A DNA stretch of 64,000 nucleotides from Siderastrea radians. Lineage: Eukaryota > Cnidaria > Anthozoa > Scleractinia > Rhizangiidae. The notes beneath the pieces are model-generated. The model saw nothing but the letters and a program-made list of their open reading frames with translations, did no database searches and had not been told where the DNA came from. A program made the translations under genes and the position numbers. The DNA is taken from contig OZ024887.1 of NCBI GenBank assembly GCA_964017195.1, positions 8,134,032 through 8,198,031 on the forward strand, written 5' to 3'. Of the stretch, positions 1 to 64,000 are shown piece after piece (the stretch's first letter is position 1; each line of letters starts with the position of its first letter).

Positions 1-330
1 GTTTAGAACATGGGTCAAGTCGATAGAAATTAACACTGGGGAAATTAATGCTCCACTCCATTAAAGTTGCAAAATATGACACTCTAAGAATTTATTGTGA
101 CTTAAATTAATGGGATGTTCTAAATTTGCATTAATTTCATGAAGAGATAATGAGGTCGTTATTGTGCATGTTTTACTTTTTGTGCATAATCACTTGACTG
201 TTTTAAATTTCATGTACGGCTGTATATGTACAACCTGCTAGCTTTCCTAGTGCTCTCTACACTGTACTTTTATGTCCATGCATACTGAAACAGCTACAGC
301 AAAACTTCCCCTGTTGACAACATCATTTAC

Positions 331-3300
331 CTGTTCTTGGCCATTAGGAGTTAGCTCTTGGTTTCTTTTCAGGAGAGCCTGTTGTTAAAAAAAACATGGT
401 GAATCCATTAATGTTTGTTGATATGTACATGTAGAAAGCTTGATATAAACAACTAGCCTTAGCCATCACTGTTAAGATTTCTTATGATTTACATGTATGC
501 AAGGCATGCAGTTGCCTGTCATTTTGTTCACCATTAGCAGCTTGTATTAGAGAATACTTTATATCTTTCTTTCATTATCCCACTCACACCTTCAGACAAC
601 GATCGCTATTATCAAATCTTTTTTGTCTACACAAGTATAAATCTATCATTAGACTCAACGTCAAAAGGTATAAGATTACAAGCAACAGATTTATACTGCA
701 ACACGTTACAGGTTTTTTAATTACAACAACCAAATGTTTTCACATTTAATTTTCCAGCACACTACATAACAACAATAATGCAGTGACCTCTTTGTAAAAC
801 ATTCTGTGTGACAAAACTTTAAGTCCTGCCTGCCAATAAGCATTCAAGCTTTTCTTGCACAGTTGTCAGAAAACAATTACCAATAAATTATAATGCCCAG
901 GCTGTAAAAGTCAGCATGGTATTTGTAAACAAATCACATATTAAAATCAACACTGTCTCATAATGGCAGGCAAGAGACAAACACACTCACCTGTGTAAAA
1001 GCTGTTTCATCTGAAGCAGGAGTAGTTCTTGGAAAAAAACTGTCAGCCTAACATGGCAAGGAAATCAAACAGAATACAGAACATTAACAACAAAGCTTGT
1101 AAACATGTAATATCATAGTGACAAAATTCACAAAGTGCATGTACATTACAATGTACAATTACCATGCACCTATTTTATGAAGGGTTGTGGCTGCCATCGA
1201 ACTTGGTGTTTGGATCTGTTACTGTTGTAAATTTGGCACAGTTAAGGTGGTACAATTGGCTAAAATGCATTCTAAACAGAGTCTTCTAAAATACTTTATC
1301 CACTTTGTTTTAATTTTAAACATAACCATTCCCGTAGAATCTGAATTTCAAGTCAAAATTTTGAATTTCCTATCAGAAAGGTGTGAAAATTAACACCTAA
1401 AAATGTCACTCAAATTTATAATTATTTTCTTTTCTTCGTTCCTTTTTGTTTGAAAGCTTTCTTCTTTACACTATCAAACACCTATTTAAAAAGGATTCTT
1501 GTGTAACTTAGCCGCAATCCAGGTGGAAATCCTACAGAAAAAAATCGAAGATCTCTAAACCAGGCACGTGACATGCCACAACATCGATCCGATGCAACGG
1601 GAAATTGCGGCTAAGTCAAGCAAAATAGCTCCATTTGTGTTTGTTAACTCTAGCAACTTTCAGCAGAATTTATTAAAATGCATGGAAAATATTCCTAATT
1701 TCACCTCACACGTGCTGATAATCTGTCAAATTTTGCACGTCTCTATGCTTTCGTTTGCTCAATTCCAGTCCGCCATGTTTGTTTTCTGCATCACAAGTTG
1801 CATTGCCTTCTGGGACACTCATTTTGTGGAAGAAATGCATAAAATGGCGTATTTCGAGCATGCAACGCATTGGAGAGGATTTTTTCGATTATAATCGATG
1901 ATCAATTTGTCGGTGCAATTCAATTATTTCTGATGATCCATTATAAAATAATAACCAATTCCCAGTACTAAGTGACATTAACACAAGCAGCCAGCATTGA
2001 TTACAGAATGCAGGACCACATTACCCTGCAAATGCAACCACTTCTCATTGCTCCAAGTCACTGCTAGCAGCATTTGCATAGACATCTTTAGCACTGGGAG
2101 CAGTGCGAGACTGTTGTATTTGCAGGCTACTTAAACATGTATCAAAATGGGGCATACTACAATAAGCATTGCCAGTAATAAAGTGTATATTGTTTGTCTC
2201 ATGATGTAGTCATTTGAGTTGTAGCTATAGATCATGACGTTACGACTGCTTACTGCTAGTCTTCACCAGGCCATGAGGGAGACCGGTTATGCATCGCCAT
2301 AAATATATACCATAAATTGCATTTACTAATATGAACAATAACCACCTTTTTACGACAAAAGCATCGCTATGGCTAGTATGCAAAGGCCATGGACAAAACA
2401 CTGACCCCCAGTCCATGGACTACCCCGATGGACTACCCAAATGGACTACCCCTAAAATGGACTACCCCTAAAAAATACTATTTCGAATGAGTACTATTGA
2501 AAGAAATGCTATTTATACACCTATTTCAATAAAGGTTGCTTCGGTGATGCATGATGCATGATCCTTGTTTCATAGACTGCAAAGCATCATGTTTGCTACA
2601 AATACATGTTTTGATAATTTTTCGCTAAAGGCACTCCAGGAGAAAACTGAATCATAAAAAAAACATACATTTTCTCTTGCTTTAGGACTATAGATAGAGA
2701 AAAGCAGCCATAAATTTAACGATCATGATGCTTTGCGGCCTATGAAACATGCATCACTGAAGCAACCTTTTTTGAAATAGGTATATACTTACATTGCACG
2801 CGCCTTGTTTATTTTCATGTGCACGGCCTCTAGCTGCCATTTTGAATAATTATACTCTATGAACAACCGCTGAACGCAAAAAGTGTAGACTCAAATCAAA
2901 TCGTCCTTTTGAGGAACTTGAACCAGGACTGAGGTGGTTTTATTTTCTGCAGCTGATCAGCACATTTTCTTACAACCGAACTATGGATCACAGCAGAAAG
3001 GAGATCGCAGTTCCTCTATCGATTCCAGATAAAATGCAAGATCTGATTTTTGCTTTCTGAGAGTCAAAGGCGCTATTTGCAGCATGTGAACTGGGCATTT
3101 TCGATCTTTTTACACAACTCCGGCTGAAGAAATTGTCACGTATGTCACATATGTCACGGGTGTCACGTATGTCACACACAAATCATTCACATCTTCAACT
3201 AAGGATTAATATTCAAACGTACAAAAAGTCAGAATCCTCCAGTTATCACTCTAATTTAAGATGAAAACAGATTTTTGATAACGAACGTCTTACCTGAATC

Positions 3301-3865
3301 CATGGTAAGTGGAGCGAACCCACACCGCATGAGTCTACACTTTTTGCGTTCAGTGGTTGTTCATAGAGTATAATTATTCAAAATGGCAGCTAGAGGCCGT
3401 GCGGACGAAAATAAACAAGGTATGTGCAATGTAAGTATATAAACAGCAGTTCTTTCAATAGTACTCATTCGAAATAGTATTTTTTACGGGTAGTCCATTT
3501 GGGTAGTCCATCGGGGTAGTCCATGGACTGGGGGGCCAGTGTTTTGCCCAAGGCCGTATGTAAATGTGTGGCCTAAGCCTTTTCTTGAAGCTATAATTTA
3601 CATGTAAGTTCTGGTCAACCTGGATGCCACAATTCAGATCATTCTGCCTTAAGAGCAGTTTTTTCAATCACATTCCTGCTAATACAACATTCATTTTTTT
3701 TCCTTTTGGTGATGACAAATGACTCATATGTCAACCTTTTATGCTTACCATAACTGGATCAAAAGTTGAATGGCTCACAACGAACTTCTGTCCTGGCGGG
3801 CCTCGCATGTAAGGTGGCATTCGACCAGGGCCTCCACGCATTCCTCGGGCACGACCACGACGCAT
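331..3865 (-). CDS. ILF2: ILF2 / NF45, first three coding exons (gene truncated by the window)
   Basis: Interleukin enhancer-binding factor 2 is the pseudo-nucleotidyltransferase (DZF) partner of ILF3/NF90 in nuclear double-stranded-RNA-binding complexes. Three minus-strand exons join in frame: 3865-3749 (39 codons), 1047-991 (19 codons) and 378-331 (16 codons). All have consensus acceptors and GT donors in phase 0. The first exon gives an Arg/Gly-rich start (MRRGRARGMRGGPGR...), matching the RG-rich head of the family. The next two carry ...FFPRTTPASDETAFTQ and ALLKRNQELTPNGQEQ, the conserved segment just before the DZF domain (the human counterpart has PDETSFSEALLKRNQ). The DZF domain itself lies left of base 1, so only about 74 of an expected roughly 390 residues are visible. 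The start was chosen as the first ATG after a splice acceptor at 3879-3880. Intron 1 (1048-3748) contains a foldback element. Confidence 0.9.
2385..3555. mobile_element. Foldback element, 1,171 bp, in ILF2 intron 1, with near-perfect 9-bp duplication
   Basis: Outer inverted arms are 2385-2505 and 3449-3555. Both carry a tandem ATGGACTACCC motif (four units on the left). Nested inside are an inverted pair at about 2806-2893 / 3331-3420 and another at about 2520-2610 / 2715-2790. Flanks are GTATGCAAA (2376-2384) and GTATGTAAA (3556-3564), an 8/9 match, as expected for Mutator-like or foldback elements. No transposase. Confidence 0.8.
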
Positions 3866-4075
3866 GTTTATGTACAAACTGTGGGACAAAAATCGACAAA
3901 AACAAAGTGAAGATCAAACACTAATACTTAACACTCATTGAAGCTCGTAGTAAAATCGCACAACGAACGTGAGTGATTGATGGAAACTGTGGCGCGAATC
4001 TCGAGTTTCTATACAAGCAGAATGTCTTTAAGTGTTCTTTATACCAAGAAGAGTGAAGAAATAAGTTGTATTTAC

Positions 4076-4140
4076 CTGTAAAACTTTAAAATAAGCTGTT
4101 TTTCGCCGATTAATAACAACTGATTTCTACCCGGCGTCCA
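4076..4140 (-). other. ILF2: ILF2 5'-untranslated exon and leader intron
   Basis: On the minus strand an ACAG/GTAAAT donor lies at 4076/4075. A pyrimidine-rich acceptor ending in CCCACAG lies at 3879, and 13 untranslated bases separate it from the ILF2 start codon at 3865. This implies a non-coding first exon ending at 4076 and a leader intron of about 200 bp (3879-4075). The upstream limit of the exon (transcription start) cannot be read from sequence; 4140 is an arbitrary edge. No TATA box was recognised. Confidence 0.55.
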
Positions 4141-4720
4141 GTCACATGGATGAATATCCGGGAGTTTGCTGGTTGTCCGCTGGCCGCTTTGGTTTTGGTT
4201 TTTCATTCATATAAACCTCAGTGACATGTCCTACAAGACGAGAGGGCAAACATGAGGGAGAGCTGGGGTGAGGAAGGTAACAAAGACAGACGGAGAACCT
4301 GTCGGGGATATTCGCGCGGGGGCTCACGCGTTGTATTTTGTTGTTTGTTTTCCTAGTCTTCACATTAACTGAGAGCTTAGAGCATCCGAGTCTATGAAGA
4401 TAAATCAAAACATGGTTTAGTGGAGCGGGCTTGACGGTAGCCTGTGAACAGGCTCTCTAGAAGGGGAAAGGGCGAAGATGGGCTATCCCCTACCGGAGCC
4501 GCCTGTAGTATTCACAGGCTAGCTTGAAGGTCAAGAGAACTTAGCAGTGAGGCGGAAGATCAGGGAAAAAAAGGGGGATCACGTGCTCTAAACAATAGTC
4601 GGAAATAGCAAACAGCAAGCCTTCTGTCTTGATGACAATTTGGCTTCTCCTATTTGCCAGTGTCTTCTCTCACAGTCAGTTGCAGTTACTGTTTGATGTT
4701 CTAAACATTTGGAACACAGC

Positions 4721-6122
4721 TGAACCTCTCTGTGCGACCACTTCTCGTAACTGATCACCTCCCGTCCTCCCGGGGCAGGGGAAGGGAGAGAAGGAAACTT
4801 CCTTCTCTCCCTTCCCCTCCCTCGTCACGCACTTTTTTACGCTCGCCCCAATTTTCGCGCGGCTAAAAAACGAAAAATGCCTCGAACGTGCGGAAAACCT
4901 TACGGAAACGCTTGCTACGCAGGCTATTTGACTCTCTGGAGTCTGGGTAATTGTCGAGAGTCGAGAGTCGAGAGTACCAAGTCGAGAGTCGAGACTAACA
5001 TGTCGAGAGTCGAGACTCATTAGTCGAGAGTCTGAGAGTCGATAATTTATCGATCTGCCAAGCTAATCGATAAAAATCGATAACTCGATAAATGTATTGT
5101 TTTATGTATTTTGGAGATCTGTCACCACTCCTCATTGTCGACAACCGAGATTACAAATAAAATAAAAATTACAATGTTGTAACAATCTGCTAGAAGGATG
5201 CAATAAGAAGGTGACCCGACGTTTATTTGATTATTCTTTTGGAATAAACCCAAGCGAGCTTGATCTTTAGAAAGGGTTATTATTATTATTATTCTTTTTT
5301 TTTGGGGGGGGGGGGAACTGACAAAAGCTGTAGGGTGCAATTGATACGTCTTGACTTTGCGATTTGAATACGCGAAGTTTAAGACTCGTCTACTTTTCTT
5401 CGGACCAAATCGTCCAATAACCTTTGTATAAGTATTAACAATTACCTAGACTCGCATATGATAACGGGAGGCGTCTAGAAATGCTACTTCTGCAGTTATA
5501 CAAAGTGACAGCCCAAATAAAACACGACTGCCGCAGGTCGGAAAACATTTGTAACCATGCGTGCACCGTAATGTTGTAACGCAACGCCATCGCGCTAAAA
5601 ATAGTGCGGCAAATATAAACCAGAACCGGATGAAATAGAATGTGAAAAGGTGAAAGGTATTGTATAACCCACGTTTTCAGAGGCCGAACAAAGAAAGAAT
5701 TTGGTAATTCTTCAGCTTAAGTTGTCGAATGTCACAATGTTATGAACAAGTGTAATAAAGAAAGGAAGAAAACTGGGTAGGAAAGGAAGAAAATCAAAGG
5801 TATATAGACTGTCAACTTATCACAACATTTATAGATTTATCGATTTTTATCGATTAGTTTGTCAGATCGATAATCTATCATTTTTTTATCGATTAGTTTG
5901 GCAGATCGATAAATTATCGACTCTTAGGTTTTCATAGACTCTCGACTAATGAGTCTCGACTCTCGACATGTTAGTCTCGACTCTCGACTTGGTACTCTCG
6001 ACTCTCGACACTCGACAATTATCCAGACTCGACTCTCTGTGGTCTCACCTCTCATAAGCGACCACCTCCTGTAAAGGACCACTTAGACTTGGCATTTTGG
6101 GTGGTCGCCCACAGGAGGTTCA
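4721..6122. mobile_element. Foldback element, 1.4 kb, with TCGAGAGTCGAGA-repeat arms
   Basis: Ends are TGAACCTC...GCGACCAC at 4721 and the inverse at 6099-6122. Inside, arms at about 4940-5092 and 5830-6030 are inverted copies built of tandem GTCGAGA units followed by AATTTATCGATCTGCCAA and ATCGATAAAAATCGATAA. The centre (5093-5830) is unique sequence with a TTA microsatellite and a T/G run at 5275-5316. No coding capacity. ACACAG is shared by both flanks, but a clean target duplication is not seen. Confidence 0.75.
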
Positions 6123-7553
6123 CACACAGTACTTTTGGCCGGTTGTTTCAAGCGCAGTTTTTCAGTTTTTGGTCTCGGTACGCGGTCATTGTTGTTTAGT
6201 GCTCTGCTCGCAGCTGTCCGACATTTTAAATGGAGAGAAGACCCTGGGGACGAGGCTGTTCATACACAGAGCCGCCACCAGCAGGGGACCACTCGGCGGG
6301 GGGGGGGACTGAACGTATTTACGTATTCCCCTCTGTTCAGCCACAGAAAAAGGCCCCTCTACGACTGAAACCTGTTAATCACCAGCACTCAGGGCCTAGT
6401 TGTTTTCTTATATGGTCTTTCCTGATAAGAAGGAACTACCGACCCCAGCTCAGGGGTAAGGGACGACGGGACTCGGAACATTGGGATGATGCGATTGAAA
6501 TCAGGCACGAACACGAGTCCATCACCGCTGACACAATTTGAACTAGGAGTAGCAGGTACGAAAACCGGATGACCATTGAACCCTCAGTGGCAAAACTTTG
6601 AGTCAGTAATGCAAGTGAGACTGAAAAGGAGTCTCTTTCAACAGAGCACCGTAGGTGGCCCCTTGACATTTCAGAGGGATAAGTGCTCAAATCTATAGAG
6701 CAGACGAGGATAGCTGTTTCAACCTTATTGGGCTTATCAGCGCTCTGTAGCCAGAACATAATGAGACTCGGGGACACCCCAGACCTATCCCATATGTGCT
6801 GCTACGATTCTAGAAAAGTGCTAACGCCACACGATTACTTCCAAAGATCAATCTAATTTCAACTAATTTATAATTGCATATCAGACTGTGGCGATGTTAG
6901 CGACCCCTCTTCAGATCGGAAAACCGGCTGAATACTCGCGAAAATCCTCGCGAGATTCACTACGACTACGGCTTTTCAATCTAAGTTCAGTTATGCTTTA
7001 CATTGTCATTTGTCCAACCAAAATCGCGCGCAGCCAGAGTCTCCTGTACTGGAGGAGAATGTGGCTCTCGGATCATCACCTATTTGAAGAATCTCCCACT
7101 CGTAGTCTGATCGGACGGACGCTTTTATGCTACTGGATTCTTTAGAGACCTTGAGATGGCATACTAGGAGAGCCAGCTAGGCGTGATCTTGCCTATTTTG
7201 CGTTCGTGAAAATCTTCGTCCCGTCCACGGGTCTCCGAGGTGACTGGGTACGGATAAGTAGAGAGTCACGTGCTTGGATCGAGACTGAATTTTAGAACTG
7301 CATTGCACCCTGACTGTGCGTAAGCTGAGAGAGAGTTCTTTGAAAAAGAAAACTCACCAACCTCCCCTTGCAGTGTTCAAGGATGATATGTAAATTGTTA
7401 TATTGATAATATTCATTAAATACGTAATGTCGCTGTCGCTGGTATTTTACGCCCCTAATAACTCCAGGTCTATAACCCTTTCTTTACCATTATTTTTTTG
7501 GTCAGTGATTTTATATACCTATGTGTATCACGATTCTCAGTTTCTTTCGATTG

Positions 7554-7597
7554 TTTTTGAGACGTCAATACATAACTACGTATTGACGTCTCAAAAA
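7554..7597. repeat. Perfect 18-bp hairpin containing two GACGTC cores
   Basis: Left arm TTTTTGAGACGTCAATAC (7554-7571), right arm its exact complement (7580-7597), with an 8-nt loop. Confidence 0.9.
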
Positions 7598-8147
7598 TGA
7601 GCCAGTGATTGGTTGATAATTTCGTGCCGTTTTTGTTGGGCTCCTTCCATTCAAAATAGAAATTCAAAGTTTCTCCTCAAAAAGCGGCCAGAAATGTAAA
7701 TTACTTTGCCGTTTGAAAGGTAAAGGAAAGCGGTATTCAACTTTAGAGTCCATGTTATCGATAAAACAAGGTAAGACGAGAATTAAAACGTGTTTTCATT
7801 TGTTTTTAACAGTTTGCTTTTGTCGAGGTGTTGTTGTGCGCGCGCTAATCAGGTAATCATGTTTTTGAAAAAGTTTTAAACGTCGTCGAGTTTACGTTAT
7901 TTTGCCTGTTTTGTCGACTTCTTGAACCTAACATAAAGATGCTACTTTGAATTTATTTGTGTGAAGCACCGATTTATGGTGAGAAAAGACCATATTTTGA
8001 TAATTTTTCTGCAAAACAAAGATTTGACAGCGCGTACAAACATTCGTGTTCAACACTTCACCAGTTGTAAGAATTTATCTTTCAATCCGGGCAGGAAATT
8101 CTCAGTTTTGTGTTTGTTTTGCCTGAAAAAGGATTGAATCATGATAC

Positions 8148-8323
8148 AAAACTAAATGCGATTTTGAGACGGCAATTCTGCATTATATTGACGGCTAGTT
8201 GGAAGAAAATATATTCTCCGCATTGGGCTCCGTCGCTTCCGACTCCGCCTAATACGGAATATTTTTCTTCCAACAAGCTGTCAATATAATGCAGAATTGC
8301 CGTCTCAAAATCGCAATTAGTTT
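8148..8323. repeat. Long hairpin MITE with about 65-bp arms
   Basis: AAACTAAATGCGATTTTGAG at 8148 pairs with its complement ending at 8323. The arms continue through ACGGCAATTCTGCATTATATTGAC and TTGGAAGAAAA to about 8216 / 8258, leaving a loop of about 40 nt. No genes. Confidence 0.85.
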
Positions 8324-8372
8324 ATAATATTGCGTTTATTAATCCTTTAAATACTGATCTTTGTAAATTTGC

Positions 8373-8417
8373 TACACTACCCGCTTCGAACAGCTTCCGT
8401 TTAATGCGGGTAGTGTA
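8373..8417. repeat. 12-bp perfect inverted repeat
   Basis: TACACTACCCGC (8373-8384) and GCGGGTAGTGTA (8406-8417) with a 21-nt loop, 50 bp right of the larger hairpin. Confidence 0.8.
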
Positions 8418-9312
8418 CAATTGGGCAAACGTTTTTTATTTTATTTTGGAGTAAATGTTAATGTTAAATATTAGATAAAATTACATCTGTATTAGGTGCA
8501 GTTAGAAAAAAAATTGAGCAAGATTGTCATCTGTTACAACAGTCTTAAAAAGGTCATTCTCTGCTAATCAAAAACAAGAAGGAGCAAGGGCTCTACATCA
8601 GTTCACTTAGAACGTTTTTCCAACTTTTTTTTTCTGTTACCAGTGCATTACCCGGGGAGGGGCATTTTCATCATCTAACAAGTGTATCGATACACTATCA
8701 CGGTTTTACAACACAAAACTGTGAACCGTGCCTTCATCCGCTCAGGGAGAGAGAGCCGGAACACGTGAGCATGCTGAGAGAAAGGAGAAATTGCTCGTAG
8801 ACTACAAAACAAGAGAAAACAGACCGTGCAATCTAACGCAAATATATTTATTTATGATTACCTACGACTTTATACAAAGAAGCTATTTATCTGAAGAGTA
8901 AACAAAAACGCACTAAAAGAAACAAAAGGACTAAAAATTGAACATTGCTGGCGAAAGTTAGTGACAGCGCCAGAGCACTTTTAAATACAAAGGTTTGGGT
9001 ATTTAGCTTCTGATATCAGAAGTCAAACGAAAACGGAAAACAGCTATTATAATATTATCATTTACACAAACCAGAGTAGCTGTCGTTCGTTAAAACTAGT
9101 TCATCTTATCAATGAGAAAATAAACGCTATTGTCGTCCACACCTTGACGTTTGCATTCGAAACTGTTCCGATATCAAACAAACGAAAAAAGAAACGAAAA
9201 GGAACAAAGCTATTGAGACAATCGTTGCAGAAAAAGCTTCGTCTATTTTCCGCAGTAACGCCCTGTGAAAGGACCCCTCCTACCCCCCCCCCCCCCCTGA
9301 AGAAAAAGCCTA

Positions 9313-9411
9313 TGTTACACTAAGCAACGTTTCGTGCGACTTGTGTTTCAATTTTGTTTCCCCGTTGCAAGACGATTGTACGGAACGTTGTCTAGTGTAA
9401 CAACTCTCCAC
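9313..9411. repeat. Short inverted-repeat element (GTTACACTA ends)
   Basis: GTTACACTAAGCAACGTT at 9315 faces AACGTTGTCTAGTGTAAC ending about 9402. Its end motif GTTACAC and the internal TTGCAA-type words resemble the Harbinger element at 30777, so it may be a shortened relative. Confidence 0.55.
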
Positions 9412-9412
9412 A

Positions 9413-9703
9413 TGGTCTGACAAAACAGCCGCCGTCTCGCGAGGTGGCTCTTGAGCCCTCGAAAAACGACGCCTAAGTAATGAGCGCAGAAATTCCATAC
9501 TAATGACGTGCACTACCCAGATCTTGGTAGCGCTTCTGATTGGTTGTGCCGCGAGGGAATTTTCTTTCAACCAAACAGAAGCACTACCAAGATCTGGGTA
9601 GTGCACGTCATCAGTATGGAATTTCTGCGCTTGTTACTCAGAGCGTCGTTTTGCGATGGCTCAAGTGGCGACCTCGCAAAGCGTCGGCTGTTTTCTCAGG
9701 CTA
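9413..9703. mobile_element. Palindromic MITE, copy A, with perfect 9-bp target duplication CTCTCCACA
   Basis: Two inverted arms (9413-9545, 9568-9703) share GCGCAGAAATTCCATACT, TGACGTGCACTACCCAGATC and AAACAGCC near the ends. Flanks are CTCTCCACA at 9404-9412 and again at 9704-9712, identical. A second copy lies at 38031-38323. A nine-base duplication points to a Mutator-like mobiliser. Confidence 0.88.
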
Positions 9704-10084
9704 CTCTCCACAAGGCCTGTAAACTCGTTGAAGCTTTCTGAGAACCGTCTCCCCCTATCCCCCCAAATCCTCATTTTCCAATGAAAACGTGTAGGTGCGG
9801 ACAAACACACTGGAGATGCATTTCTTGGTTTCCGCCCCAGATCTTTTTCATATTTAATTAAATTTTAACATTATAGACTATGGATGACTTGCTGATGCAG
9901 AGAAACGCAACATTCGCTGTCTTTAGAACTCCTCTCCTCAAGGTTTCTTTTTCCTGAAATTGAAAAAATAATTATAATAAGTAAAATAAAGTCGTAGATG
10001 GACTACAATACAAGCGGCTCTCACAGCTGTAGCTGCTGCTTAGTCCTAGTTTCTGTAGCATGAAGCAACGAAGAGTATCACTAT

Positions 10085-10100
10085 CCCCCCCCGGGGGGGG
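10085..10100. repeat. C8G8 palindrome
   Basis: CCCCCCCCGGGGGGGG, perfectly self-complementary, about 330 bp beyond the KIF23 stop codon. Such runs are also prone to length errors. Confidence 0.8.
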
Positions 10101-10410
10101 AATGGTAGTCCATGGCAGGGTTACATGTAGTTCCTCGAAGAAATTTGTTAGATTTTCCTAATTGTTCGCTGGTAGCCATTTACACATTTGGATGAAGAGA
10201 GCAAAGGTCTAAGACACGACAAGAACCAGAGGCTAAGCATCGCACCACCGGCCTTCCGTTTCGAGTGTTAGGATTCGCCTCCGACAAAGGCTAATGCTTG
10301 CAACATCAGCTTTTGAATTTCTCTAAGGTGGTAAGTTAATCTTATCAACTCAGTTGATAATTCCCGGGAAATTCACGTGTTTTTTTTCCCGCCGACGCAG
10401 ACCTGACCCC

Positions 10411-10416
10411 TTTATT
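10411..10416 (-). terminator. KIF23: Poly(A) signal AATAAA of KIF23
   Basis: A canonical AATAAA on the minus strand lies 12 nt after the KIF23 stop codon. If used, it gives a very short 3' UTR of roughly 30-45 nt. Longer alternative ends are possible and cannot be excluded. Confidence 0.5.
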
Positions 10417-10428
10417 CATTTGTGGTCA

Positions 10429-13400
10429 TTACAGTACGTACTTAGCTGCGGTGTGACAGTAGCTCGGGTCCAGTCCTGGTCGTCCTTCAATTGCTGTTGA
10501 ACACTGAAAGTAAAAACGCTTGGTTACTAGTAATCCTGTTATTGTTTTGAAACTACGGATAAAACTCTAAACTGTGAAAGCTTTTGAGCTTCACTTTTCT
10601 GTGGTGCAGTTTATTATACTCGACAATGTGGTGTTTTTGGAGTCTGTGGATGAAATCCAATAAAATGAAAAACAATTCAACTGAAAGCTAGAGAGCGGTA
10701 CTGTCCAGTGACGATCTGTTCAATACGCTTTACAAAGGTGGTGTGTAAAGGGTCTACACAAAAAACAAAATTAAAAAAAAGCTCTCCAGAAATACTTTTA
10801 ATTGAGACTGTTAGTTTTATAGTTTTTAGGTTTTCCAAACAAATTGAAGCTGTGTGCTCTTGGGTGAAAATTTACGAATATACAATCAGTGCATAACGTA
10901 CCAAAAGCTTAGCAACTCAGGGCATTAAACTGACAACAAACTACTTCTTACCCTTGTTTCTATGTCAGTCCAGCTGGAGTGACTTTCATCATCTACAGAA
11001 TCGGACGCTCGACGCTTCCTGTTGCGAAACAAACAAGAATAATTAGAGACGAAACAACTGGAAAAAAAATTGATGCCTCCCGGGATTCAAAAGTCTGGCT
11101 AAAACATAAATTTCAACGGAGTTGTTGATTCCGTTTGGAGACTTCAACCGACAACACAACACGTTTTGTAGTTTAGGCAAAACTGCAGAAGATAAAGAAA
11201 ACGATGGTGACGCTCGCTCTGTATGAAAAACTGAAAGAAGATCGTATACAGTCTCAAGCTTATCTTTTCGTTCAGGCTTTCCAGAACGTTTGAAATTTTC
11301 TGTCGCTTAACGCCACGGTCAACGGCATTACTTCCACCCAAGCTACACTCCCGTCACATTTACATATTCCACTGACTATACTAACCTTCCAGGACTTGTA
11401 AGTTCGTTGGATCTTGTTTTCAAAGTTTCAACTTCTGTGAACTGAATAGCGTGACCTCCTCCAACCGTTTTGAAAACATCACCCTGCAGTTAATATCACA
11501 GGAATAAATATTCATGGACACTCTGTTTTAAGAGGCTAGGCAAAAAATGTTGTCTCGAAAAAATGCTCAAGTTTAGAAACGCTTTACGAACTCCCAAACA
11601 TTGCTATCCTGTCAAACATTAGCAAGGTTGCTACACATCAGGATCCCGGTAATTCACAAAACAAAGGAAAAGTTATGGGCCGGTGTATCATGGTTGGTTG
11701 AGATGTCTAACATTTCACAGTCTTCTGAGTCAAGACTACTATGTCTAAACCTTAGGCGCCTTGGAATTTTGCTTAGAAAATGGACTTGATGGTGCATGCG
11801 CTTCTCTTCCAAGTCATCATTTGTCAGATTCTTCTTCTGCTGCTACTGGTCCAGTAACGAACTCAAGATGAACAAATTCGCTTTTTACCAAACGCACTTG
11901 AATGTATATACGGTAAATACTGGAGCCAGTTTCACGGCATATGCAACATCGAGATTAACAAGGCATCGAAAATACAAGAGGCAAAGGGGAAAAGTATTTT
12001 TTTGAAAAAAAAAAAAACAAAAAAAAAAAAACAAAAACGTCATTCACTACAGTATCTCACCCGACACCGGAACACCATCGTGTGTTTGATACAAACTATT
12101 AAACAAAGTGAAGGAATATAAACGCCACAATCAAAATAAATCAAGCTTTGAACTCACTTTGATCAGCTTTGTCTCGATTTCCCCGGCAGAGTCTTCCTCT
12201 TGGTGGGCCAACACATAATTTGTGGCCTGTAAAAATAAAAATTACAATAAAAATTACCGTGTTCACTTAGGAACATAACAAAAATGATAAGTGTCTCAGC
12301 CTTGATACATAAAAAGAAATATCTCTTTAGATCAACTCACGTTAGTTTCTTTGAAGTCTTTCCCGTCAGGTCTACAGACTGTTTTCTTGTTCCTTAGCGA
12401 TGGCTTAAGAACGGTATCTGATAAAGTGTAAATAATACGTCAGCGTAAACATGAGGTGGGATCCCATCAAACACATGTATGTTAGATACTGCTTTTTATT
12501 AGAGCTAGTCATTTCAAAGATAACGAGTATGAACAAAGTGCTCGTCTAAGCCTAAGGGACATAAAAGAACTGCAGCATTGTTTGGGGTAATATTTTGTTC
12601 AGTCTTTTACTTATTCCGGTTTGAAAAAAAAGCAAAATTTGCGGAACGTCTGTTCCAAAAAGAACACAATTGTGCTTATTCTGAGTCCTTCCACTTATTC
12701 GGTTCTTAGGAGCAGAGTGGACAAGATTCCAAAAACAGGAGCGCGTTACTCGAAAGCCGCGAAAAATGTTCGGCCAAGAAAAGCCACTTGTAAAAATACG
12801 AACAACTCATTCTACAAAGCCGTTATTTTAACATATCTGTAAAGATAAGAAATATTTAACTTCTAGCAAAGTTTGATGCTTAGAAATGTCTTTGTTTACA
12901 AGATACAGTGTGAGTTATCCAGTCGTGCCCGAAATCGTCCCGAAAAGTTTCTGGGCTTTCGAAAAACGCACGCCAGGGGGCCGTTTCTCGAAAGCCCCGA
13001 AAAGTCATTTGTAAAAATATGAACCACTCATTCTCCAAAGAAATGTTAAACGTATAGAAAAGTTTCATGCTTAGAAACGTCTTTGTTTTCAAGATACATA
13101 GTGACTTGTGCCCGTCTTCGGCCTGAAACGTTTCAGGGCTTTCGAGAAACGCACGCCTGGCAGGTCCGAAAAAAGGACTAGTTCACGTGTTCGTCACACG
13201 ATACGGTCCGTGAGCCAGACTGCAAAATTTGGGCTTTCGGTATCATCCGGGGTGAATATGTTTAATGGTGTTTTTTGAAAAGGTATGCTATTGTAGAGTT
13301 GTAAAATCCATGATAGCAATGGATCAGTGGTAGCTCCCGCGTAGTAACGTTGTTTATTTGCCCCCCCCCCCCCCTGCTGAAACATAACTGACCTATATTT

Positions 13401-16400
13401 TAAGTACAAATGTAACCAACAATAAATGCTTTTTAGAAGCAATAAAATGCATTTTAAAGATACAATTATACTTATAAGAGTTGACATCACGTGTGGCGTC
13501 GTAATATATGCCATGTCTGGGAACTCTGTGTTGCTTGATGCATCCGCCATTTTGAAAAAGGCAGATTTTGTTCAGGTACGTGTTTAAAGTAATAGATATC
13601 TATCAAGTGCATAAATATAAGCTATTTCATAAAGTATAACTGCGTTATAGTTATTTGTACGCCCTTTGTTTGTCCATGGATCACTTTTACAAACTTTCTC
13701 TTTGTTTGCGAAACGAGCATGAAGCAGACGATATAGCTGAGGTACAACACAAGAGATACAGTAAAACAGAATCTTTATGAATCTAGAGTACAAACTAATG
13801 TAGTAATACAATCAATTTCTTTCATGGTAATCGATATTTGGAAATATTTCCCATCTTTTATCAAAAAACTCTTATTATGTTTGCATTTTCTGAACAAATA
13901 ATACGTTATCCGCTGTCAACTCAGAAGAAGAAATGAAGTAATTTTCCTTTATGCTAAATTAGTCTTATGCTAAACTGGCTTCATTGTTTTCTTTTTGATT
14001 ACTCGCCTGTTATCTATTCAGAAATTAAATTGTGCGGGGAGCTAACCAGAAAAAACAATCCAATTAATTTAGCTCCCCAGCTCGCACTTAATTTATTTCC
14101 ACTTTATGTTTTGGAATTAGCCTTTTAGCTTCATCTCAAGTTTGAAAAATACAATCGATTATTAATTGGTCAATTGTGAGCTATTACGGAGCGCTATATG
14201 AATATTCTCTAAGTTCCTAGTGCATCTGTAACTCAATAGATACACAGTTAAATTTAAGCCGATTCTTTCACACTGATTAGTTCATTGCAAGGTGCAAATC
14301 AGTTGGATTGCATTAATACTACTACTATTTTCACGTTTATGCGAAAAGCACTATTTTGTTTAAGAATAAAAGTCGACTACAGAAAATTACCGCTCTTTTT
14401 TGTGTGAAATCATTTTAATAGCAAAATTTGGAGGAATTTAAAAATTGGTATCGTCTGTTATCTGATGTAGTATTGAAATTAAATAATTATAGACTTATCA
14501 CAACAGATTTGGGAAAAAGTGAAAAAAAAAAGGATGCTGAAATCAGCATCCATAAGAATCTCACTGCTTTTATCGGTGATATTGTTTACTGTACTGTTGA
14601 AATTAAACATTACATTTATTCATGTAAATTCTCAATTGACTGAACTTGTTTTTTGTATTCAGACTGAATGGAAAAGGACAAGCACCAGTGTATAATACAC
14701 TATGCTGCATGTTATGACAAGGAGGACGAACATCTTGTGTCCCCAAAGGACATCAGCTCTTGGTCGGCACTGCTGGAAGCAGCGAAAGTTCGAAATCATC
14801 AGCCAGTTTTGGATGTCGCCAAAACTGTTGACGAAAATCACATACCAAACATCGTATACCACCGAAAATGTAGAAGCCTGTTTACTATGAAAAGAGACTT
14901 AGAAACTATTAAGCGTAAAAGAGCGGAGACAGTTGACGAAGAATCCAGTGAAGACACTACCGCAAAAAGGCTGTGTAGAAGAACATCCACAGAGGCGAGA
15001 GTGTATGAGCCTGTATGCATTTTCTGTAATAAGGTTAAATTCATGAAAAATCCGAAGTCAAGAGAGAAGCTCATTCAAGCTGTACAGCTGAGGGCAGATC
15101 ATACACTTCGTCAGTGTGCAATATTAAATGAAGATGCAAGAATTATTGCTATAACTAGCAGAGACATAGTGGCCGCAGAAGCCCATTACCACGCTTCATG
15201 TTATAAAAGTTACACTAACATTAAAACAAAGGAACATGATCATTTGGATGGTAAAGAAGTGGAGAATACGACAGAGATAACCGGCACGCTTTTATATGAA
15301 GTAGCTGAAGTAGGAGCATACGCACAACTTTACCATTACATCAGAAACGAAGTAATCCCAAATAAGATGGTCGTACCAGTTGCCCAGCTTACCGAGAAAC
15401 TGGAAACGTTCATGTCCTGCAAGGGTGAAGTTCTAAAGACTGCCACGAAGAAGAACATCCGTAGAAGGCTTGAATCAGAACTTGGAGATTCTGTTCACAT
15501 TTTTGCAAACGACTCAGGAAAACTGCTGTTAGTTCCTGATAGCTTATCCTTTAAGGATGTTGTCCTTTATAACGAGAATCTCCGTAAAGAGCTAGCAATC
15601 TGGAAGGTGAAGCTAACTGATGCCAACAAGATAACAGACCAAGCTTCATCACAGATCAGAGAAGCCATAAGAAGGGATATGACACCTACTCCCTGGCCAT
15701 ACCACCCATCTGATCTCTCGAATGCCGTGAATATGCCAACTCAACTGCATCGTTTTCTAGTTGGACTTCTTACCGGAAATCCTGAGAATGAAAACCCGTC
15801 AGAGAGAGTGTCAAATCTTGTCCAGTCATTTGGTCAAGACCTGATATATGCGGTTACTTGTGGACAGCATAAATCTCCCAAGCATGTACTCCTTCCTTAT
15901 GCTGTGAAAACATTAACCGGAAACACAGAGATAATCAAGGCACTTAACAAGTTTGGCCATGGGATGTCATACACTCAGCTTGAGGAAAATGACACCGCTC
16001 TGTGTTTACAAAAGCTGGCATCAGGTCTGAATGAGAGGGTAGTACTTCCTGCCTCGATAAAGTCACATGTCTTTACAACCCTTGCCTGGGACAATATAGA
16101 CAGAATTGAAGAGACTCTGTCAGGGAAAGGTACATCGCATCGCGTCAACGGAATCGCTGTGCAACCTAAAGTCTTTGGTCCTGACCCACCGCCAGATGAT
16201 CTACCGCGCATTGACAAGCTGAAACAGAGGACTTTGAGCACAGAACATCAATCCCAACTTGACGTCTATGTTGCTGGCTCTCGTGTGGGACCACATCCTC
16301 TCAAAACGAAGGACGACTATGTTTGTGAAGCCAACAAAGCTGCACGAAGTGCGCAACAGGAAAATATGCTATGGATCCTTGCTAGACTAGCCAATTCGGA

Positions 16401-19400
16401 AGACCAAAAGGTACCAAGTTGGACCGGATTCAACATCCAAACAAGGGATCAAGTTCAAGTAACACCAGATGTTGTGCAGTATCTTCCGACAATAAATGCC
16501 CCAGCGACAGAATTATCAACAGTGTTTGAGATCCTTAACCAATCAGAGGAAATCAGAAAGAAACTGTGTTTACCAGCAATTGTCGTTGTCATGGATCAAG
16601 CACTTTACGCGAAAGCAGCCGAAATTGCATGGAAGCAAGACCAGTTTTCGAACATTGTTTTGAGAATGGGAACATTTCATACAATTTGCGTTGCTTTGTC
16701 TATCCTTGGGAAACGATTTGGAGATAGTGGTTTGAAGGACATCTTCATTGAATCGCAGATAGTTGCTGAGGGCTCAATTAGTGGTGTCATTGATGGCAAG
16801 CATTACAACCGTGGTGTGAGGGCGCACAAGTACCTGTATGAAGCACTGATGAGGTTAGCATGGGCGGAGTTCATGCGGTGGCTTGAGACCGGTGATCCTG
16901 ATCATCACATCACAGTGGTGTCCTTTCTTGAGCAGGTGGATACATTTGCAAGTAACTTGAAGCAAGAGGGCTTTGATCAGCTGTTGCAAAGCCAAGTTCT
17001 ACCTCAAGTGATGACTATGTGGAAAGAGTTCCTGAATTACCTTCGTCATAATAACGGGGAACTGTCGGCATTCTGGATGTCGTACGTGGATATGGTCGAA
17101 GGTATACTGCTTGGTCTGTTGCGGGCATCTCGTGAAGGTGACTGGGATTTACATCTTCATTCCGTAAGAATGATGATCCCCTGGTGTTTTGCCTATGATA
17201 AGGTGAATTATGCACGATATCTCACACCATATTTTGCTCAGATGACAAATCTCGATCAGACGAATCCTGAAGTGCAGAGGGCGTTCAAGACAGGCAGTTT
17301 TTCCGTACAGTTGTCCAGCAACAATCCCTTTGGTCGGATCCCAGTAGACCAGACGACTGAGGTCACAGTGAATAAAGATACCCAGAATCCTGGTGGAACA
17401 ACCCGCTTTAGCTTGAAACCTGCAACTGTGCAGCGCTACTACCTTACAGCGGAGTACCGGAGTACATTTCTTGGACAGCTTCGAAGCATGGTACAAGGAT
17501 CCGACCCAGAAACTCAGCATACGGAGCTTCAACGATCAAGAATAAAGAAAGATGAGCAGGCAGTTTCATCCATAGTTGACCTCATCCAAGGTTGGGTCAA
17601 TCCTTTCTCCGAAAGTCAAGACCTGATCAGCATTTCCACTGCAAAGAAAGCTCCCAGAGAGGTTGCCACAGACCTGAAGATAGCACACGAGGTTGGTGAG
17701 AAGTGCTACACAACCTTCAAGGAAGAGAGGATGGAGAAGATCCCTCAAGTCAAGAAATTCCACGACCCTCTGAAGACAAGTAAACTGAAGACGTTCAGCG
17801 ACATGAACAAGAAGAAGCAAGTGAAGACCAATGAACGTTCGATCATTTTAAAGGCTGACAGGTCGCTGTTTGGCAGAATCATAGTGATTGCACAAGAGCG
17901 AAGCTTACAGATGGATTACATCCTGTCACATCCGCTTGGACCACTACCCTGGGCATTATCATCTGCTGATGGCCTTCTGCGAAAGACAAACAAGGCTTCG
18001 CTGGCATCGTTGCTGCAGAAGAACGTACAAGCCACTGAGGAAGTCCCTGCAAACTCTTCTGCAGTAATTGATGGGATGTCCCTGGTGCAAAGAGTAAAGG
18101 GAGATCAATTGACATTTGGAGATGTCGCCATTATTGTCCTATCCACGGCATTGAAAGGAGTGCGGTGTAACAGAATAGATGTCGTGTTTGACACCTACAA
18201 AGAACTATCTATCAAGAACAGTGAGCGGCTTCTACGAGGTGAAGAGTCAGGGCACCAGCTATGCAACATCACTAGCACTCAGATAGTTAGGCAGTGGAGG
18301 AATTTCCTGACAAGAGTGACCAATAAGACGAGTCTTATTACCTTTATCGTCAGTGAGTGGAGGAAGGAAGCATGCAGAGAGAAGTTGGAGGAGAAAGTGC
18401 TGTATGCCAATGTTGATGACACATGCTACAGAATCACATCAGAAGGTAGTGAGGAGGTTCCGGCACTACAGTGTCAACAAGAAGAGGCCGACGGACGCCT
18501 ACTGCTTCACGCTACTCACGCAGCTAATGAGGGCTACAATTCTGTTCTGGTCTGTTCAGAGGACACTGATGTATTTATTTTGTCCTTGGCATTTAGCAAT
18601 GAGATAGGAGCTTCTCTGTTCTTGAAATCTGGAAGTCGCACGCGGACAAAGGTAGTTGACATCACAAAAGTTGCTGCCTCGCTTGGTTCCAAAGTGTGCA
18701 AAGGTGTTCTCGGGATGCATGCGTTCACTGGATGCGACACTGTGAGTGCTTTTGCAGGAAGGGGAAAGGCCCAAGCGTTGAAGTTACTAAAGAAGAACAC
18801 AAGAAGCCAAGAAGCGTTAACAGAGCTAGGGCAAGAGTGGAACCTGCCTCCTGAATTGATGGATAAGTTAGAGGAATTCACGTGTCTCCTCTACTCTACT
18901 AACACAGTCACCACAAAAGTTAATGATCTGAGGTACCAGCTGTTTTGTTCAAGAAGAGGGGAGATAGAAAGCCACCAGCTTCCTCCTTGCAGAGACTGCC
19001 TTGTGAAGCACGCAAAGAGAGCAAACTATCAGGTAGCCATATGGAAACGGTGTCTGCAGCAAGACCCACAGGTGCCGAGTCCTGTTGGACGGGGATGGAA
19101 AACGGAGCATGAATATGGTGTTGCCAAGTTAGTTGTAGACTGGATGGATTTAAAACCAGCACCAGAGGCCATCCTAGACCTCCTAGCATGTAACTGCACT
19201 AGAAAATGCGTCTCCCCTAACTGTGTCTGTATCACAAATGGACTAAGATGCACTGATATGTGCAGACTTACAGAATGTGACAACCAAGCTTCTCTTCAGG
19301 AGGTTCAGAGCACCGACGAAGATGATGAGCACGGAGAGGACAGTGACGAGGAGTATTAGAATACACGTTTACGCGGGCTCGTACATGTCAAGAATAACAC

Positions 19401-22400
19401 GCACTTTCATTTAGTTTCAGTTCAAACCAAATACGTACAGTGCGATCAGTTTCTAGTAATTATCGAAAGGATAAATGAAGGATTTAGGTCACGTGACCCA
19501 TTTGTTTTAATAGTTTGATTTATAGCTACACTAAAGGAGAATCAGAAACAATGTCAATAACATTGAAAAGAGAAACTTAAATAAACACGGCTTGGATTGT
19601 CTGTTTTTGCAATCTGGCACTTCAATCAGTGTAATATAGTAGTACGGACCCTTTTTAAGGCTCTGGTCACGTGACCTATGAAATGAACATCATGTATCAA
19701 GAAAGGTACAATTTTTGTTAAATGTTACTGTTATGTCGGTGTTTTGTAGATTTTGGTGGACAATAGACATTTATATTTGTCAAATCAGCTCCAGCCTCGT
19801 TTTCATGCCTAAGCCATACTTAAAAGAGAGCTGTTGGTCACGTGACCTATGAAATGAACATCATGTAATACGAAATATTCAATTTTCGTTAAATGTTTTG
19901 TTTCTGTCGGTGTTTTGTAGATTTTGGTGGACAATAGACATTTATATTAGTCAAATCAGCTTCAGCCTCGTTTTCATGCCTAAGCCTTAAAGAGCGCTGT
20001 TATCCACAAGCTACCATCGAATCGTTGCTATCATGCTTTTTTCCATTATTTGTGGTCTAAACTACCAGAAAATCACCATAAACCTTATTCACCTTAGATG
20101 ATACCCACCAACCCTACTGGCTCACGGACTAATATCACACTTACAAAAATAAAACAAGAAAGGATCTTCTTTTGGATAAAAGTATATCAACTGCAGCAGC
20201 GCCTACTGCGTACCTGTGTCCAAGAGTGTGGGGGGTTTATGCTCTATCCAGCAATCTGATGATTTGGATCGTCTGTGACGGGATTTAATGGGAGGCTGAA
20301 ATATAACACAGATTCTCTTAAACTACACAGAACATGTAAATCTTGAAGAACGTGGCACTTCAGTCTTCTCAGCATGCAGTGAACTTACAACCAGATGAAC
20401 CCCTGAACCAGGCGTACTTTTCTTACATCTTTGTTACAAATACAACGTGAATTTATTACCTTTCTCGCCACGGGCGGTGGAGACTTGGATCTAGTCAAAG
20501 TCGCTGCTTTGGCCTGGGCGCGAGTCACAGGTCTGTCAGTTGTCTTCATGTTCTACAGAAAGAAAATATTTCAACACACGTTATAGTTCACCGTTCACCA
20601 CTAAATTTTGCCCTAGTCTGATAATTTGGTTTAATTTGATCACGTGACGTGAAAGTGTTCAGTGAGTGTTCATCTGCCTAGTTACACTTGCAGGCGAGCG
20701 GGTCTACGTGGCCAAATTACCTTAAACATCCATACCTTGAGCGATGTAATGCAAATTAAATTTTTCACTCGTGGATGAATTGCTAGAATGTGAACATTTT
20801 TCCTTTTTTTTGTTATATTCAACAATTTTGCACGGTACAATTGGAATTTTTTATTTTTTTACGCTTGAGCAATGTTAACTGTTGGAAAATAAAGGTTGTT
20901 ATATACCTGTACAATTTCCTTGAGTTGCCTCAGTTTTTCATCCTTTTGCCACATTTTTGCCTGCATTTCCATCTCTTTGTCCTTGACGCGTTTCGACTAA
21001 ACAAAAGCAAATCCGGCATAGTCTAAGTTAACAACGTTGGAAGCTCCAGAGGACAACACTAAATGACTATGGCTAAATGTTTAATACACGCCGGACTCAC
21101 GTGTATTTGAGAAAAAACAAGTTTGACCAGGGTTGTCCACAACTTTTCAAGTAGCTGGAAAAATTTCTAAGTAGCCGGATAGTGATTATTGAGCGCCAAA
21201 GGCAATCCCTTCTAGGGGGGTCTGGGGCAATGCGCCCCCCCAGGAAATTTTTACATTTTAAGTCCCCAGAAACGGAATTTCCTTGATTCTGAGCACAAAT
21301 TTCCAATAATGTCAGTTCCAAATTAAAAGTAATCGTAACTTTTCAATTTTATTTGTATAAACTCATGCCTTCAGTGGTTATCTACAAGTAATTCCCAGAA
21401 CTCAACGTAATGAACTAACAATTTGTCTTTAAAAATATATATATCACAAAAGTAGCCGGCACAAACGACCCAAGTAGCCGGTTAATGCTGCCGGCAACCC
21501 GCTGTTAGGGACAAGCCTGAGTTTCTAAGGGAAGAAACTTAACTTGAACAAAACATGGTTTAACTTCAAATTTTGAATCCTTTGGTATCTATCGAAAATG
21601 TTGTCCTTTTCCCCAATCTTTTTTTCCCCTAAGTTTCATTTGCTGATTTTTTTTTTACCCTTCGGTAATTAACCTTTCCTCATCTTTAACGCCCGTTAAC
21701 CCATGCGATTTTCGATGCAACCATTGTCGCACTTTTCAATGTAATTTTTGTCGCGCTCGAGCTCGCGATAAAAATCGCAAGTGTAAACTAGCGGCGATTT
21801 TAGTGCGAATTCTGTGCGATTTGTCGCCGTGATATCGCAGTGGTTTCGAACATGTTGGAAACTTGATGCAACTTGGCGGCGATTATTGGGAAATTGCAAG
21901 AAATATCCCACTCGAATCGCACAGAAATCGCCGCTAGTGTACACTTGCGACAAAAGTTGCATTGGAGAGCGCCACAAAAATTGCATCAAAAATCGCGCGT
22001 GTAAACGGGCCTTTAGCGCATAATACGGTCACCCTTAATGTGTTTTGCACTTAAAGGGGCATAGTCACGGTATTTTAGTTCACTTTAAAAATAAAAAATA
22101 TGTCCTCACATCAATGAACGCCCACAAATAATGGTCTAGTTTTGTTACCAAAGACTATATTACTTAAACTCACCGTCGAAAAATATTGCATACATAATTT
22201 AGGCAAAGATCAGTGGAAAGTTAACAATTTTACTTCAGAAATAAATGCAAGTTGCAGTTGAACCTTTTAATTTCTTACTTCTACCGGCGAATATCCAATA
22301 CTTTTCAGTGCTCATAAACGGTCAACTTTCTAAAGGGTGCCGTTTTGACGCTCTGCGTGATTTGCGTGACACGCGACTCGCTTTACTTTGTTTAATTTGT

Positions 22401-25400
22401 AAGGTTTCAGACGTTTCAGGCAACCACTTACGTTCTTAGTACATTGTATTGTCAAAACAGGAGTCTGCCATCAAACGGCGTTTCTTGTATCCACAATATT
22501 TTCGTTCGAAATCGGTTTGAACTAGCGTTTATAAACACGACTGAAATAGTTTTGCAACTATATTTATTTCCCCTGTTATTTGAAGTTGCTTGCTTTGTAA
22601 TCAAGTCGGCTATAATAATTTTGGGTGTCAGTAAAACGCCGTCTCGGGGTCGGGGCCAGGGCCGGGGTCGGGGTCGGGGTGTCTTCTTTTTTTTCCATTT
22701 TTTTTTTTTTTGCGATTTATTTGCAAATAGATTCCTTTTGGTCGAAAAAGTATCTGTTGGTTTACAACGGAAAATCCTTTTAAAGAAATTTCGAAACAAA
22801 TGGAACTGCGCATGTGACAAGCTTCCTTCAGTTGACTCACTTTCCCGCGAAAACGGTCACGTAGTCAATCATTCCCGCGTTCTCCTTTCATGAAGACGGC
22901 CGAATCGTAAGCAAGGAATGCGGCTATGATCTAGTAGTGCATTATTATCCCCCAATCCAATATTCAACCGCTGGAGAAAAAGGGCTAATCCTAGCTTTGG
23001 TCTTAAAAGTTGAAAATACGTCGCGAAGTTAGCGTGCTATTTTACATTTTTGTAAGTTTCATGGTGCGTATTAAACGACTACCACCAACTGGCAACGTTC
23101 ACGACGGGTTTGTAACTACGACCATGTACAATCTTTGTTTTACGTTCACACACTATGTCGAACTATGGCTGAATAACTAGACAGTGACACTTTTATCTGT
23201 CATTTGCTCATGCAAAATTCAAAATCTATTGTTGCTTGTGCACTGTCAAAAAAACGGTAACAAAAGCATAAAACAAGGACTTTGCTAAGCTTCATAACCA
23301 GATTCGTTTAATAAGTATGATTTAACTCGCGCTCGTGCGTCAACTACCAATTTTTTTTACCTTTCATTCGCTGCCGAAAGTACACTTTTTCCCTTGGTAC
23401 GACTTTTTATCGGCAGTGCTTCAGCTGCGTTTGCCATGTTCATGGCCGCAAACGAGCGCCGCGTTTGGGTAGGCACTTCATGGAATAGATCAGTCATTTT
23501 GATTGAAACCCTTCGTAGAGTTTCAGTAAGGACCCGGTACGTTTTAATGTGCGGGTGAATACATTTTAATTTGGTAAGTAGCGTTGCAAAACGTTACCTT
23601 ACCATCAAAAAGCTTAAGCCACCGCTTAACTCTGAATCTGAGAAAATTACTGTAACACCTACAACAAAAGCGATTTCAGCTTATTTTAATATTTTACTTT
23701 TTCCCTTCACAAATCAAGATTTCAAGCATATCAACCCAAATAACAAGCAAACTATGCGATTTTCTTGCTTACTTCCGCTATGTTCGTGAGAGGAAAACGC
23801 GGAAAAGACGTCATCATTGACTACCTGACCATTTTCGCAGGAAAACGAGCCAACTAAGGGAAGCTTGTCACATGCACAGTTTCCCTTGTTTCACAGTTTA
23901 TTTAAACCGGATGTTCTTTTCCGGGAAACTTTGCAAACTTCCGCCGCAACATTGGTATTTTAATGCACAACTCGCTTGGAGAAATTTGCAACCAACAACT
24001 TGCTCGCTTCAGTTGCGAATTTGTGTTGTGTCGCTTGAAAATTGTCTCGCTAGCTTCCTCGGCAAACTTTAACTTGGAATATAACCCAGCTGGTGAAATT
24101 AGACTTCTGGCATGCGAACGACAACGTGAGACAAATTTATTTGAAACAACAACGACAAATTTTAATAAACAAAACAGCAAATTAAAACCACAACATATTC
24201 TCCACAAAAGTAACTTTATCACAACAGCGAATCTCGTGGCTTTTCACTGAATAAAACAATTTTTCAGTCGTCAGTTTTTCTATCACGAAAAAATTATTCA
24301 GTTTATAATATTCTGAGCAACATTTCTAAATTAAAAAGAGGAATTTGAAGAGAAATCTACACAAATAAACTCGCCACTGAGGCGGAACAACTTCAAAACC
24401 TCATTCCTGTCATTCAGTTCACAAAATTACTCTTACATCTGCGTTTAATATCGCAACAACTAACCTCGCTAGTTCCTAGCGGTAGAGCTTTCGTTATGTT
24501 TATGTGTTACAAGCTCAGATTTCTGATTTCAAGTGCAATCTGTACAGGAATATACGCAAACAAATTTGCGAATTGAAGCGAGCAAGTGGTTCCCAGCGGT
24601 TGCAGCTGGCTCCGAGCAAGTTGTCAATCAAAATACCAATGTTGGGGCGGAAAACGACATCCGGTTTGACTGTAAAACGATTTTCCGTTATAACTGCAAC
24701 AGATACTTTTTCGACCAATAGGAATCTATTTGCAAATAAATCGCAAAAAAGAAAAATGAAAAACAAACAGACACCCCGACCCCGACCCCGAGTCGGCGTT
24801 TTACTGACACCCAATAATTTTCGTCTTTTTGCTTCACAAATCGACCAAAGTATGTTTACATTTGTAACTTTCCCACGGTACAAAGTTATTTTTAGCTCAC
24901 GTGTTTATTTGGAGTCTCAACCTACAGCCGAATAAATTTCGTTTGCTTTACCTTCGAACAGTACGAAAATGTTCAAATTCAGCTCGCTTTCCAGTAGATC
25001 CAACAGGTCTCTGTTAGAATGCTTTGTCACATATCTGTTGTTGTTAATCTTTCGGTACTGTTTCGGTCGGTTCGAGATGTTTCAAGTGTTGCGTTACATT
25101 CCTTATAAGGCTGAAATTACAGCTGTCAACTATGCAAATTTCTCAACATACGCTTTACACTTTGAGCTATGAATAACCCCGAAATAACGTTTAGTATCTT
25201 GTTAAGATTTTACTACATCCATCCTCTAATTCCTTGATCACCACTGTGACTTGGATTTTAATACTAGTTTCATTCAAGTTTTTCAGTTTTAAGAATAGCT
25301 AGCAACAAGCCGCGTATTTCCGATTTAGTTTTAATTGGGTTCATGTTTTATAACACGCACACAAAAATGACACTGCAAATTTTAGATTCGCTGTTACCAA

Positions 25401-28400
25401 GAGATAATCCCGAAAAATTTTATGCTGTTTTACTCTACTCTTTTCACTACCGTTATAAACTTGGGCTTTAAATATTGTTTCTTTCACTGTTAATTAGGGA
25501 TCGATGTAACGTTAATTTCCACGTTCTGTTCATACAACATCTCAAATTGGCAAGTCCGTCTTGCATTTGCTGCTGTGGAAAAATGTACTTCAGCTAAGTA
25601 AACACAGGACTACAACGCGAATAAAATCCTGCCAGACCTCACGTACACAAAACAGGCATTCGAAGTAGATCCACACTTGCGAATGCAAAACACTTCAAAG
25701 CCCGGGGGTCTCACTCCCATAACATTAGCTGTATGGGTTTGTGCCGCTGATAAGGTAAGACTTTCAGTGTCCCGGTGCACACCCCCACCCATCGTCTCAC
25801 AGAATATCCCCCCAGCCTCACAAATCGTAAGACAGACATCGAACGTACGTACGTCTATCGTTGATTTTTAGGCTCTGACAGTAGCCATATGACGTCACTA
25901 ACGTGACGTCATTGGCTAAAAATTAGCCTAAACTTTTCAAATTCTTTCAGCGTGTTGACATTAAATCGATATTAAATGGTCATGGTTTGTTTTATCTCAA
26001 TGAAATTAAGTTAATATGTTCCTCTAAATGTTCAAACACAATGTTGGGCATGGATAAAGTTAGCTACCGATATTTTTAGCACAGTTTTGACCAGAAATCT
26101 GCGAAATCTTCGTGACTGTGCTCCTTTAAGTTAACTATCTTTCAAATATCAAGCCTTTCCACAAAGCACGGACTTACGCATTCTCGTTCCCATTTGCCCT
26201 TTTCCTGTGATACTACTCCTTTCAAAGCCTGAATGAAATAACAGTAAAAACATTTATGTAGGGCAATGCAACTTAGAAACGGATGTGACGTACTACTAAG
26301 GTAAAAGCAATGGTTAATTAAGTACTCCATGAAAGTTTTTTTTTTTTACTGCATTCCTACTAACCACGGCAAACTAAAAACTTATTAAACTTCCGTGTAC
26401 ATATTTTTTAGTAGCGCAAGACTGGCAATGAGTTTTTGTTCTGCTATTGATTGGCTAGGATGAGTGTCAGGGTGTTGCGTTTTTGTTCTGATTAGCTGCC
26501 TTGAGCCAGCCGTGCAGACCAACAAACGAGGTTCAAGAAGTTTAAAACCAAGCAATGTATAGTATAAAGAAGGAATTGGTTGATACAACGCTGTCCATTC
26601 GTAGTTGAAAAACGACGTTTAACTGAAGTTTAACTTGGTTGCTTTTCCTCACGTGAGGAAATATTACAACCAATCGTTCTTCATTTAACACAAGGTAGCC
26701 CGACACACGGCTTGGTCACAGTGACCCCTATGTTTCGTCAACTCCATTGTGCAATATTTAAATTAGTGATCACGGAAGAACTCATGTAAATATCTGACCT
26801 GTCTCATTTTAGCTTTGTCATTTTTTTCTTTGTCTGCCCTTTTCTTCTGGTCATCCAGCTAAAAAACAAATGCGAGATTAACGATTACACCTGTATTGGA
26901 ATTGGCAAGCTAGGTCGATGCCTTCTCAACGCATCGACGGCAAGGTTAAAAAAAAGAAAACGCCAAACTTGCATATGAGACATCATTAACAGTAAAAGTT
27001 GCATCAAATAAGTCTGGATTTTTTTCCTGGTGAGTACATTTTTGTACCTCGTACTTAAGTTCCTTTTTGTCGTGCTCGTACATCTCTGCTGTCTTTTGAA
27101 GCATCTCATTCTGAGAAGGCAACAAAATAGTTACAACATGTACCACCCTATTACTGCCATTAATATTCGATCACAAATAAAGCCAGCAAAAGCACTGCAA
27201 TTTATAATATTTCGAACTCATATTCCGCGCTCTGATCGGCTGATGGGTGTGTCTTACAGTTTACAAAAGAAACAGAAAATAGCTTGCAAGCAGGGTCCTT
27301 CGTTTGGGTTTCACGCCACTGCCTCGCTGGCTTTGCTGCTCTGCTTGTATAAGGCACTCTAAACCGATGCAAACACTTGAAGAAACTTGGCAAATTAAAA
27401 AGAATTCCTGTTAGCTTACGAGTTCTTCCAAATTCCCTACAGTATTTGCACAAGAGCGCCATTTCCTGTTTTAAATAAATTAAAATACCTTTTGCGTTAG
27501 AGCCTTCAGTCTTCTTTCAAGCTTTTGGATATCTCTAAAACGAAAACAACAAACTCCAATGTCATTCTCATTCAGACGTTGTTGCGAGCACTCATAGTGA
27601 GACTTGAAAACAATAGGGACTTAAGAGGGACAGTGTCCCTCGGACAGAAAAACGCTTGGCGTCTACGGTTTGGCCAACGACATGAAAAACACGTCAAAGG
27701 GGAAACATAAGACTTCAAGCACGTCAAAGACCTCGACCTAATAATTATATCAACGCAATGACCGCAAGAACCTCGGCCTGGTCACAAACAAACCTTGAGT
27801 CTAGTTATTTTATTATTATTATTATTTTACTTTTTTAGAGCTATTTACCTGTCTTTCTCTTCGATCGTTGACTTGAGGTTGGAAATAACCTAAAAGGCAC
27901 AAGTACATGTAGAGAACACTTTCAAATAACCACGCTATATTAAAAAAATAGAGTTTTTCTGTCAAAGGCACTATCGTGTGATAGGTTGCCCGAGGAAATT
28001 TGATGTTCACAACAAATATTATAGGAAGTTTGAACATCAAATTTCCGACGGAACTTATCACACATAGGGCCTGAGACAAAAGCACTCTATGGTTTTCATT
28101 GTATAACGCTAAATTTTGAGCGAAAATTGCCAAAAAAGGGCACTATGCGCTGACAGGTGCCCGCTGAGGAAAGACACTATCGCGTCACGTGATCGATTTC
28201 GACCAATGGGAGCACGCCAAAATTTAGCGTTGTACTATAAGTAGTAAGGGTCTTTTTGGCTTGAAGACTGTAGACTGCACTAAAAATTTCTAGCTTTTTG
28301 TAACACGAGACAGAAGTGCTGGGTATCCGGTCAGTGCGTGAAAAAATATTGCAGTGTAAACTTGAGAATGACTTACGGTAGTTGCTTGACTGTTTTCCTT

Positions 28401-31400
28401 CTCCAGTTCCAAGAGATAAGCCCTAAAAATCCCCTCTGTAAAACGTTAGTGAATACAAAGCAAAAGTTAGTTGAACTGTTGATGTAAAAGCGTAGGCCCG
28501 GCTAGCATTTGGGTAAATCAAGGTTTCAAAAATGGAATATTGTAAACGTTCATATATGGAGTAAGAAGTCGTGTAACAACGGCTTTTTTAATATGACAAG
28601 CGAAGGCGCCAGGACCTTTGCTCCATTCTGTGCAACCTTGTTCAAACGAACACAAGAAACAGCTATGCATTATAGACCAGTTATTCACAGGGCGGATAAC
28701 TATTTAATGAGCAAATCACTGGGTATATCCATTACATAAAGTTTTCTACCAAAGAGTTAGCCTTGAAAATGTTCAAGCTCTCTATCTAGGACTTCACCCT
28801 TTCTCGCTGTTGAGTCACGCAATCTTAGTCACGCAATCAGTTTACGTGGCTCCAGCTTTTGAGTTTGAGAGCAACATTGTCAATTTTGTCATTTAATTGA
28901 ATCTATTGTACAGCACTTTCCTTTTTGTTTTTCCCCTTCAAAGTGAACATTTAAGAAAATTTGTCAAATTCGCAAGCTAAGTACGTTGGTCTTTTTAGGA
29001 ATTAAGGAGTCAATGAACATTACTTAACACCTTTTCTAGACAAGTCATCGATGAGAGTCTGTCTCCGTCTTTGTCTTTCTTGAAGGAAATGAATCAGGTT
29101 TATTAATGTGGTGTTATCGTCCGGTGAATTCAGCTGAAACAAAGACAAGGCAAAAAAAATTAAGCATAACCTTTTCAAAGATACATGTATCTTTTCTCGT
29201 TTGCAGTACAATGTAATGGCATCCGGATGGGAGCCAATTTCAGACAGAAAAGTCCTGTAAAATTGCCCGGATTCCACGTTTGTGTATCGTTATGCAAACA
29301 AAAACGTTATCTGTGAAAAAGGCCCTTCTCAACCTCTTGTAAGTCTCCACTTCATTATAAGATAATTAATTTTTATTACTGGTTGTTCATCCATGCTCAT
29401 CTATGTTCGTGAATAGTGTTGATCTGACACTATATGTGGATTCAGTTTGCTATTGGTGGTGGTCCTTGCTCCAAGGGTTTCCCTCTTCGTTCCCCAGTTG
29501 TAACTAAATTCAATTCGATCCAGAATCCGAGGGCCACGGGTCCGTCAATCTTATGTCTGTTACATCTAAAGGCTAATTTACACGTAATGATTTATCGGCC
29601 TGATCAGTTGGCTCATTCTTATAGGCCAATTTGTCAGCCGATTTCTTTTTTAGTAGTATAGCGAGGAGGTGAAAATCGGCCCGATTTATCAAATCAGGCC
29701 AAATTGGTACGTGTAAATTAGTCTTAAGGACGTTCGCGCTAATTGTTTGTGCGTATCCTTACTGCGCACGTAATTCACGGCGCAATGTCACGCCACGTCA
29801 TGCATCGAGCGCGCGCGCTGAGTAATATAGACAGATACAGTGGTGGTGGATATTTTTATTTCTATAAAGTTGAAACGTGCTTTTGAAACTCTCTTAAATG
29901 CATGGAGACCCCATTTTTTTTTTCAATAAATCACTTCCTTTACTGGGTTTCTGCATTTTGTCCACAAACAGAAAAATTCTGAACGTGAGAAGGTTTAATC
30001 TTATTGCCATTTCTACTCAGATACGATCGAAATTTTTCTACGAAGGCAGGTATATATGACTTACAATTATCCTTCTTTGTGGCTAATTTTACCTGAAGAA
30101 ACGATATTACCTGCAAAAATGTACTAAATAGACCTATTTGCGATGAAATCGATAAATCAGCATTATCTAGAGTCCTCCACGTAAAGTATTTTAATTCCAT
30201 GTAGCAAGAAAGCCGATTTTGCCTTACATAACCAAATCTTCTAAAAACACGTTTCCAATGCGCTTTATCTCCGAAACGAGCACGGTGACCCCCAATTTTT
30301 TTGCTTTTCTGACAGAGTTGGTCATTATCTAACTGCAGCAAAATTTTGGAAAAAATCTGAACGTGGGAAGATTTTGGGCGCGAACGTCGTTAAGTTATCC
30401 TCGTTAAGAGGGTTGCCCAATACTCAGCAGCAAACACCACCCTAAAAAATTTACTTCGATCCGAAGAAGTGGACAACCTCACTCGTAAAAACCAGCAACG
30501 ACGAAGTCGCGTTGGACTTGTCCCGCCTGCACGAGATCGGGTTTAATTTGCATATTGTTGGCGCGAAAATATGGCTGTCACCAAATTATTCACGGCCCGC
30601 CCGCCGATCGGCCCTGTGAAATAAACCGTTGGAGTATTATATAAAACTGAGAGTTAGCCAGCTAGGTCCTAAATATTTTCTGCGTTTTAGTAACTTTTAC
30701 AAGGGCTTTAGACGATTTATCCATGTCATATAAGCTGACGAACAATCTACCAAAAACGGACTTCAAGAAAGTCTAAAGGCGGTGTTACACGGGACAACTT
30801 GCAACAACGAGTTTTTGCGCAACAATGTTGCGCGACAAATCGAACACCGTGTAACATGCTACCGGGGACGATTTTTAGCGCAACATTTGACTCGGCAACA
30901 CGTTGCGAGTTTTTGAACCTAAGTCAAAAACGCGCAACGCAAGATGACGAATATTAAGAAAGTTGACTCGTGTAACAGGGTCGCCGTCGATTTTTGCGCA
31001 ACGCCTTCCCAGAGTTCTGTTCACTTCTGCCATCAGCCTAGTACCCAGGCGTTCCCTTTCCGCTTGTGTCTTCTTTGGTAAGACAGTCTTGAATTTGTGA
31101 AAGCAGGTCTTCAAATGTATGCGCTGGCATGCGAAAGTACTTCGCGTACTTCGTCATCTTCTTGACGAGGCCCTTGTACCAGTTGATTGTACGCGCCCCT
31201 TTCTCGCCTCTGCAGCCATTCTCTAATCCAAATTACTATTTCTCTTTTTACCTTTCTCTCTTCTTCATCGCGGTCTAGGCCGTCAATTAAAAGAAGCAAA
31301 TTGACAAAGTTTTGACGCCGCCGTAAGCCCCACTCCTCGACCGCCATCTTTGTTTACATGGCCTGGACGCGCGTTGCTTGGATACGCGAAATGCTGCGAG

Positions 31401-34400
31401 TCGATGTTGCGCTAAAAATCGTCTCGTGTAACATGCATGTTGCCAAGTACATTTTGTACGATGTTGCGCGAAAAATTGACTCGTTTAACATACCACGAAA
31501 AGTTGACGCAGCGTTGCGCAAGAAAATCGTCGTTGCAAGTTGTCCCGTGTAACACCGCCTTAAGCTAAAACGAGACAGCTGAATTGCGTATAACGTTTAC
31601 AAGGCTGAATTAAAAAAGTACGGCAAACAACTTTCGGATCGAGGTTGTTTGTACTTCAAAACCAGAAAATTGTCCGTTAGGTCAAGAAAACACTCACCTC
31701 AAACGCCGGGAAAGGTGGTCCCATCGTGTGGAGAGGTCTGGCTACGATCACTTTTTCACTGTTATCTACGAACAAAGAAAGAGTTTCAGCCAATTTGAAG
31801 ATTAAACCTCCCCCTCCAATCATATGCTACAGTCCTGCATGTCATTTTGGCATCAGGCAAATACCAAGTCATAGTGGAGGGAATTCATTCACCGGTGTCC
31901 AGACAAGTTTTCAATTAAAAGGAAAGGAATCGAAAGGCGCTTTCCACATCGAAATTCTGGGCGCGTTATGGAATTTTTTCCACTCTTCTCTAGCCTAGCT
32001 TCTTTGGCCGTAACTTTGTTATGTAATTTTGGGCAGAACGGAATGTGTCTGTTTTCTGTCACGTTTAATACTGTAAACTGGAAAATGCTATTTCAATCGA
32101 TGCCTGAATTTTCAGAACCACAAACGAGGACACTTAGTATCTTAGTCGAATGGAAAATGCCCACCACAAAGCTTTTAGCCAGAATCAACAAAAACTGGAG
32201 ATCTGAAATTATGACCCCACAGAATAAATAGCTCACCATAAAACTTACATGCAAGTTAAGACTGTCATATATAACCTTCCCAAATGAATATACCATGCAA
32301 GTCCACTCCATTTGATACAGTGTTACTTTCAGTATGGCCACTTCTCTTATGGCCAAACGAAACCTTGTGTGGTCGGTCTTTTTATCATCTGAAACCCTTT
32401 TTTAGGTATGTTTTTAAAAAGCTAAAAAGTGTCTTCGCACCAATTGAATTCCAAAAATAATGCTCTAGCTTTGTTATTAAAGGCTATCTTATGGCACTGA
32501 AACTGTTTTCGGTCATCTGTTGCTACCGATGGCAAGGATGGAAATGGATTAAAACTTGACAAAAATTGGGCCAATTTTTTCACGTTTGATGCTATTTTCT
32601 CAAAAATCACCAAAAAAATTACTATGGCTAGCTCTCTCTGATAAAATTCATTTGATATCTTCTTCGTAGTTTCACAGGAGCACTTTGTGTATGGGTGAAG
32701 GCACTAGTTGATGAATTTAGCACAGAATTGACCTAAAATAGCAAAATCCTCCAGCCAGCTGTCGCATTAACAATGTTTGACTTATTAAGATGCTACTACA
32801 TACCTTCGCCATTCTCTTCAACATGGGCCAAAACTTCCTTATACATTTGATTGGCTAGGAAAACATAGAACACATTTACACAAAGAATAAGGTAAAGCTG
32901 GTTTAAAACAATTTAAATGAACAAACAAGTCTAAAAGTTCACCCTCGTCACTGATAGTAAGCATTCAGTGCAGTGCATGACAATGTGTTCACAGTTTATA
33001 TTAGATGAAATATTAATTTTCAGTTGCTATAGTGACATCTTATCACATAACAGACCCTGTAGCAGTTTTTATGCCCTTTAGTAGGGAGGGTAAACAACTT
33101 AAAAAGTACAGTTTTTCGAAAAAAAAAATCATTAATTGAAAAGTTGAGATAATATTACAGGGTCAGTTGCAAACAACATTCATTTCAGTGTAATTGGTGC
33201 ATTGCAAGAGCAAGAGTGTAGGATATTTTTTACCTCTCCGTCTTCCAGGTGTTAGTCCAGTATCAAATCTAAACAGAAAAAAAAAATTAATGGCTTGGTA
33301 AAAAAGGAAGGGGATGACACGACATGAAGTGAAGCAATGGAACTGAAGATTGAAAGAGGGAGGTAGCCAGGGCTCTCATTAAGTTTTGATTCACCTGTTG
33401 CCTTGATCTTCACACCCGTAACAAACTTGTTGCTTTGAGTAAATTATACCAACAGGAGCCAAGTTCACCTGTAACGTCAAGGTGCCATCAAGCATACTTA
33501 GCCATAACAGGTGTTACGGGTTACAGCCCTTAATGAAAGCCCTGGTAGTGGCAGTGGCAAACGTTGTACAAGTGGCACAACACAGGCCCCAATGATGTTC
33601 TCTGGTGGAAGCTACACAATGAGGATTGGTTTGTTGAACTTCAAAATATGCAAGCGTTGCAGGCTGAGGCAGGTACCAATGCTGGAAAGCAAGTGCTGTA
33701 AATAACGCAGGTTGGTAGATACAATACCTGACAGATTGAGGTCTGGCTATAACTACATCTTGTGTGACTTCAGCAAATTTCATGACATGCTAAAACAACA
33801 CAATTAGAATGCATGGTTAGAATGACAAGAAATGTTGTTTAATTACCAGGCTTGCTTTCTCTGCACTGTGCTTGTCAGTGTAACAAAAGCTAAACTTCTT
33901 ACCACACTCTCATCAAAATCATCAGCATTTGGGTTCAGACAAACAACCATCCGAACCTGAAAAGGAAAAATGCACATGTGTAGTAGCAAGCAATATGACC
34001 TCAAATAAATTAATGCAAACTGCGAGTGAATCAGATTATATCAACTAACCTTCCCTTCTCCGTCAAAGAAATTCTTAAAAAGATGCGTCAACTTTGTGTC
34101 TCTGTAAGGAACAATCTAGTAGTGAAAAAAAAACAGTGGGAAGAGAGTCAAAATTGATGTTTGTATACAAAAAAGTAAAAAGGAAATAAACATTTTTGCT
34201 TCTCACTGGCAATGAAATGCAGGGTGAGAAATAAACAAAACGAATTGAACAGATACAAAGCAAAAACCGTTCTGCTTTGCAAGTCACCCCAACTTCTAAA
34301 ATATTCTAACTTGTAAAAGTCTTCAAAACCTTTTAATCATGTCATTGCACAATTTCAGTTGTGAGGAAAATAAAATTCACGCTACTGCACTTTGAATGTT

Positions 34401-37400
34401 TTTGTTTCTTTCACTCTTTCCTTCTCTTTTTTCATCAACCAACTTATATGCACTCGTGAAAATGTGTAATAAAAAAGTATTTAATGAGGATGGTATTGCA
34501 TAATATTATTATGAATTCCTCTTCAACTGCACAAAAAGTGTACCTTTGGAGAAATACCATTTTCAGCATTTCCTTGGTTTTCTCTTAGAATCTCCATGCA
34601 ATTTCTTAAGGTCATCAAGGATGCATTGATATTGCCTATGAAGAAAGAAAAACAAGCAACAACAAAGTCAGAAGGGGCTACTGTAAAATTTTATCAAGTG
34701 CTCTATTTGTAACAACAGCTATTAAGATACCTTGTGTAGTCACTTATGTAGGATTATTTAGCGTATCCACTATGTGTACCTACAATCTTGGACAGAACAA
34801 GTTGGGACAAATGCATCTGTGCACAAACTTCTCAACTAAATCCCTACATGATTTGAAAACATAGACAACTTAGTCGCAGAAATGCTTCCCCTGCCCCTTC
34901 AACCTGCCAGGCTTTTTTGTTCACAAAGTAACGTTGATAAGGGGACGTGGGAGAAGAATTGTTCCTGTAAGTGATTTTTCTGGTCAAAGTTATCACTCAT
35001 TCTGAAGTGTGGGTCTCGATCAACAGTTTTATCTAAAAGTGTACTTCTATATGGTCTTATAGGATTGTCTAATTATCTCTTCATAACATCACTGTATATT
35101 CAGTCAGATTACAATTAAAATTACCTGCTTCTCTTAGTCTGTCTCCACCAGCTTTTGTTCGGTTTGTTCTCTCTGATCCTGCTAAATCACACAAGGAAAG
35201 GACGCTCACTGCAATTTGATCCTTATCCTGTTAACGAAAAACATGCATAAGGATAACCAAAGCTTGTACTAAGGACTAACTGCTCAGCAGTAGTTTACAG
35301 CAGTTGAATCACTTGAGCTTTCCAAACTTAAAATAGCCCAATCTTTTATCTTAAGGACTGAGTAAATTACATCACAGTTGAAATTCAGGAAACACTGTCT
35401 AACAAAATCAAACAGCCTGAAGCCTTTGGAAATTCAACTAACTAACCAGTCCAAAAATCTGGTGCTAAGTTTATGTCTTTGCAGTTGCTTTAGCAGTAGG
35501 CTATATTAATTTAGACAAAGTACCTGCAAGACCTCCTCCCCATCAGGGTCTAAGGGGGCTTGTACTAATTTGACGGCAAACACACTGTGGCTTCGGCTGG
35601 ACTCGCGATTCAGTAATGTGTTAGCAACACGCCTTTTCTTCTGGCCTTTCCAAAAGATGCTGTAAGCTTCTTCTGTACTTTTGACTTCAACTTCTGTTAC
35701 ACCACTTACATACATGTTGCGATTATTATCCTCTCTTAGATTCTTTGACGCTGGAGGTCTGTGAAGATTTAAAGGACATGATGCATACTTGTCTGCCACT
35801 GCTTTTGCAGTAAATCATAAATACAGAATAGCACGACACCACCTTCGCTTCAGGCATGTCAAATCTCGATATTGTTTTGATTTTTTTCATAAATTCAAAA
35901 TTTTTAAGTTAAAACTTACTTTGGGCAGATGGGATCCACTGGAGTCTCATCAAGAAGATCATAAATATAGTTGTTATAAATTTCAAAATATGAAACAAAA
36001 ACTGCATAGCTATTGTCCTCATCAACCTGGAAATAAAATACAGTATAGGAGAATTTATTAAGCTTTACCTGCAGTATGCAAATCCCACTTTGTAAAGTAA
36101 TAAATTAAATCTTTCAACTTACATCACTGACAAGTCCTGTTTCAGGAACTCTTATCACATCAGAAAAGTCATCAGCATTCCTGGAAAAAAGGAATCACTC
36201 AAGTTATTGTGTCACAAATTAGTGCCATTTAAAATGATCACATAATTACCCTGGCTCCAGAGGCCTGTTGAATATAAATAATAAGCAGCGGGTAATCAGC
36301 TGCATCAAGGTGTTTGGAAGTAGACAAGACAGTTTGGTAGGATATATGATATATATGACTGCATGGAAATGAGATTCTAAGTATTTGCAACCAGAGGTTA
36401 TTTTTTCTATTGATGATGCAACGCATCTTGTTGCCATGGATGTTGCAGCTTTACTGCTTCACATAAAGTATCTAAAGCCCTGGTCAAATGATCAAACATT
36501 TTCATTCAACATCATATTTGTCACACAATTAATGAAAAGTGGCTGAATGGAAAGCAAGGTTTGACCAAATGTCGGATAAAATGGCGCTCAAAAATAGGTT
36601 CACATCACCCTAATTCCATCTCTTATTTCCACTCGCACAAGCCTTGTTGGCAGAGGTGGCTAAACTACCAAACATTTGTTCATAAGACAAAATGTTAGGA
36701 GAAAAAGTTTCATGTAGATCAAACATGGAAAGCCATTTACACGTAAATGCAAAGTTGAGAGAGGCGGCCAAACAGTGAAACATGTTCTTCCAGCATGATG
36801 TTGGACGAAAATGTTTAATTGTATAGCCAGGGCTTAAAGAAAAAATACAGGTAACCTAAGGCACCCAGGGTATCAGATAATGGGCACTGCTGCTTTTCTG
36901 TCAGCAGAGAGTTTCAGTTTTAATGAGGACACTGGTTCTTGTTCCTGTATACATGGCCACACAAAAGCAAAAGGAGGGAATGCTTGTCGTCTTACATAAG
37001 GAGGCAGTCATCTAACAGATTACAAGGATAAAATTTGGTTAGATAGGGCACACCATAAGAAGCCAGCAGATAATATCACTAATCAGATTCTATCTGGGAA
37101 TTCTCCAGGGAAAAGAAAGAGGAAGGCAGTAAGAGCTATACAAGGATTAGGATGAGCTGGAATGACCTACATGTACACTGTAGTTGGAAAGAAAGCACAG
37201 ATTTGAGTGCGCTGGCATGGCATTGTTGATGGCCTATGCTCATTACAGGTTATTTGGCCTAAGAAAGACAGACACCATATTTAAGGTACCTGTTTCTTGA
37301 CCCTGGTGTGGGTGGTGGAGCCTGCAGAACTGCCTCTCTGTCTCTTCTTTCTTTCTCCAGCTTGGCCTCATGTTCACTTTGTATTTCAATGCCATTTGCT

Positions 37401-40400
37401 TTATCTGGTTTGAAGACCTGACAAGAAGTAATGAGGCAAATGCATCAAACAATGCATTAAATATGGCATAATGCTGCTGATAAATATCAACTTTATCAAC
37501 TGAAAATGCCAAATGATGTTAACTATTCCAGAACTGTACCTTACAATGAAATTTTTTTTAAATAAACTAATTAATTAATTTTTATCAAATATCTTACCAT
37601 CTACCTTGCTAGGAATTTTGTCAGTCACATTTTGTCTACTATTGTCCCAGACAGCCAGATGGGACTTTTGTTAAGCCACGGTAAGTTTTGCAGTGGTTCA
37701 CAAACTGATAGTTTTGATGCTACAGTTTAGCTACATGTAAGCTTGCAGAACAGAAGAGCTTGACAACAAGCTTCCAGTAATAAGCCTAGCCTTAATTCCT
37801 TACATAAATGGCCCTGTACATGTTGTGAGACCAGTTGGAACTTACATATTTGGCTGACTGAAGCTCCCCAATTGAGTTGAAGATAACATCTAAACATCGA
37901 GGAAGCAAGCCACTGTCACTGGGTGTCCCTGTCATGGTGTGTGTCTTTCCAGACCCAGTGATACCATATGCAAATATCAGGCCTACGAGAAATACATTGA
38001 TGGAGTCAGACTATGTGCATGAACTTTAAAGTAGCCTGAGAAAACAGCTGATGTTTCACTAGGTTGCCATTTGAACCCTCGCAAAATGATGTCTGAGTAA
38101 CGAGCGCAGAAATTCCATACTGATGACGTACACTACCCAGATCTTGGCAGTGCTTCTGATTGGTTGTGCCACGAGGGAATTTTCTTTCAACCAATCAGAA
38201 GCACTACCGAGATCTAGGTAGTTCACGTCATCAGTATGGAATTTCTGCGCTCGTTACTCAGACGTCGTTTTGCAAGGGCTCAAGTGGCGACCCCGCGAAA
38301 CGTCGGCTGTTTTCTCAGGCTACTTTACTCCATATTTTAAATAACTGGTACATGTAAATTATAATTTGGATTAAATGCCAGAGGCTACTGGTATAAATTT
38401 TTAACAACATGTATGTAAGGTATTTATGCACCTTCCCTTCAGTAAATTGATATATACTGTTGTGAATACAGCCTGTCGCAAAAATGTTTGCTTTATTTTA
38501 GCGTTTTGTTACTTTACTCAAAAAGACAAACAAGTTATTTAGAAAACTGCGGAAATTAGTATCTAAGCCTCAAGTAACAAACTACGAGTGTCCAAAATAA
38601 GATTAGCGGTGTGTAATGAATAGGACTATTTAGCTGATACACGTAGCAGGAAATGTAACCATTGTAAGGAAATTAGTGGTCAGCCGCAGATCAATGTGAG
38701 CCGCGTAGAATAATGTTGTGATCTTGCCAAGTTATGTAGCCCAACGGATTTACGTAGTTAGGCGTGGGCATCCGTAGTCCGTAAAATGTGGTAAACTTGT
38801 AATTTTAAGTTAGTGTCGATAGTAGAACCGATTGTGTAACATTGATTGTGAGTGGAATAAAGAAAAAGAAAGGAAAGCATACAGTCCAAGTTGATTGAAC
38901 CAGCCGTTGCAGAGTTCTCCTGGTTGAGTCGTGGAGATTTCTGCGAAACAGCCTTGCATAACCCAATGTAACTCAGTCAATAATGATTTTATTGTTGCTA
39001 TGACCAATTTACACCTTCAAGGAGCATCAAAAGTGTTGAGATATTCCTATACTTTTAGCATACCTACAAGCAATTGCAAAAAGACTTAAGTCACTCGCTA
39101 TATTTCCAGTCAATTCAGACATTCTTACAGTCAATACACATTTACCCCCCTTCCCCCTTATCAATGTTGTTATGGATTTAGTTATGATTTTCAAAGTAAC
39201 AAGCAACAACATTGAAAGGGGGAGGGGGTTCAGAAATGTATTAAAGTTTTCCATTTGTTTTCAAGAGTGCATTTTCAGTTGGTAGTACAATTTTTTAGGA
39301 GAATGTCTCAACAATTTTGCAATTGCCTGTAGCTTTAAAATCCCTTTTCCCCCAACATGGATGATGCATAAATTATAAGAATATTACTTGTAACCGACAA
39401 CGTGTAGATGTATGTTCTGAGAGTGGCTTACATTAAAGCTACCCTTGCTGTTTTTGGTCAATTTGTATTCAGTGGTGTAAGCTTTAGTTATAATGTTTTC
39501 CATGACTGGTACTCACCATTTTTTCCATGAATTACATCATCCACCAGTGGCATTGCTACATTGTCAAAAAGCAATTTCTGGGTTGTCTTTTCATCATAGA
39601 CCTTCTTAAATGTATGCTGTGTCTGTAAAAAAAATTAAAGAACGTGCACTGTTTTGACAAACTATAGGTCACATGTAAAGAATATCCCACAAAGTCAAGT
39701 CGCACATGAGCTCATGGTGTGCCGACTTAAGGTGATTCCCTTCAATTGCATTGCGCATCCTTTCTGCGCATCCTTTCTGCGCATCATTTTTTGCGCGATT
39801 AGCGCATGCATCTTCGGACCTTGATAGGTTTTCTATGAAAGCTGAGCAGTTCAGAGAAATAACAGGTCATTTTCTCCTAAAGAAGCTCAGTGACCCCCAT
39901 TTGTAATACATAAATTCAAATGGCACACGGTTGAGTACAATATATTGCAATTTCAAGAAAAGTTAAAAATTCTGCTTTGAGATATTTTTATTTAAATGCC
40001 GAAAAGAACACGTTTTAGGTACAGAAGGGAATGTACGCACGTGGCAAATTCTTTAATTTTTTTCATATCCTTAATTTTTGTACAACTTAAATTGTATACA
40101 ATGCAAGATACTACGATTTTCAGTTGAGTAAGGCATGAGAGAAGTTTGGTCACAAAGTTTTAACGTTCAAGTTACCATGTTGTCAAGGGCAACTTGCTCC
40201 GTTTCCAAAAGAGACTGCATGAATGATCACGTCTGACAATTTCTCGCACGCCTCAAAAACGGCCGTTGGGAATTTGAAGTGGCGGCAGCTCAATTCTTAT
40301 CACATGGCTTTAGAAAAATTGTCATGTGATTCGTGTTGTGAGACCCGCTGATCGCTGTCAAAAAGCGATGGCTTTCATTCAGTGTGAAGTCCAGCAACGA

Positions 40401-43400
40401 AGATTTTCAAACCGCTTTTGCAATTCAGGAGAGCTTGAAAACTCTCCCAACTTGTTATGATTAAGAAGAATTTGAATGGAAAACCAGAAGTGTAAGAGGC
40501 GAAGACATGCCGGCGCCATCAGAATACCGTGTGGCCCTAAATTTTCGCGGGAGTTTAATTTTGTGTTTTGCGGGAACTAATTTTTGTGATTGAAAAAGGC
40601 TGGTTTTTCTTGCTGGGAATTAATTTTTGCGATTTTCTGGACGTCGCGTTCAAACAGAAATGATAACATTTTCGTTTTTTATTTGAGCACATGCAAAAGA
40701 AAGACGAAAAACACTAATCAATGTCACTCTGTTACAATGGATCGACAATAACTAGAGTACCACTTGATGTATTATCCACCGAGTTATCTATAGCAGTTTC
40801 TCCTTTAAACCAGTATTTTTGTTAATAACTTCTACAGTGGAGTAAATTTTTGCGCGAAAAAAATTACGGCAGTTTTATTTTGCGGGAACTTTTTTTGCAG
40901 ATTGAGAGAAAACCCGCAAAAATCACAAAAATTTAGTGCCACACGGTAGCTGAACATTTACGCTTCAGTGATTTCACCTTCGCAGGATGCACAATCAGTT
41001 CAGGCAGCAGTATTAAAAACACAACGCCGTTGAATAGCCCAATTTTCACGTTCATTCAATTTGAAAACTCTTGCCAATGCAGTTTACCTTGTAGAGAAGC
41101 TGCCCGAGTATTTAATGTTGAAAGCCGAAAGTTAAAAAATTTAAAAACTTCCACTAGTGATTTGTTTACGTTCCTGATTGTAGCCGACTGCGTCACACAC
41201 AGGATACTCGCAGGAAAAATATTTTACTAGTAATACAAGCAAAGCATCAATGCATATAGTTTACTTTTGTAGATACAATTTAAGACTTACTGTAATAGTC
41301 TAGCTGCTACAACTGTTCAATTTTTTAACTTCTTTACAAACGCATATACACGTGAACTTTTTGACAAGCACGCTGGGCGATCGGCAGGTCTCACAACACC
41401 AATCACACGACAATATTTTTAAAGCCACATGACAAGAATTGAGCCACCGCCAATTCAAATTCCCAACGGATGATTTACCACTCTAGTTGAAAGATGTAGT
41501 CTCTCTTGGAAACGGAGCAAGTTGCCCTTGACAACATGGTAACTTTAACGTTAAAACTTTATGACCAAACTTCTCTCGTGCCTTACTCAACTGAAAATCG
41601 TAGTAAATGTCTATTTTGTTGAACTGCTCCAATAAAATTATATCAATACAAGCAATGACTTTTTAAGGAAATTATAGTTCACATTTCTGATTACTAGGGT
41701 TTCTCAGGAAAGCCTTGTGGGTCGTATAGTTGCTATTAATGGCTATCCATGTTGTGCTAAAACAAGCTCAGTGACCCCTACTTTTTATTGCATTTTTGAA
41801 ATGTTCTGAACTTAATTACCAGTTGGACCAAGTCTTAAAAAAATTTGAAATATTCCTTCTATTTCGATGGAATCACCTTTAAGTTATAAGCTTGTTCAAA
41901 GCTGAATGGAACAATGTTTTATCCCATGCATGTATTATAGGAAATGTTTTGGATTGTTGAAAGGTTTTTTGCCATCTATGCTTCGTGACTTCTCTACTCG
42001 GAGCTGATGGGGGATGAGTTTAAAGAGGTAAGACCTCACTTGGAGCAGTAGTTGTAGTTGCTGTATATAGTAGACTTATTCCAGGACACACAATGTCTAA
42101 TAATAAATGTTATTACCTCTAATCTATGACCAGACTTGTACGCTGCTGAATTCTGCAAAACAGTAGAATACATGTACATGTACATGTAAATATAATAGAA
42201 TGGTCTGTAACAGAACACGAAAAGAAAATAGCATTCTGCTACTCAGGGAAGCCAGACACTTAATTGATAAATATAAGACTGCAAAGGAGGCATTTAGCTG
42301 ACGAATGAATAATCCACCTTAGGCTTGTCTTCATACAGAAAAAAAAACAAGATGTATCTAACTAGGCAGATATACTAAGTTTGCCTAAGTTGACATCCCA
42401 GATGCAAAACACATCCCTAGTATGTAGCCGGCTAAGGTTTTCTAGTTGTCATTGCTGCAAAATCAAATCCAATAAGGCAGTTGCTCTTGTCACTGTACTT
42501 GTCTTGTGAATGCATTGCTTTCAGGTCATGTGAGAGAAGCTGTACAAAACTTAACTTAGAGTAAAACTGCATTACATCTGGGTAACAGTTTTGAAACCCT
42601 CAAGACAAGACCCTTTAAGGTCAATTCCCTTGGCTTTCATTACTCTTTTTAAATTCTTCACCTGTGCATGGAGTCAGACAGATTTTTTACTCAGTCAAGC
42701 TTGTGTCCCTTAAAAGCTATGAAAGCCATTTCCCTAGCATACCGTAATGAAGATATTAGCGACCTTCAGATCGGACTACGAGTACGAGATTGAGTATGAG
42801 TCTGACTTTTGAACTTCAAACCAGTGATGTTTCCAGAGCCCTCACTCCTTCGTGTTGTTTAGGAGTAGAGAAGGATGCTAGAGGAATGAAATTGGTATTT
42901 GATGTGATAACGTACAGCCTGCAAACTGGAACTGAAAAGTTGCAGTCATACTCAGTCTCGCACTAGTACTCAAATCTTAAAGTTCCCTAATACTGGTTCC
43001 ATGAAAACAATAACAAAAATAATTGCAATAAAATACCTTGGGTGCTGTGAGTTGTAATACTGTATCACTGATAATTTGTACACACGATTCTTCTTCATTA
43101 TCGCCAAGAGGTCGAATTCGGCAATAAACCTGAAATGGTAGTTGAAGTCAGAGTTGAAGTAGTTTTATATTATAAAGCTTAGCTCAAACTCAAAACAAGT
43201 ACTCAATTCCCTATGTATTGCGCTAAGAGTGGGTGAAAGAATGTTTTATCAACGTCAGTTCCTTTATGGATTTGTCGTGAATTGAACGATGCTGTATAAG
43301 CTTACCGTATTACAAGGCAAAAATAATAAGCTTTAGCTTTATGCACTGACAAAACATTTTTAAACGCTTACTCTGTTTTCATTTTATTTCAGGATTCTGC

Positions 43401-43846
43401 AACAATCATATGGTAAAAATCAGCCAGGCTTAATATCTTAATTTTCTACTGAACAACATCTGATACTTTTAAAAAAATCTAAAACTTGACTAAGCTTACA
43501 TCTTGTACGTAAAACAAAAAACAATCTTCTACCTTTGAACGAATACATGCTCGCATGCTGAAAGTTCGAGTCTTTACATGATTAGCTAGAAATTAAGATC
43601 TGAAATGCCGCAGTTGGAATGATCAGGCGCTTCTAAGCCTAGATTCATAATTAAAAGTATTCACTTCTTTATACCTCGACTGGATCCTTCAACTTGTTGG
43701 TGGCGGGTCTTCTGGGTGTCTTGCTGCTGCGCGGGGTTTTCGTCGAACCAGGAGTTTTCGGGCTAAACGAAAACCTCGAGTTAGTTTACACCCCCCGAAA
43801 GAGACACTAGACGACAAAATATGTTCTGTACTTACATTGGTTTCAT
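10429..43846 (-). CDS. KIF23: KIF23 / MKLP1 mitotic kinesin-6, complete in 33 coding exons
   Basis: Plus-end-directed kinesin-6 that pairs with RACGAP1/CYK-4 as centralspindlin, bundling midzone microtubules for cytokinesis. Minus-strand coding exons (high-low): 43846-43836, 43762-43675, 43129-43037, 42152-42117, 39622-39517, 37982-37846, 37417-37290, 36180-36123, 36026-35920, 35758-35524, 35227-35125, 34635-34544, 34115-34050, 33956-33903, 33789-33728, 33268-33234, 32854-32804, 31765-31698, 29133-29024, 28422-28377, 27889-27849, 27534-27489, 27110-27048, 26858-26799, 26228-26178, 20996-20907, 20552-20460, 20295-20214, 12417-12341, 12226-12158, 11483-11386, 11018-10952, 10503-10429. Phases agree at every junction. 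The sum is 2,598 nt, 865 residues plus TAA, close to the human short isoform. Motor motifs are GITGSGKT (118-125), SSRSH (308-312) and DLAGSE (347-352). A coiled coil follows at about 510-680, then a basic tail. Exon 19 uses a weak GTAATG donor that is forced by phase. No ARF6-binding alternative exon was recognised. Transposons lie in many introns, and intron 28 hosts an antisense gene. Confidence 0.95.
12750..13160. repeat. Diverged tandem duplication in KIF23 intron 28
   Basis: Two direct copies (about 12750-12978 and 12986-13160) share CTCGAAAGCC, ATTTGTAAAAATA, AACTCATTCT, GATGCTTAGAAATGTCTTTG and a terminal GGGCTTTCGA(A/G)AAACGCACGCC. The copies are diverged and copy 2 is shorter. No coding capacity. 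Confidence 0.7.
14640..14662 (+). promoter_or_regulatory. Probable 3' splice site just upstream of the nested gene's ATG
   Basis: A T-rich tract ending in TGTATTCAG/A lies 5 nt before the ATG at 14668. It looks like a good acceptor and suggests a non-coding 5' exon somewhere upstream, with the whole coding sequence in the second exon. I could not fix the upstream exon in 13,160-14,640. Confidence 0.45.
14668..19359 (+). CDS. Large multi-domain protein (1,563 aa) with FEN1/XPG-like nuclease and CXC modules, nested in KIF23 intron 28
   Basis: A single uninterrupted reading frame, antisense to its host gene. Seen in the protein: two N-terminal cysteine modules (C8/C15 with YHRKC at 64-68; CIFC at 117-120 with YHASC at 174-178). 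A central block has WDNID (474-478), MDQALYAKA (642-650), LRMGTFH (665-671) and [16 protein letters not shown] (681-696). A C-terminal region at about 1115-1400 has IDGMS (D1135), VFDTYK (D1175), EEAD (E1273, D1275), SEDTD (D1299, D1301) and [13 protein letters not shown] (D1357). A nine-cysteine cluster (1508-1537) ends in CDN, followed by an acidic tail. The C-terminal acidic set matches, in order and spacing, the metal-binding residues of the FEN1/XPG/PIN-like fold, so a structure-specific nuclease is inferred. The Cys cluster resembles tesmin/CXC modules that also occur in some transposase families. The central block may be an RNase-H-like fold, but I cannot show it. No reverse-transcriptase motif. 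It may be a transposon protein or a domesticated one; no terminal repeats were found around it. The frame is certain, the role is not. Confidence 0.85.
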   Translation: MEKDKHQCIIHYAACYDKEDEHLVSPKDISSWSALLEAAKVRNHQPVLDVAKTVDENHIPNIVYHRKCRSLFTMKRDLETIKRKRAETVDEESSEDTTAKRLCRRTSTEARVYEPVCIFCNKVKFMKNPKSREKLIQAVQLRADHTLRQCAILNEDARIIAITSRDIVAAEAHYHASCYKSYTNIKTKEHDHLDGKEVENTTEITGTLLYEVAEVGAYAQLYHYIRNEVIPNKMVVPVAQLTEKLETFMSCKGEVLKTATKKNIRRRLESELGDSVHIFANDSGKLLLVPDSLSFKDVVLYNENLRKELAIWKVKLTDANKITDQASSQIREAIRRDMTPTPWPYHPSDLSNAVNMPTQLHRFLVGLLTGNPENENPSERVSNLVQSFGQDLIYAVTCGQHKSPKHVLLPYAVKTLTGNTEIIKALNKFGHGMSYTQLEENDTALCLQKLASGLNERVVLPASIKSHVFTTLAWDNIDRIEETLSGKGTSHRVNGIAVQPKVFGPDPPPDDLPRIDKLKQRTLSTEHQSQLDVYVAGSRVGPHPLKTKDDYVCEANKAARSAQQENMLWILARLANSEDQKVPSWTGFNIQTRDQVQVTPDVVQYLPTINAPATELSTVFEILNQSEEIRKKLCLPAIVVVMDQALYAKAAEIAWKQDQFSNIVLRMGTFHTICVALSILGKRFGDSGLKDIFIESQIVAEGSISGVIDGKHYNRGVRAHKYLYEALMRLAWAEFMRWLETGDPDHHITVVSFLEQVDTFASNLKQEGFDQLLQSQVLPQVMTMWKEFLNYLRHNNGELSAFWMSYVDMVEGILLGLLRASREGDWDLHLHSVRMMIPWCFAYDKVNYARYLTPYFAQMTNLDQTNPEVQRAFKTGSFSVQLSSNNPFGRIPVDQTTEVTVNKDTQNPGGTTRFSLKPATVQRYYLTAEYRSTFLGQLRSMVQGSDPETQHTELQRSRIKKDEQAVSSIVDLIQGWVNPFSESQDLISISTAKKAPREVATDLKIAHEVGEKCYTTFKEERMEKIPQVKKFHDPLKTSKLKTFSDMNKKKQVKTNERSIILKADRSLFGRIIVIAQERSLQMDYILSHPLGPLPWALSSADGLLRKTNKASLASLLQKNVQATEEVPANSSAVIDGMSLVQRVKGDQLTFGDVAIIVLSTALKGVRCNRIDVVFDTYKELSIKNSERLLRGEESGHQLCNITSTQIVRQWRNFLTRVTNKTSLITFIVSEWRKEACREKLEEKVLYANVDDTCYRITSEGSEEVPALQCQQEEADGRLLLHATHAANEGYNSVLVCSEDTDVFILSLAFSNEIGASLFLKSGSRTRTKVVDITKVAASLGSKVCKGVLGMHAFTGCDTVSAFAGRGKAQALKLLKKNTRSQEALTELGQEWNLPPELMDKLEEFTCLLYSTNTVTTKVNDLRYQLFCSRRGEIESHQLPPCRDCLVKHAKRANYQVAIWKRCLQQDPQVPSPVGRGWKTEHEYGVAKLVVDWMDLKPAPEAILDLLACNCTRKCVSPNCVCITNGLRCTDMCRLTECDNQASLQEVQSTDEDDEHGEDSDEEY
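19580..19585 (+). terminator. Poly(A) signal AATAAA of the nested gene
   Basis: The first canonical plus-strand AATAAA after the 1,563-codon frame lies 221 nt past the stop codon. It lies before the tandem repeat block, so a self-contained transcript of about 4.9 kb is possible. Confidence 0.5.
19665..20001 (+). repeat. Tandem duplication (171 + 166 bp) headed by a CACGTG palindrome
   Basis: Copy 1 is 19665-19835 and copy 2 is 19836-20001. Both start GGTCACGTGACCTATG and end near GAG(A/C)G(A/C)CTGTT, with only scattered differences. A third GGTCACGTGACC lies at about 19487. Each contains a perfect CACGTG E-box inside a 12-bp palindrome. The block sits just downstream of the nested gene. Confidence 0.85.
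21128..21519. mobile_element. Short hAT-like element with CAGGGTTGTCC ends
   Basis: Left CAGGGTTGTCC, right GGACAAGCCTG; CAGGG termini are typical of hAT. Flanks AGTTTGAC and AGTTTCTA agree in 5 of 8 bases, so the 8-bp duplication is eroded or absent. It contains repeated AAGTAGC(C/T)GG and a GGGGGGTCTGGGG block that recurs at about 47,080. Confidence 0.5.
21689..22011. mobile_element. MITE, about 323 bp, with TTTA-like flanks
   Basis: ACGCCCGTTAACCCATGCGA at the left faces GTGTAAACGGGCC at the right. Matching inner blocks are CGATGCAA, TTTTGTCGC, AGTGTA(A/C)ACTAGCGGCGATT and TGTGCGATT. TTTA lies at both edges (21685-21688, 22012-22015). Non-coding. In KIF23 intron 25. Confidence 0.7.
22623..24812. 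mobile_element. Nested foldback element, 2,190 bp, with perfect 9-bp duplication AATAATTTT
   Basis: Ends GGGTGTCAGTAAAACGCCG and inverse. Perfect flanks AATAATTTT at 22614-22622 and 24813-24821. The order of inverted modules is A (22623-22760), C (22804-22890), C' (23790-23880), B (23908-24012), B' (24562-24672), A' (24700-24812). Module A contains tandem GGGGTC units, then GCGATTTATTTGCAAATAGA. No transposase. Open frames within are by-products of the repeats. Confidence 0.87.
25890..25911. repeat. Double CRE-like palindrome
   Basis: TGACGTCAC (25890-25898) and GTGACGTCA (25903-25911) face each other across TAAC, extended to TAGCCA.../...TGGCTA. Each half also contains the CRE core TGACGTCA. 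It could be the end of a decayed MITE rather than a regulatory site. Confidence 0.6.
25972..26127. repeat. Interspersed repeat, inverted relative of 56153-56300
   Basis: Shared in opposite orientation with 56153-56300: ATGGTCATGGTTTGTTTT, AATGAAATTAAGTTAATATG, AACACAATGTTGGGCATGG and TAGCTACCGATA. Ends are CTTTAAG-like and resemble the GGGGCATAGTCACG family also seen at about 22,056. Confidence 0.75.
27995..28045. repeat. 15-bp perfect hairpin in KIF23 intron 20
   Basis: GAAATTTGATGTTCA (27995-28009) and its complement (28031-28045). A second inverted pair, AACGCTAAATTTTG / CAAAATTTAGCGTT, lies at about 28107 and 28217, suggesting a decayed MITE spanning about 27960-28260. Confidence 0.75.
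29570..29724. mobile_element. Harbinger-type MITE, 155 bp, TAA duplication
   Basis: AGGCTAATTTACACGTA at the left, TACGTGTAAATTAGTCT at the right, TAA at 29567-29569 and 29725-29727. Inner inverted words are ATCGGCC / GGCCGATT-like. In KIF23 intron 18. Confidence 0.82.
29728..30389. mobile_element. Short-TIR element, 662 bp, flanked by TTAA
   Basis: GGACGTTCGCGC at the left, GCGCGAACGTCG at the right, TTAA at 29724-29727 and 30390-30393. TTAA targets are typical of piggyBac-type elements. It begins exactly where the 155-bp MITE ends, so the two share the TTAA/TAA junction. A direct repeat (CTGAACGTG(A/G)GAAG) recurs near 29979 and 30357. Confidence 0.65.
30777..31560. mobile_element. PIF/Harbinger-type element, 784 bp, TAA target duplication
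   Basis: Terminal inverted repeats start AGGCGGTGTTACACGGGACA. About 33 bp match with one or two differences. The element is flanked by TAA at 30774-30776 and 31561-31563. Subterminal repeats (TTTTGCGCAACA, GTGTAACATGC) are inverted too. A three-base TWA duplication is the hallmark of PIF/Harbinger. It carries an N-terminal transposase remnant on the minus strand. It sits in KIF23 intron 18. Confidence 0.88.
31038..31347 (-). pseudogene. N-terminal remnant of a Harbinger transposase, frameshifted
   Basis: Frame 1 from 31347 reads [17 protein letters not shown]...[19 protein letters not shown]...EDDEVREVL. After a one-base slip the next frame gives [25 protein letters not shown] before a TAG at 31038-31040. 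W-x-R-x-W-L-x-R-R-E--GAY followed by FEDLL--I---I-K-DT is the conserved head of Harbinger DDE transposases. The DDE catalytic region is missing, so the element is non-autonomous. Confidence 0.65.
33367..33545. mobile_element. MITE, 179 bp, CCAGGGCT ends
   Basis: CCAGGGCTCTCATTAAG and its near-complement CTTAATGAAAGCCCTGG (one mismatch). GTAG precedes the left end and TAG follows the right end. In KIF23 intron 15. Confidence 0.72.
36476..36834. mobile_element. MITE, 359 bp, TAA duplication
   Basis: AGCCCTGG...AAACATTTTC...CAACATCAT faces the inverse at the right end. TAA at 36473-36475 and 36835-36837. Harbinger-type by its duplication. In KIF23 intron 7. Confidence 0.75.
38031..38323. mobile_element. 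Palindromic MITE, copy B, in KIF23 intron 5
   Basis: Same family as 9413-9703. Terminal repeats GTAGCCTGAGAAAACAGC and inverse, same internal palindrome around CCAGATCTTGG. CTTTA occurs in both flanks but a clean 9-bp duplication is not seen. Confidence 0.85.
39730..41878. mobile_element. Foldback-type element, 2.15 kb, in KIF23 intron 4, with a MITE nested inside
   Basis: Ends AGGTGATTCC and GGAATCACCT with TTA(A) on both sides (39727, 41879). Long inverted arms are about 40105-40390 and 41350-41610, including AAGTTTGGTCA, ACCATGTTGTCAAGGGCAAC, CTTGCTCCGTTTCC and GGTCTCACAACACC-like words. The MITE 40525-40948 lies in the loop, so it arrived later or was carried along. No transposase frame. 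Confidence 0.8.
40525..40948. mobile_element. MITE copy 1 of the TACCGTGTGGC family, nested
   Basis: TACCGTGTGGC...CTAAATTTT.GCGGG at the left, CCCGCAAAAAT...TTAGTG CCACACGGTA at the right. Internal tandem GCGGGAACTAATTTTTG motifs are themselves inverted. A second copy is at 49979-50497. Confidence 0.85.
42167..42189. repeat. (CATGTA)n microsatellite next to a 36-nt exon
   Basis: About four units of CATGTA lie upstream of KIF23 micro-exon 4. The palindrome TACATGTA recurs often in the window. Confidence 0.7.
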
Positions 43847-44463
43847 GACTGATCAACACAGATGTTTTCCACCATAAAAAATTGGCGAAATCTTTCAGCA
43901 CAACAACTAGAAAATCAAAATGTCCGACAAAGAATTCTTGAATCAAACCGCCTCGACGGTCCTGGTTTGAACCGACCAATCAGAAAACAGCATGACATCA
44001 CGGTTTGCAAACAACGCATGGTTCGATGAAAAGCCGCTGTGCATTGACTGTAGTGCCTGCCGTCTCGTATCTTTTTATTTCGCGGGAATTTATTTTCGCA
44101 AAATTAATTTTTCTGTGGTCTTTGAAGGAAAAAGCAAGAAAATACCTTAGTTTAGGAATAAATACGGAATATAAAACAAACTATGTGCTCTCTATCTTTT
44201 CCTAAAACGAAACTCTCTGACTAATTAAAGAAAATGGCGCAGTTGACACACGACAGTATCTCATGATAGGAATTTTTACCCGGCCACGGCGTAATCCTAA
44301 CAATAGTAATAACCAATGTATCAAAATGTAATTGTTTTTTTAACATTGTGAACCATTAAAGCCATAACATGGACACCCAATGGAGAAAGCCAGATCTTTG
44401 TACCATACACTGCAGACTGGATGGAATTTGTCCGTAATGTGGAGGTAGCGTCAGATGAGCCGA
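43847..44463. other. KIF23 upstream / promoter region
   Basis: No second gene is seen. The transcription start cannot be fixed. A phase-correct first coding exon of only 11 nt (43846-43836) means the 5' UTR and promoter must lie in this stretch. No TATA box or other site was recognised with confidence. Confidence 0.4.
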
Positions 44464-44622
44464 TACCCTGCTAGCAGAGGTTTTTTATCTTGCCGCTTCA
44501 TTTTCGTAGTCTTTTTACGGCTGTCTTTACCGCTGTTGTATTCTTCTAGGTAAAAAGACAGCTGTAAAAAGACTACGTAAAAGAAGCGGCAAGAAAAAAA
44601 AAAGCCCTCTGCTACCCGGATA
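44464..44622. mobile_element. Palindromic MITE, 159 bp, with perfect 9-bp duplication ATGAGCCGA
   Basis: TACCCTGCTAGCAGAGG at the left, CCTCTGCTACCCGGATA at the right. Long arms include CTTGCCGCTTC and CGTAGTCTTTTTAC(G/A)GCTGTCTTT. ATGAGCCGA at 44455-44463 and 44623-44631. Confidence 0.9.
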
Positions 44623-44659
44623 ATGAGCCGACCGGTTGGAGGGCTGGCGGCTATTCACC

Positions 44660-45067
44660 CGGCGTAGTCAATCGAACAAAACCGAAGTAAAAATCAATCG
44701 AACCCAATCGTTCGATTGATTTGCTATTGGTTCGGTAATCGAGCACAATTGAACTGTAACTTTTCGGTGAGCTCGATTACCGAACTTTATCGAACCAGTC
44801 TATAACATATATAAGATCCCGGGATAAGATAATACTAGGAAAATGAAACAGCACGGCAAAAAAGACTGCCTTTATAACAATGACTGTAGGTACACTAATT
44901 CTAGCTAAAGTCACGATTAATGCAGACCAACTTAGTAATTCGATCATTCGCCTGAGAGTTCAATTATGTTCGATTGAAGAAGAGTTCGATTGGCACAATA
45001 TTTCGGTGAGTTCGATTATGGAACGTTCGATTTGGTTCGATTACCGAACGTTCGATTGACTACGCCG
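44660..45067. mobile_element. MITE, 408 bp, with perfect 18-bp ends and TTCGATT repeats
   Basis: CGGCGTAGTCAATCGAAC and its exact complement. The interior has about ten GTTCGATT / AATCGAAC words in both orientations. The target duplication is unclear because the flanks are C-rich. Confidence 0.82.
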
Positions 45068-45959
45068 CCCGGCTACGCCGGTCTATTCAATAGTGAAGTA
45101 TGTATTTCAGTATGTATACACTAAAATAACTATTCACCGCAGTGTTGGTGAATTAACACCTCCTTGTTATGCGGCTCGTTAAATCCTCAACTGAGAGAAC
45201 ACCTCCATTTCGGTGAATAATTGTTGATTCTTTTTTTTTTTTGGCCTTTATGTATCTCAGCAGTCCGAAATACTTCCGTGACCTGATTAGACTTTCTGAC
45301 GGACGAGGCAGATGAAGGGGAGAAGGCGTCCCAGAAAGGCACAGCTTACCACGTCTAGGCATGTTTCAGATTTGTAACAGAGTCTGCCACTCCCACAAAA
45401 GACGGGCAGCCAGCGGCGCAAATCTTCAGCCACACAATGACTAGCTCGCGATCCAGCGGTCTGGACTGTTTTCCCGTCCGAGCCCCGCAAACGGACAGCT
45501 CCACATTTCACAGAGTGCGATCATCCAGTGAGAAACAGCAAACTTGTTAACCGCACAAGAGGGCGTGCAGAACCGCACTTCGAAGACTCCACAATGCCAC
45601 AAGGCATATTTGCCCGTTTCCCTGGCTGTTCTGACTGTTTGAGGCTCTCAGATAGTTCATTGTTGTCAAACGAACGACGTGTGTGCAGTTCCCGCCATAA
45701 CTTTGAAAAAAAAAATAAAGTGAAACAAAATATAAGACTTACACTTGCGTCGACTGCGTGTTCAAAATGATTTATCCATCATCCTCAAGTCTTATCGGGG
45801 TAAAATTGGGTTTGCAAGGGAAAAAATTCCAATTTTCTATTCCAGCGTCAGTTACAATAACGAATACACAAACAAGAAACGGAAGAGTAACACATTTTCG
45901 AAAATAAAGTTACTGTGATATTCAGTTCAGACAATACAAGATGCAAGTAATGAAATGAT

Positions 45960-46150
45960 GCTAACAGCATAAGGTAAGTTAACTTTATTCATCTGGCTTA
46001 CAACATATCAACATTTGAGATCAAAAGATGCAAACTTCAGCATTTTATGGGGCATTTCTCCCGATCACTTGAATCTAGCCGAAAGCAGCCGTTACAAAAT
46101 ACAGTAAATGTATGAGATCAAATAGCCCACGTGACGTCACGCTGTCTCGA
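45960..46150. repeat. Interspersed repeat, inverted relative of about 54335-54525
   Basis: Shared in opposite orientation: AAGGTAAGT, CTTTATT, CTGGCTTACA, AAAAGATGCAA, ATTTTATGG, TCTCCCGATC-like, CAGCCGTT and TGTATGAGATCAAATAGC. Non-coding. Confidence 0.7.
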
Positions 46151-47008
46151 ACAGTTTGAATGGTCTGCATGTGGCCGCCTCCTTAACTTCTTGAGCATTC
46201 TCTTCCCCAGAGTCCTCGGGTTTCTTGGCCAGCGGGTGGTCGCCAGGACAGACACTAGGGTAATGGAATTGTTACCGCTGCGGTTAACGGCTCTTTCTTT
46301 GTTACAGCTGGTTACAGCGAACAGCCCTGGTACAGCCAATCAAAAAATTTAGATTTTTTCCATCACCCCAGAGTCTCTTTCGGCGACCACCTGCTGACCA
46401 AGCAGCCTGAGGACTGTGGCTACGAGAATGCTTTTACAGTATTCAGGCTATCCCAACGAAACTTGGAGGGTTCTTAGTACGTCTAAAAAAGTTTACTTTG
46501 AGCCGATGATGTCACATCCCGTGGGACTTACGTCGTGAATTTCAAACGGTAGCCATCGTAGATCAAAAATCATGGATTAACCCCAAAACCTCCCAAAACA
46601 ACCTAAATTGGCTAAAAAGTAATTCAAACCAGCAACAGAAGACTTGAATGACCTAAAAATAGGAAATTCACCTCAATTAAGTTGTAATTTTTCATTAAAA
46701 ACAAACTTCTGAGAAGGATATTTGCAATAGTAATATCCATGTCATGCCAATTTTTCCGAGATAGATAATAGCAAAAGTCACAAAGTTTGGTGGCTTTTGC
46801 TTGCATATTTAAAAAAGATAATGATATAAAGGTTTAGTCTGCTTACGCCCCTAACCAAGGTAGGGTTTAAGATGGTTTGCGTAACTACCTCCGTTGATCT
46901 TCTCAATGAACAATAACCTGCTTATTCGGGGGCGAAAGAAAAACTGACTTAATTTTACAGCCATTTGATTAATTTAAATTACAATGTCGAGCTTTCGTTA
47001 GCACATGA

Positions 47009-47373
47009 CAGGGTCCTATCTAGGATTTTTCGTTTGGGGGAGAAGTCCCGAGTGGCCGAAGGCCACGAGCTTCCTAGGGGGGTCTGGGGGCATGCGCTCC
47101 CCGGAAATGTTTTGAAATGAATATGCGCTAAGATGCAATCTGGAGCATTTTGAGACACAATTTTGAGAAAATATTTGTAATACTCCACGTTCCTTATCAT
47201 ATAGTGTCGTATAGTGTCCTTAGACAGGGAAAACTTACTTCATGTGCACTGACTTCGTCGCGTCTGGATGATTTTTCCGATAGTTACTTATATACTGTAA
47301 TGATAACAATATTTTGTTTTTTTTTTTTGGGGGGGGGAGCTTCTACCCCTTAAATACCCTAGATAGAACCCTG
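47009..47373. mobile_element. Short hAT-like element with CAGGG ends, 365 bp
   Basis: CAGGGTCCTATCTAGG at the left, CCCTAGATAGAACCCTG at the right; no clean 8-bp duplication. It includes the recurrent CTAGGGGGGTCTGGGGGCATGC block and a T/G homopolymer run at 47317-47338. Confidence 0.6.
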
Positions 47374-47522
47374 CATGGTCGTAACAACGGGGTGTCTATG
47401 CTCACGTCTCTCGCTTCCTAATTCTCCCTCTCCCTCTCCTTTTAGCGCCTGCCACGCAAGCTATAACTGCTTACACTAAAGATATTCAATCGAAAAGGTC
47501 CGTTCTTCGCCGCTTGTCTCAG

Positions 47523-48108
47523 CTAGTCCTTTCCGTGAATATAGTACTCTGACTTTCCGGCTGTTGCTTCTTCGTATGAAGGGGGAATATCAAAGTGATT
47601 CACAATCTCCAATTCGGGTAGCTCTTTATCTTCAGACACGGACGTCCTCTCCTCTAAAGATGACAGTGTTGGTGCATGCTCTGGAGACTGCTGAGACGAC
47701 TTCTTCGCAGCGGGAAGGTCTGAGACGCTCTGGTATCTGCTGAGGTTTGTCATGGCATGGCGGGGCTACTTGAGAAGCAACTTCCACTGATAGGTCCAAT
47801 CCTCTGGTTTTAGAGCACTTGGCCTTGTGATCCACCTCAGCAACCTTGCCTTTAAAAACGACGTAGAAGGTCAAGCTCAAAGCGACGACGAAGCCTCCAG
47901 CGTATGACATTATGGCCCTGCCCCCTCCTGCACCAAACACAATGAGTGATATGATTCCAGCCACAAGGATCACAGCCCCAAAGCAGACAGACATTAGACA
48001 AATTGGAAGAAACATACGCATGCATTGGTAGCACTTTGAAAGTGAGGCAGCACGAAGACTATCTGTATCGTGATCGTTGACGGTTTGTTCCTTCCTGTTG
48101 TCCAGCAT
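47523..48108 (-). CDS. Small two-pass membrane protein with C-terminal PPxY motif, frameshifted
   Basis: The first frame (start 48108) encodes about 110 residues with two hydrophobic spans, FLPICLMSVCFGAVILVAG... (about 33-59) and MSYAGGFVVALSLTFYVVF (about 67-85). It then runs into a basic, non-characteristic sequence to a stop at 47632. The overlapping frame continues from the same point to 47523 with an acidic tail ending in IPPSYEEAT. PPSY is a WW-domain (NEDD4-type ligase) docking motif commonly placed at the end of such small membrane proteins. Removing one C from the CCCC run at 47762-47765 fuses both frames into about 195 residues. So either the sequence has a one-base insertion or the gene is freshly broken. 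A splice acceptor (TTTCTAG) ends at 48122, 13 nt before the ATG, so a 5' non-coding exon is likely. The family is not identified. Confidence 0.6.
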
Positions 48109-48121
48109 GGCTCAGTTGAAT

Positions 48122-49978
48122 CTAGAAAGATTAAAATTGGCAAAATTTTACCCAAAGTTTTGCGTGACAGGAGGACCTCCCACAAAAAAACCGACCTAAC
48201 ACCATTTCATGCCCACTATGCAGTGTCAAACCTTACTCAAGTGCGTCATAACGTGACTCTTCCTTTTGAGCTGGTCTGTGCATGAATACTTAAAGTAGGC
48301 CATTTTCGCATGAATTGAACAAAAAACATTAGTACTGCTTTCCAATAGACTGAAAAAGATCAGTGCTAGTCCTTTGCATCGTGGATTGAGATATGTCCAG
48401 GTTTGAACGCAGCTGTGAAAATTGCGAAAACTGAAAAAAATTGGAAAATTCTTTAAGTAAGTAAAATGCAGTGAAAGAGGAGGTTAGGAGGGTGCCTATT
48501 ATAATGTATTTATCGTTCTCTGAAATTTTTTACCAAATCTACAGACCCTGTTTAACACATTCTCACATCAAATTTTATACCCTGTTCAGGACAGAGAGGG
48601 CAAAAAAAACCATAGCTTGTCCAGCGGTACGTCCCCGTGTAGAGCAAATTTTCTTTTTACGCCCACCGATTAACGTTTTTAGCACAAAAAATGAAAGCAG
48701 CTGTTTAAACAATTCAAAAATTGGTTGGATTCAAACCAACTCTCTGCTCCTCTAAATTTACACCGCCAAAATGTAAGTTTCTCGGGGGGGGGGGGGAGGG
48801 AGACTCAACACATGCTCGGGTAGGTGGCGCCCGGGTGATCAAACCCTGACCCTGTTTAAATTAATTGGAATAATTATTTAAGTATGCAGGTTCCTAGCAC
48901 AACATAGTCTATTTAAATAGTCTGCAGCTGCAACTTTGCTTTGCACTAACATTTTCAGATTCAGCTCAGCCAGACAGACGGACTAAAATCAAAATACTGT
49001 ATGTGCACTATACAGTTTACCACTGTCCGTATTAAAAGTGAGCTGCCAACACTGGAACGATGTCGCTGAACCAACGGTTATAACTGTCGCTGTCGTTTTT
49101 GTAGCACGTGCAAATGTCGCTGTCGCTTTATAAATTCTCTAAAATAACGGAATTGCTGGTTGTGTCATAGTCGCTACCTTCCTTTGCCATTTAAATGGGT
49201 TTGTTTCGGAGTTTTTGGCACATCTCGGTAGATCGTCAAGAAGAGCATCGAAACGTGCATTTAGAGTCTTCAATGTCACGTGACCGTGAAGAGGAACTGT
49301 TAAAATTATTGGCCTCCAGTTCCTTCTGTTTTCCCCCAAATGACACAAATCGAGATTATAGGTACTAGTTAAGTAAAGGTCAGTAAAAAGTTTGCCTCAC
49401 CGTGAGGTCTGAAGTCACTTGGCATGTAGATCGCGAATTTTCTTAAATGTCTTCTTCAACAGGCGATGCGATCTGGAAGAGTGCTTGGCGAGAAAAAAAC
49501 TTGAACTTGAAGTGAAATCTGATTATGTAAATCAATCTGAAATCATTTTGTAAATCACTTTACGGTGACGTTCGCACCCCAAAACAAGATTATTACTATT
49601 TTATAATAGAAACGATCACGCCTCCATATCTTAACCCTTTGGAGTAAGAAACACTCAAGATCTTTGTCTTTATGACTCTCAAAAGAAAATCAATTTACAA
49701 ATCCGATCTATTGGGACCACGAATATTCTTCCAACGCCTAGAAACTCTGAAATACGAGCCCCTGCAGAGTGAAGAGGCAGTGCGTTTGAAAGGACAAATT
49801 CGCCAAGGGACAAACGCCCGCCGGAGGCTGGAGTATCTAGGGGGGGGGGGGGGTGCTCCCCCGGTACTTCGGGAATGCGATTTTCAGCACTCTGAGGGGC
49901 ACGTCAAAGTGGTTTAATTGCTGTAAATTCAAGTCAATTTTTTTGCGTCAAAAAGAACAACTATGCTGATAACTTAGC
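48122..49978. other. Non-coding stretch upstream of the PPxY-protein gene
   Basis: A 5' non-coding exon of the PPxY gene may lie here but could not be placed. A G run is at 48785-48798 and another at 49841-49853. No other features were recognised. Confidence 0.4.
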
Positions 49979-50497
49979 TACCGTGTAGCACTAAATTTTT
50001 GCGGGAGTTTATTTTTGCGGTTTGTTTTGCGGGAACTAATTTTTGCGATTGGAAAAGACTGGTTTTTCTTGTTGGGTTCAAATGGAACTGATAACATTTT
50101 CGTATTTTATTTGAGTAAAAGCAATCGAAATACAGACAGACAACATGCGAATGTAAAACAGATTAATCAATGTTCAGTACGTACTCTGTTTCATTTTCTC
50201 CTTCAAACCAGTATTCTCCTTCGTCTTCAGGACGAGTACCTTCAGACGATCCTTTAATTCCTGTCAAACATTTTAGTTAGCAGCTACCATTGATTTATTG
50301 CTGAACGTTTTGTTTGTACTAATTTCATCGTTTTGCTTCTGGACGAAAGAGACGTTTTAAGTAAACGGAGACGTTTCTTATAACTTCTACACTGGAGTAA
50401 ATTTTTGCGGGAACTTTATTTTGCGGGAACTATTTTTTGCGGATCGCGAAAAAACCCGCAAAAATTAGAACCCGCAAAATTTTAGTGCCACACGGTA
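49979..50497. mobile_element. MITE copy 2 of the TACCGTGTGGC family
   Basis: TACCGTGTAGC at the left, GCCACACGGTA at the right. It shares GCGGGAACTAATTTTTGCG, CTGGTTTTTCTTG and ACTGGAGTAAATTTTTGCGGG with the nested copy in KIF23 intron 4. Confidence 0.85.
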
Positions 50498-50858
50498 CCG
50501 GGGGAGATCCTGAAAATCGGTCAATTTGTTGCTGCGAGCGACTTAGGTAATTGACAGACCGTAAATGAAGCTTCACATGAAACAGACAAACAGCAAAAAA
50601 AAAAAAAATCTGATCGTCTGCTCTCAGTCTGGATACCACGCATCAAAGCCGGGTGACCGATTTACGGACAGTCCTAATTTTGACGGCCTACACTGAAGCA
50701 CCAATCAAAATAGACTCTCAATATTATCAATGCACAATTTCCTGCCTTCGCTGTCTATCTATAGTGCCGTTATTGTGTCGCTGTCGTATTTTTCCGGTTC
50801 AGTTGAGTCGCTTGTCGTTGTTTAGAAAGTCCCATGTCGCCAGTTTTCAGGGCCGTGT

Positions 50859-52318
50859 TGTACAGCGCCGCAAATGATCCCGAGACCGCAAATGATCCCC
50901 GACCGCAAATGATCCCCAAATAGGACCGCAAATGATTCCAGAACCGCAAGTGATCCCCACAGCGGACCGCAAATGATCCCGCTAAATAATAGGAATAGAG
51001 TGGATAACAGAACGGCGATGACATTGTAAAGGCGTGGACTCTGGAATGGCGTGGACAGAGGCATGGCGATGTCTACGGAATAATGCGGATACTGGAGCTT
51101 TTGTCTTTATTATTCCTCAAAGCACGTTTTAGCCCCATAAATCATGACTTAGATATTTTATTTCGAGGCCAAAAAAAAATTAAATAAATAAATAAAATGT
51201 TACTAGGTAATGTAGTCCTATAAATTCGCAATTGTTTTTGTACCTTTGGCTTAGCATGCAGGTTGTAAATATACCTGGTTTAATTTGTGTATTTTCTTTA
51301 CGATCTTTTAACAGAATAACAGAATGCTTTCTTATACATGTAAAAGTAGTACAAGCGCTAGTCACGAGAAAATTTGCAACCGCTCATGTTAACTGATTTT
51401 ACCAGCCAGCTACAAACATATATATTTCTTTATCTCGAGCGGGTTAACTTTTCCTTTCTAGAGCAATGCTCAGTGGAAAAATCAATGGGTTCACTTCAAC
51501 ACTCAAATTTACAATATAGAATACTTTTCTGATTTCTCAGGTGGGTATAACCAGCTGGATGCAACAAGTTATGCACATTTGACAGGTTGCGTGACAACTC
51601 AAATCGTTACCTATAAAAGGCATCGGCTGCCAAGGATAATACCGGCGGGATTTCCGCCACACGCACAAAAGACAAGATCCAAACCTAGCTCGGTTTTCTT
51701 ATCACTTTCTTTTTCAGGTCTTTGTCACCTCCACCAGCATTAACACCAACAAAAAACGCCAATGAAAGGACGAGAGTATTCAAATTGGAGACCAGTTTAG
51801 CAATTTCTACAAGCGCGATCGCAAGCGAACAGGACACTGCCTTAATACATGGTCTAGTGACCTTCTCACACATTGTTTAGTGACCTTTGATTTCAAAGCC
51901 AGACGTCAATCACCGTGCCCTGGAAACCCGTGGCTTTCTCGACTGTCGCGGTCTCGGTCGACCATCGGTTGGTCATCCCTGCGATCTGTGTATACATGTG
52001 AATTTTAAATATATTTTTTAAACATAATCATGTTTGCTTTCTATGCCATTGTGGTCTAGAGCCTTTAAAATGTTTTACTTCACTGATCTCGATAAACAAC
52101 AAATTTTTCTGTTTTTTGATTTATTTTGGTCAGTACTTTCACCTTCCGGTATTTTCACCTTCACTGAAACTCCACGCCATTCCAATTTTTTTCAGCGGGA
52201 TCATTTGCGGTCCGCTGTGGGGATCATTTGTGGTCCTGGGATCATTTGCGGTCCAATTTGGGGATCATTTGCGGTCGGGGATCATTTGCGGTCTCGGGAT
52301 CATTTGCGGCGCTGTACA
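50859..52318. mobile_element. Foldback element, 1.46 kb, arms of tandem GACCGCAAATGATCCC units
   Basis: Left arm 50859-50985 and right arm 52195-52318 are inverted. Each begins TGTACAGCGCCGCAAATGATC and consists of about six degenerate 16-20 bp units. The spacer (50986-52194) shows no transposase. GTGT on both sides is a weak candidate duplication. Confidence 0.82.
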
Positions 52319-52729
52319 GTGTCGCTTGTCCCTTTGACCCCTTGGAAGGCCTTTGGTCAGAGAAGAGTGTCCAATTTCCCGGGGCAATTTCCAGATTAAC
52401 ACATAAAGCTGGCGGGCTAATGGCAGAAAGAAATGTGAGTCCTCTGTCGGGACAACATTTTTGTCCGTAATAGTTCAAAGCGGGTGTCAGTAGTCTAAGA
52501 CAGGGTGTGATAAGTACTGTCTTAACCAAGGGAGCAAAACCAGCGATTTCTGTCTTGGTTTAGTTATCCCATGTTTAATAACATGTAAAACCAGCAACTC
52601 AAAACAACAATATTCTCCATGCAGTCACGCAATTTGTGCCATCACAATTATCATAACACTTCACTGCAGGCTTTCTTCACGTTGTTCTTCAGAGCAATAG
52701 ATACGTAAGCTAATACGCCTTTTGCCCTT

Positions 52730-53290
52730 CATTAGCAGAAAATAAATTTTGATTTTCGTTTAGGAAAATTCAATAACATTTGTGGAATTTCGTTTTCGTG
52801 AAAGAATTGTCATTTTAGTGTGCAAATCGTGTGAAGTGAAATACAATAGCGTTATCTTTTCATGTTGAGGATACTCATAATGTCTTCAGAAAATCAATAA
52901 CGCGTTGTACAACGTCGTTTATGTGTTAGGAGCTTCCTTTATATTATTATCGCAAAAATCCTAGAATATTTTTCCGTTTTTAAATAACATCGTGCTGTTC
53001 GCATGACATGTAATTCGCAACAGTGCCGCGGGCGAACTGAACTTCCGTTCGCGCTTACTAGTAATTTATAAAAGTTCAATAACATTTATAGAATTTCATT
53101 TTCGTAAAGGAATTTTCATTTTAGTCATTCATTGCTACATTATTGGAGAAAATGTGTGAACAGCGTTCTTTTAGTTTAAACGCTTAATTGAAGAAGTGAA
53201 CCCTGTAGATGAGTATAATTTGTGGGAAAATTACACACCTTTTGCCCTTCATTGGACTTCATTAGAAGAAAATAAATTTTCATTTCACTA
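52730..53290. repeat. Dispersed direct repeats
   Basis: CCTTTTGCCCTTCATT with AGAAAATAAATTTT occurs at about 52,719 and 53,242. TTCAATAACATTT(G/A)T(G/A)GAATTTC with AATT(G/T)TCATTTTAGT occurs at about 52,770 and 53,076. This suggests an old local duplication. No gene. Confidence 0.65.
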
Positions 53291-54334
53291 ATTAACCGCA
53301 CAGACAGTTAAAGTAAAGGTGAAAACTGTGTCTTAAACTACACAAGGGCTATTTTCTTACCTCTTCAGTAATTCCGGGGCTTCTGGTTTGGGTGCTCAGA
53401 ATTTATCTGTTTTGTCTTACCGCAACTACAGCAGCTCGGCTTTCAAGTAGCAACAATTGACATTGCGTCATATAGAAGGAATGTCTTTTCAAGGGTTTCA
53501 TTTTCGATTTTGTGATTTTTGGCAAACACGAGCCTTTCATGCGGTAAGAATCCTCTTAATATGGTGAAAGATTAGTGAAAAGAGTTGCACTACTCTTTCA
53601 ATCACACAAAAAGAATTACACAACTCTTTCAATCACACAGTTGGAGCACGGGTCACACGTGCCAAAGAAGACATGTAGCGTGGTCCTTTCAAAGAAATAA
53701 AAAAACAAAACAAAACAAAACAAAACAACTAAATCTATTAAACAGCGGTGCTGTGATTATGCTGCTGAGCGGTGCTATGTTGTGGTCTCTCTGTTATGCG
53801 GTAAGGGGTGGTTCAAACTTTTGAGTCTATGACTCAAATCCTAAAGTGTGACCAGTTATATGAAAGCTACTGTGCACCGGGACTCTGGAATACTTTCCTG
53901 TGGTACTGCTTTTGTCATGCTGTACTATATGGCTCGAGCTTTGCGATCCAGGAGGTAAAATCTTAAGTGTGACCACTCCAGGGAAACTAATGTTGAGTAA
54001 TCAGTACTACTTGTTTAAGGTTTTAGTTTTTGTCGATATCCGGCGGCGGGGGGGGGGGGGGGGAACTTGACTTATGTTTGGTTGAAGGGGTGCCGCTCAG
54101 GGTCTGAAACCCTTAACCTGCATCGGAAAAAAAGCCTCCAAATATCAACGCCGTTTAGGACAACACCCTCATTCAGTTTAGATCCCTAATTAGGGCAAAT
54201 AGCAGAATACACACTCTCTTGTTTTACACTAACTTACGGTGTTTTAAAGACCGTCAAATACCTTCGAACTAGGATTGCTGAATACTGTTTTAGCCATAGT
54301 TAACCACAGGCAGACAAACCGGACTGTTTGACGC

Positions 54335-54525
54335 CGGATGAAGTCACGATACGCTATTTGATCTCATACATTTACGTCATTTACTGTAATTTGCAACGGC
54401 TGACCTTGGCTTGATCGAGGGATCGCGAGAAGTGCTCCATAAAATACCGAATATTGCATCTTTTTATCCCAAGTTGGGATCTACTGTAAGCCAGGTAAAT
54501 AAAGTTCACTTACCTTACATCGTAT
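54335..54525. repeat. Interspersed repeat, inverted relative of 45960-46150
   Basis: Contains GCTATTTGATCTCATACATT, CAACGGCTGA, TGCTCCATAAAAT, TTGCATCTTTTT and TGTAAGCCAGGTAAATAAAG, all inverted with respect to the other copy. Confidence 0.7.
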
Positions 54526-54613
54526 GTGTGCTCTTTTGCGATTTAATGGGGTTTTGAGGAATTAACGGACTCAAAACCCCATTAAATCACAAAAAATCAA
54601 AAGAGCACACACG
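54525..54613. repeat. Hairpin with about 35-bp arms
   Basis: TGTGTGCTCTTTT..GATTTAATGGGGTTTTGAG faces its complement, loop about 15 nt. The right arm has a few extra A bases. Confidence 0.85.
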
Positions 54614-55256
54614 TTTTATCACATTTTTCCTAGTCAGGCACGCCTTTGTTATTGTTTTGATCTGAAATTTGCGATCAAATTACTCGTCGAACGTGACAAA
54701 ACGTCAACAGTTCAACTGGTAAAAATATAAATTGTAGCCTGAAGCTGAAATTTCTTCGCTTGTTTTTGATTTTGGTGCCAGTAAAGGGGGCTTTCGATTA
54801 TTTTCAGCGCATTTTGGCGGCTGTCCAAGAACCTAGAACTCAGGGAATGTTTGTGTTCGTAAGCCGGCCAGCCTCCCAGTCCGCCTACCCAAAAGCAAAC
54901 TATATTCAGCGAGCGCTCGCGGAATATGATTTACAAGCGAATCTAGAATCATAAAGGTTTGGAATCTTGTTTAATTGGGTATTCTTGACTTTAACATCAC
55001 CATAAAACACAAAAGGCGAATGCACGGAGGGCAGCAATGTTTCCATTACTCACTCGATCACGCCGCTCTAACCATCGCTCCGAACCGCATTTAGTTCTTG
55101 TTGGCACTAGATAAAGCGAGAACATTTCACATTCCTTTCAAATAGAGAAACTCTTTTGTTAATAGCTTTTATTTTCTTTGTTATCATCGCACAGGATGGA
55201 TATTCATTTCAATTTTCAAAATACATGAATTGCCATGAAAACAAAACGTACTGCAG

Positions 55257-55734
55257 CTAGCTAAGGTTGTCGACTGCGGCTAACAGATCTGATTTACAAC
55301 GATTCTGTTCGCAAACTATTCTTTCTCCTCCTTTTCTGCAATTCCAGGGATTAGTTTGTGGAAAAAATCGAAGTGTTGTTCTTAGGCATCGAAGGCTTTG
55401 AAGCTGTCGCTTTAGCGTCGCTACCGGCACTGCAGAGCGAGTCCCGTCGTCACATTTAGAAGACCAAAGCATTTCAGCGCGTGAAGAACGCGCACCGTAA
55501 TGAAGTAAAATGTCGGCTAATAAGCTTGACCAGCCTTTCAATCTATTGGATATCTTTTGCTTGACTAGTGCAATAACCAAGAAGGTCCTTGAATAATGAT
55601 TTCTTTCATAAGCTTGACTGTTTTGGTACTGCCACGCGAAGGAGGGCATAAACCGCTTAGAGTCCTGGCGCTGTCTCGCACATTTCACGAGAAAAATAGC
55701 AAACAACACCAAAATAACCAGCCAGATGTAACCG
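55257..55734 (-). CDS. Possible terminal exon of a membrane protein
   Basis: A 158-codon open frame follows a plausible acceptor (pyrimidine-rich, TTAATAG at 55735-55741). It starts with a hydrophobic span (SGYIWLVILVLFAIFLV) followed by a basic, Arg/Ser/Cys-rich region of about 130 residues and a stop. No ATG begins the frame and no upstream exon was found. The region after the span has no recognised motif. It may be a chance frame. Low confidence is intended. Confidence 0.22.
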
Positions 55735-56152
55735 CTATTAATTTTTTAAGGCCAAGAAAGTGAATGAAGGCCCAAACTGGCCGTATTGGCGCGGATGTAG
55801 CCGGACTTCAATTCACTGTGAAAAAATCCTGATTTTAGATGGCATTGAAAATGGCGGATTTCTCACTCGATGCGCGCAGAGCATTGTGGGTGACTAGGAT
55901 CCTTTAAGGATAAAAATTAGCGAGAAAAGTTTAACACAACGTTTCGATGTCTCCATGACGTCATTTTCAAGTGAGAAAAATAAATGTTTATCCAAATTCA
56001 ATCTTTTCCGAAATTGCGAAATAAACTGAGTTACACGACCTTTTGTTCGCGAGCGGTACTAAAATAGGGTTGCTGGTGTGGCAGCGAGGAGGGACCAACC
56101 CAGCGCTCCCAATGTTTTGCTCGGAATTCTAGACTTCGTCATTCTTCAAGGG

Positions 56153-56300
56153 GCATAGTCACGAGTATTTCTCAGATTTTTGGTCAAACCTGTGCTAAAA
56201 TTATCGGTAGCTAACGTAATCCATGCCCAACATTGTGCTTGAACATTTAAAGGAACATATTAACTTAATTTCATTAAGAGAAAACAAACCATGACCATTT
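56153..56300. repeat. Interspersed repeat, inverted relative of 25972-26127
   Basis: Starts GGGGCATAGTCACGAG. The body matches the copy in KIF23 intron 25 in reverse orientation. Non-coding. Confidence 0.75.
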
Positions 56301-56435
56301 ACCACCATTTTCACTACTACGCGACTTTTCTTTTCAAAACACTTCTGAGCGCTTTGCAATACGCTTCCGTCAATCATACCTTATATGGGAAGTGTGTGAT
56401 GTTACCGCAATTGAATTGAGCTCGAAGGAATAAAG

Positions 56436-56610
56436 ATGGCGCCAAATTATCCCGTAAATTTGCGCTGGCGAGTCTTATATTGACTAGTAAGAGGCTTTAG
56501 AGTCGTTGATGTTGCAAGAATACTTCATGTTAGGCAGATATTTGTAAAGAAATTTCGACATTTCTTCAGGATTAAATGCCCGCTCGGTGGATTATCCTAT
56601 GCGGCGGATG
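56436..56610 (+). pseudogene. Decayed transposase exon 1 (Tc1/mariner-like helix-turn-helix)
   Basis: From ATG 56436 the frame reads MAPNYPVNLRWRVLY, a TGA stop, then LVRGFRVVDVARILHVRQIFVKKF...GGLSYAADG, to a G/GTAAGC donor at 56610. LRWR followed by a DVARIL...FVKKF helix-turn-helix is the usual start of cnidarian Tc1/mariner-like transposases (from memory of the family style; not searched). One in-frame stop makes it non-functional. It lies at the outer edge of the left arm of a large palindrome. Confidence 0.5.
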
Positions 56611-57348
56611 GTAAGCTTGCGTTTACTCTCGTGAATAAGCTAAACTGAAGTGTGAAGTAAAAATTCTAGCTTTTCTGACCTGAAAATAGCACACGACATG
56701 TTATTCACCACGAGTATAATCTGGCAAAATCTCGAAGTGTACGAGGACGAAATTCAGGAGTGGATAGAGTATATGCAACGGGAAAACGAATCATGATCGG
56801 CGTGCGATCAACCGATTCGTGAAGAAAATGGGTTTGACAAGAAGAAAGCCGAAGAAACGTACGTATGACTTGTTGGATTGCTTTTGCAAGAAACACTGCT
56901 AATTCTAGTCACCTATCACCTGAGGAATGGAATGAAAAACAAAGCATAAGCGCTTTATAACGTTTATTGTTCTACGTGAATGTTACCGCTGTGACATGAT
57001 AGCAAGAAAAATGTGAAAAATCGTTATTTATAAAAGCGGGAACGGGGAAATATCAAGGAAAATATTTAAAGGTCAAATAAACCCAAAATTTTGACATTTT
57101 TTCTTTCAATCCAATTTACTTGTTATGTGTTGATTTGGTATCAAATAAACATATTCTGAAGTTTCAAGTCAATTGGACTTAGGATCGCAGAGATAATGGC
57201 ACGTGAAAAGTGCCACTTTTTGGCCTTCACAATCGTAGAGTGGTCGGGAAAGTTGTCGGGAAATTGTCGGAAATAACACTAGTGACGTCACTGTTGGCGA
57301 AATGGAAAATTGCGGGGATTCGAAGTGTGAGGACTTGAGCGGAAAATC

Positions 57349-57504
57349 ATGGTGTTTTTGTGCTGCTATGAGAGTAAAGTAAGTAATTTTAAGTTTCCAG
57401 AAGATCCAGAACTGCCTCAAGAATGGCTCAAAAAATGAACGGAGGATCGTTTCAACCCACAAAACACTGATTCACGTGTCTGTGCAGACCAGTTTACACC
57501 ACAG
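57349..57504 (+). pseudogene. Decayed THAP-domain exon inside the 4.5 kb inner element
   Basis: The frame is MVFLCCYESK..FKFPEDPELPQEWLKK, a TGA at codon 30 (57436-57438), then TEDRFNPQNTDSRVCADQFTPQ and a CAG/GTAACC donor. The order CC, FP-D-P, W, C-x-x-[H] and F-x-P is that of a THAP zinc finger. The usual last ligand His is Gln here (CADQF). With the stop codon and the lost ligand it cannot be functional. It faces inward from the left end of its element. Confidence 0.55.
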
Positions 57505-58123
57505 GTAACCAAAGCGATTCGATCGAAAATAATCGGCGGTTTTCCATGGAAAATACCTAAAAATTCAAATAAAGTTTGAAGAACCTTACCTGTTATGTGT
57601 TTGCTGTGTTTTTGCCGGTTTTCCGAGCTTGTGGAGGTTGTTTTGAGCGGTAGGTTACAGCGGTATAAACCATCCATGTCCGCCCAAGAACGCCGGAGCA
57701 ACTTCACACGGGAATTCCAATTGCGTGTTCAGCATTTGCACAACGTAGAAATTTAGAGGTAAGAAGTTTGCATTTTGTTCAACATAACTATGACTAGCTT
57801 GCATCTTCTGTTGGTTGTTAGCTCTTTCAGCTAGGTTTATTTGAGAATTATAAGTCATAGCAGTTACTAAGCATTAACAATAACCTCGGATTTTTGGCGC
57901 ATAAATTAGGCTTCAAAAATTATAAACAAACGTAAATTTCGAGCTCTGAATGTAATATTTTTCACACACTAAAATATTTGAGTTTTATCGCTTTCACACA
58001 GCGGCTGCAGACCCTTCTTAAGCCTCTCACAAGCCAACACTCAAGACAACCAACAACATAAACCCAGATTTAATAAACTGGCCTAGTTTCTAAGTGTTGT
58101 GGCTTTCCACTGGCAAGCAGGTC

Positions 58124-58765
58124 CCACGGGGGGGGGGGGGGGGGTACTCCGGATTTCAAGTGACGGGGATAATCGAAGGCTTTTTTTTGGGGGGGGGGTG
58201 TTGAAATTTTCCATCCCGGGATGTTTTTGGGTAGGAAAATTTGGCAAGTATTTTTTGGGGTGGCTTGATTTAAGTAGAGATTTTTTGGGTATTCAAAACA
58301 ATCTTAAGAATTGTGGTAGTGCCTGTGTATCCTGGCCGCGTAGTTCTGCGAATATTAAGTACCGACAACCAAACTTGTTTTGCGGTTGTTTTAATTATAT
58401 TTAACAATGGTGTCACATTACATTGCATCTGTTTCATAAAACCGGCTATACAATAGTCCGCAAAGTGTCCCGGGTGTATTTCACAAGGCTTCAATTCATT
58501 CAACTGATTTCTCATCCATCATGTTTATCACCTGGCTTTATCCTCACTGGAATTCCCTTTTGCTGTAGTAAATTCTTGATATCTTTCGCATGTGACTTGT
58601 GGGTTAATCCTTTCTGGAAATTTTGAGGCTCAAAAATTCGGCATGGGATTTTGGGGGGTTAATTTTTGGGTTCCTTGGAGGCCCTAGGGATTTTTTTGGG
58701 TTGTGATTTTTGCCCCCATTCGATCGATCATCCCCGTCACTTGAAATCCGGAGTACCCCCCTGGG
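58124..58765. mobile_element. G-rich foldback element, 642 bp, inside the 4.5 kb element
   Basis: GGGGGGTACTCCGGATTTCA...GTGACGGGGAT at the left and the inverse at the right. Interior rich in TTTTTTGGGT words. Flanks AAGCAGGTC (58115-58123) and AAGTAGGTG (58766-58774) agree in 7 of 9 bases. The long G run at the left end is likely of uncertain length. Confidence 0.72.
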
Positions 58766-60089
58766 AAGTAGGTGTTCCAGGCTGTTCCATGTTCATGATT
58801 TTTAGGGGAGGCAGAAATGACATCATATCAAGACGAACATGCCCCGATCAAGTTTATGACAGGGGTATCACTTAATATAATTATGGGGTCCACCCTTCGT
58901 ACAGCTGCTATCTAAGTACTTTCAGGAGGGGGAAATGGTTGACCCATAAAAACTGAAGGAATTGATTGTTGTTTGAAACAAAAAAAAACTTCTTTGGGGG
59001 TGTCGCATATGTTCCTTGTCACTCCAAGAAGTACTAATACCTCTTGAAAAGTTGTTCCTGCCAGCATGAATTTCTGACATTATAGTACCTTAAAACCGTA
59101 GAAAGTATCAAGACACGCTGACAATGGTCATTTTTAATTCAAACACCCTAAGTGGTACCAAAGCATGAATTGTAATCACAGTGACCCCTTCACTATACTA
59201 TGGGAGCCCCTCCCCTCTCACCTCCTAGATTAAGTACCACTCTGTAGTAATTGAAGAAAATACAAAGTTTAGAAACATTTCAAAGAGTAGTACAACTGTC
59301 AACCAAATATGATGTTAATATTATCTAGCAAGACTGCCAAGCTGTTAATGGACATATTCAAAGCCCTTCCAGTTTCCACTTTTACTTGGGAAGCTCTCTC
59401 TAATTTTTAAAACCAGAGAAGATGGAATGGCAACTGGGATTTGTCGTCCCAGCTTCATACGTATCCAGTAAGTGTATATTGCCTATAAGCAACATTACTG
59501 TATACATGTTCTGAGAACGAAAGAGGAAACAACAGACTCATAAGAAAGATACACAGATGAGTAAAAGGTAACTCATCAGTAAAGGGATTAAATAAATATG
59601 TCAACTACAAAAATAAATCTATATTAAATAAATAAACAGGTTAGCTAACCAGTAACAACAGTAGAAAAACAACATTAACTCGATTTCACAGTCTTAGAAA
59701 TAATGAAATCACATTTGATTTGTTTAAGCTAAACTTTGAGAGTTTGTTTTTGCTTTCAACTAACAATTATATTACTTATATGTTGTACTGGTAGTACAAC
59801 TGATTGTAAACCCAATACTTGTTAAACCATATACATCAAAGGAGTCATAAAGTGCACAAAGTTGCTAAGAACTTAACAAGGTATACTGTTTATGTAATCA
59901 TGTTCATTCATGTAATAAGGGTTTTTGTAATTGTCATTTCATTATTGTTCCTTGATCTTTTACTACTTTTATGTCACCTTTTGTCAAATATCTTAGTATT
60001 TAACACACAACCTCATAAGCATTGCAACATCTCATCATGTATTAATGAAGGATCTTTTCTCATGAACACAATTTATAGGTGATTCATTT

Positions 60090-60370
60090 TCGGACCAAAA
60101 GATGTAATTTTCCTCCCCACTGGTCCCCTGGTTCCTCCCCTCCTCCCAGAGGTTTTTCTTTCTCTTTTCCCAAGCAAAATTCAACCACAAAGCAGCTCTC
60201 AGTGTGCCCACTGTCAGACCAAACATGTAATTTTCCTTACCCATCTTGAGAACCAGATGTGTAATTTTTCCCACCCATTTTCAGAACTGACAAAACATAA
60301 CTGTCACTCCCGAATCAATTACCATTTTCAGACGTGACTTTTAAGTCAACAACCATTTTCAGAACCAAAA
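60090..60370. repeat. Degenerate tandem array of CATTTTCAGAAC-type units
   Basis: At least six related words (CATTTTCGGACC, ACTGTCAGACC, CATCTTGAGAACC, CATTTTCAGAACT, CATTTTCAGACG, CATTTTCAGAACC) are spaced 30-60 bp apart. Several are followed by TGTAATTTTCC. Confidence 0.55.
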
Positions 60371-61104
60371 AGGGATTAAAACCATATTCATTTGGGTTGC
60401 ACCAATCTATACATGGAGTTTGTTCTCTGCCCCCCTTCCCCCCCCCCCCCAAAAAAAAAGAGCCCAAAGCAAAATTACGTTAATATGTATGTACTCCGGC
60501 CTTCATTTTCAAAATACTGATTATAATCTGTCTCAATGACAGCTGGATTTAAAAAATTCTCTTCATCTGTCTCTAGGACAGAAGAAGAAGAAGACCTTAT
60601 CACAGGATTTGGGAATTGCACGACGGCAAAACACTTTCTCGCCCAGCTGGCATTAGTACACGGTTGCCAAAATTTAAATGCACCTAAATTTTGAGCCTAA
60701 GATTGTATACATGCAAAACAACAAACAAACACAGTCACTAGCACCACTTTGCGATGTAGACAGATACATTCAACAAGATTCAAATACATTCAACAAGAAC
60801 TGCAACCTGTTTTCGGCTATGTTCAAAATTTGAGCTGGATTTCCTGCCGCTGTTGCCGCGAGGATGAAAACCGTACTCACACAGGAACCATAAGAAATAC
60901 ATGTATAAGAAGCTTTGCTTTACTCTAGTCAGTCTAGTCAGTAAGGCATAACAACAAACATCGATCATGATAAGTGTACAAAAGGGCTGCAAAGAACAAC
61001 AAAAATGCTGCAAATAAAGTGGTAACGCATTTATTAACGATTATACGGCGAACTTTTACAGTGTAATGAATAAATAAGCTTAAACGCTCACCATTAAACT
61101 TTAC

Positions 61105-61240
61105 CAATTCCGTCGTTTACTTTCGAAGCCATTGCTGTCGGTCGAATATCATCTGAGATTTTGCAGTCCGATTCTGTGGCAATTAGCTCAAACTGGTATG
61201 GCTCTACATTAAATGCCACAGGTTTGAGCTCCTCCGCCAT
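61105..61240 (-). CDS. Candidate inward-facing first exon at the right end of the 4.5 kb element
   Basis: The minus strand reads MAEELKPVAFNVEPYQFEL...MASKVNDGIG to a TTG/GTAAAG donor (45 codons plus 1 base). It resembles N-termini of cnidarian proteins that begin MAE...PYQFE before a cysteine-rich domain. I recall the style but cannot name the family. The downstream exons are not visible in the element. The position mirrors the THAP exon at the other end. Confidence 0.35.
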
Positions 61241-62324
61241 TTTCAACGCAAAGAAAACGGGTGAAAACAGAGAATTTTCCAAAAAATTACAACAATACTC
61301 TTCAATACTCGCCTTTGGATCTTGAGCTTTCTTTGCTCATCAACAGTGACGTCACAGAATCAGCGATCGTTTCCATTCCTTCCATTTAAGCGCGCGGTCA
61401 TTTCAGAAACGATTTCGTGAAACCTTCGGATATCTTCGTACTTTTGGCTTTATTACTCCTTTTAAGGTCTCAGGAAGGAAAATTTCGGTCCAGTTTGGCT
61501 TTATAATGATTTCTTTTTGTGTCAAGAAGCGTTTAAACGGCTAAAGCGGAATTATCAAAATTTGGGTTTATTTGACCTTTAAGCACAGTTTCATGTTTAC
61601 TTTTTCGTTATAGCTCACTGTGATTACCAAAGAACGTGATAAGCGAAACAGGGCGATGTATCGTCGTAGGTCATCGCTAAATTTCACCCAGAACAGTTGC
61701 TATTTACCCCGCCGTTAGGACGGGGTCTAGTAATACCCGTTTTTTTTATTTTCCATTTTTTTGGTGGTCACTTGCCCCAGACCTCCGGTTTTTGCTCGGC
61801 CAAACATACTCGTCGCGTCTTTTGCTACACAGGCTGTCGTCGCGTCTTTTGCTACACAGGCTAGAGCGTGTATCTTGAGTGACCATAATATCTTTTACAC
61901 CCCGAGGGGAGGGGGGAACGGCGGGGTAATGCCCCTGGGGCTTTTCTTGTTATAGATGAATCAGAACTTCTCAGACTCATCTATAAATAGCAACTGTTCT
62001 CGGTGAAATTCAGCGATCCTACGACAATACATCGTCCTGTTTCCCTCATCACGTTCTTTGGCAATTGTCTTGAGTTATAACGAAGAAGTAAACTTGAAAG
62101 TAAGATTAAATATTTTCCTCGATTCCCCGTTCCCGCTTGTAGAAATAACAATTTTCCTCTCATGTCACAGCGTTATATGTTTACATTCTCGAAACGTAGA
62201 ACAACAAACGTTACAAGCGCATTATAAGCTTATACTTTATTTTGTTTTTCAATTCATTCCGGAGGTGATAGGTGATTAGAATTAGCAGTGTTCCTTCCAA
62301 AAAAATGCAACAAGTCATACGTAC

Positions 62325-62443
62325 CTTTCTTCTTGTCAAACCCATTTTCTTCACGAATCGGTTGATCGTACGCCGATCATGATTAGTTTTCCCGTTGCAT
62401 ACTCAACCCACTCCTGAATTTCGTCCTCGTACACTTCGGGATA
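62325..62443 (-). pseudogene. Transposase exon 2 copy in the right palindrome arm
   Basis: Between a CTGGCAG acceptor and an AAG/GTACGT donor the minus strand reads YPEVYEDEIQEWVEY and then, after a one-base frame slip, NGKTNHDRRTINRFVKKMGLTRRK. That is a second helix-turn-helix of the Tc1-like type. An inverted, more damaged copy (stop codons) lies in the left arm at about 56729-56865. The catalytic DD(E/D) part was not found in the window. Confidence 0.45.
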
Positions 62444-62564
62444 CTGCCAGATTTATACTCGTGGTGAATAACATTGTCGTTTGCTATTTTCAGGTCAGAA
62501 AAGCTAGAATTATTACTTCACACTTCGGTTTACCTTATTCACGAGATTTTAAAACGCACGCTTA

Positions 62565-63043
62565 TGCGCCGATCAATTCGAAAGTTCAACATCCCCCCCT
62601 GGGCAACCCCCCGGGCATTTGAACTTTTGAAGATTGGCTTGTTCAAATTCCCTCCCCTCGGGGCAAGAAAGCCGTTCAAATGCCCCACCAATTAGTAGTG
62701 AACTGCCTCTCCTCAAAGACAAATTTGGTCTTCAATCAAGCACTTTACATGCCTTTCAGAGAAAAATATGCCGTAATGACGCCTTCAATCTTCTTAGTAG
62801 TAAAGACCTTTTCAAAGAGTTATTCACTAACAAAGGCGAAATTCTATCTTGTAAATCCGTCAGACCCTGCAAAAACCGAAAAAAATCACAGGCCTATTAC
62901 GTCAGAACAAGAGATAAATCCGGTTCAAATTCCCTACCCTTCCAACGCAACGTTCAAATTCCCCCCTCCCCGGGCACGATGCACGATCAAATGCCCGGGG
63001 TATGCCCTGGGGGGGATGTTGAAGTTTCGAATTGATCGGCGCA
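62565..63043. mobile_element. G/C-rich palindromic element, 479 bp, TTA duplication
   Basis: TGCGCCGATCAATTCGAAAG and inverse, arms of about 60 bp including TTCAACATCCCCCC and CCCGGGCATTTGA. TTA at 62562-62564 and 63044-63046. Inserted in the right arm of the large palindrome; its empty site is seen in the left arm (GGTAAGC). Confidence 0.85.
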
Positions 63044-63066
63044 TTACCATCGTAGTCCGGCGGCAT

Positions 63067-63659
63067 AGCTGGAAAATTGTGTCATTTTTGTTACTGATGT
63101 CATATTTTGCAGATCTATAGATATACGCAAGATGACTCCATTCTGCTATAGAACCACTCTCAGTTCTCACCGTATGGCCTAAAAACGGCTTTGAAGTTTT
63201 GCCTCGCTGAGACCCCCCGCGAAGATAGGTGGTCCTCTTTCAGTAACTCGGAAATGACACTATAATTTTCACGAAAAAATTGAAATGTTTGTAATAGTTA
63301 AAATATTTACTTCTAACAATGGTAAATTTTGTTGTATTAATGAGCCATTCATACAGAACAATACCAAAAATCAGTGCTCTAATTAAGCGAGGCAAATTGA
63401 ATAGAAACTTTTTGCTTGCTTGTGTGGATACTGGTATTGTCTTCCTTTGCGCGTGTTTCGGCAATATTATTTTCGTAAGGAAAAATTGCCAACCGCATTC
63501 TTAGTGACGCTCTGGTATTACTGGGCCGTGATGTAGGCCAAATATCGAGGAATCAAGCCAAAATGTATCAGTGTCCAGCAGCCGGTTGACTAGAGAAAAT
63601 GCTTATTTTGCCAAGAAAATACAAGCGAGAAGAGGGTATGCCCAGCAAACTCGAAATAG
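63067..63659. other. Non-coding stretch before the right-edge gene fragment
   Basis: No gene, inverted repeat or tandem repeat was recognised here. Confidence 0.4.
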
Positions 63660-64000
63660 AGCAACCGTTGTGCTAGATACATCACACTTCAAAAGGATTT
63701 GAAGAGTTTTTATGAGGCTGGAGAACTTTACCTTGACTCAGCGGAGCTGGATGAAGTAGAGGGTATTGCTGAGACACTTCTGAAGCATAATGCTTCATGG
63801 AATAAGTCATGCCGCGTTAAGTACAACAAATTGAAGAGGCTGGAGAGGAAAAGAAAGCCAACTGAAGGAAAAGTATCGCTGCAACTCGATGATAGTGGAT
63901 AGCGCACAAGATCTGACCTCGCTAGTACGTCTGTAGGAGAGGAAGTCTGTTTCTTTTGCGGGGGAGCAGCCAATGAGGGGAACCCATTATCTCGGGCAAG
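63660..64000 (+). pseudogene. N-terminal fragment of a second member of the 1,563-aa protein family, with an in-frame stop
   Basis: The frame reads NRCARYITLQKD...LKHNASWNKSCRVKYNK..ERKRKP, hits TAG at 63900-63902, then continues in the same frame as RTRSDLASTSVGEEVCFFCGG to the window edge. The layout matches residues about 50-125 of the nested gene: YHRKC versus WNKSC, a basic KRKR segment, RTST...VCIFC versus RTRS...VCFFC. The remainder lies right of base 64,000. The stop suggests a decayed copy. A sequencing error or an intron ending here is a weaker alternative. Confidence 0.55.

Follow-up and report, generated by a model that had tools for sequence, protein, structure and literature searches.

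A very likely AcademX-type DNA transposon in Siderastrea radians encoding a predicted DDE transposase fused to a FEN1/EXO1/XPG-like nuclease domain

Introduction

Why should a long, uninterrupted gene with a FEN1/XPG-like nuclease end lie antisense to a kinesin gene in the scleractinian Siderastrea radians? A preliminary description of this locus, made on 64,000 nucleotides of contig OZ024887.1 (assembly GCA_964017195.1, forward-strand positions 8,134,032 to 8,198,031; hereafter the window), suggested that the gene could be a new class of transposon-encoded enzyme or a domesticated one. Its transposon origin is borne out by the analysis reported here; a new class is not called for, as the element fits AcademX by description, and the ends, duplications and siblings described below speak against domestication. 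The feature is very likely a complete AcademX-type DNA transposon, with the 1,563-aa protein as its transposase and AcademX known here by description. Academ transposons have been described from sequence, and the parts of the literature searched yielded no account of one being tested by experiment. The models name residues in two predicted active sites, making it testable why a transposase carries a FEN1-like nuclease.

Results

The frame is open over 1,563 codons and its ATG is immediately preceded by a stop codon; it is the sole stop-to-stop frame of at least 200 aa in the window, and across 20 dinucleotide-shuffled versions of that sequence no stop-free run exceeded 227 codons, the longest observed, in agreement with the intact gene first claimed. 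The antisense arrangement also holds, with the frame on the plus strand and kinesin motor-domain exons on the minus strand at 37795-38010 (Pfam E 7e-14) and 35509-35814 (Pfam E 6e-18). The top PDB match of these exons, 5x3e, is listed only as 'Kinesin-like protein'; we take it to be ZEN-4, the KIF23 orthologue, and the name KIF23 rests on this match and on likeness to KIF23 sequence. The element would lie either in a kinesin intron or past the 3' end of the kinesin gene. Just right of it, 20460-20552 (minus strand) is exon-like with borders resembling an acceptor and a donor, and Pfam gave no match on the frame containing this stretch; a search of the window for RNA families at the gathering threshold gave none. 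Imperfect direct and inverted repeats (12736-13161) adjoin the transposon on its left, outside the element. Elsewhere in the window, short tandem repeats of the GGGATCATTTGCGGTC type form inverted copies at 50868-50980 and 52197-52309, spanning about 1.44 kb in all and resembling a non-autonomous DNA element whose ends are rich in repeats, and GTCGAGA-type tandem repeats in opposite orientation at 4953-5042 and 5937-6009, about 1.06 kb end to end, are possibly another short element.

Table 1. Features of the transposon and its predicted protein in the window
Feature	Position	Strand	Basis or remark
Complete DNA transposon, AcademX-type (very likely), 6,928 bp	13204..20131	+	likeness to L009/L010, inverted ends, target duplication
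Left target-site duplication ATA	13201..13203	no strand	siblings' ends compared
Right target-site duplication ATA	20132..20134	no strand	siblings' ends compared
Left terminal inverted repeat CGGTCCGTGAGCCAG	13204..13218	+	starts CG; TA in L009, L010, L029, L030
Right terminal inverted repeat TAGTCCGTGAGCCAG (as read on - strand)	20117..20131	-	
Transposase gene	14668..19359	+	single open frame, 1,563 aa
N-terminal Cys/His module 1, C8-x2-H11 ... H65-x2-C68	14689..14871	+	conservation; zinc binding inferred
N-terminal Cys/His module 2, C117-x2-C120 ... H175-x2-C178	15016..15201	+	conservation; zinc binding inferred
Predicted DDE transposase domain, residues 430-940, RNase H-like core with helical insertion	15955..17487	+	model and conservation
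Inferred DDE triad	D475 16090-16092; D643 16594-16596; E898 17359-17361	+	
FEN1/EXO1/XPG-like nuclease domain, residues 1108-1472	17989..19083	+	fold model and seven conserved acids
CXC (tesmin/TSO1-like) cysteine module, residues 1508-1537	19189..19278	+	8 conserved Cys
171-bp tandem duplication, 3' part of element	19664..19986	+	

The structure model of the nuclease region adopts an EXO1/FEN1/XPG fold, as the PIN/FEN proposal of the preliminary description had it, with 8-18% identity over the matches shown; Foldseek alone placed Xrn1, Rat1, Rad2 and FEN1 on top (best E 0.004), with no match at E <0.001. Conservation was counted in a 141-row alignment, leaving gapped rows out of each position's total; the alignment comprised 139 of 140 relatives (one 2,025-aa protein was left out), the window protein and one sister-family protein. 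All seven acids named earlier are present at their positions and conserved in homologues: D1135 (125/125), D1175 (127/127), E1273 (117/118), D1275 (116/117), D1299 (114/115, the least conserved), D1301 (116/116) and D1357 (113/113). By predicted fold and by the order of these acids the domain belongs to the FEN1/XPG superfamily, and its nuclease activity is probably needed, since hardly any relative has lost one of the seven acids. Named relatives among the best 120 of 154 matches come from the corals and anemone Oculina, Porites and Actinostola, from Branchiostoma, Nymphon, Mercenaria and Nucella, and from the fishes Epinephelus and Eleginops.

The central region, previously unclassified, was modelled over residues 430-1035 (pLDDT 89.5, pTM 0.91), and the comparison with RNase-H folds suggested for it was run. 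VIA returned fold matches of moderate Z to the P element, Hermes, ISCth4 and integrase, those to the P element and Hermes at 9-11% identity. Foldseek alone gave nothing below 0.001 (best E 0.45, top rows unrelated proteins), so that the call rests on VIA with its moderate Z. D475, D643 and E898 are conserved in the 141-row alignment, E898 having been assigned as third acid from the aligned ranges. We read the region as a predicted DDE-type RNase H fold. DUF6589 lies over it in 3 of 29 relatives (best E 1.9e-5); the two of these three that were scanned singly (P0068 and P0073) scored below the curated cut-off for this family, and the literature searched yielded no mention of it. When one of the relatives bearing DUF6589 served as query, the Pfam column held no helicase family among the best 120 of 203 matches. 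The window protein itself had no match above cut-off in Pfam, NCBIfam or PDB sequences. Pfam TCR is weak on the CXC module (E 0.32 in the window protein, 0.0031 in relative P0135). Derivation of the two Cys/His modules by duplication was unsupported by BLAST; what the two have in common is the motif layout alone.

The ends of the element, absent from the preliminary description, lie outside the frame, 1.5 kb before its start and 0.8 kb beyond its stop. Likeness between the window copy and its siblings L009 and L010 spans 13206-20131 and then stops, and the bounds of the window copy (6,928 bp, ATA) were set by alignment to the siblings' ends, which are flanked by the duplications TCA and TAA. 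The inverted ends are exact over 13 bp in the window copy and over 15 bp in L009 and L010, with a weak match over about 150 bp. At the left end the window copy reads CGGTCCGTGAGCCAG, against TAGTCCGTGAGCCAG in the siblings, and because these first two bases differ the window copy may now be immobile.

Searched with the protein, the 805-Mb assembly that contains the window yielded at least 33 match rows at no fewer than 30 places; these are minimum counts, 30 of the 2,395 candidates having been scored. By score, at least 24 full-length rows form a sister family with about 50% protein identity to the window protein, 18 of the 24 with a matched part free of in-frame stops, while two rows (L027, L028) form a third family. 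Twenty copies were fetched: 15 of the 24 sister copies (L012-L026), both third-family copies and three of the window's own family (L009-L011). The sister copies end sharply (TAGTCCATGGGCC...GGCCCATGGACTA), and the other 14 fetched share 99.4-99.9% DNA identity with L014. L011 and L022 were not counted for duplications, the recognised pair of ends being missing; in L022 it is the left end that departs from the others. Of the 14 sister copies counted, all but L016 have a 3-bp duplication at their flanks (13/14). The count was 0/14 at each of three control offsets, and duplications of 4, 5, 6 and 8 bp were found in 0/14 each. An ATG-to-stop frame of 1,593-1,595 aa is present in 11/14 and lost in L013, L016 and L019. 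Ends of this kind also bound the third family, whose duplications are TTT and ATT and whose longest ATG frame is 1,401 aa in both copies. Copies and flanks, which the preliminary description had proposed to check in related cnidarian genomes, show in this one genome three families with clean ends and 3-bp duplications. Judged from these sequences, the sister family looks recently mobile and may still be moving. With so many sister copies, the 15 fetched near-identical and most with a full-length frame, assaying activity should be feasible.

The window copy differs by 2.2-2.4% from L009, L010 and L011, the last with ends lost or changed. Its private codon changes comprise 17 replacement and 13 silent ones, with no stops and no indels; L009 has 2 stops and L010 has 5, each with several indels, and L011 has indels and no stops in the codons compared. 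Approximate omega is 0.40-0.51 for the window copy, significant neither against neutrality (P 0.07) nor against the siblings (P 0.30), and 0.46-0.59 for the visibly broken L010. The intactness of the window copy need not mean selection after insertion, because stops are escaped by chance with a probability of about 0.25, and because the bias in replacement changes lacks significance and is similar in L010. A left-end search gave 11 places, counting that in the window; the two nearest, L029 and L030, have left ends 98-99% identical to that of the window copy. Over the 3 kb retrieved and relative to the window copy, L029 lacks about 0.7 kb including the gene start, its aligned pieces being 96-99% like the window copy, and L030 lacks about 0.5 kb inside the gene. 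About 45 bp present in both are missing from the window copy.

Discussion

The AcademX-type reading follows from the inverted ends, the 3-bp duplication, the copies with other duplications and the predicted DDE and nuclease folds. Excerpts from PMC10045372 give AcademX duplications of 3 or 4 bp and AcademH duplications of 9 or 10 bp, tied to nuclease versus helicase; Academ is listed as a DDD/E superfamily in an excerpt from PMC9587614, and bivalve Academ elements have a mean length of 5,565 bp according to one from PMC10294476. The 3-bp duplications of 13/14 sister copies, L027, L028, L009, L010 and the window copy (ATA) fall within the AcademX range, and terminal inverted repeats occur in the window, sister and third families. 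The transposase is predicted as DDD/E from VIA matches of moderate Z and the conserved D475/D643/E898, and the nuclease from its modelled EXO1/FEN1/XPG fold and conserved acids, the AcademX nuclease being of XPG type. AcademH was rejected, with duplications of 3 bp and no helicase in the Pfam matches listed to E 10, as was Zisupton/KDZ, for which source excerpts give 8 bp, a length seen in 0/14 sister copies.

How the two domains would work together can be outlined. The Cys/His and CXC modules would bind chromatin or the ends of the element. The DDE domain would nick the element at its 3' ends and join these to target DNA, staggered by 3 nt. The fused 5' nuclease would cut the other strand, or trim the 5' donor flaps resulting from a 3'-only nick, allowing the element to leave its old site. 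Trimming of 5' strands or flaps is the least certain step. We put forward only tentatively the whole proposal, in which one polypeptide holds two strand-cleaving enzymes, with the 3' strand left to a DDE domain resembling those of P and hAT and the 5' strand or flap to a nuclease resembling EXO1 and FEN1, as an independently built eukaryotic counterpart of TnsB plus TnsA, with a sister family that may be moving. Somewhat short of an even chance is the alternative that the element is AcademX and its nuclease acts elsewhere in the process, for instance on hairpin ends that need opening or in post-insertion repair, or is dispensable for movement. Hermes (hAT), among the nearest DDE fold matches, makes hairpins on flanking DNA. 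The excerpt from PMC10045372 describes AcademH with a helicase in the nuclease's place and another duplication length, which its author links to the enzyme. Dispensability sits poorly with the near-universal conservation of the seven acids, which suggests that activity is needed. Flap trimming also fits better than other nuclease roles, because the substrates of EXO1/FEN1-type enzymes are 5' ends and flaps.

It is unlikely that the element represents another or unnamed DNA transposon superfamily that gained an XPG-like nuclease independently of Academ. The window protein was matched to AcademX by description rather than by reference Academ proteins, and the folds closest to its DDE domain are P and hAT transposases; that likeness is remote at 9-11% identity. 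Duplications of 3 bp are also given for Harbinger and EnSpm in source excerpts. EnSpm/CACTA was rejected on its reported CAC..GTG termini, those here being TAG..CTA. The window element has one long frame only, in which Pfam found no Myb/SANT family; PIF/Harbinger elements are marked by a DDE of Harbinger type and in many cases encode a second protein, of the Myb/SANT kind. Nuclease and duplication length jointly fit the AcademX description in the PMC10045372 excerpt.

That the frame is a domesticated host gene in or beside the kinesin gene, retained for a cellular job, is most improbable: it is intact, with fewer private codon changes than its siblings and a low omega, but that omega is not significant and is similar in the broken L010, stops could be escaped by chance, inverted ends and a target duplication flank the frame, siblings differ by so little, the near-identical L029 is internally deleted, and the multiple copies, ends and duplications contrast with the single locus without ends or duplications of a domesticated transposase gene.

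Comparison with known systems

With AcademX, taken from descriptions, the element shares a DDD/E transposase plus nuclease, duplications of 3 or 4 bp, inverted ends and similar length, and no difference was found among comparable features. AcademH belongs to the same superfamily according to the excerpt from PMC10045372 and differs in its helicase and its 9 or 10 bp duplications. The P element and Hermes have the RNase H-like core and a helical insertion before the last acid in common with the predicted DDE domain, at only 9-11% identity; P and hAT elements make 8-bp duplications and are not known to carry an XPG nuclease. The nuclease domain resembles EXO1, FEN1 and XPG in fold over residues 1108-1472, in the order of its seven acids and in an E-x-D like that of EXO1, and differs from them in being fused to a transposase. 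In Tn7, TnsB and TnsA split strand cutting between two nucleases, a division of labour to which the one proposed here corresponds by analogy only; TnsA has a restriction-enzyme-like fold and is a separate protein, whereas here both domains lie in one polypeptide.
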